A stretch of 33,725 bases of DNA from Kaiparowitsia implicata GSE-PSE-MK54-09C (GTDB taxonomy: Bacteria; Cyanobacteriota; Cyanobacteriia; Elainellales; Elainellaceae), in assembly GCA_019359435.1 (NCBI GenBank), contig JAHHHI010000018.1:1-33725 (forward strand). The letters are read 5' to 3'. The stretch's first letter is position 1, and every line of letters starts with the position of its first letter. The position numbers and the translations under genes were made by a program. Below the pieces are notes generated by a model, which worked only from the letters and a program-made list of their open reading frames with translations, had not been told where the DNA came from and searched no databases. Below, piece by piece: positions 1-33,725 of this stretch.

Positions 1-49
1 GTTTTTGGGCCGCATCTTTTAGCGTCAATTTGACCGTCTCATCCAGCAT
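1..49 (-). CDS. N-terminus of an unidentified protein, cut by the window edge
   Basis: Sixteen codons are visible on the minus strand, starting at ATG 49-47 and reading MLDETVKLTLKDAAQK before the window ends. AAGGA lies six bases upstream, a good ribosome binding site, which supports the start. The peptide is too short to identify. Its style and the mobile surroundings would fit the start of a transposase, but that is only a guess. Confidence 0.4.
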   Translation of the reverse strand, partial: MLDETVKLTLKDAAQK

Positions 50-609
50 CCGCAATCCTTATCCACAGCCGACACATCAAGTTTCTCTCAGAGTGGCTGT
101 TGGTACTTTATTTATGAGCAATTCCCTTAACGCTAAGGACTCGGATCAAACGGTTGGCGCGCAAAACCATTTGCTTCTCTAAATCTGTCTTGATGCATGA
201 CACAGTGATTGGGCTGTTCATCAACCGCTATGAATTTGGGCGGGCTATATGACAAGCAATACACAGGTCTAGAACATTACCCAACAGGGGAAAAAAGGAT
301 ATGTAAGAAAGCCCATATAAATCGCTGCAAGGATTTTCTTGAAGGACGAGCGATCGCCCTTCATCTCCCAGCACCTGTACCTTTCGGCGATCGCCCACAC
401 TGGACTGCACCTGCACTTTTCGGCGATCGCCCCCCGACACCTCTCGGAACCTCAAACTGCCGACCCAAGCCTATCGCGACTCAACGTGGGCGGCTGACCC
501 AAAAGCTTGTGGGGCTTGTTGCAATGACCGAAACCTCGAAGAACCAAAATGTTGCAATTGGGGGCGAATCGCCTACCCACCGACCAACTGACAGCACCAG
601 AGCGCTAAC
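50..609. other. gene-poor stretch with a duplicated HIP1-containing 26-mer
   Basis: No convincing gene is seen. A plus-strand open frame at 209-670 runs through HIP1 sites and the palindrome at 610-696 and reads as low-complexity noise. Two 26-bp copies at 371-396 and 407-432 differ at two positions, each ending in GGCGATCGCCC, with a period of 36 bp. TTATCCACA at 59-67 is a perfect DnaA-box match but stands alone. Confidence 0.5.
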
Positions 610-696
610 GGCTAACGTTCCTGGTCAGCGGTTGCAAGCATTTTTGCAACTCGACAAGGGGCTTGGGTAAATCTGCTGCACCAGGAACGTTATGCC
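610..696 (-). other. attC-like imperfect palindrome (site A)
   Basis: An 87-bp imperfect palindrome. The left arm (610-629) and right arm (675-696) pair over 20 bases with two single-base bulges, both on the right arm. A second internal hairpin pairs 631-637 with 644-650 around a six-base loop. Read on the minus strand it starts GGCATAAC and ends GTTAGCC (616-610), close to the GTTRRRY box of integron attC sites. It begins three bases after the original stop codon of the toxin gene, as attC sites usually do. Bulged bases on one arm are an attC trait. Read alone it could also be a terminator or MITE. Its agreement with site B is the main support. Confidence 0.45.
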
Positions 697-699
697 GCG

Positions 700-960
700 C
701 TATAACTTGCTGATCAACTTGTCATACTCAGCATGTGTGCCAATCTAGAACCAGGAAATACCATTCTCAACTTCAACACCCAATGCCCGATAGCTTAATC
801 CTGCCCGAACTGACCAATACTTCTTGCCCAACTTCTTGAAATGTAAAGACGGATGGGATGGATCAACTTTAAGCAACTCGTAGCACTCGTCTGCTGTTCG
901 CTGAACACTTTCGGGTAGTGCGTTGTAGCACTGCCAAAATCGCCGAGTTGTATAGTGCAT
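700..960 (-). pseudogene. RelE/HigB-like toxin interrupted by an in-frame amber codon
   Basis: Small toxin of a type II toxin-antitoxin pair, expected to act on mRNA or ribosomes like RelE-fold toxins. It starts at ATG 960-958, overlapping the antitoxin stop as TGATG, a usual sign of translational coupling. The frame reads ...WSVRAGLSYRALGVEVENGISWF and meets TAG at 747-745. Beyond the stop the same frame continues IGTHAEYDKLISKL and ends at TAG 702-700. Relatives as I remember them have WFWIGTHAEYD here, so TAG most simply replaced a tryptophan TGG. The truncated product would be 71 residues instead of about 86 and would lack the conserved C-terminal strand. Probably an inactivated toxin; readthrough or a sequencing error is the alternative. 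Confidence 0.7.
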
Positions 961-1157
961 CAAATTTCTCGGCAATGACCCGCTTCAAACTCCGCGATCG
1001 CTTCCTGAGCAAATGCCTCTAGTTTACCGTCTTTAATATCTTGCTCTATCTGCTCATCCCAGCGTTCGTAGTCTAAATCAAGGAACCACAACCTTAACTG
1101 ATCGAACTCACTGGATGGCAATGAAAGAATTGCTGCTTCAATCTGCTCAAGGTTGGA
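960..1157 (-). CDS. putative antitoxin of the toxin-antitoxin pair
   Basis: A 65-residue acidic protein immediately upstream of and overlapping the RelE-like toxin. I start it at ATG 1157 (MSNLEQIEAAILSLPSSEF) rather than the longer frame from 1232, because the conserved part of such proteins begins here and GATGAGG lies upstream. Residues 1-20 look like the helical N-terminus of the cyanobacterial antitoxin family that begins with LEQIEAAI and LPxxEF. The C-terminal half (WDEQIEQDIKDGKLEAFAQEA) matches the usual toxin-binding tail. It should bind and neutralise the toxin and may repress its own promoter. With the toxin broken, it may survive as an orphan antitoxin. Confidence 0.7.
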   Translation of the reverse strand, partial: SNLEQIEAAILSLPSSEFDQLRLWFLDLDYERWDEQIEQDIKDGKLEAFAQEAIAEFEAGHCREI

Positions 1158-1218
1158 CATAAATAGTTGTACCTCATCTGCCCTTGAGCAAATTATAGCT
1201 TTGTTGGAGATACCAGGC

Positions 1219-1635
1219 TTACTGTTCTGCACTCGGTCTTTGTAGTATCAATATGATTCCTAGAGCTAGGAGTATTGCAACCTCCAATAATCTAATCACA
1301 GTGGGCATCGCCATGAGAGTTACGGATTCAATCATAGACCGACGATAAAATCCGCTCAAACCACTCAATTCATAGAAGAAAACACAAGCATATAGAGCAA
1401 TTGTTAAAAATCTTGCCCACATCTTCTCCATGAAAATTCCGATCAAAGCAGCAAGTGACGCTCCTGCTAGCAAAATGCTGAATAAATCAACACTGCTCAA
1501 AACTGAGGCTGATATAGCCCTCAAAGCAATTGAAATACCAGAAATAAACGCAAACCCCAGAAGCACTACACTGTACCATTTGCCGAGCCTTGTATAAAGC
1601 TTTTGTTGAGTATAGTTCTTATTGTCTTGAGTCAT
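1219..1635 (-). CDS. four-helix membrane protein of unknown function
   Basis: A 138-residue hydrophobic protein that I do not recognise. A polar N-terminus (about residues 1-19) is followed by four likely membrane spans near residues 21-41, 49-68, 73-92 and 109-131, with a short polar tail. GGTGAG lies just before ATG 1635 and supports the start. It sits 61 bases upstream of the antitoxin on the same strand. If sites A and B are true attC sites, it shares one cassette with the toxin-antitoxin pair. Base composition is more AT-rich than the housekeeping genes to the right, as expected for acquired DNA. Confidence 0.6.
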   Translation of the reverse strand: MTQDNKNYTQQKLYTRLGKWYSVVLLGFAFISGISIALRAISASVLSSVDLFSILLAGASLAALIGIFMEKMWARFLTIALYACVFFYELSGLSGFYRRSMIESVTLMAMPTVIRLLEVAILLALGIILILQRPSAEQ

Positions 1636-1760
1636 CTTCTCACCAACAATTTGATAAGGGTTATATCATAACAAGCTCAAAGCACTATTTCATTTGTGCT
1701 TCATGCCGATTCGACCTCAAATAAGCATAGAAAATTTTGTCGCATCCTTACGGAAAATCC

Positions 1761-1846
1761 GCATAGCGGTCGCAATCACCGGACGCAGATAACTTTTTCT
1801 AGAACCAGAAAAACTTCAAAGTTCCGGTGCATTGCGGTTGTTAAGC
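1761..1846 (-). other. attC-like imperfect palindrome (site B) overlapping the methyltransferase stop
   Basis: An 86-bp palindrome, almost the same length as site A. Read on the minus strand it opens with GCTTAAC (1846-1840), a perfect RYYYAAC box containing the methyltransferase TAA stop. An inner arm CGCAATGCACCGGA pairs with CGCAATCACCGGA from the other side, leaving one extra G. Between box and arm is a short non-pairing stretch. This is the R-box, unpaired spacer and bulged L-box order of integron attC sites. The closing box is GCTATGC (1767-1761), one base off GTTATGC. A CTTTTTCT/AGAAAAAC hairpin forms the tip. The bulged base lies on the same side as in site A. Confidence 0.5.
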
Positions 1847-2587
1847 GTTGCGGCTTCCGAGAATTTCGCACCATGCCTGAGCAAAAACGGCATCGGGATG
1901 CCTGCCCCACTCTCGCAAAGCTTCCCCATCGGACGCGACCAATGGCAGAGCAAGATACTCAGCAATAATCATCGGCGATAAAGAACAATCATAAGTGGCA
2001 GAAAAATTTAATGCCTCGAAGCCAGCGGCACGGAGTAAACCAGGAAGTTTGCGGCCTATATGAATATCGCCGCCGTTGGCAGTCTGAAGCTCAGCGTAAT
2101 GTTGAATTGCCGATTGAAGACTGGGTGTATCGGGGACAACGATAAATCCGCCCCAATCCGGGCTGCGAATGGCAGCCAAACCACCTGGTGCAAGGACACG
2201 GAATATCTCCTTGAGAACCTTGTCATGTGAAGATATATGCTCAAAGATAGCGTGGGCGAAGACAACGTCGAATGAGCAATCCGAGAAAGGCAGATTATAG
2301 ATAGAAGCCACCTGGAATGACACATTGTTGAGATTCTGTTCCTCTGCGCGGTTGCGTGCCAATTCAATCTGAGATTGCTCACGGTCGATTCCCGTGACGT
2401 GGCCAGTGGACACGATCTTTGCAAAGTCACAGCTCATGGAGCCGGGACCGCATCCGCAATCGAGCAATCGTGATGACTCCAGCAGATGCGGCAGAAGAAA
2501 TGCGGCGTGGCTAGATGCAGTCCTCCGAGCCATCAAATTGCTGGCGGTTTGGGTATAGCCTGGTGTGTATGTTTCTCTGGTGTCCAT
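1841..2587 (-). CDS. class I SAM-dependent methyltransferase
   Basis: A 248-residue soluble protein with the class I methyltransferase fold (Methyltransf_11/25 type). Motif I, LLDCGCGPGSMSCDFA, lies near residues 41-56 and binds S-adenosylmethionine. The acidic end of the next strand is VTGIDREQSQIELARNRA, then NLPFSDCSFDVVFAHAIFEH and the post-motif LKEIFRVLAPGGLAAI. The substrate cannot be read from sequence; small-molecule methylation is the commonest role of such proteins. ATG 2587 is the only plausible start, with no strong Shine-Dalgarno. The gene lies between an attC-like box (GTTAGGC, 31 bases upstream) and attC-like site B at its stop, so it may be a mobile gene cassette. It reads without frameshifts. 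Confidence 0.85.
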   Translation of the reverse strand: MDTRETYTPGYTQTASNLMARRTASSHAAFLLPHLLESSRLLDCGCGPGSMSCDFAKIVSTGHVTGIDREQSQIELARNRAEEQNLNNVSFQVASIYNLPFSDCSFDVVFAHAIFEHISSHDKVLKEIFRVLAPGGLAAIRSPDWGGFIVVPDTPSLQSAIQHYAELQTANGGDIHIGRKLPGLLRAAGFEALNFSATYDCSLSPMIIAEYLALPLVASDGEALREWGRHPDAVFAQAWCEILGSRNA

Positions 2588-2611
2588 TGAATACCGATGG
2601 ATTGTTGCAAC

Positions 2612-2640
2612 GCCTAACTATGTATTAAGCGTCAGATCTG
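2612..2640 (-). other. attC-like half site upstream of the methyltransferase
   Basis: On the minus strand this reads CAGATCTGACGCTTAATACA followed by TAGTTAGGC. It combines a perfect GTTRRRY box (GTTAGGC, 2618-2612) with a GCTTAA block at typical L-to-R box distance, the usual 3' end of an attC site. No matching RYYYAAC half is found to the right. Only CAGATCTG plus TTAAT pairs with 2759-2775 (15 of 17), inside the 42-bp array. The other half may be lost or replaced by the array. Confidence 0.35.
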
Positions 2641-2843
2641 CTCGATAAGACCCTACATTTCCCGCATTATCCAGCAGTTCTACGGGATAATACCCAGTTT
2701 TTAAGGAATTAAACAGGATATTTGCTGGATAAGACTGAGGTTTCAGGGTGTTATCCGGCAGATCTGAGGGTTAATGCTGGAGAATGGAGTGCTTATCCGT
2801 CGAATGTGCTGGATAATACCTTCGCTTCCGGGGTTATCCAGCA
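2639..2843. repeat. tandem array of five 42-bp units, each an inverted repeat
   Basis: Units start at 2639, 2681, 2723, 2765 and 2807, a strict 42-bp period. Each has a left arm like TGCTGGATAA and a right arm like TTATCCAGCA, which are inverted copies separated by 17-18 bases, then a four-base joint. Units 1, 3 and 5 are well preserved: TGCTCGATAA/TTATCCAGCA, TGCTGGATAA/TTATCCGGCA and TGCTGGATAA/TTATCCAGCA. Units 2 and 4 are degenerate in one or both arms. A sixth right arm (TTAAGCGTCA) sits in phase at 2625-2634. The array is non-coding: minus-strand translation shows no conserved 14-residue repeat and is interrupted. It lies just upstream of the methyltransferase. Confidence 0.8.
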
Positions 2844-3159
2844 TCGACTGGTGCCACCTGTATGGGTATGATGGCGCAGCGTCACAAAATGTAGAGAGAA
2901 ACACTTGTTTTCTCTGGCTAGTTGGTTTATTCTTTGCGATACCGGAATTCAATTCCGGTGACATCTCTAACGCGCGCTTGGGGTTTTGGGCGCTGATTAG
3001 GAGTGTTAGCGCACTCACTAACCAGCTGACCTGACTCCTGGCTGAGGCAGGAGCCAGGCTTTGATGATTATCAAGCGCCTTGCTAATGCTGACAAGTGGT
3101 TGGGTCAACCACGCCCTAAGCGCGTTTCCTCTACAACACGCATTAGCGAGGCAAAACCC
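2844..3159. other. spacer with small palindromes, no supported gene
   Basis: Open frames on both strands cross this stretch but extend into the repeat array and show no protein-like conservation. ACCGGAATTCAATTCCGGT at 2941-2959 is a 19-bp palindrome with a one-base centre. CGCGCTTGGGG near 2972 is roughly inverted in CGCCCTAAGCGCG near 3111, enclosing about 150 bases. That is too weak to call an attC site. Confidence 0.4.
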
Positions 3160-3405
3160 ATGAGTTCAGAGATTAAGGCGCTGGTGCGATCGCACCAGGG
3201 CGAGAGCAACGCGCAAGTTTGGATCATCGGCACGAGAGACCAGGTGATCCACTTAATGAATGAGCTATATGTGAAAAAGGTAGCGACGGATCGCGCACAG
3301 TTTACGCCGATTATCCCCGCGCCGTTTATCGACGGGCAGTATATGACGGTGTTGGTGCGATCGCCCTCCCCACCATCCCGCGACTCAGCCTCGTCCATGC
3401 GCTAA
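3160..3405 (+). CDS. small conserved cyanobacterial protein of unknown function
   Basis: An 81-residue protein. The open frame extends upstream to 3061, but I place the start at ATG 3160 because GAGG precedes it and the conserved-looking part begins there. The core reads AQVWIIGTRDQVIHLMNELY, then a polar helix and FTPIIPAPFIDGQYMTVLVR. I recall this pattern from cyanobacterial hypothetical proteins of this size, but know no function. The last residues (SPSPPSRDSASSMR) come from a HIP1 site and look like a non-conserved extension. No signal peptide or membrane span. It stands alone between accessory DNA and the convergent sensory operon. Confidence 0.6.
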   Translation: MSSEIKALVRSHQGESNAQVWIIGTRDQVIHLMNELYVKKVATDRAQFTPIIPAPFIDGQYMTVLVRSPSPPSRDSASSMR

Positions 3406-3568
3406 GCGCATAGTGCAGCAGGGGCATGTGGCATCGCCCTAGGAACAGGCATGCTGTTTTCTAGCCGCGTTAACCATGTCTCTGCACACCCGCACCCCGT
3501 CCTCAATTCTTAGACTTGGGGAAGGGGCTGGAGCCATCGCTTTGAGAAAGGGTACGAAGTCGGCGTGT

Positions 3569-3614
3569 CAACACCTGATGCCCGACTCCCCTGCGAGTCG
3601 GGCATCAGGTGTTG
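3569..3614. repeat. perfect 20-bp stem hairpin
   Basis: CAACACCTGATGCCCGACTC (3569-3588) is exactly inverted at 3595-3614 around the six-base loop CCCTGC. No T-tract follows on either strand, so it is not a textbook intrinsic terminator. Perfect stems of this length are expected to be young or maintained, and may be a mobile REP-like unit. Confidence 0.85.
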
Positions 3615-3766
3615 AGGAAGCAACGGTCGGCCATGCTACAACGGGTAGGGATAGGATGAGATACCCGTGCCACCATAGCGGGTGCGCTAAATTCAACACT
3701 GTGCGTTATATCAATTCTCTAAATCAGAACGACGGATTGTTTGAGGAGGGGGGTGTGCGTTCCCCA

Positions 3767-3820
3767 CAAGGGGGCAAAGCCCCCTTGCCCCCTATTTGTA
3801 GCCCAAATTTTCGGAATTGA
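3767..3820. repeat. 54-bp dispersed GC-rich hairpin repeat, copy 1
   Basis: It begins with the hairpin CAAGGGGGC-AAA-GCCCCCTTG and continues CCCCCTATTTGTAGCCCA and ATTTTCGGAATTGA. The copy at 9281-9334 matches 46 of 54 positions without gaps. The loop differs (AAA against TTC) while the stem is unchanged, which points to selection on, or recent origin of, the structure. Confidence 0.85.
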
Positions 3821-3904
3821 ATTACCTCACGCTCTGGGCGATCGCCCAAGGGAACGCTGTGTCAGGCCTGACAAACAGAACCGGGCCGACGAAAAACGAG
3901 AGCC

Positions 3905-5227
3905 TTAGTCTGCTGATTGAGGACTGGTCTGGCTATGAACGGGCAGCTCAATCACAAATTTTGTGCCTTCTCCCAGAACGGAATCGCACGTGAGCTGTCC
4001 CCCATGCTTTTCGGTCACAATTTGATGGCTAATCGACAAGCCTAGCCCGGTGCCTCTGCCCATCGGCTTTGTGGTAAAAAAAGGCTCAAACAATTTTGCA
4101 CGGGTTGCGTCACTCATCCCCAACCCATTGTCAGCAATGAAAATCGAAACGCGATCGGGGTTAATCTGTGTCGTGTGAATCTGAAGCAATGGCTCAAACG
4201 CTAAAGCCGCTGAACCCGAGTTTTTCTTACTTTGAATGCTGTCGTCTAAGGCATCAATGGCATTGCTCAACAGGTTAATAAACACTTGGTTGAGTTGGCC
4301 TGCATAGCATTCAACATCTGGTAGATCGCCATATTTTTTGAGGACGTTGATTATAGGGCGATCGCTCACTGCTTTGAGCCGATGCTGCAGAATCATCAGG
4401 CTACTATCCAAGCCTTCATGCAGATTAAATGGGCAGGGACGCTCGCAATCAACTCTAGAAAAGTTTCGCAAGCTGTAGCTAATTTCGCGAACCCGATTGA
4501 CGCCTTCTTGCATAGAGGCAACCAGCTTCAACAAATCCTCACGCAGATAGGGCAGATCAATCTCTTCAATGCACTGCTCAATCTCGGCTCCAGGCTGCGG
4601 GAATTTGTGCTGATAAAGGGTAAGCAATCCCAACAGGTCATTCACGTAGTCTCGTGCAGGTGGCAGGTTTCCCGAAATAAAGCTAATCGGGTTATTAATT
4701 TCGTGGGCGACTCCCGCCATCATTTGACCGAGCGCCGACAGCTTCTCGCTTTGAACAAGCTGAAGCTGAGATCTTTTGAGCTGATCCAGGGTTGTTTGTA
4801 GGGCCTCAGTCCGCTCTGCCACTCGCTCTTCTAACTCTTGAGTCAGGTTATAAAGCTTTAAGTGAACATTGACGCGCGCCAACACTTCATCTTGCTGAAT
4901 GGGTTTTGTAATGTAATCGACGGCTCCCAGCGAGAGGCCCTTAACTCGATCAACCGAATCCGATAGAGCCGTTGCAAAAATAACGGGAATGTCGCGGGTA
5001 CTGTCTAACGCCTTTAAGCGGCGACAGGTTTCAAACCCGTCAATACCCGGCATCATCACATCCAGCAAAATCAGGGCTGGCGTAGCTTTTGTTACTTTCT
5101 CTAGCGCACTTTCCCCGCTGTTGGCGACTAGCACTCGGTGCCCCGCCTCACGCAATACATCCGTGAGCACTTTTAGATTATTGAGGTTGTCATCAACAAC
5201 GAGAATCAAATTCTGAGGATCATTCAT
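3905..5227 (-). CDS. receiver domain-histidine kinase hybrid, soluble
   Basis: A 440-residue cytoplasmic signalling protein. Residues 1-122 are a CheY-like receiver: acidic pocket VDDN near 11-14, phosphoacceptor Asp56 in [11 protein letters not shown], Lys108 in YITKP. A coiled coil (about 125-160, [20 protein letters not shown]) leads to the dimerisation helix with His175 in [14 protein letters not shown]. The ATPase domain shows the N box [12 protein letters not shown]1 DNGLGMS and G2 GTGLGLSI. The layout suits the last step of a phosphorelay: the receiver accepts phosphate from another kinase and tunes this one. It has no DNA-binding domain, so the output is unclear. It lies 17 bases downstream of the Cache kinase on the same strand, clearly one operon. 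Confidence 0.95.
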
Positions 5228-5244
5228 GGTCTAACGTCAGGGTT

Positions 5245-7746
5245 CTAGAGTGCAAGTGACATGTGAGGTGTAACCAATTTGAGAATGGCGTGCTCGTTAA
5301 ATTCGCGGGCAAATTGCAGCACTTGTTGGGTGAATGGACTGTATTGCGGGTTCAATTGCTGAAGTTTGAGAGCTTCTTGTTCTACCGCATCCATATCACC
5401 GATTTGAGCAGCGTCATAGAGGGCTTGCAGTTCTGCCATGGAAGGAATCACAACCATGGGTTCGAGCGATCGCCCACTCGATAATTTTGCCGACTCAAGA
5501 TCTGCGACATAGGTCCACGTCACCTTGAGATGTTGCTCAATTTGCGCGAGGAGTTCGTCTGCTTGCACGGGTTTTGGCAAAAAGTCTTGGCATCCAGCAT
5601 CCTGACTTTGCTGCCGATTGAAATCAAACACGCTGGCAGACGATGCAATAATCACGACAGCGCTCATTTGAGGCAGCTCTCGCACCTTGCGAGTCATCTC
5701 CATGCCATCCATTATCGGCATCATCAAATCGGTGATGATCAGATCAGGCTGCCAGGCGATCGCCTTTTCCAGTCCATCTTGACCATTGCTAGCCTGCATC
5801 AATTCAAAGCCCAGCGGAGCCAGAAGATGGGTCACAACGGAGCAGTTTTCCCAGCGATCATCCACAACGAGAACCTTCTGCTTGCGTCCCTCATAGCCCG
5901 TAATGTGAACATCTGATCGAGTGCGGACAGTGTCAATCCAGTTTGCGGATTCTGGTAACTCTAGGTCAAACCAGAATGTACTGCCTTGATCGGCAGTGCT
6001 GGCAACCTGCAATTGACTGTCCATCATGTGCATAATCTGCTGGCTGATGGCGAGGCCTAATCCCGTCCCTTCTGCCATCTTTTCTTTGCTGCCCACCTGC
6101 TCAAAGGGTTGAAAGATTTTCTCCAATTGTTCGGGCGTCATGCCAATGCCTGTGTCTTCAATCTGGAAGCGAATTTTGAGCGATCGCGATGAGCCTTCTT
6201 GAAAGGGTGGAATCGGGGCTTCGTCTGGGTTGCTGCTTTGAACTAAGCCAACCTTAAAGGTGACGCTTCCTTGATCGGTAAACTTGATGGCATTGCCTAG
6301 CAGATTAATCAGCACCTGGCGAAGCCGCTTATCGTCGGCATACACCGCCGTAGGCAACTTGTTGAGTAACTGATAGACGAAATCAATTTCTTTTTGCTCG
6401 GCTCGAATGCGGCAGGTTTCTGTAACCCCTTTGAGAAAGTCAGCGAAATGAAAGTCTTTGGGGGTCAGCTCTAGCTTGCGGGCTTCAATCTTAGACAGGT
6501 CGAGAATGTCATTAATTAAGGTCAGCAGATGCGAGCCGCATTGATGAATGATGCTGAGTCCGTCCTTTTGTTTTGCAGAGGCGGTTGAGTCTCGCAGCAA
6601 GATCTGCGCGTATCCCAAAATGCCGTTGAGGGGGGTGCGCAGTTCGTGGCTCATGTTGGCTAAAAACTCGCTCTTGGCTCGGTTTGCGGCATCGGCAGCG
6701 TCTTTAGCCTCATCGGCGGCGGCTTTGGATTTTTTTAGCTGCGCTTGTTCAAAGGTTTGCACCTGCCAGAGCACGGCAATCATTGTGATGGCTAAGCCAG
6801 CGACCACAAGGGCCATGATGTCGAGCGATCGCAGCGGAGATTCAATATTTTCACGCGGAATCACCAGGGCAATAGACCAGTTGGTCTCTTTGAGCGGTAG
6901 ATAGGCGACATAGCTCCAAGCTCCATCGATCTGAGTGAGTTCAATTCCTTGCTGGTTGTTGACAATTTGTTGAACTTGTTGAACGACAGGAGATGGGGTG
7001 CGATCGCCTTGGGCCGAGGGGATGGCCGCAGGCGTTGCAGTCGAGGTAAGGGTGGCATCAGGATGGACAATCACTTGGCCGGTTGAGTCGAGCGCAAAGG
7101 CATAGCTATTGTCCCCAAAGCGCAAACTCTCGATCACCAGGTTTAATCGATCAATGTTGACGGTGCTTTGCACGGCTCCAATAGGGGCGCTGTCTAGATC
7201 AAAGCTTTGGCGAATGGGAGCGGCAATCACAATGGCAGGTTCGCCCGTGGATTGATCAATGAGGGGATCGCTCACTGTAGTTGTTCCGGCGATCGCTTGC
7301 TGAAAATAGGGTTGATTTGTGATGTCGGCAGAGGTGCCATCCGAGCGATAAAGGGTGCCGTCGGGGGTGGCGATCGCCAACGACGCCAAGTCATCAATGC
7401 GCACCACCTGCGATCGCAAATAGGATCGAGACTGCGAATCCATCGAACGCAGGGTTTCTGTATCTGCGACAGTTTCAATCTCAGCCTTCATGCGGTCAAG
7501 CCAGCGATCGATATCTTGACCGCTCTGCTGCGCTTGTAAAAGGGCGTTGTTCTTCAAACTCTCCAAGGTTAAGTTGCGCACCACTTGGTAGCTGTAGTAA
7601 GCCGAGGCGGTAACGACCAGAGTTGTTCCGCCAATCAGCAGCCTTGTCAGCAGGTTGCGAGTTGATGCAGAGACTTGAACGGGAATCTGTGGTTTGGTGG
7701 ACTGTTGGTTGGTGAACTGTTGGTTGGAAGGCTGCCAAAACTGCAT
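5245..7746 (-). CDS. Cache-domain hybrid histidine kinase with C-terminal receiver
   Basis: An 833-residue membrane sensor. The first membrane span is near residues 32-53 and the second near 309-328. The roughly 250 residues between form an extracytoplasmic dCache-type sensor ([45 protein letters not shown]). A helical linker follows, then HisKA with His367 in [12 protein letters not shown], ATPase N box [13 protein letters not shown]1 DTGIGM and G2 GTGLGLAIS. The receiver has VVDD at 627-630, phosphoacceptor Asp673 ([11 protein letters not shown]) and KP near 730. A helical C-terminal tail of about 80 residues has no clear HPt histidine motif. Members of this class sense small solutes such as amino acids. 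The gene directly upstream encodes a solute-binding protein, so binding-protein-assisted sensing is likely. Confidence 0.95.
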
Positions 7747-7834
7747 AGTGAGGTTATAAGAAGGATGGGGTTGCGTGGATTGAACGAGGCAGACGAGACC
7801 GTTGGAGCGGTAAGACGCGCGTCTGGGTTGCGGC

Positions 7835-8716
7835 CTAAGACATTGAGCGATCGCCCGGAAGCAATGGCTCTTGGGGCAATTGGTCGAAGGCCACTTTAAG
7901 CCACCGTTGTTGCAGTTGCTTCAGCTCTCCGCTTTCTCGCATTTGGCTTAAAAACTGGTTGAGATAGCTAACCAGCGCTTGGTTTCCCTTTTTCACGGCC
8001 CAAGCAGCATAGGAGCGGGGCACTACCGGTTCCCCCAGCTCAAAAATGCCCGGTTTTTCATTCACCAAAATCGACAGCGAAACAATGTTGTTCAACACCA
8101 CATCGACTTGCTGACTATTTAAGTCTCGGTACGCTTCTGGGAAGCTGCCATATTCCTTAATCGGGCCTAATGTTCCGCTGGTTGTTTGCAGGGTGGCGGC
8201 TAACGTGGGCACAGCATCAAAGGAGGCTCCGCCCCGCTGTACGCCAATCCGTCTGCCTGAAAGGTCGGCGATACCTTGAATAGAGCGATCGTCCTTGCGT
8301 TTTAAATAGACTAGGGTGGTCTCGGCGATCGGCATCGTAAAGTCTAAAAACTTTGCCCGTTCTTCTGTGATGTTGGCGGCTGTGATTGCCGCATCATATT
8401 CCCCATCTCCGACGCCGGGCAGTAGCCCTGTCCAGGGCCTAATCTCTTGCCGAATTTCAAACGGTGCACTTTTTCTCAAGCGTTCTAATAAGTCGTGATC
8501 AAGCCCAGCAGGGCGATCGTTCACCAAAAACTCAAAGGGTGGGTAGTAATCTTCAGTGGCAATCAGAAGGTGGCCTCGTTTTTTTACTTGCGTGAGCAAC
8601 TCCTGGCTAACAGCAGCATTGGCTTGAGAAGCCCCCTGCGATCTACATCCATGAATGACCGGAGCGAGGATCACCCCTAGGCCTGCTTGTAAAAAAAATC
8701 GCCTGTGAATACCCAT
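7835..8716 (-). CDS. extracellular solute-binding protein family 3, lipoprotein
   Basis: A 293-residue periplasmic binding protein. The N-terminus [20 protein letters not shown] followed by IHGC carries a twin-arginine-like pair and a lipobox whose Cys24 would be lipidated. The mature part has the family-3 pattern: [49 protein letters not shown], then the second lobe with [14 protein letters not shown] and the terminal helices typical of amino-acid binding proteins. No ABC permease or ATPase is adjacent. Instead it heads an operon with two histidine kinases (88 bases to the next start). I infer it delivers a ligand, perhaps an amino acid, to the Cache kinase. The ligand cannot be named from sequence. 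Confidence 0.9.
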
Positions 8717-9280
8717 GCCCTCTGAACTCCTCTAGGTGTTTGACTCGTATAGTTCCCTAGGAGAAACAAACTACACCAGTCATAATCTGGTCAGGGCTAA
8801 ATAGGCGTCTTCAAGGGCGATCGCCGTCTCTGATTGCTTCAGGCATAGCGGCGATCGCTCTATCTGGTGCTGCACTGCATCGTGAACGAGTGCAGAAAGG
8901 GGGCTGAAGTTGGCTGCAATAGTGCTGCAAAGGTGCAGTCACTCAGACGAACAAATGCTGCCTGATCCGCAAGCTTGAGATCGTGCTCTAGAGCGCTTAT
9001 TCTGCTGGTTTGAAGGTTTCGTTTTGCGGAACTCCCATACAGCAGGGATGTCACAAACCTAAAAATTAGAGCACCCCAATGGTTGCTCTAGATGAGTATT
9101 GGTACGAACGATTAGGGACTTCAAGGCTGACAGCGATCGCCCCATGACAACCCCGCCGATGGTGAAGCGCTCGGCGGGCAGCAGACTTTCTGAGTCTGTG
9201 TCAGGTCAGATTATTGGACAGAGATTTCTATTTGGGCGATCGCAGCCTCGTTCAGTTCGAGTTCCGCTTGAGGAGAAGGG

Positions 9281-9334
9281 CAAGGGGGCTTCGCCCCCTT
9301 GCCCCCCACGTGTAGCCCAGATTTTCGGGATTGA
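9281..9334. repeat. 54-bp dispersed GC-rich hairpin repeat, copy 2
   Basis: Second copy of the element at 3767-3820, in the same orientation. Hairpin CAAGGGGGC-TTC-GCCCCCTTG, then CCCCCCACGTGTAGCCCA and ATTTTCGGGATTGA. Eight differences in 54, none of them in the stem. Confidence 0.85.
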
Positions 9335-9406
9335 TATTAGATAGTGGACTTGTACAGCGTCTGCACTGCACCAATCTTGCAGCGATTGAATTGAGTCAAC
9401 ACAATT

Positions 9407-9446
9407 GAGTGTGTGAAGCCGCACTCAGTGTGGGCTCCACACGCTC
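9407..9446 (-). terminator. possible transcription terminator of the Cys-rich lipoprotein gene
   Basis: Arms 9407-9420 (GAGTGTGTGAAGCC) and 9433-9446 (GGCTCCACACGCTC) pair at 12 of 14 positions around a 12-base loop, 36 bases past the minus-strand stop at 9482. There is no strong T-tract after it on the minus strand, so the role is inferred from position. Confidence 0.4.
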
Positions 9447-9481
9447 AACACATCACCTAGCGCTTGATGTAGAAGCCTAGG

Positions 9482-9796
9482 CTAGTTTGCTGCGGCGCAA
9501 GGGTCAGCGCTGGCGCAGGGGTCGGCACTAGCGCAGGGGTCTATGCTGGCGCAGGGGTTAGCTTTGCCAGCACAGGGATCAGCGCTGGCGCAAGGGTTAG
9601 CTTTGCTAGCACAGGGGTCAGCGCTGGCGCAAGGGTTAGCTTTGCCAGCACAAGGATCAGCACTGGCGCAGGGGTCAGCTTGCACTTCAGAGCCAGAGGG
9701 GGCAGTTGTGTTCGGTGTTGGCGTGGTGCATGCAGTTATTAGACCAACACTCAATACAGAGGCGATCGCATAGGTAGCTAAATATTTAACGCGCAT
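9482..9796 (-). CDS. Cys-rich repeat lipoprotein with ten (D/N)PC motifs
   Basis: A 104-residue predicted lipoprotein of unknown function. The start is set at ATG 9796 because MRVKYLATYAIASVLSVGL followed by ITAC is a complete lipoprotein signal; a frame opening at 9835 adds 13 residues that spoil it. After the lipobox Cys and a short TPTPNTTAPSG linker, the rest is a periodic array of PCAS, PCAG and PCAA blocks, each preceded by D or N. Ten cysteines recur at alternating spacings of 5 and 6 residues. The DNA is itself tandemly repeated, so copy number may vary. Similar NPCAxK-type proteins occur in other bacteria, and metal binding or disulfide cross-linking at the envelope are inferences. 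It is divergent from the lipoprotein gene at 10019. Confidence 0.8.
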   Translation of the reverse strand: MRVKYLATYAIASVLSVGLITACTTPTPNTTAPSGSEVQADPCASADPCAGKANPCASADPCASKANPCASADPCAGKANPCASIDPCASADPCASADPCAAAN

Positions 9797-9880
9797 TAGA
9801 TTTTTCCCAAAGAGACAGTAAACAACAGTCGGCATTGCTATTTAGCCAGGTCTGGCTGAGCTGTTCCTGATGCAGAAATA

Positions 9881-9923
9881 AGAATCTCCTGAGGTCAACC
9901 TGAATCAAACCTCAGAGGATTCT
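9881..9923. promoter_or_regulatory. 15-bp dyad between two divergent lipoprotein genes
   Basis: AGAATCTCCTGAGGT (9881-9895) is inverted at 9909-9923 as ACCTCAGAGGATTCT, 13 of 15 matching. A second short dyad AGCCAG-GT-CTGGCT lies at 9844-9857. Both sit between outward-facing genes, so a shared operator is more likely than a terminator. No regulator is identified. Confidence 0.35.
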
Positions 9924-10018
9924 CATAGAGGTCTTACTCAAAACTCATGCGGTCGGTGGGCTCGCCTTCTATAGTGAGAGTCGTTATCAGCAACCATACA
10001 CACAAGGTATTGACTGCC

Positions 10019-10510
10019 ATGAATCGTCGTCTAAAACCTTCAGTCTTACTTGGATTTTTGCTAGGGATTGTAGTGGCGGCCTGTGGTGCACCCAGCGCGA
10101 CCAGCACCATCCCCGATTCAAGCGGCACTGAGCCAACGGTGATTGCGCTAACCCAGACAGGTTGCCAGTTCTTAGAAACCGAAGTGCAAAATCATCAGTT
10201 TATGCCAGCTAGTGCAGCAGACTGCAACCAGATCAACAGTGATACGCTGGCGGAGCGCGAGCCAGAGTTTAAGCCGTTAGAGTTAGCTGCGGGAGATTAC
10301 ATCTTTCGAGTCACCAATCAAAATGTGCCCTATGAATTGGGCTTTTTCTTAAGGGGTAAAGGCGCGGGGGGAGCGGCGCTTCCTAGAGTGAGTGGGGGCG
10401 GACTAACCGAGGGTGTTACCCAAGACTATTTGGTCTCCCTTCGCCCTGGTGACTACGTATTTAGCTGCCCTCTAAACCCAACGCCCGACTATCCACTGGT
10501 AGTTCAATAG
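10019..10510 (+). CDS. cupredoxin-like lipoprotein lacking recognisable copper ligands
   Basis: A 163-residue predicted lipoprotein. ATG 10019 is chosen because MNRRLKPSVLLGFLLGIVVA followed by AC is a lipoprotein signal with the lipobox cysteine at residue 22; the longer frame from 9947 would hide it. The mature part ends in a beta-rich segment: LELAAGDYIFRVTNQNVPYELGFFL and later LRPGDYVFSCPLNPTPDYPLVV. This resembles the end of cupredoxins. However, the first copper histidine position (usually PHE in this context) is Tyr in VPYEL, and the C-terminal Cys has no following His or Met ligand. I infer a redox-inactive or differently liganded cupredoxin fold. Two further cysteines lie in the N-terminal half (QTGCQF, ADCNQ). 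Confidence 0.65.
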   Translation: MNRRLKPSVLLGFLLGIVVAACGAPSATSTIPDSSGTEPTVIALTQTGCQFLETEVQNHQFMPASAADCNQINSDTLAEREPEFKPLELAAGDYIFRVTNQNVPYELGFFLRGKGAGGAALPRVSGGGLTEGVTQDYLVSLRPGDYVFSCPLNPTPDYPLVVQ

Positions 10511-10518
10511 AGTGAAAC

Positions 10519-10595
10519 CTAAGACGACGTTAATTTGGTAGATATCTAAATCCTGCTGCCCGCGACGCAGGCAGCAGGATTTAGCGTTGTCTTAG
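10519..10595 (+). terminator. nested palindrome, likely terminator after the cupredoxin-like gene
   Basis: A perfect 15-bp stem, CTAAATCCTGCTGCC (10546-10560) with GGCAGCAGGATTTAG (10570-10584), closes a nine-base loop. An outer pair, CTAAGACGACGTTAA (10519-10533) and TTAGCGTTGTCTTAG (10581-10595), matches at 13 of 15. It starts eight bases past the stop at 10510. No T-run follows, so it may instead be a small mobile palindrome. Confidence 0.5.
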
Positions 10596-10846
10596 CCCTA
10601 CAGCGCGGGGCTGAAACAATGCTATCGAACTCACCTCGAACTTGCGTTAAGCGTGCTCCAATATAGTAAGCGTCCAGCGCAAACGTCCATCGTTAGAGAT
10701 GTGTCGCGTCGCTCAACATGACATTGCGTGTCATTCCGACCGAAGGGAGGACTCTCAACTGGATCACTATTTCCTTGGAATACTCTAGGACAATTACCGG
10801 TGAGTGGTGCCAAGTAACATTACTGTGGGTATTGGGAACTGAAGGA

Positions 10847-11548
10847 ATGATGGATTTAGTGACTCCAACCGTGACTAATCATGACTATTTGATAGGGAAT
10901 GATGGGGCTTGCCAGGTATTGTCGGCCTCTAGTCAGCCTTCTAATGGCGATCCGAGTTCAACCGCTGAGATGAATGGAGCAGTGAACTCGGAACAGCCCT
11001 ATCGTCTTTACCGGTTTTTGACCGATTTAGAAGATATTATTCACAAGCATGCGGACGACCGATCGCAATTGCTAGCGCTCTGCCCGCTGGTGCGGCGGCT
11101 GTTGGCTAGCTCTAGCTGGCTAGAGTTGTCGGCTCCTCAACCCGCACCAGGGAAGGCGTGGGGCGTGTCGATTCTATACGATGAGCCGTTTTTTCCCATT
11201 ACGGTGCAGTTAGTAACCTGGCAACCTGGCGCAACGTCTCCTATCCACAATCATGGAGGTTGGGGCATTGTGGCGCTGCTCAGTGGGCAGGAGAAGAACC
11301 GATTTTGGCGGCGTTTACACAATCCCGTTGATCCCACATCCCAGGCTCCAGAGTATCCTCATCAAATTGAAGCGGTGGGCGATCGCCTTGTGCTTCCAGG
11401 AGACATCATCACCTTTCTCCCCGATGCTATCCATTCCGTTGAAGCGCTAGGCGATGCCCCTACCGTCAGCTTTAATGTGTATGGCCCAACCCAACACGAT
11501 CAACGACTTCAGTACAATCCGCAAACCCATGATGCCGTGCGGTTTTGA
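10847..11548 (+). CDS. cupin protein, predicted metal-dependent dioxygenase type
   Basis: A protein of about 233 residues with a double-stranded beta-helix (cupin) core. The first cupin motif is SPIHNHGGWGIVALLSG, giving the His-x-His metal pair. The second is DIITFLPDAIHSVEAL, giving the third His. This matches the cysteine-dioxygenase-like group of predicted metal enzymes; the substrate is unknown. The frame opens at 10718, but I prefer ATG 10847 because GAAGGA lies just before it and upstream residues look random. ATG 10850 and ATG 10970 are alternatives. The region before the core (about residues 1-40) is not conserved-looking. No operon partner; the gene is followed after six bases by an integrase remnant on the other strand. 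Confidence 0.75.
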   Translation: MMDLVTPTVTNHDYLIGNDGACQVLSASSQPSNGDPSSTAEMNGAVNSEQPYRLYRFLTDLEDIIHKHADDRSQLLALCPLVRRLLASSSWLELSAPQPAPGKAWGVSILYDEPFFPITVQLVTWQPGATSPIHNHGGWGIVALLSGQEKNRFWRRLHNPVDPTSQAPEYPHQIEAVGDRLVLPGDIITFLPDAIHSVEALGDAPTVSFNVYGPTQHDQRLQYNPQTHDAVRF

Positions 11549-11554
11549 GAGCAG

Positions 11555-11749
11555 GGCGATCGCCCTCACCTGCTTTAAACCTGGGGGCGTGGCGGGCTTG
11601 CCCGTCGCAATCTCATAATGCTTTGGCTTGGTGCCATCTCCGGGCTTAGGTGGGAATGTGCCGCGAAGGTAGAGCCGATTGCCCTTGCAACGAACGGCAA
11701 TCAACCTCAAGTCATGGTTCAGCTCAGCAAGCTTTTTGTCTATCTCCAC
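11555..11749 (-). pseudogene. remnant of a tyrosine recombinase (phage-type integrase) N-terminus
   Basis: About 65 residues from GTG 11749 read EIDKKLAELNHDLRLIAVRC, KGNRLYLRGTFPPKPGDGTK and PATPPGLKQVRAIA. This is the pattern I recall for the N-terminal arm-binding region of cyanobacterial integrases (RxxxLxLRxTxPPKP, then GLKxAEAxA). Sequence similarity ends near 11555 at a HIP1 site, and nothing of the core-binding or catalytic domain (R..HxxR..Y) follows: the next DNA is the cupin gene. The fragment lies 124 bases from the 3' end of tRNA-Ser and reads away from it, the usual arrangement of an integrase next to its attachment site. Probably the scar of an integrated element. Confidence 0.6.
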
Positions 11750-11831
11750 TGTCTAAAAACTTCCCAAAATCTTCCCAAGTTTTTGCCTCAATCACCCCTA
11801 ATTTGATACCAGAAATTGATGCTGATTACGA

Positions 11832-11867
11832 ATAAGGCATCCCAAGCAAAACGCTGGGATGCCTTAT
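11832..11867 (-). terminator. terminator-like hairpin downstream of tRNA-Ser
   Basis: ATAAGGCATCCCA (11832-11844) is exactly inverted at 11855-11867, a 13-bp stem with a ten-base loop, five bases beyond the tRNA 3' end on the minus strand. The end of the stem gives CCTTATTCG. It probably ends tRNA transcription. Confidence 0.7.
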
Positions 11868-11872
11868 AAGAA

Positions 11873-11961
11873 CGGAGAGAGAGGGATTCGAACCCTCGGT
11901 ACGGCCTTAACCGTACAACAGATTAGCAATCTGCCGCTTTCGACCACTCAGCCACCTCTCC
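11873..11961 (-). tRNA. trnS-GCU: tRNA-Ser, anticodon GCU
   Basis: The minus strand reads GGAGAGGTGGCTGAGTGG at the 5' end, with anticodon loop TTGCTAA (anticodon GCT at 11927-11925), a long variable arm with stem TACGG/CCGTA typical of class II tRNAs, and T-arm GGGTTCGAATCCC. The acceptor stem pairs GGAGAGG with TCTCTCC with one G-U pair, and the discriminator base is G. CCA is not encoded; the CCA-adding enzyme lies about 7 kb away. It decodes AGC and AGU codons. tRNA genes with an adjacent integrase remnant are frequent island insertion points. Confidence 0.97.
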
Positions 11962-12323
11962 AGGCTGTCGAATTCGTCGTATTCTATTTTTTCTAACTTG
12001 CCACACTATCGTGTGACCCACTAGAGTGAATCTGTCGAATCGATATTAGATCATAGCAGACTCTACTGCAATGTTAGCCACTATGGTCACTGAGATTTCT
12101 GAACGACCAATTTTGTTGAAACTTTGTTGAACCAATGGGGCTAGATTGACGGGCGATCGCAAAATTCTTTTTCATTCTCTTAGAGATTAATTAAATTTAA
12201 GCGTAGGCCAGTGATGAGCGGTTTGAGATGGCTTGAATGGTCGGTCGCGCTGGTGAATCAGAATGAAACGCACACATCAAAATCCTGTGAGGCGCTGGAG
12301 TGTTGCTCTAGTTGAGAAGTGAT
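11962..12323. other. spacer between tRNA-Ser and the AMIN-domain gene
   Basis: About 360 AT-richer bases without a gene. They carry the outward promoters of tRNA-Ser and of the AMIN-domain gene, but no clear -10/-35 pairs were found. One HIP1 site lies near 12154. Confidence 0.4.
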
Positions 12324-13874
12324 ATGGCATCTGTTAAACGAGTCTGCAACGTGGGGCTGAGTGTGGCGCTATCGGCTTGGATGATGGGCGGAATGCCGCT
12401 GCTGTTGGCGATCGCTACGTCTACCCGCCCAGTCTACGCGGCTGAGGTTAGCGGGCTAGACTTTGACCCGGCTACCTCTCAATTAGAGATGCTGCTGCCA
12501 GCCGGCACGGTGCCCCGCTACTTTCTGCTGGCGCAACCCGCTCGCATTGTGCTGGATGTGCCCAATGCCGACTTCGCCACGGCGATCGCTCCTCAAATCT
12601 ACTCTGGCGCGGTACGCGAAGTGCGCGTCAGCGAGTTTGAGCCAGGCACCACCCGCATTGTGCTAGAACTGGCTCCCGATTCTGAGCTGGCTCCCGAGCA
12701 GGTGCGGCTGCAGCAGGTGGGCGATCGCACGGCAGCAGGGCAGATGCGCTGGCAGATACAGCCGCTGTTTGCAACGGAGGCACCTGTGGAAAGAGCCGCT
12801 ACCCTGGCGACTATCCCGGACTCTGCTGTGGGAACTGCCGCAGAGCCTCCCTTGGATCTTACAAGTGCAGCAGACGTTCCTAGTAATGGGGATATGGAAG
12901 GGGCGATCGCGCCCTCTACGTCTGATAGCTTGCCAGTGCCCCAATTGCCCCAATTGCAAACGCTCGATCCGGTAGCACTAGACTCAACGCCAGCATTCAC
13001 GGAATCTGCTACTGACTCCCCTATGGCAGCGGCTGCAGTCGGGGGAGACGCATTGCTGCTTCAGCCCAATGCTTCTAATGCTCCTGCAACCAGTGTGGGG
13101 CTGTCATCCTTAGAGCCTGGCGCAGTAGAAATTCCCGTAGAGGTGGCACAGTTCTCCTCTCCGGCGCCGCTACCGCCCCCAATTCTGCAACCGGGTGTGG
13201 CTCCATCGGTCACGGTGCCGCCGCCGATTCTGGGCGCACCCACGCCTGATATCGTGCCGCAGCAGGCGCAATCGTTGCCCACAGTGCCGATTCCTGGCCG
13301 CGTTCCCACGGTGCCGCCGCCGGGCACCCCTGTGCCGTCATCCAGCCCAACGGGATTTCCCACTGGATTTTCAACAAATCCAAATGCGCTGCTGCCACAG
13401 GGCACGCGGCTGGTTCTGCGCTATCCTGGCACGGTGCCGCTGCCCCTCAAAGGTCGCCAACCCTTTCAGGATGTGCTGATTGTCGCCTCTCCCGTTTTCA
13501 ACTCGTTTGGGCAGCAGGTGATTCCGGTAGGGAGTGAGGTTCTAGGCCAGTTTGAAACAAACAGTCGCGGCACGCGATTTGTCGCCCAAGCGGTTGCCCT
13601 CTCAGGCCGCAATGTGTTGCTGCGGGCCGAATCTCCTCGGCTCAGTGGCGGTGGGCAGGTGTCTACCGATCGACTCATTCGCAATTCGGCGTTTGGCGCG
13701 GCTGGGGTGACAGTGCTGGGGGCTCTGACTGGCGGCATTGGTCTGCTGGGGGTGCTGGCGGGTGCCGCTGGGGGCGCGGCTGCTACGGTGCTTACGGGGG
13801 TGGAGCCTGCCACCATTCAGCCCGGTCAAATTATCGAAGTGCAATTGACCGAAGATTTATTGCGGTTCTTCTAA
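12324..13874 (+). CDS. AMIN-domain envelope protein with proline-rich linker and VirB10/TrbI-like C-terminus
   Basis: A 516-residue exported protein. ATG 12324 follows GAG with good spacing; the frame opens at a TTG 12 bases earlier. A signal peptide (about residues 1-40, ending near VYAAEV) precedes an AMIN domain (about 41-135: LDFDPATSQLEMLLPAGTVP, RIVLDVPNADF, RIVLELAPDSEL), a fold that binds cell-wall or outer-envelope components. A long Pro/Ala/Ser linker (about 150-365) follows. The last 150 residues (LPQGTRLVLRYPGTVPLPLKG, VIPVGSEVLGQFE, LSGRNVLLRAES) resemble the beta-barrel of VirB10/TrbI proteins and include a Gly/Ala-rich hydrophobic stretch near 455-490. I infer an envelope-spanning or cell-wall-associated structural role. 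It stands alone, with its own promoter region. Confidence 0.8.
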   Translation: MASVKRVCNVGLSVALSAWMMGGMPLLLAIATSTRPVYAAEVSGLDFDPATSQLEMLLPAGTVPRYFLLAQPARIVLDVPNADFATAIAPQIYSGAVREVRVSEFEPGTTRIVLELAPDSELAPEQVRLQQVGDRTAAGQMRWQIQPLFATEAPVERAATLATIPDSAVGTAAEPPLDLTSAADVPSNGDMEGAIAPSTSDSLPVPQLPQLQTLDPVALDSTPAFTESATDSPMAAAAVGGDALLLQPNASNAPATSVGLSSLEPGAVEIPVEVAQFSSPAPLPPPILQPGVAPSVTVPPPILGAPTPDIVPQQAQSLPTVPIPGRVPTVPPPGTPVPSSSPTGFPTGFSTNPNALLPQGTRLVLRYPGTVPLPLKGRQPFQDVLIVASPVFNSFGQQVIPVGSEVLGQFETNSRGTRFVAQAVALSGRNVLLRAESPRLSGGGQVSTDRLIRNSAFGAAGVTVLGALTGGIGLLGVLAGAAGGAAATVLTGVEPATIQPGQIIEVQLTEDLLRFF

Positions 13875-14030
13875 CGACGTTGCTGAGTTAAGGTGCGAAT
13901 CTGTGCCGGGGCAGCCGTGTGCCCCGGCGAGAAACATTAATGCTTAAATTCATACTCGTATTCAGCAACGTCCTTTTAACCTGTGTTTCCCATGGGCTTG
14001 TTTCATGGAAGTTCGAAATAAGGGGCAGTT

Positions 14031-14161
14031 CTAGGGGCTGTCATCAAATAGCCTCTGATATCCCAGAAATTAACGGTCACAGCCCCTAGCCTGGTTATTG
14101 GGTCGGGCGTGGCAACGCTCATAGCATCAGGTGTTTGGTTGGAATTGATGACACGCCCTAG
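14031..14161. mobile_element. 131-bp MITE, copy 1
   Basis: Ends CTAGGGGCTGTCATCAA and TTGATGACACGCCCTAG are 17-bp terminal inverted repeats with 15 matches. CTAG at both ends may be the duplicated target, as in IS5-group elements. Copy 2 at 31970-32100 has the same length and matches 102 of 131 positions without gaps. An internal ACAGCCCCTAG (14079-14089) forms a perfect 11-bp stem with the left end. No coding capacity. The right end lies in the stop codon of the kinase gene at 14158. Confidence 0.85.
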
Positions 14162-16125
14162 GTCTGACGCCATTGGTGCAGAGTGCCGCTGGCGCTGGCG
14201 CTAACTAGCGTGCCGTTGGCAAAAAATGCGAGGCGAGGGGGCGCGATCGCCCCGCCTTTGGCGGTGTCGTCTGGCAAAACGAACGTGCCGCTAAGGGTGG
14301 CTGTGGTTAAGTCCCATAGGTTCACCTGCCGATCGGGGCTAGCGGTGGCGAGCACAGTGCCGTTGGGATGCAGGGCGATCGCCCCAATGGGTAGCGTATG
14401 CCCGGTGAGGGTGTGGCGCAGTGCCCCCGTTTGCACCTGACGCAGCTTCACGGTGACATCCCAACTGGCGCTAACAGCGGTTTGTCCATCGGGGGTGAGG
14501 GCGACTGCGCTCACCCGCGCGGTGTGGCTAGGCAACGTGCGCAATAGCTCTTGCGTGCCCAAGTGCCAGAGTTTGAGCGTGCCGCCGGCATCGCCGCTGA
14601 GCAGCAGGTTGCGGTCAGGGTGAAGGGCGATCGCCTCAATCGACTGCGGATGGCCTGTAAAGGTATGCAGCAGCTTGCCACTCAGGGTATCCCACAGGCG
14701 CAGGGTTTTGTCGCGGCTGGCGCTCACCAACCGCTGCCCCGCCCCATCCAAGGCCAGTGCGGTGATGCGATCGCCGTGCCCCTCCAACACGCGAATCGTC
14801 TGCCCCGATTTCACATCCCACAGCCGCACGGTGCGATCGTCGCTGCCGCTGGCGAACTGAACGCCGTCTGCGCTAACGGCCAAACTCGTAATGCTGTAAT
14901 CATGGCCAACGAACTGCCACCGCATCTCATCTCGATCCACATCCCACAGGTTGAGAGAACACCCTTGCTGGGCCTTGGGGGAGGGGCTTGCCCCAGCGGG
15001 GCTAGGGGACGCGCTTCCTGCGACCAGCAGCAGATTCTCTTGAGGTAGGGGGGCGATCGCCTGCACGGCATGCCCCAGCGCCAGGGTATGGATGCAGCGC
15101 CAAGGGTTGGCTGTTGACGGATCGCCAGACTGGCAGCCAGACCAGTGACCCGTCTGGCTGCCAGTCTGAACGGCGGTGGTTTTCCACTGGAGGGCTTGCC
15201 AACTGGCCGACAGGCGAATCTGGGTGGGCGATGCGCCCAAGTCTTGCAGCACGGCGGCAGCGGTGGCATAGCGATCGCCCAGGGGCATGGCTACAAGCCG
15301 ATCCAGAATGCGGGCTAGGTCATCCCCAATGTCTCCCGCGACGCTGCGCCAATACCACTGGCCATTCGCCGTATCAAATAAATCAAAGGGAGACAACCCC
15401 GTGACCAACTGCAGACAGGTTGTGCCTAATCCATAGAGGTCGCTGGCAAAGGTTGCCTTACCCATCAACTGCTCGGGTGCGGCATACTCGGCGCTGCCCA
15501 TCACGGTGCCGGTTTTTGCCAGCGCCGACTGGGTGGCAAACTTCACGGCACCAAAGTCTACGAGCATCCAGGAATCGGCTGGGCGTTGGGACGATAGGGC
15601 GATCGCATTGGCGGGTTTGACATCTCGATGGATGACGTGGTGCTGGTGCAGGTAGTGCAAGACGGTGAGGAGCGATCGCAGTACAGCCCGAATCTGCGGC
15701 TCGTCGAAGGTGCCGTGCTGTTGCAACTGCTGCAACAGGCTCGAGCCATCCACAAACTGCTGCACCAAAAACTGCTGTGCCCCGCGCTCAAAGTAGGCCA
15801 GCACATCGGGTAGTTGGGGATGGTCACTCAATTCTGCCAGCTTGGCGATATCGTGCCGCAGCCGGTCGGCATCACTCAGACTGCCGGGCAAATCGGGATG
15901 GAGTGACGCCTCGGCCTCGCTGGTGCTGTAGCGCTTGATGATGCAGCGGGGATCGAGCAGTTGTGTGGTATCCATCCCCAAAAACGTGCGGCTAGAGTTG
16001 CCGCTGCCCAAGGGCTGAAAGGCGGCATAGCGATCGCCCAGCCGCAATCGACTGCCGCAGCTCTGGCAAAAGTTCATCCCCTGGGGATTGGCAGGGTGGC
16101 GACACTGAGGGGTGAGGCAATACAC
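14158..16125 (-). CDS. zinc-ribbon Ser/Thr protein kinase with WD40 propeller (paralogue 2)
   Basis: A 655-residue eukaryotic-type kinase. Residues 1-24 hold four cysteines in a zinc-ribbon pattern (CLTPQC ... CQSC). The kinase domain (about 33-300) has an unusual glycine loop, LGSGNSSRTFLG, Lys64, HRDVKPAN (Asp168), DFG (190-192) and activation loop GTVMGSAEYAAPEQ, so it should be active. After a linker, seven WD40 blades end in LWD-like motifs (LNLWDV, VRLWDV, LRLWDT, LKLWHL, VKLRQV, VNLWDL, LHQWRQ), one full propeller for partner binding. Blade 1 has a Pro/Ala/Ser insertion (SPSPAGASPSP). The TAG stop is inside the CTAG end of a MITE. It follows its paralogue after 155 bases. Confidence 0.95.
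   Translation of the reverse strand: MYCLTPQCRHPANPQGMNFCQSCGSRLRLGDRYAAFQPLGSGNSSRTFLGMDTTQLLDPRCIIKRYSTSEAEASLHPDLPGSLSDADRLRHDIAKLAELSDHPQLPDVLAYFERGAQQFLVQQFVDGSSLLQQLQQHGTFDEPQIRAVLRSLLTVLHYLHQHHVIHRDVKPANAIALSSQRPADSWMLVDFGAVKFATQSALAKTGTVMGSAEYAAPEQLMGKATFASDLYGLGTTCLQLVTGLSPFDLFDTANGQWYWRSVAGDIGDDLARILDRLVAMPLGDRYATAAAVLQDLGASPTQIRLSASWQALQWKTTAVQTGSQTGHWSGCQSGDPSTANPWRCIHTLALGHAVQAIAPLPQENLLLVAGSASPSPAGASPSPKAQQGCSLNLWDVDRDEMRWQFVGHDYSITSLAVSADGVQFASGSDDRTVRLWDVKSGQTIRVLEGHGDRITALALDGAGQRLVSASRDKTLRLWDTLSGKLLHTFTGHPQSIEAIALHPDRNLLLSGDAGGTLKLWHLGTQELLRTLPSHTARVSAVALTPDGQTAVSASWDVTVKLRQVQTGALRHTLTGHTLPIGAIALHPNGTVLATASPDRQVNLWDLTTATLSGTFVLPDDTAKGGAIAPPRLAFFANGTLVSASASGTLHQWRQT
15126..15168. 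repeat. perfect 17-bp inverted repeat inside the kinase linker
   Basis: CAGACTGGCAGCCAGAC (15126-15142) is exactly inverted at 15152-15168 with nine bases between. It lies in frame in the linker between the kinase domain and the WD40 propeller, encoding TGSQTGHWSGCQSG. The paralogue at 16281 lacks it. A small palindrome tolerated in a flexible linker is the likely explanation. Confidence 0.85.
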
Positions 16126-16280
16126 AATCTGCGTAAACTCTGATCGTTCAGACTGAACGGAGGCTTAACCGAAATGCGTCGGGGATTGCCGAGGGAGCAC
16201 TCGGCTGCCCGTGATCTGGATGATCTGGATGTAAACGTTTACTTGAAACCTCTTGCATCTGGCACCTACTGATACCCATC

Positions 16281-18350
16281 CTACAGCCGTTGCCAGATGC
16301 GAATGGTTTCGTCGGCGCTGCCACTAACCAGAGTTTGCCCGTCGGGGCTAAAGGCGATCGCACTCAATGACCAGGCATAGGGCAGGGTGAGGGGGCGATC
16401 GCCCGTGAACTGGGTAATGCCTGTGGCCTCTGACCGCAGCGACCAGAGCTTAATGCGGTTGTCTTCGCTGCCGCTGGCCAGCAGGGTGCCGCTGGGGTTC
16501 ATGGCAAGACAGGTGATTTCGTCTTGATGAGCCAGGATAGTGCGGATCTGCTTACTGTGGCTCAAGTCCCAAAACCGCAGCGTGCGATCCCACCCGGTGC
16601 TGACGAGGGTGAGCCAGTTGGGGGCGATCGCCAAATCGGTAATGCGGTCGGTGTGGCCGCGCAGGCTGCTAATGAGGCGATCGCCCTTCAAATCCCATAG
16701 CCGAATGGTGGTGTCATAGCTGCTGCTCACCAGGGTTTGCCCATCAGGGCTAAGCAAAATTTGGGTGATGCGATCGCGGTGTTTGTGCAGGCGGGCTAAG
16801 GGTTCGCCGCTCGTCAAATCCCACAGGTTAATCAACCCATCGCCGCCGCCGCTGGCGAGCAACTGCCCATTTTGGCTGGGGGCGATCGCCGAAATCACCC
16901 ATTCATGCCCGCGCCGCTTCAGGAACGACTTGCGGCTTTCCACATCCCACCAGATCACCGTGCAATCGTCGCTGCCGCTGATCAGGAGCCGTCCGTCAGG
17001 ACTAAAGGTGAGGGCGCTGATGCGATCGCTATGCCCCCCCGGCGACAGCATCGACTTGGCCGAAAAGGTGTGCAGCAGCGTTCCGGTATCTAAATGCCAC
17101 AGCTTGATTGAGCAGTCGGCACTGCCGCTGGCAATCAGCAGCCCATCGGGACTGATGGCGATCGCCGTCACATTGCCCTCATGGCCAATCAGAGTGCGAC
17201 TACAGGTCCAGCCCCGCGTTGCCGTCAGGGGATCTGCGAGCGGGGTGGCGCGGCCATTGCGTCGAGAGGTCTGGGCGATATCTCGTGACCCGTCTGATTG
17301 AGGTTCAGCCGGGGACTTGGTCGGCGATGCCGGTACCGCCGTCACAGCCTGCCGTCGCAGCACGGCCAACTCTGAAGAGGCTGTGGGTTCTGATGCCGGA
17401 ACCCGGTTCGTTAAGCGCACAATGGGGCGATCGCTCGCGTTGAGCGCCTTCATCACGGCTGCCGCCGAGCGAAACCGCTGCCCAGTGGCCCGTCGCAGCA
17501 TTTTGTCTAACACCTGCACCAACCCCGAATCCATAGCGGGTGGCGCATAGTCTTGCCAGATCCAGCGGTCTTCTAACGGGGAGTACAGATCAAAGGGGTG
17601 CAGGCCCGTCAGCAGATGCACACAGGTGACGCCCAGGCTGTAGATGTCGCTGGCAAACTCAGCCTTGCCCATGACCTGCTCGGGTGCAGCATACCCCGCG
17701 CTGCCAATCACCGTGCCGGTTTTTGCCAAAATGTCGCGGGTGGCATATTTCGACGCGCCAAAATCGACCAGCACCAAATCCCCATCGGCCTCTGGCTGGC
17801 GCGAGCTGCGGCGAATCAGGTTGGTGGGTTTGATGTCGCGGTGGATAATTTGGTGGTCGTGCAGCCGTTGCAGCACTGGCAACAGCTCGTTCAACAAGCG
17901 CAAAATTTTGATATCGCTAAAGCGGCCCTCGTCCTCTAGCTCTTGCGCCAGGGTTTGACCGTTGATGTATTCCTGCACGAGATAGTCGCAGTCGCCTTGC
18001 TGCACAAAGGCATAGAGTGAGGGAATCTGGGGATGGTTGCCCAGCCGCTTGAGCTGCTCAGCCTCTTGCCGAAACATCTCAGAGGCTTGGCGGGCCGCTT
18101 CAGCATCTTGGCGGATGGGGAGCAGTTGCTTGATCACGCAGGGGCGGCGGGGCTCGGGTGACTCGGGAGGTCGATCGCTCTCCCCTGCTTCATCCACCGC
18201 GAGCAGGGTTTTGCCAAAGCCGCCCTGACCTAGCACCGCCACTGCCCGAAAGCGATCGCCCAACAGCAAACTCGCTCCGCAACTTTGGCAGAAGCGAGCG
18301 TCCATTGGATTTTGAGGCTGGGGGCAAACCGGGTTAAGGCAATGGCTCAT
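16281..18350 (-). CDS. zinc-ribbon Ser/Thr protein kinase with WD40 propeller (paralogue 1)
   Basis: A 689-residue kinase paralogous to the next gene downstream. The N-terminal zinc ribbon is CLNPVC ... CQSC (4-23). The kinase domain has canonical glycine loop VLGQGGFGKTLLA, Lys74, HRDIKPTN (Asp172), DFG (196-198) and GTVIGSAGYAAPEQ. Then comes a basic/Ser-rich linker (about 320-390) and seven WD40 blades ending in LWH, WWD, LWD, LWD, FWD, LWS and IWQ motifs. No membrane span, so cytosolic. Its ATG begins three bases after the ycf34 stop, so the two are translationally linked. Substrates cannot be inferred. Order and similarity point to local tandem duplication of the pair. Confidence 0.95.
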   Translation of the reverse strand: MSHCLNPVCPQPQNPMDARFCQSCGASLLLGDRFRAVAVLGQGGFGKTLLAVDEAGESDRPPESPEPRRPCVIKQLLPIRQDAEAARQASEMFRQEAEQLKRLGNHPQIPSLYAFVQQGDCDYLVQEYINGQTLAQELEDEGRFSDIKILRLLNELLPVLQRLHDHQIIHRDIKPTNLIRRSSRQPEADGDLVLVDFGASKYATRDILAKTGTVIGSAGYAAPEQVMGKAEFASDIYSLGVTCVHLLTGLHPFDLYSPLEDRWIWQDYAPPAMDSGLVQVLDKMLRRATGQRFRSAAAVMKALNASDRPIVRLTNRVPASEPTASSELAVLRRQAVTAVPASPTKSPAEPQSDGSRDIAQTSRRNGRATPLADPLTATRGWTCSRTLIGHEGNVTAIAISPDGLLIASGSADCSIKLWHLDTGTLLHTFSAKSMLSPGGHSDRISALTFSPDGRLLISGSDDCTVIWWDVESRKSFLKRRGHEWVISAIAPSQNGQLLASGGGDGLINLWDLTSGEPLARLHKHRDRITQILLSPDGQTLVSSSYDTTIRLWDLKGDRLISSLRGHTDRITDLAIAPNWLTLVSTGWDRTLRFWDLSHSKQIRTILAHQDEITCLAMNPSGTLLASGSEDNRIKLWSLRSEATGITQFTGDRPLTLPYAWSLSAIAFSPDGQTLVSGSADETIRIWQRL

Positions 18351-18353
18351 GAA

Positions 18354-18638
18354 TCAGGTGGGCACCAATTCCCCTGGGCGCAGCTTGGCCCAGCGCCCCA
18401 TGTCTGCTTTATAGCTGGCGCACCCCACCACGTCATATTCTTCGCCAAAGTCGCCCGTTTGCGAAATTTGCCCGTCGGGCAAAACCACCACTTCTGGCAG
18501 CTTTAGGTTGTAGTTAATATCGGTATTGGTGGGTTCAAAGTCGGGCGCTTCGGTGAGGTGAGGCTGCTGGTGCAGTCGTTCGACCTCGTGGTAGGTCGTG
18601 CAGCGATCGACATAGGCACAGTTCACACAAATACACAT
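18354..18638 (-). CDS. ycf34: Ycf34 family protein
   Basis: A 94-residue cysteine-containing protein of the Ycf34 family, found in cyanobacteria and red-lineage plastids. The start MCICVNCAYVDRCTTYHEVE has the family CxCxxCxxxxxC pattern (Cys2, Cys4, Cys7, Cys13). HQQPHL and the late DVVGCASY, with a further cysteine, follow. Work on the family suggests an iron-sulfur cluster and a role in photosynthetic electron transport; the sequence itself shows only the conserved cysteines. It is the first gene of a run with two WD40 kinases, three bases from the first, a notable arrangement if conserved. Confidence 0.92.
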   Translation of the reverse strand: MCICVNCAYVDRCTTYHEVERLHQQPHLTEAPDFEPTNTDINYNLKLPEVVVLPDGQISQTGDFGEEYDVVGCASYKADMGRWAKLRPGELVPT

Positions 18639-18895
18639 ATTGAAACCCCTCGTAAGCCCTGCAACAGGCTCAACAAGATGACATCTTTTTTGCTACTCTA
18701 ACCCAAGTTCCTAGAAAACCGCAGGGAGCTGAGGGGAATATTGCAAAATGATAAGGGCGATCGCCTTGAACCAGGGGTTTGGCTACAGGTCTACCCCGTG
18801 CTAGCCCCTGCCCTTTCTGAATTTTGGTGCAAGATGTAAATAGACTAACGACCCCAGAGCCGATGCAGTAGACGCATGGGCTGCATGAATAAGGT

Positions 18896-20248
18896 TTGGA
18901 TCGGTTGTTGATTGACTTAGATGCTATTTCAGCGAGTTGCTCGGTGCTGTCACCTCATACGTGGCCGTTTGCGCTGGAGTGGCTGCCCGCCAATGCCTAT
19001 TTGGTGGGGGGCAACGTGCGCGATGCGCTGCTGGGGCGGCAAGCCGACTATTTGGATCTGGATTTTGTGATGCCTCAGGCCACGGTAGAGACGGCGCGGG
19101 CGATCGCCACGCACTATCAGGCTGGGTTTGTGCTGCTCGATGCTGAGCGGCAGATCGCGCGGGTGGTGTTTCGCGGGGCCACGGTCGATTTTGCTCAGCA
19201 GGTAGGCGACACGCTGGAATCTGACCTGCAGCGGCGCGATTTCACCGTAAATGCGATCGCCTACGATCCCATCACCGATCGCATCATCGACCCGGTGCAG
19301 GGCTATGCCGATCTGCAACGACGGCTGATCCGCATGATTGCGCCAGAAAACCTCAAAGAAGATCCGCTGCGGCTGCTGCGGGCCTATCGCCAAGCCGCGC
19401 AGTTGGGGTTTGTGCTAGAACCGCAGACTCAAACCACGGTGCAGCACCTTGCAGATCTCTTGCGGGGCATTGCGCCAGAGCGGGTGCAGGCAGAACTCAA
19501 CTATCTGTTGGGGTCTGCCGCAGGGACGCCTTTTTTGACGGCGGCCTGGCACGATGGGCTGCTGCACGACTGGCTGCCCCACACCACAGCCCCTCGGCTG
19601 GCCTGGGTGGCTGCGATTGACCATTGGGCGATCGCCCTGTCTCAACGCTGGCCCACGCTGTCTACCTATCTCTACGGCTGGGTCAAAGATCAGCAAAAAG
19701 TCTCTGGTGCAGGCCGCAGTTGGCTGCGAATCGCCAAGCTGACCTGCCTAACCGCTCCAGACCCGGCCCTAGCGGAACCAGAACTGTGGCGGCTAAAATA
19801 TTGCCGCGCCGAGGTGCAAGCGGTGCTCACGGTGCTGCGGCAGATGCCGCACCTCTATACGGTGATCGATGCCTGGGAGGGCTCGGTGCCGCCCTCCCGC
19901 AAAGCGCAGTACTACTTCTTTCAAAAGGTGGGGACGGCGTTTCCGGCAGTGGTGCTGCTGGGGCTGGCTCAAGGGGTGGAGTTGGGGGCGATCGCCCCGC
20001 TCATTGAGCACTATCTAGACCCGACAGATCCAGTGGCGCATCCCCAGCCATTGCTGTCTGGACGAGACCTGATGGAATCGCTGGGGCTGCCTCCCAGCCC
20101 TCACATCGGCAAACTGCTAGATGCCCTTCAGCTGGCTCAGGCCGAAGGCACTCTCACCACTCAGCAAGACGCCCTAACCCTAGCCCGACACCTACAGGCT
20201 GACAGTCCGCCCCCTAATCCGACTCAAGCTCAGAAGGTAAACCCATGA
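18896..20248 (+). CDS. tRNA nucleotidyltransferase / poly(A) polymerase family (CCA-adding type)
   Basis: A 450-residue class II nucleotidyltransferase of the bacterial CCA/poly(A) family. The catalytic head has AYLVGGNVRDALLG, the metal-binding DLD in YLDLDFVMP, then RRDFTVNAIAYD and DPLRLLRAYRQAAQLGF, the nucleotide-recognition and neck motifs. The C-terminal half is helical. It would add CCA (or CC or A, as cyanobacteria can split the activity between two enzymes) to tRNA 3' ends. No in-frame ATG exists early; TTG 18896 is the longest start and TTG 18905, with AAGG ten bases upstream, is an alternative. The stop overlaps the next start as ATGA. Confidence 0.9.
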   Translation: MDRLLIDLDAISASCSVLSPHTWPFALEWLPANAYLVGGNVRDALLGRQADYLDLDFVMPQATVETARAIATHYQAGFVLLDAERQIARVVFRGATVDFAQQVGDTLESDLQRRDFTVNAIAYDPITDRIIDPVQGYADLQRRLIRMIAPENLKEDPLRLLRAYRQAAQLGFVLEPQTQTTVQHLADLLRGIAPERVQAELNYLLGSAAGTPFLTAAWHDGLLHDWLPHTTAPRLAWVAAIDHWAIALSQRWPTLSTYLYGWVKDQQKVSGAGRSWLRIAKLTCLTAPDPALAEPELWRLKYCRAEVQAVLTVLRQMPHLYTVIDAWEGSVPPSRKAQYYFFQKVGTAFPAVVLLGLAQGVELGAIAPLIEHYLDPTDPVAHPQPLLSGRDLMESLGLPPSPHIGKLLDALQLAQAEGTLTTQQDALTLARHLQADSPPPNPTQAQKVNP

Positions 20249-21213
20249 CTCCGGTGCTCCCCGGTGCCCCTTGGCTGATCGCCCATCGCACCATGGTGGG
20301 CATTAATCGGCCTTACGAAATCACCCTAAACGGGCGAGATTACGTGCTCTGGCAGACGGCTGAGGGGCAACTCTTTGCGCTCGACAATAGCTGCCCTCAC
20401 ATGCAAGCGCCCCTATCAAACGGATGGGTTTGTCAGGAGCGGCAGTCCATTACCTGTCCGTTTCACGCGCTAGAGTTTTCAGGAGATGGCCGCTTGCTAA
20501 CAGAGGGCAAACCCAGCGGACAACCCATTGCTAAACCGCTTGACTTGGTGATTCAAGGGGATTTGATTTGGACCTATGGTGGATTTAGCCCGCGCTTACC
20601 CATCCCAGATTTAATTCCTCGTAAAACCAATGGGCTTAAGTTTTTGGGCGCGACAGGTGCACGCAGCATTCAGGCAGATTTTTTAAGCTGCATCAAAATC
20701 AACTATGACTTCAATCATCAAAATGGCAGCCATCGCGAGACGTTTAGAGTCCGAGAAAACCCTATCCATCGGTTCGAAGCACAGGGGCATATCGCCAGAG
20801 TAGATCTGACCTTTATTCGAGAAGACAACACCTTTAAAGAAATTCTAGATAATCCGGCGATTCTAAGCCTCCCAAAACGGTACCAAGGCCAGCTGGATTA
20901 TGTGTTTCCATCCCTTGTGGTGTTTCGCGCAGAGGTTGATTTGGGCCATCTGCCGCAGGTTTTTGTGCTGTATCCCGAAACCGAATCTCGCACCAGAATC
21001 TTTGTGCTTTGCTATGGAACGTGGAACCCTCTCCTGCTCAAGCTACCCGGGGTGAATCAGTTCATGACACGCTCTCTGTTAAAGGCCACTGCCGTTGTGA
21101 CGGAGCAAGATGCCAAGACAGTCGAGTCGCTGTATCCAAGCCAGCCGCCGCAAATTCGCCTGCCGCATGAAGACATCATGGCGTATGTGGAGCAGCTCTA
21201 TCGAGACTGGTAG
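20245..21213 (+). CDS. Rieske non-heme iron oxygenase, alpha-subunit type
   Basis: A 322-residue oxygenase. The N-terminal Rieske domain shows C50-P-H52 (SCPHMQAPL) and C71-P-F-H74 (CPFHALEF), ligands of a [2Fe-2S] cluster. The C-terminal domain has the mononuclear iron motif D155-x2-H158-x4-H163 in NYDFNHQNGSH and a late Asp in VTEQDAKTVES as the likely third ligand. Such enzymes hydroxylate or demethylate aromatic or other ring substrates using an external reductase; no reductase lies nearby and the substrate is unknown. In cyanobacteria related proteins include pheophorbide-oxygenase-like enzymes, but similarity here is not enough to assign one. The start ATG overlaps the upstream stop, so both genes are co-translated. 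Confidence 0.92.
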   Translation: MTPVLPGAPWLIAHRTMVGINRPYEITLNGRDYVLWQTAEGQLFALDNSCPHMQAPLSNGWVCQERQSITCPFHALEFSGDGRLLTEGKPSGQPIAKPLDLVIQGDLIWTYGGFSPRLPIPDLIPRKTNGLKFLGATGARSIQADFLSCIKINYDFNHQNGSHRETFRVRENPIHRFEAQGHIARVDLTFIREDNTFKEILDNPAILSLPKRYQGQLDYVFPSLVVFRAEVDLGHLPQVFVLYPETESRTRIFVLCYGTWNPLLLKLPGVNQFMTRSLLKATAVVTEQDAKTVESLYPSQPPQIRLPHEDIMAYVEQLYRDW

Positions 21214-21261
21214 CAGCGACTCAGCGAGGCTCAGAAACCGTCGGTGTGGCGGCGAGGCAGG

Positions 21262-21293
21262 TGTTGCAGTCGGGCGATCGCCCGACTGCAACA
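21262..21293. repeat. perfect 32-bp palindrome centred on HIP1
   Basis: TGTTGCAGTCGGGCGA is followed directly by its exact inverse, so GCGATCGC is the centre. It lies 48 bases past the Rieske oxygenase stop, between convergent genes, and may act as a bidirectional terminator stem, though no T-tract follows. The rest of the 21214-21476 spacer shows nothing else. Confidence 0.85.
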
Positions 21294-21476
21294 GTAAGAG
21301 CGACAATGTCTTGCCGTTGCAGGATGGGGAGATTTCTGACAAAGAGACTCCCCATCCATCAGCAGTTCTCTGGGAGGGGCGTTGGCGCAGCCAAGCCAAA
21401 GGCGTTACGGTTGTCTGTCTAAAACGGGAGCGTCTTTTCGAGAAGTCTCCCTAGCGCTGGACTTGTCCGCAAGGCT

Positions 21477-23075
21477 CTAGGCCGCCGTCTGATCGGCCTT
21501 TTCTGCTAGGACGTCAAGAAATTCGAGAACCACCGCATTTGTCCAGCCGAAGCCGATTTCGTTAGAGCTATAGCCAAAGCGAATCTCATCGGACACATTC
21601 CCCGATCGCCGCATCACGTCGTATTTTTCTAGCAGGGTGCCCCGCTTTTCAAATTCGTCAATCACCATCGTGAGAAACTTGCGGGCAATGCGCTCGCTTG
21701 CTTCATAATGCCCATAGCGGCGTAGCCCTTCCACTGCAATCCAATTCAGTGGAGCCCAGCCAAAGGGGGCATCCCACTGGTTTCCCGTGACATAGGTGCT
21801 CGCAAGGATGCCGCCTGGCGCTTCAAATCGATCGAGGTTATCCGCGACGCGACGCGCTTGCTCGGGCGACGACATGCCCAGCCATAGCGGATAAAAGGTA
21901 GCCGCAAACTCGTAATGACGGCGGCGGCTGGTTTGCAGGTTGTAGTCAAAATACAGACCTGCTTCGTCATCCCAAAGGTAGCGATCGGCCCGCCCTTGGC
22001 GTTCTACAGCGCGATCTTCCCATTGTTGGGCGAGTTCTTCTTTGCCCATAATGCGGCGAATTTTTGCCATATCGCGCTCCATGCCGTAGAGCAAGCTGTT
22101 GAGACACACCGGGGCATAGTGCAGAATGTCGATGCTGAAGGGGCCAAAGCGATTGGTAATGTCGAAGCCTGACTCTCGCATGGAGCGATCGCCCTTATAG
22201 AACAAAGCGGTCAGCTCGTTGGCCTCTTCGTCGTAATAGAGCGACATGTCGTAGTCGTCAAAGCTGAAGGTTTGATAGTAGGTCTTCACCCGGTCGTAGT
22301 GGTTGCGGCCTTCTTCATCGCGCTCAGAAAACAACACCTCTGGCGAGGGGCCATCGCCTAAGGCGTAATAGCGAGACAGCCCGGTGCCGGGGTTGAGGTG
22401 AGGGGGCACCACCCAGAAGTAGTAGAACTGCTCTAGCAACGGCACTGCGCTGCTGAGCCAGTCGCGATCTTGCGTGACTTCGTAGACAGCGAGCACCATC
22501 AGGCTTAGCACCGGAGGCTGCGATCGCTGCAGCATATAGGTTCGGTTTGAGTTGAGAATGGTGCCATAGTGCCCGACCTGATAGAGTGCTTGATCGACTA
22601 GGCTTTGCGCCAGATCAACTTCGCCATCGCGCAGCAGGCCCAGCACAATAAAGTAGCTATCCCAGCCATACATTTCGTTAAAGCGGCCACCGGGCACGAC
22701 ATAGTCACCCGGCAGGTAGAGCAGCCCGTGCTTGCGGATGGCTTCGGGCTCTGCGGGCAGCCGAAGAATCGAAATCTGTTTAAGGTCTTCTTTAGAAAGA
22801 GATTTTTCTAACACCTGCTGCACTTCGGGGCAGTCTTCGCGCGGCGAAATGTAAACAATCCACGGGTCGCCGGGCTTATGCGCGAGCTTTTCGTCTTTAG
22901 CCGAATCGAGCAGGTGATCGTGCGATCGCCGCAAGGTTACCCAAGAGTCTTTGATGTACTCGCGTACGGACTTGATTTGCGCTGGCGTAGGCCGGGTGTC
23001 TGAGGACGCAGAAATTTGAGTGGTCACGACGCGAGTCTCCAATGGCTCCAAGGGTTTATCGGTTAAGTTGGGCAA
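21477..23075 (-). CDS. treH: trehalase, glycoside hydrolase family 37
   Basis: A 532-residue cytosolic trehalase that splits trehalose into two glucoses. Both family signatures are clear: PGGRFNEMYGWDSYF (about 127-141) and QWDAPFGWAPLNW (about 444-456). Other conserved pieces are NSNRTYMLQRSQPPVLSLM, ESGFDITNRFG and KYDVMRRSGN. ATG 23075 is the start, with no signal peptide. It is the last gene of treZ-treY-treH on the minus strand, 214 bases after treY, an order I recall from Nostoc, where the cluster responds to drying. Having synthesis and breakdown together suggests tight control of trehalose level. Confidence 0.95.
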   Translation of the reverse strand: MPNLTDKPLEPLETRVVTTQISASSDTRPTPAQIKSVREYIKDSWVTLRRSHDHLLDSAKDEKLAHKPGDPWIVYISPREDCPEVQQVLEKSLSKEDLKQISILRLPAEPEAIRKHGLLYLPGDYVVPGGRFNEMYGWDSYFIVLGLLRDGEVDLAQSLVDQALYQVGHYGTILNSNRTYMLQRSQPPVLSLMVLAVYEVTQDRDWLSSAVPLLEQFYYFWVVPPHLNPGTGLSRYYALGDGPSPEVLFSERDEEGRNHYDRVKTYYQTFSFDDYDMSLYYDEEANELTALFYKGDRSMRESGFDITNRFGPFSIDILHYAPVCLNSLLYGMERDMAKIRRIMGKEELAQQWEDRAVERQGRADRYLWDDEAGLYFDYNLQTSRRRHYEFAATFYPLWLGMSSPEQARRVADNLDRFEAPGGILASTYVTGNQWDAPFGWAPLNWIAVEGLRRYGHYEASERIARKFLTMVIDEFEKRGTLLEKYDVMRRSGNVSDEIRFGYSSNEIGFGWTNAVVLEFLDVLAEKADQTAA

Positions 23076-23289
23076 TCAATCGATTGCGGATTGGGTTGCA
23101 CGATTGCAATCTAGTGCTGACCTGTCACTAATTTAGTGCAGGTGATTTTAATACAGAAAATAGAAAACGCATCTACGCCGTATCTCTACAAAGTTGGATC
23201 GGAGAGGCTTAATTCATCGACCAACCTTGACCAACCTTGAAGAGGCCGAACATATTGCGAGAAAGACGCCGGAGATACTGCCCCAAACC

Positions 23290-26088
23290 CTATTCCTGAA
23301 CCAATAGAGCTGTGGGAAATTGCTCTAGCACCGCTGCCACAGGAAGCATGCCTGCGCTATTGAGCGATCGCCCAGTCAGCGCATTTTGCCATTCACTCGG
23401 TGCGTTGGCGGGCAGCACCACTTGGGTATCTTGCCACACGGCTTCGCCCACTGGCACCTCTCCTGGTGCAATTAATGCGGTAAAAAAGCGGGGAGCTAGG
23501 GCGATCGCCCATTGGTTGTCAGTGGGGGTATGGCGGGCAAAGGCAATCAGATGATGGGCATAGCTCCCCTGCACCTCTAGGGGCTGATAGGTTCCATTCA
23601 GAAATAGCGCCGACCGCTGTTGCCGCAGGTGAAGCAGTTGCGTTAACAAAAACAGCTTAACCTTGCCGCTAGAGCGATCGCTCAACAGATCGGTAAGCAA
23701 CGCCGACCGATCTCCAGCCGCCTGTCTTTGAATCTCGGTGAGCCAGCGCTGGCGCTGGTCAAAATCGACCGGGCGGCGATTGTCTGGGTCTACCAGGCTT
23801 AGCTCCCACAGTTCTGTGCCCTGATACACATCGGGAATGCCCGGAGCCGCTAGCCTTAGCAGCAGTTGTGACAGCGAATTCCACATGCCGTAGTGGGCAA
23901 TGCGCTGCTGAAAGGGCTTGAACTTGCTGAGAAATACCTCAGACTTAGCTGGATCTAAGATCCCTTCAATGAAGTGTAAACACGCGTCTTCGTAGGCCTG
24001 GTCGGGGCGAAGCCAGGCGGTATGCACCTTAGCTTCGCGAATGGCTTTGATCACATAATCTTGAATGCGTTGCACGAAGGAAGCATCGTGGTCGCCCACC
24101 ATGGGATACGCCCCCACCAACGTTTGATACAGAAAGTATTCATCGTTGCGGTCGGGCATAGGCAACCCCTGGCGATCGCCCCGTTGGTCACGATTGAGCG
24201 CGCTCCACGTGTTCACTTGGTCTTCCCACTCATCGGGGATTTCTGACAGCACGTTGAGCCGCGCCCGCATGTCTTCTCCACGCTTGGTGTCGTGGGTTGC
24301 AGTGGTGGTCATGGTGTGGGGCCAAGTCTCTTGCTGTCGCTGGTTAAACGCGTGAAACTCGTCTACTGCAATGCCAAAGTGCCCCGGATTGCCCCCCACC
24401 TCATTCAGCGACAGCAGCCGATTATAGACATAAAGTGTGGTATCTTCTACCCCTTTTGCCATCAACGGCCCGCTATACTGCTGCATTCGCATCACAAAGT
24501 AAAGCCACTGGTCGCGCTCTGCCTGGGTTAGGGTCGCGTCAAACTCTAGCAGCAACACCTTTTGGATGAAGGTAAACTCATTTTGCAGCAGCGGCGTTTG
24601 CGCCTGTGCTGCCGCGATCACCGCTTGAATGCAGGCGCGATCGCCCTCGCTCATACCCTCGGGTGACACATAGGTGCGATAGACAGGAAAGGCAACTAGG
24701 ATCTGGGCGATCGCCTGCTGCAACCCGTTTAGCGTGAAGTCGTTGCCATAGCGATATCGGCTGGCGATCGCCTTAAGCAGCACCGCCAAATTATCAATAT
24801 CGCCTGCCAAGTTTTTGTCGATAATTAGCTGCTTCTTCTCGCGCACCAGCGCGGCATAGTCCATACGATAGCCCAGAAATGCCGTGTAAATTTCATCCAT
24901 CCGCGCTTCATGCTGGCGCTGGCAAAAGACCCCATTTACATAGTTCAAAAACTCATACCCCGAGGTGCCCTGAATCGACCACTGACTGGGTAACGACTCA
25001 CTCAACTCTAGAATCTTCTCTACGGTGATATAGGTATCTCCCATGTTGTCTCGCAGGCGTTCTAGGTATTGAGTGGGGTCATACAATCCATCAATGTGAT
25101 CTACGCGCAAGCCCGTGAACTTTTCCTCATCCACTAAGGTTTGAATCAGAGCGTGGGTGTTGTTGAATACGCGTGGTTCTTCAACCTTGACCGAAATCAA
25201 TTCATTGACCGTAAAAAAGCGACGATAGTTCATTTCCTCCGCCCCCACCTTCCAAAAGGTGATGCGGTAGAACTGTTCGTTCAGCATTTCATCCAGCAAC
25301 GTATAGCTTTCGGTATCGTCTGGGTTTCCGTTAAATCGGTTCAGATTGTCATCCACAAAGTGATGCACAATCTCATTGCTGGTATACAGCTCCCACAGCA
25401 GACCTTTGATAAAGGCCATCTGATCTTTTAACTGATTGCCGCTGGCCTCTTGAGGCACGCTTTTGAGCAAATACAAAATGCCCAGTAGCTTGATCAAGTC
25501 GGGATGATCGCGCCCCAGCGTGCGGGTAATTTGCCCCAGGTTATAGGTCAAAAACTTCGTGTAAGATTCCAGCCGCAGCGGCAGCGTTAGATCGTAATAG
25601 TTGACGCTCAACCCGTCTGGAGCGTAAGCCAGTTGAATTTCGCCCCGCTCTAGCGCCGCTCCATAAAAATCTCCCAGCAGCGGTGCCAGAATGCGCGACT
25701 GACTGCTGCCAAAGGGTGAGTTCCAACACAGGTCAAAATAGTCGGCATAGCTAGAGGCTGGCCCTGTTTCCAGCACATCCATTAAAAAGGCGTTTTCACT
25801 GCTATAGGCCATGTGGTTGGGCACAATGTCTTGCAGCCAGCCCAGGCCCAGACGGCGCAACTCTGTCGAGAGCACATTGAAGGCCGCCTCACCCCCCAGT
25901 TGGGGGTTAAACTGAGCAGCGTCTACCACGTCGTAGCCGTGGGTGCTGCCGGTGCGCGCCTTAAAGATAGGCGATGCATACAGGTCTGACACCCCTAGAT
26001 CTGCGAGGTAGGGTGCGATCGCCCGCGCGTGGTCAAAGCCAAAGTCGGGATTGAACTGAATGCGATAGGTAGCAATGGGAAGACGCAT
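23290..26088 (-). CDS. treY: maltooligosyl trehalose synthase
   Basis: A 932-residue family 13 glycoside hydrolase that turns the reducing end of a maltooligosaccharide into a trehalose unit. The N-terminus MRLPIATYRIQFNPDFGFDH is characteristic of TreY, followed by DLGVSDLYASPIF and STHGYDVVD. The catalytic region has FTGLRVDHIDGLYDP (nucleophile Asp) and TYITVEKILELSE (acid/base Glu). MAKGVEDTTLYVYNRL and TTTATHDTKRGEDMRARL are further family blocks. Length is slightly above the usual 750-900. The start lies directly after a duplicated 20/21-mer, 45 bases past treZ. With TreZ it makes free trehalose from glycogen-derived chains. Confidence 0.96.
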   Translation of the reverse strand: MRLPIATYRIQFNPDFGFDHARAIAPYLADLGVSDLYASPIFKARTGSTHGYDVVDAAQFNPQLGGEAAFNVLSTELRRLGLGWLQDIVPNHMAYSSENAFLMDVLETGPASSYADYFDLCWNSPFGSSQSRILAPLLGDFYGAALERGEIQLAYAPDGLSVNYYDLTLPLRLESYTKFLTYNLGQITRTLGRDHPDLIKLLGILYLLKSVPQEASGNQLKDQMAFIKGLLWELYTSNEIVHHFVDDNLNRFNGNPDDTESYTLLDEMLNEQFYRITFWKVGAEEMNYRRFFTVNELISVKVEEPRVFNNTHALIQTLVDEEKFTGLRVDHIDGLYDPTQYLERLRDNMGDTYITVEKILELSESLPSQWSIQGTSGYEFLNYVNGVFCQRQHEARMDEIYTAFLGYRMDYAALVREKKQLIIDKNLAGDIDNLAVLLKAIASRYRYGNDFTLNGLQQAIAQILVAFPVYRTYVSPEGMSEGDRACIQAVIAAAQAQTPLLQNEFTFIQKVLLLEFDATLTQAERDQWLYFVMRMQQYSGPLMAKGVEDTTLYVYNRLLSLNEVGGNPGHFGIAVDEFHAFNQRQQETWPHTMTTTATHDTKRGEDMRARLNVLSEIPDEWEDQVNTWSALNRDQRGDRQGLPMPDRNDEYFLYQTLVGAYPMVGDHDASFVQRIQDYVIKAIREAKVHTAWLRPDQAYEDACLHFIEGILDPAKSEVFLSKFKPFQQRIAHYGMWNSLSQLLLRLAAPGIPDVYQGTELWELSLVDPDNRRPVDFDQRQRWLTEIQRQAAGDRSALLTDLLSDRSSGKVKLFLLTQLLHLRQQRSALFLNGTYQPLEVQGSYAHHLIAFARHTPTDNQWAIALAPRFFTALIAPGEVPVGEAVWQDTQVVLPANAPSEWQNALTGRSLNSAGMLPVAAVLEQFPTALLVQE

Positions 26089-26129
26089 AGTGTCAGGGGT
26101 TGGGGAAATAGTGTCAGGGGTTGGGGAAT
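26089..26129. repeat. 20/21-bp tandem duplication between treZ and treY
   Basis: AGTGTCAGGGGTTGGGGAA is repeated twice (26089-26109 and 26110-26129), differing by one A. It fills the treZ-treY gap and abuts the treY ATG, where a ribosome site would be expected. On the minus strand it is CCCCAACCCC-rich, in the style of short tandemly repeated repeats of cyanobacteria. Confidence 0.9.
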
Positions 26130-26133
26130 AGAA

Positions 26134-27981
26134 TTAGGCTGTGGTTTCATACAAAACCAGGCTGAGCGGGGCGACCTGCACCGACTGCTGGCGTTCAAGC
26201 TGAGCGGGGGCTTGGGAGCCCCCGCCATGCCACTGCGACTCGGCAGAGTCGAGGCGTTTGCTCGCAGGGTGAGCGGTTGGCAAGGTTAGTTTCACAGGCT
26301 GCGAGTTAAAGTTCATCACGAGAAACAGACTGTGGGCATCTTTCCCCCGCTGCACCACCACAGTCCGCTGTTGATTATCGCCCGTGGCTTCAAGGCGCGT
26401 GCGATCGCGCTCTTGCAATAAGGGATGGGTCGTTCGCAGTTGAATCAACCGTTGATACCACTGCAACAAACTCTCATGATGATCTTGGTGTCGGAGCGAC
26501 CAGTTCAGCTTGCTGTGCAAAAAGGTTTCGATTGAGGCTGCATCGGGTGGCTCACCCTCCTTTTGAAAGGCGGCAAATTCCCGCTTGCGCCCGGTTCGCA
26601 CCGCGTCGACCAAATCTGGATCAGAATGGCTGATGAAATAGGGAAAGGGTGCCGTTTCCCCATACTCTTCGCCCATAAACAGCAGCGGAATGTAGGGAGA
26701 CAGCAGCACCGCCCCTGCGGCCAGTTTTTGCCCATCAAATGACACCAACTGAGACAGGCGATCGCCCTTCATGCGATTGCCGACCTGATCGTGGTTTTGA
26801 CTGCACACCACAAACTGCTCGAGCGGGCGATCGCCGCAGGGCATCCCATGCTTCCGTTGGCGATAGGCAGAAAAACGCCAGTCATAGGCATAGGTCTGCT
26901 CATAGGCCTTCGCAAAGTCCACACAGTCGTCATAGTCTTGGTAATAGCCATCTTTTTCACCCGTCAGCAGCCGATGCAGCGAATGGTGAAAGTCGTCGCT
27001 CCATTGCCCATCTAGGCCATAGCCGCCCTGCTCAGCCGGACGCAAAATCCGCGCATCATTTAAGTCACTTTCGGCAATGAGGTAATAGGGCCGCTGCGTT
27101 TCTTTCGACAGCGCCGCCACCTCATCCGCCAACTCTTGCAGCACAGGCCTAGCGCCAAAGTCATAGATCGTTTGAATCGCGTCTAACCGCAGCCCGTCAA
27201 AATGGAACTCGCGCAGCCAATACAGTGCGTTTTGAATGAAGAAATTGCGCACCCCGTCGCTATAGGCATCGTCAAAATTCATGGCGCTGCCCCAAGGCGT
27301 GTTGTAAATCTGGGTGAAGTAGGGCGCAATTTGGTTTGAATAGTTGCCTTCTGGGCCAAAGTGGTTATAGACCACATCCAGCAGCACCGCAATCCCCTGC
27401 TGGTGGCACGCATTGATCAGCCACTTCAGGTCGCTGGGGGTGCCATAGGAGCACTGCACCGCATAGGAATAAACGCCGTCATAGCCCCAGTTGCGATAGG
27501 CCAAGTTTGTGCCTTTGGCGCTATCCCCCGGCACCTGAGAAATCGGCATAATCTCAATGGCGTTGATGCCCAATGTCTTCAGATCGCTCAGGCGGGGAAT
27601 GATCGCAGCGAAGGTGCCCTCGGGGGTAAAGGTGCCCACATGCAGCTCATACACAATGAGCGATGCTTGGGGCACATTGCGCCAACTGCCATCGCCCCAG
27701 GCAAACGAAGGATCAATTACCTGCGAGGGCTGATGCACCCCCTCAGGCTGGTAGCGCGAGGCCGGGTCAGGAACCGCCGTGCCGTTACTCAAAAGCACGG
27801 TGTATCGCGCTCCTGGAGGCACGTCTTCTGCAATGGCCTGCCAATAGCCATCTGCCTGCGGCTCTAGGGGAATTTGTCGTGCCTGGGGTGCCGTGAGCTG
27901 GATGCTGACCTGGGGCTGGGTTGGTGCCCAAACGGTAAATTCGCAGGTGTCGCCACCGAGATATGCTGCGCCAATCCTCAT
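26134..27981 (-). CDS. treZ: maltooligosyltrehalose trehalohydrolase
   Basis: A 615-residue family 13 enzyme that cuts trehalose from the end made by TreY. The N-terminal beta domain (RIGAAYLGGDTCEFTVWAP) leads to the catalytic barrel: LLDVVYNHFGPEGNY, FHFDGLRLDAIQTIYDF (nucleophile Asp), YYLIAESDLND (acid/base Glu) and VVCSQNHDQVGNRM. These are standard TreZ motifs and the length is normal. ATG 27981 has no clear Shine-Dalgarno. First gene of the tre operon; the promoter should lie in 27982-28275, where I see only a small CGGG/CCCG dyad and no certain -10/-35. Confidence 0.96.
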   Translation of the reverse strand: MRIGAAYLGGDTCEFTVWAPTQPQVSIQLTAPQARQIPLEPQADGYWQAIAEDVPPGARYTVLLSNGTAVPDPASRYQPEGVHQPSQVIDPSFAWGDGSWRNVPQASLIVYELHVGTFTPEGTFAAIIPRLSDLKTLGINAIEIMPISQVPGDSAKGTNLAYRNWGYDGVYSYAVQCSYGTPSDLKWLINACHQQGIAVLLDVVYNHFGPEGNYSNQIAPYFTQIYNTPWGSAMNFDDAYSDGVRNFFIQNALYWLREFHFDGLRLDAIQTIYDFGARPVLQELADEVAALSKETQRPYYLIAESDLNDARILRPAEQGGYGLDGQWSDDFHHSLHRLLTGEKDGYYQDYDDCVDFAKAYEQTYAYDWRFSAYRQRKHGMPCGDRPLEQFVVCSQNHDQVGNRMKGDRLSQLVSFDGQKLAAGAVLLSPYIPLLFMGEEYGETAPFPYFISHSDPDLVDAVRTGRKREFAAFQKEGEPPDAASIETFLHSKLNWSLRHQDHHESLLQWYQRLIQLRTTHPLLQERDRTRLEATGDNQQRTVVVQRGKDAHSLFLVMNFNSQPVKLTLPTAHPASKRLDSAESQWHGGGSQAPAQLERQQSVQVAPLSLVLYETTA

Positions 27982-28156
27982 GTCTGGTTCAATGCCGTAA
28001 AGTACACGGGTATTTCCCGCAATTTAGCATGATGTAGGCTTGAGGCTGCGTGCGCCAGCACCTAAGGGCGTATATTCCTCTACTGAGCAAAATATGTCAC
28101 ATTTGATAGAGATGAATCCGCAAAGCCTTCTGCCTTAAGGTGCACAGGGCTTAAAG

Positions 28157-28178
28157 AGGAGGAGTGGTAATGTTTTAA
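28157..28178 (+). other. strong ribosome site followed by a start-stop mini-ORF
   Basis: AGGAGG (28157-28162) is followed seven bases later by ATG TTT TAA. It lies on the plus strand in a spacer between minus-strand genes. The two-codon frame may be chance, but the ribosome site is far better than those of most genes in the window. Confidence 0.3.
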
Positions 28179-28275
28179 CTAATCCAGCTTAGTTCGATAG
28201 TCCTGCTATCCTGCTGTTGTTTTATCTAAAGCTTTGTTGTTTGAGTTTTGGTGTTATGGATTTATCCGGCTCCAC

Positions 28276-28485
28276 TTAGACTAGATCGATTCGATTTATC
28301 GATTGCGTGCCATAGAGCCCATGAGGTTTAGTCAGTTCAACAGATCTATCAGCAGATTTAGTTTGGCCGTGCTGAATTGCGCTGTGAGCATGCGAAAACG
28401 AGTCACAAAGCTTAGAATCGCTCTGGGTTGTCGAAATAGAGGTTAGGGCGATCGCTCCGTCACCAACCGGATATTGAACGGTCAT
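28276..28485 (-). CDS. small protein of unknown function
   Basis: A 69-residue polar protein that I do not recognise. Its reality rests on AGGAG five bases before ATG 28485, a consensus ribosome site. The sequence starts MTVQYPVGDGAIALTSISTT and is rich in Ser, Thr, His and Gln; it ends GLYGTQSINRIDLV. No membrane span, signal or known motif; single Cys at residue 26. It lies 294 bases upstream of treZ on the same strand, so it could be co-regulated with the trehalose genes. Confidence 0.55.
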   Translation of the reverse strand: MTVQYPVGDGAIALTSISTTQSDSKLCDSFSHAHSAIQHGQTKSADRSVELTKPHGLYGTQSINRIDLV

Positions 28486-28915
28486 CTGCTCTCCTATGCC
28501 GAGATCCAGCCGTTAATCTGGCACTTGCCGATTCATGCAGACGCGGTCATTGCATCCTGCCATCTCATAGGCTGTCTCATAGGATGATAGTGAGGGCTAG
28601 CGGGGGCGATCGCCCGCTCTGGGTCTGTTGAAACAGCTGCATGCAAACTGGCGTAGTTTGTGGCTTGAGTCGAGCCTGGGAGCGATTGTTCAAGTGTAAT
28701 TTTTAGTGCGACCTTTCGGTGCAAATTTTTCGGTCATTCTATCTAGATAATCAAATGGTAACGCTTAGGAGTGCCAGATCTGGAGGTGTGATTGGCCCTG
28801 TGGCTCGGGCGCAGGCGTTTAGAACTGCTGAGTGTGACTAGGTTGCCGCACTAAGTAGAACGGAACGGAACGTTGGCTTGAATGTTTTTATTTGAGTGTG
28901 CCTGTGAGTTCTGAT
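28486..28915. other. 430-base intergenic region
   Basis: Between the divergent small gene and the SMP-30 gene. It contains a HIP1 site and a tandem CTCATAGG near 28565-28582. A 63-codon minus-strand frame at 28533-28724 begins with TTG, lacks a ribosome site and is not accepted. No promoter could be fixed. Confidence 0.4.
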
Positions 28916-29818
28916 ATGCAGTTTCAAAATCCTCAATCTGTTCAATTGGCAATGTCGGTCGTTGCCGTCACCGCATCCCGGTCGCGCTTGGGCGAGTGCC
29001 CCGTGTGGGATGCTGCTCAGCGGGTTCTATATTGGGTCGATATTCTGAACCATCGGGTGCATCGGTTTGATCCCGAAACGGGGGGCGATCGCTTCTTTGA
29101 TGTAGGAGATGTAGTGGGGCCAATGGCCCCGGCAGGAGACCATCGGCTGCTGATTGCCCAGCGCCATACCCTAGCGTTTTTGGATACGCGAACGGGTGCG
29201 GTAACGCCAGTAATGACCGTGGAAACCGAGGCACCTGGCAGTCGCTTCAATGACGGCAAGTGCGATAGCCGAGGCCGTTTTTGGCTGGGTTCTATTAGCC
29301 AAGAGCCAGACGCCGCTAATCTCTATCGCTATGATTCTGATGGCTCGTTGCAGCAGATGGAATCGGGCCTGACTATCTCTAATGGGTTGGGTTGGAGTCC
29401 GGATGAGCGGACGTTTTACTTAACGGATTCTGCTAAAGGCTGCATCTATGCCTATGACTTTGATATAGATAAGGGGGCGATCGCCCATCGCCGCGTTCTG
29501 ATCGATCTCAGCAACGAACCCTTTGAGCCAGACGGGCTGACAGTAGATTCTGAAGGCTGTATCTGGTCGGCCATGTGGGACGGCTGGTGCGTTATGCGGT
29601 TTGATCCCGACGGTCAGCAGATGATGCGCCTGCCCCTACCCGTGCAGCGCCCCACCTGCCCTACCTTTGGCGGCAGTTCGTTGGCAGATTTGTATGTCAC
29701 CACGGCGTCGGTTGGATTGAGCCAGCAAGAAGTTCAAGACTGCATTCGCTCTGGCGACCTGTTTTGCATCTCTGCGGATGTTACCGGGTTGCCGACTCAC
29801 GCCTTTGGGGTGGGCTAA
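28916..29818 (+). CDS. SMP-30/gluconolactonase/LRE family protein
   Basis: A 300-residue six-bladed propeller protein that likely hydrolyses a sugar lactone. Metal ligands expected for the family are all seen: Glu in SRLGECPVWD, Asn in SRFNDGKCDSRGRFWLGS, Asn in LTISNGLGWSPDERTFYLTD, and Asp in FEPDGLTVDSEGCIWSAMWDG. The frame opens at TTG 28892; I use ATG 28916, though ATG 28952 would still include the conserved part. No signal peptide, so cytosolic. Normal length. It stands alone between a minus-strand gene and msrB, so its pathway partner is not evident. Confidence 0.92.
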   Translation: MQFQNPQSVQLAMSVVAVTASRSRLGECPVWDAAQRVLYWVDILNHRVHRFDPETGGDRFFDVGDVVGPMAPAGDHRLLIAQRHTLAFLDTRTGAVTPVMTVETEAPGSRFNDGKCDSRGRFWLGSISQEPDAANLYRYDSDGSLQQMESGLTISNGLGWSPDERTFYLTDSAKGCIYAYDFDIDKGAIAHRRVLIDLSNEPFEPDGLTVDSEGCIWSAMWDGWCVMRFDPDGQQMMRLPLPVQRPTCPTFGGSSLADLYVTTASVGLSQQEVQDCIRSGDLFCISADVTGLPTHAFGVG

Positions 29819-29925
29819 TCACACCCCTGCTCGGATGGTGGCCAATACGTTACGTTAGATAAAGAAAGGGATAGATCCTCTGGGCGATCGCCCTGCCCTC
29901 TCATCATCCTTATTGCTGTGTATTT

Positions 29926-30441
29926 ATGAAGCGACGCAAACTCCTTGAAGCGGGTGCTGCAGTTATCGGCGGCGCATGGGTCGTCAAGACTATTTCCAAC
30001 ACACTTGATCCTACCGAAGTGGACACTATGGCAACATCAAACGAACAGTTTACTGTGAATAAAACTGAGCAAGAATGGCGCGAAATGCTGACGCCAGAGC
30101 AGTTTCAGGTGCTGCGCAAGCACGGTACCGAGCGCGCTGGCACAAGCCCGCTCGATAAAATCTATGAGCCGGGCACCTACAACTGCTCTGGATGCGGCAC
30201 GCCGCTGTTTACATCTGAGACAAAGTTCAACAGCGGCACTGGCTGGCCGAGCTTTTATGCGCCGATTGACGGGGCGATCGCCACCACCACCGATCGGTCT
30301 CTGTTCATGACTCGGGTCGAAGTGCACTGTGCCACCTGCGGCGGACATTTGGGTCATGTCTTCCCGGATGGCCCTGCTCCCACGGGTCAGCGCTATTGCA
30401 TGAACGGTGTTTCGCTAGAGTTTGTGCCGCTAGACGCCTAG
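29926..30441 (+). CDS. msrB: peptide-methionine (R)-S-oxide reductase with Tat-like signal
   Basis: A 171-residue MsrB, which reduces methionine-R-sulfoxide in proteins. The catalytic Cys158 is in RYCMNGVSLEF. Four zinc cysteines are C87, C90 (CSGC), C135 and C138 (CATC). SGTGWPSF and GGHLGHVFPDGP complete the family pattern. A 35-residue N-terminal extension, MKRRKLLEAGAAVIGGAWVV, has the twin-arginine look, so the enzyme may act in the periplasm or thylakoid lumen. Restarting at the internal ATG (residue 35, MATSNEQ) would give a cytosolic form of ordinary length. The thioredoxin-like reductant is not encoded nearby. Confidence 0.95.
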   Translation: MKRRKLLEAGAAVIGGAWVVKTISNTLDPTEVDTMATSNEQFTVNKTEQEWREMLTPEQFQVLRKHGTERAGTSPLDKIYEPGTYNCSGCGTPLFTSETKFNSGTGWPSFYAPIDGAIATTTDRSLFMTRVEVHCATCGGHLGHVFPDGPAPTGQRYCMNGVSLEFVPLDA

Positions 30442-30499
30442 TCGGTTGGGGCGATCGCTTCTACCCCACAGGTCGAAAAGGCGCAATTGCACAGCGTCG

Positions 30500-30540
30500 T
30501 GCAAAGGGGCGGGATGACTCAGTCATCCCGCCCCTTTGCA
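30500..30540. terminator. 20-bp perfect stem hairpin after msrB
   Basis: TGCAAAGGGGCGGGATGACT and its exact inverse are separated by one base. It lies 59 bases past the msrB stop and 114 before purB, both on the plus strand, so it can separate the two transcripts. No long T-tract follows (CATCAGTCC). Confidence 0.6.
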
Positions 30541-30653
30541 TCAGTCCTATTGTCGAGCCTATTGTCGAGAATGCGGGACACCCGGCCAGTTGCCGACGGC
30601 AGTTGTCACCTCAGCAGTTGTAAAATGTAGCGGTTGCTTTGATGTAAAGACCC

Positions 30654-31949
30654 TTGATAGAACGGTATACCTTGCCCGAGATGGGCAATCTCTGGACAGA
30701 TGACTATAAGCTGCAAACCTGGCTGCAAGTAGAAATTGCAGTCTGTGAAGCGCAGGCAGAACTGGGATATATTCCCCAAGATGCGGTCGATACCATCAAG
30801 GCTAAGGCAAAATTTGACCGGGCTCGAGTGCTCGAAATCGAGGCGGAAGTGCGCCACGATGTGATCGCGTTTCTGACTAATGTGAATGAACATGTGGGCG
30901 AGGCCGGGCGCTATATTCACCTGGGTATGACGAGCTCTGATGTGCTAGATACGGCGCTGTCGCTTCAGCTGGTGGCCAGTTTAGATGTGATCATGACCCA
31001 GGTCGAAGCGCTAATTCAGGCGATTCGCTTTCAGGCTCAGCAGCACCGCGATACGGTTATGGTGGGGCGATCGCACGGCATCCACGCAGAACCGATTACC
31101 TTTGGGTTTAAGCTAGCAGGCTGGCTAGCAGAAATGTTGCGCCATCGCGATCGCCTCTGTCGGCTGCAAAAGCAGGTGGCGGTGGGCAAAATTTCAGGTG
31201 CGGTGGGTACCTACGCCAATGTCGATCCCCAGATTGAGGCGATCGCCTGCCAAAATCTAGGCCTAGAACCCGACACTGCCTCAACCCAGGTAATTTCGCG
31301 CGATCGCCATGCTGATTTTGCCCAGGCCCTTGCGCTGCTCACAGCTTCTATTGAGCGCTTTGCCGTCGAAATTCGCAACTTGCAGCGCACTGACGTCTTA
31401 GAAGTAGAGGAATTTTTTGCCAAAGGCCAAAAGGGCTCTTCTGCAATGCCCCACAAGCGCAATCCCATTCGCTCAGAGCGACTCACAGGCATGGCACGAC
31501 TCGTGCGCGGGCATGCCGTTGCCATGCTAGAAAACGTAGCCCTGTGGCACGAGCGCGATATCTCCCACAGCTCTGTCGAGCGGGTCGCCCTGCCCGACTG
31601 CTGCATTCTCACACACTTCATGCTGGTAGAAACCACGGATTTGATCAAAAATCTGCTGGTGTATCCCGAAAACATGAGGCGCAATATGAATGTCTATGGA
31701 GGCGTCATCTTCAGTCAAAAAGTGCTGCTGGCGCTGGTCGATAAGGGCCTATCCCGAGAAGAGGCCTATGCCATTGTGCAAGGCAACGCGCATACCGCCT
31801 GGAACCAGCCCAACGGCGACTTTCAGGCCTTGACCGAGCAAGACCCCCGTGTCACAGAGCACCTATCACCCGATGACATCGCCCACTGCTTTGATCCAGC
31901 CCAGCATCTTAAGCATCTAGATGTGATTTATCAGCGGTTGAGCATTTAG
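30654..31949 (+). CDS. purB: adenylosuccinate lyase
   Basis: A 431-residue enzyme of the fumarase/aspartase superfamily that acts twice in purine synthesis, releasing fumarate from SAICAR and from adenylosuccinate. TTG 30654 is the start: the protein then begins MIERYTLPEMGNLWTDDYK, the normal PurB N-terminus, and no ATG is near. Active-site blocks are MTSSDVLDTALS, MVGRSHGIHAEPITFG and the signature GSSAMPHKRNPIRSE. RHDVIAFLTNVNE is also typical. Length is standard for short PurB. It stands alone, as expected in cyanobacteria. A 131-bp MITE begins 20 bases after the stop. Confidence 0.97.
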   Translation: MIERYTLPEMGNLWTDDYKLQTWLQVEIAVCEAQAELGYIPQDAVDTIKAKAKFDRARVLEIEAEVRHDVIAFLTNVNEHVGEAGRYIHLGMTSSDVLDTALSLQLVASLDVIMTQVEALIQAIRFQAQQHRDTVMVGRSHGIHAEPITFGFKLAGWLAEMLRHRDRLCRLQKQVAVGKISGAVGTYANVDPQIEAIACQNLGLEPDTASTQVISRDRHADFAQALALLTASIERFAVEIRNLQRTDVLEVEEFFAKGQKGSSAMPHKRNPIRSERLTGMARLVRGHAVAMLENVALWHERDISHSSVERVALPDCCILTHFMLVETTDLIKNLLVYPENMRRNMNVYGGVIFSQKVLLALVDKGLSREEAYAIVQGNAHTAWNQPNGDFQALTEQDPRVTEHLSPDDIAHCFDPAQHLKHLDVIYQRLSI

Positions 31950-31969
31950 TAGGAGTCGAGCGATCGCCT

Positions 31970-32100
31970 CTAGGGGCTGTCATCAATTAGTCGCGTATGG
32001 TCCAAGAATCAAAGGTTACAGCCCCTAGCCTGTTGTTTGGGGCGGGCGCGGCAGGGCTTATCCCACAAGGGTTTTGGTTGTAATTGATGACGCGCCCTAG
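31970..32100. mobile_element. 131-bp MITE, copy 2
   Basis: Same length and ends as copy 1: CTAGGGGCTGTCATCAA left, TTGATGACGCGCCCTAG right. It lies between convergent genes. ACAGCCCCTAG is again inverted against the left end. The right CTAG contains the stop codon of the minus-strand gene at 32097. At 78% identity with copy 1 the two are not fresh copies of each other. Confidence 0.85.
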
Positions 32101-32378
32101 GCATGATGCGCAATTTGCAGAAAAGATGCCATTAGGTTGCAGTATTCCTGCCGTTGCAACGCCCCTTGCCCACATAGCTCAGACAGACAACTGTTGAGAG
32201 AGCTAAAGGTCATTTCAGCAGAAATCCATTGCCTGCCATGTTCAATGGCGAGTTCCGCAGTGGCAAATACCTGACTAGACGTGATGATGGTGCCAATCGG
32301 AAGCGTGACCTGCCACTTCCAGCGATCGCTCACCAACGCGGGATTAATTGGAATTCCGTAATAGTTTTGGCTATCCAT
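32097..32378 (-). CDS. small conserved cyanobacterial protein of unknown function
   Basis: A 93-residue soluble protein. ATG 32378 is chosen over ATG 32387 because GGGGA sits at proper distance from the former. The core pattern is DRWKWQVTLPIGTIITSSQVF, ELAIEHGRQWI, LNSCLSELC and QEYCNLMASFLQIAHHA. This looks like a conserved cyanobacterial family to me, but I know no function. Its TAG stop is inside the CTAG end of MITE copy 2, so the natural C-terminus may have been trimmed or just preserved by the insertion. Confidence 0.7.
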   Translation of the reverse strand: MDSQNYYGIPINPALVSDRWKWQVTLPIGTIITSSQVFATAELAIEHGRQWISAEMTFSSLNSCLSELCGQGALQRQEYCNLMASFLQIAHHA

Positions 32379-33240
32379 TGGAACCATCCCCGAACGATAA
32401 ATAATGTTGAATTATTTTTTAATCTGTCAGAATAATAACGTTACAGTCCTCCCTGTTATTTTTCATGTGTAGTCCTAAATCAGGTCATGCGATTGTAGAA
32501 CAGGGGTGGAGCGCGGTCTGCACCTACGCATGACCTGAATGCCACCATCCTCCATCCTTTAAAGAGTCGAATCTAGTTCGGCCTTTACAGTCTCAACAGG
32601 GTTAAGAGATAAAATCCTTAGCGCGCTATCCACTGCGGCGCTCGTGCTGAAGTGGGCCAAGTGGCATTTCTAAATAGAAATAGAACCAAAAGTAGGATAT
32701 GAAACCTTGCAGAGATAGAGTTTCATCCCACAACTTTAATTGTACGCCTGAGCAGAGGGTGCTGCAGCCGTAGGATTCAGTAATATAAGTCGCGTTTCTA
32801 GCAGGCTTCAGCGATTTGTAAATGAAGTAAGCCGATGGATGTTAGCTCCTTCTGTCGTTCAGCAACGCCTCTATATTCACGCCTTGCGAGTCAGAAAGCG
32901 GTCATGGTGTCGATGGCAAACTTCTTTGCGCTGATCAATAGAGGGTCGCGAAGCCGAGTTGGACTGCTGGTAAGACGTCTTGTGCTGTGTTGGCTCTTCT
33001 CACTAAAAAGAGAAGATGCGTCAGAACCAAGACTCGTGGGCACGTCCCCCAGAACCCACACTAGGGGACGTGCTTCGTCCCCTAGAACCTCTCCGCAAGG
33101 GGTTGGGTGCTGGTGGCGTTGGACTGGGCATTGGCAAGACAACTCGGCTTGGGACTGAAGGGAGAAATAGATCCATCCTAAGGGTAGGACATGTTGAAAA
33201 ATCTGGGTTCGGATTATGACGGTTGGGGTGCAGTACGCAC
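32379..33240. other. long spacer with palindromes, no supported gene
   Basis: About 860 bases. A perfect 12-bp inverted repeat, TCAGGTCATGCG (32480-32491) and CGCATGACCTGA (32527-32538), encloses 35 bases. CTAGGGGACG-TGCTT-CGTCCCCTAG forms a hairpin at 33061-33085, similar in style to the 54-bp repeats. The plus-strand frame 32835-33158 crosses this hairpin and has no ribosome site, so it is rejected. Confidence 0.5.
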
Positions 33241-33378
33241 TCACGTTAACCTGAGTTCGGGATAAGCTCAAACCCTTAATGTGCCGTGCGCGACGCGCAC
33301 GGCACATTAAGGGTTTTGGGGCATCGCGCGTCGCGCGATGCCCCAAAACCCTCTTAACCCGAACTGACGTCACGTTAA
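33241..33378. mobile_element. MITE with 9-bp target duplication and two overlapping long hairpins
   Basis: TCACGTTAA occurs at 33241-33249 and 33370-33378, a likely 9-bp target duplication. Inside are imperfect 17-bp terminal inverted repeats (33250-33266 and 33353-33369, 14 of 17; core AGTTCGGG). Between them are a perfect 21-bp stem with loop CGACG (33270-33316) and another 21-bp stem with a one-base loop (33310-33352). They share AGGGTTT at 33310-33316, so both cannot form fully at once. No coding capacity. Confidence 0.75.
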
Positions 33379-33379
33379 G

Positions 33380-33419
33380 ACAAGAGCGGACGTAGCCTAT
33401 AGGCCACGTCCGCTCTTGT
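33380..33419. terminator. hairpin next to the MITE, terminator-like
   Basis: ACAAGAGCGGACGT and ACGTCCGCTCTTGT pair over 14 bp around a self-complementary GCCTATAGGC. It begins one base after the second target repeat and is followed by TTG TTTG-type T-rich sequence on the plus strand. Confidence 0.5.
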
Positions 33420-33586
33420 TTGCTCTGATTTGAGTCGGTTGAGTGGATGAGATAGCGTGCAGATGCTGATTGAGGGGTGCCCGAATCAACGCTGAATTTA
33501 AATCAACGTGAGTTCGACAAGGATCAGAGTGCCGAAAGGAAGGCTGAGGGTTACGCTCAAAGTATTGAATTCTAAGCACCTCAGCC

Positions 33587-33725
33587 ATGTCTTTGAGCCT
33601 AGCGCGCCTCGACCTGACCCAAATCTTCTGCGACGTTGACGACTTCTGTCGCGAGTTTGAGGGGCTCTGTGAACGAACTGTCCCTCGACTGCCGTGCGAT
33701 GGCCAGCCGAAAGGGTATCAGTCCC
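33587..33725 (+). CDS. N-terminus of an IS982-like transposase, cut by the window edge
   Basis: ATG 33587 opens a frame that stays open to the end of the window (46 codons): MSLSLARLDLTQIFCDVDDF, then CREFEGLC and VPRLPCDGQPKGYQS. The block IFCDVDDFCREFE is the pattern I recall for the start of IS982-family transposases. The catalytic DDE domain lies outside. About 80 bases upstream, CGTGAGTTCGACAAGG (near 33507) resembles the terminal repeats of the MITE at 33241-33378, so it may be the left end of this insertion sequence and the MITE its deletion derivative. Confidence 0.7.
   Translation, partial: MSLSLARLDLTQIFCDVDDFCREFEGLCERTVPRLPCDGQPKGYQS

Follow-up and report, generated by a model that had tools for sequence, protein, structure and literature searches.

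It is highly probable that the two 131-bp repeats in the window, by which we mean the whole stretch of 33,725 nucleotides analyzed here, are copies of an IS5-type MITE moved in trans, and that their position at stop codons results from target chemistry plus purifying selection and not from recruitment as terminators. In the mechanism that we propose, the non-autonomous element would be moved in trans by an IS5-family transposase. It inserts at YTAR, mostly CTAG, with TA on both sides, and if the target is a stop codon, TA together with the terminal G of the element restores TAG and the protein end is kept. Copies in coding sequence or in promoters would presumably be lost, so that those in stop codons and 3' flanks remain. 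Since target chemistry and purifying selection would account for the stop geometry, recruitment as a terminator would not be needed. The first-pass annotation of this DNA had offered survival bias of stop-preserving insertions as one of two explanations, and this alternative held up and could be made precise: insertion occurs at the TA within a YTAR stop codon, and the first base of the element then completes a new TAG.

Two MITE Copies Overlap Stop Codons in the Window

Copy 2, which belongs to a young subfamily, occupies positions 31970–32100 of the plus strand and reads CTA-GGGGCTGTCATCAA at its left end and TTGATGACGCGCCC-TAG at its right end, with the target TA at 31971–31972 and 32098–32099. 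Copy 1, from a larger subfamily, lies at 14031–14161 on the plus strand. The two had been described as equally long, and indeed both measure 131 bp and share 102 of 131 positions in an ungapped comparison, for which 2000 shuffles yielded a maximum of 51. The reported overlap of the right end with a TAG was likewise found, and it applies to both copies. At copy 2, the minus-strand stop of a 96-aa gene (32097–32387) is located at 32097–32099 and consists of the target TA and the terminal G of the element; at copy 1, the minus-strand TAG of a Ser/Thr kinase-WD40 gene (14158–16125) falls on the right edge at 14158–14160. In both cases the plus strand reads CTA at the stop, within the terminal CTAG of the copy. 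The 96-aa protein gave no Pfam or NCBIfam match at E 0.001. On the other side of copy 2, and convergent with it, lies purB (30654–31949, plus strand) for adenylosuccinate lyase, which matches TIGR00928 with 585.2 bits over profile positions 1–435 of 436 and ends, as had been noted, 20 bases before the element starts at 31970. The claim that two of two copies have the same geometry was correct insofar as both sites are convergent and both right edges lie in a TAG, but the left-hand gaps differ, with 156 bases at copy 1 (gene end 13874, element start 14031) compared to 20 at copy 2.

Further repeats were seen in the window. Perfect inverted repeats of 20–23 nt with loops of 1–6 nt occur at 33270–33352, 3568–3615, and 30500–30540. 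Part of the 33270–33352 motif recurs beside an IS relic on host contig C77, and a second repeat family is therefore likely. Another repeat of 54 bp, with a CAAGGGGGC palindrome, is present at 3767–3820 and 9281–9334 (85% identical), and a minus-strand ORF at 9482–9835 contains 39-nt tandem repeats.

The MITE Family in the Host Genome and Beyond

In the host genome (6.72 Mb, 109 contigs), the degenerate end CTAGGGNNNGTCATCAA has 202 exact matches, compared to 0 for the reversed control pattern. Searches with the sequences of copy 2 and copy 1 yielded 42 and 40 matches, respectively, whereby the best 40 of about 200 candidates were scored in each. Among the matches listed, copy 2 forms a group of nine, the other eight being 97–99% identical to it, and copy 1 falls into a larger group whose nearest copies are up to 96% identical. 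From the stretches around the listed matches we obtained 130 unique full-length copies, with 16 partial or indel-bearing host matches excluded; copies with damaged ends lie in part outside this sample and all copy counts are to be read as "at least." The length between the two TAs is exactly 125 bp in 92 of the 130 copies and ranges from 123 to 136 bp. No called gene lies inside any of the sampled host copies. For comparison of the sequences, we aligned 27 copies (L250 was left out), which come from the host genome, G012, 14 titled assemblies, and three further loci without a title, and in most of them 16 of 18 positions of the terminal inverted repeats are complementary. The element is thus short, non-coding, bounded by terminal inverted repeats, and dispersed in many copies, and it has a target duplication and ends in common with an autonomous element (see below), as is the case for bacterial MITEs. 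With its well over 100 copies, the family represents ordinary mobile DNA, and stop preservation is a side effect.

Rfam searches at gathering thresholds gave no match over copy 1 or copy 2. A strict two-end pattern matched only one of 386 genomes sampled across the phylum, namely the host itself, which means that either the family is patchy or this pattern is too stringent. In G031, a pattern search pointed to at least 38 places. At two host loci (C70:36723–36983 and C98:8057–8315) two copies stand head to tail with one common CTAG each, which results from one copy having inserted at the edge of the other. Outside the cyanobacteria, a 233-bp stretch with the same terminal repeats was found, among the matches listed, in Candidatus Uabimicrobium amorphum (L252, approximately 3819–4051); it could be a related IS5 MITE or a transfer.

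The Target Site Is YTAR

Both edges were inspected in the 130 host copies. They read CTA on the left and TAG on the right in 87, CTA and TAA in 19, TTA and TAG in eight, and TTA and TAA in one copy, and TA is present on both sides in 116. At the position 5' of the left TA, 92% of the copies have C and 8% have T; at the position 3' of the right TA, 82% have G and 17% have A. As judged from these edges, the duplicated unit is TA within a preferred YTAR, chiefly CTAG, because 19 copies read CTA on the left and TAA on the right. A duplication of all four YTAR bases was considered and discarded: on the left, CTA is directly joined to the G of the element, and the right edge is TAA in the 19 copies mentioned. 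E. coli IS5 duplicates four bases, and the MITE with its TA differs from it in this respect.

When a YTAR stop serves as target, TA and the terminal G of the element form TAG and the end of the host protein is kept. Because the G of the element follows the target TA, an insertion into a TAG or TAA stop results in TAG at an unchanged codon position. CTAG is palindromic, and the stop can therefore be rebuilt on either strand. Where two convergent genes have a CTAG in common, both stops are rebuilt at once. This is the case for host locus L044, where the stops of both neighbors lie within one copy and joining the flanks on one TA restores a CTAG common to both genes; L232 and L266 from other assemblies also have the stops of both neighbors within one copy.

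Autonomous IS5-Family Relatives Are Present in Related Genera

The first-pass annotation had proposed an IS5-group element with the same ends as mobilizing partner. We searched 36 genomes of the order, including the host, and this proposal was borne out in part, since a partner is present in related genera but its left end deviates and the host genome yielded no intact element. G010 (L060, 840 bp) and G021 (L063) each contain an element bounded on either side by GGGCGTGTCATCAA, and in G025 (L066) one element end is altered and the reading frame is interrupted. The transposase of L063 matches NF033580 with 303.8 bits (cut-off 110) as well as PF13340 and PF01609 above cut-off; that of L060 also matches NF033580 and is split over two overlapping frames. 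All three copies read CTA at the left edge and TAG or TAA at the right edge. The partner thus has a DDE transposase of the family and a YTAR target, as is characteristic of the IS5 family. Its right-end 14 bases are identical to those of most MITE copies, while the left end differs at two of 14. Like these relatives, which belong to the IS5 family by transpos_IS5_3 (NF033580), the MITE has terminal repeats and a YTAR target, and it differs from them in carrying no gene.

The transposase query detected three fragments and no intact cognate IS in the host genome. The fragment on C77 is a decayed 3' relic that ends in the right-end sequence of the MITE, and the other two, located at contig ends, derive from a sister IS whose own ends are different. 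PF13340 was detected at five host places, whose retrieved flanks contained no exact end of MITE type but a few looser matches. Most likely, the MITE is mobilized in trans by an IS5-family transposase, and the mobilizer may be absent from the host or hidden at a contig break.

Subterminal Hairpins and Placement Between Genes

The 27 aligned copies have their ends and internal motifs in common, and the remaining interior is variable. In copy 2, the left terminal motif CTAGGGGCTGT (31970–31980, plus strand) is complementary to the internal ACAGCCCCTAG at 32018–32028 (plus strand), which would form a left subterminal hairpin; a CAGCCCCTA-like internal motif complementary to the left end is present in the 27 copies. 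This hairpin is nearly invariant, with each of its nine pairs kept in 26 or 27 of the 27 copies when G-T is counted. The internal GGGCGCG at 32044–32050 (plus strand) is complementary to the right terminal CGCGCCC at 32091–32097 and would form a right subterminal hairpin. Across the aligned copies, this motif consists of GGGC and then, in most cases, GYG, and is complementary to the right end. It was recognized in 209 of 231 copies, a set in which part of the J069 copies may appear twice; the other 22 are without it. Of the 209, 146 have T-A and 53 have C-G at one of the pairs (199/209), and 10 are exceptions, among them four with T-G. The host genome and Lyngbya each have copies in both states. 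The covariation of this one pair suggests a kept structure, whereby the right hairpin was defined by hand after inspection of the sequences and the pair is partly inherited within subfamilies. RNAalifold, applied to the 27 copies, chose an end-to-end stem, in which it reported no pair where both partners had changed. On either strand, the RNA of copy 1 and of copy 2 has a better fold than shuffled sequences (z -2.4 to -3.5).

The element recurs across many cyanobacterial assemblies with near-constant length, two subterminal hairpins, and a diverging interior, and the T-A/C-G switch described above is a compensatory one between an internal and a terminal base. There is a small chance that it is maintained as a structured 3'-end RNA or DNA module that is put at message ends by stop insertion. 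If so, it would be a module for protection or processing of mRNA 3' ends, or the hairpin would be needed for mobilization.

The other explanation offered in the first-pass annotation, namely that copies between convergent genes are kept as bidirectional transcription terminators, is unlikely. It could draw on the conserved subterminal hairpins, on the folding of both window copies on both strands, and on an over-representation of convergent gaps relative to the CTAG supply. Such gaps hold 30 of 120 host copies with both neighbors called, compared to 24 of 169 CTAG sites (P 0.02), and 15 of 42 copies in the other, multi-genus set, compared to 28 of 187 (P 0.004); for Lyngbya, the numbers are 8/32 and 7/93. 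However, a consensus scan limited to loops of 3–8 detected no terminator-like site inside 31970–32100 or 14031–14161, and a GC stem followed by a T run, as is typical for intrinsic terminators, is thus lacking in both copies for these loop sizes. Moreover, 90 of the 120 host copies lie in tandem or divergent gaps, which also means that the convergent arrangement of the two window copies is not a general rule. Promoter avoidance would give the same 3' bias, and the multi-genus set, as the sole one where this is significant, has fewer copies in divergent gaps than expected from the supply (2/42 compared to 57/187, P 0.0003). Finally, in the host the stop hits correspond to the supply of CTAG near gene ends, as outlined in the following.

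Stop Hits in the Host Match the Supply of Target Sites Near Gene Ends

Stops were hit more often than expected from all intergenic YTAR sites in the host (23 of 115 compared to an expectation of 13.3, P 0.006; an earlier calculation with a different mask had put the expectation at 11.25 of 115) and in the multi-genus set (19 compared to 5.3 expected of 46, P 2.5e-7), and the numbers for Lyngbya are 5 compared to 3.0 expected of 36 (P 0.17). This excess, strongest in the multi-genus set, is what would speak for a transposase that prefers stop codons as such, by context or in a translation-linked manner, beyond CTAG. We take it to reflect avoidance of upstream regions. If the comparison is restricted to the 100 nt that follow stops, the host excess is gone: 25 insertions at the stop and 48 beyond it stand against 40 and 71 CTAG sites, respectively (odds ratio 0.92, P 0.88). 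The corresponding odds ratios of 2.4 for Lyngbya and 1.6 for the others are above 1 but not significant. A preference for stop codons as such therefore appears quite improbable, and host stop hits match the CTAG supply near gene ends. The enrichment over all intergenic sites was demoted by this near-gene control. Stop hits were not commoner among more diverged copies, as measured by identity to the nearest relative (P 0.87); therefore, no gradual filtering is visible.

Gene Ends at the Edges Are Exactly in Register and, for Two Genes, Native

Genes were called with our own hexamer gene finder trained on these loci, and among the genes called with a stop at the edge a few are short, with lengths of 32 and 38 aa. 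In the host genome, an edge lies in a called stop codon in 24 of the 130 copies, and 25 of 127 gene ends facing a copy stop exactly at the edge, that is at TA plus the G of the element, with 0 of 127 deeper inside. For other cyanobacteria, a scan with the exact end pattern gave, among the matches listed, 95 entries, of which 87 were kept and eight without a right end at 118–130 bp were excluded. Here, 27 of 99 facing ends stop at the edge, two stop six codons inside, and none elsewhere inside. No called gene spans a sampled copy in either set. Pooled, 52 of 226 facing ends lie exactly at the edge and two deeper, and the chance of at least 52 of 54 falling into one of three frames is 1e-22. The two deeper ends (L201 and L261) have the tail LGAVIN from the left end of the element and are either fusions or truncations.

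Relatives point to native stops. NdhJ, the clearest case, matches NF009141 to the last residue (5–175 of 175); 32 relatives were matched, and at 29 of 29 loci the stop is read at the same codon, always as YTAR. For the 96-aa gene at copy 2, five of six relatives stop at the same residue, four of them (L284, L285, L286, and L289) with a clean frame and L288 with an internal stop; two of these five stops are CTAG. The frame in L287 ends five residues earlier, which counts against a native stop. A pre-insertion allele with the stop elsewhere, which had been named as a possible refutation, was thus not what we encountered for copy 2, where the result was the opposite. Ten relatives of the kinase-WD40 gene end between -11 and +9 residues from its own end, two of them exactly; by this comparison, its end is normal but not exactly placed. 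Ten host stop-edge genes were compared with NCBIfam, and matches of TrmB, RsfS, HisA, and ChlL type extend to or almost to the ends of the respective models. As judged from the relatives, the stops of ndhJ (29/29) and of the 96-aa gene (5/6) are native. That the element supplied new stops, so that genes were truncated and only in-frame TAG edges survived, is highly improbable. In its favor, the terminal TAG would directly stop one frame in three and two genes do run six codons into the element. Against it, we count 52 ends at the edge and two deeper, whereas a ratio of about one third to two thirds is expected for random frames, and the ends in relatives coincide for ndhJ and, with one exception, for the 96-aa gene.

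Meaning and Comparison With Known Systems

The analysis describes a large cyanobacterial MITE family together with an identified type of autonomous relative. It indicates how a transposon can fill gene-dense genomes cheaply, as the palindromic CTAG is a possible stop on both strands and the first base of the element restores it. It also offers a simple, testable account of bacterial repeats that are said to "provide" stop codons, and it advises caution against taking stop geometry for a recruited function.

Among the literature matches listed, no title or beginning of an abstract describes this MITE family, which may be described elsewhere. Nezha, mentioned in PMC3049150, is likewise a cyanobacterial MITE, for which ISNpu3-like elements are the proposed mover. 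Repeats that supply stops, namely BOX and GTAG-tagged REPs, have already been reported (PMC3049150, PMC3733652, PMC10969869, PMC5896051, PMC6382973, PMC11677980). According to a passage in PMC3733652, the termini of GTAG-tagged REPs, which also occur in cyanobacteria, often give TAG to adjoining ORFs. These REPs are palindromes of 20–40 bp with a tag at one end, whereas the MITE comprises 131 bp, has terminal inverted repeats, and carries TA at either end. For BOX repeats of Streptococcus pneumoniae, a passage in PMC3049150 counts 36 cases in which the repeat encodes the stop codon of a gene at its very 3' end, refers to no strong evidence for truncation in these cases, and suggests that insertions downstream of genes are better tolerated. 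As far as this passage goes, BOX and the MITE are alike in being short mobile repeats that provide gene stops. The MITE differs from BOX in its sequence and host, in the exact register that the CTAG/TA target confers, and in the native stops of two of the genes concerned.
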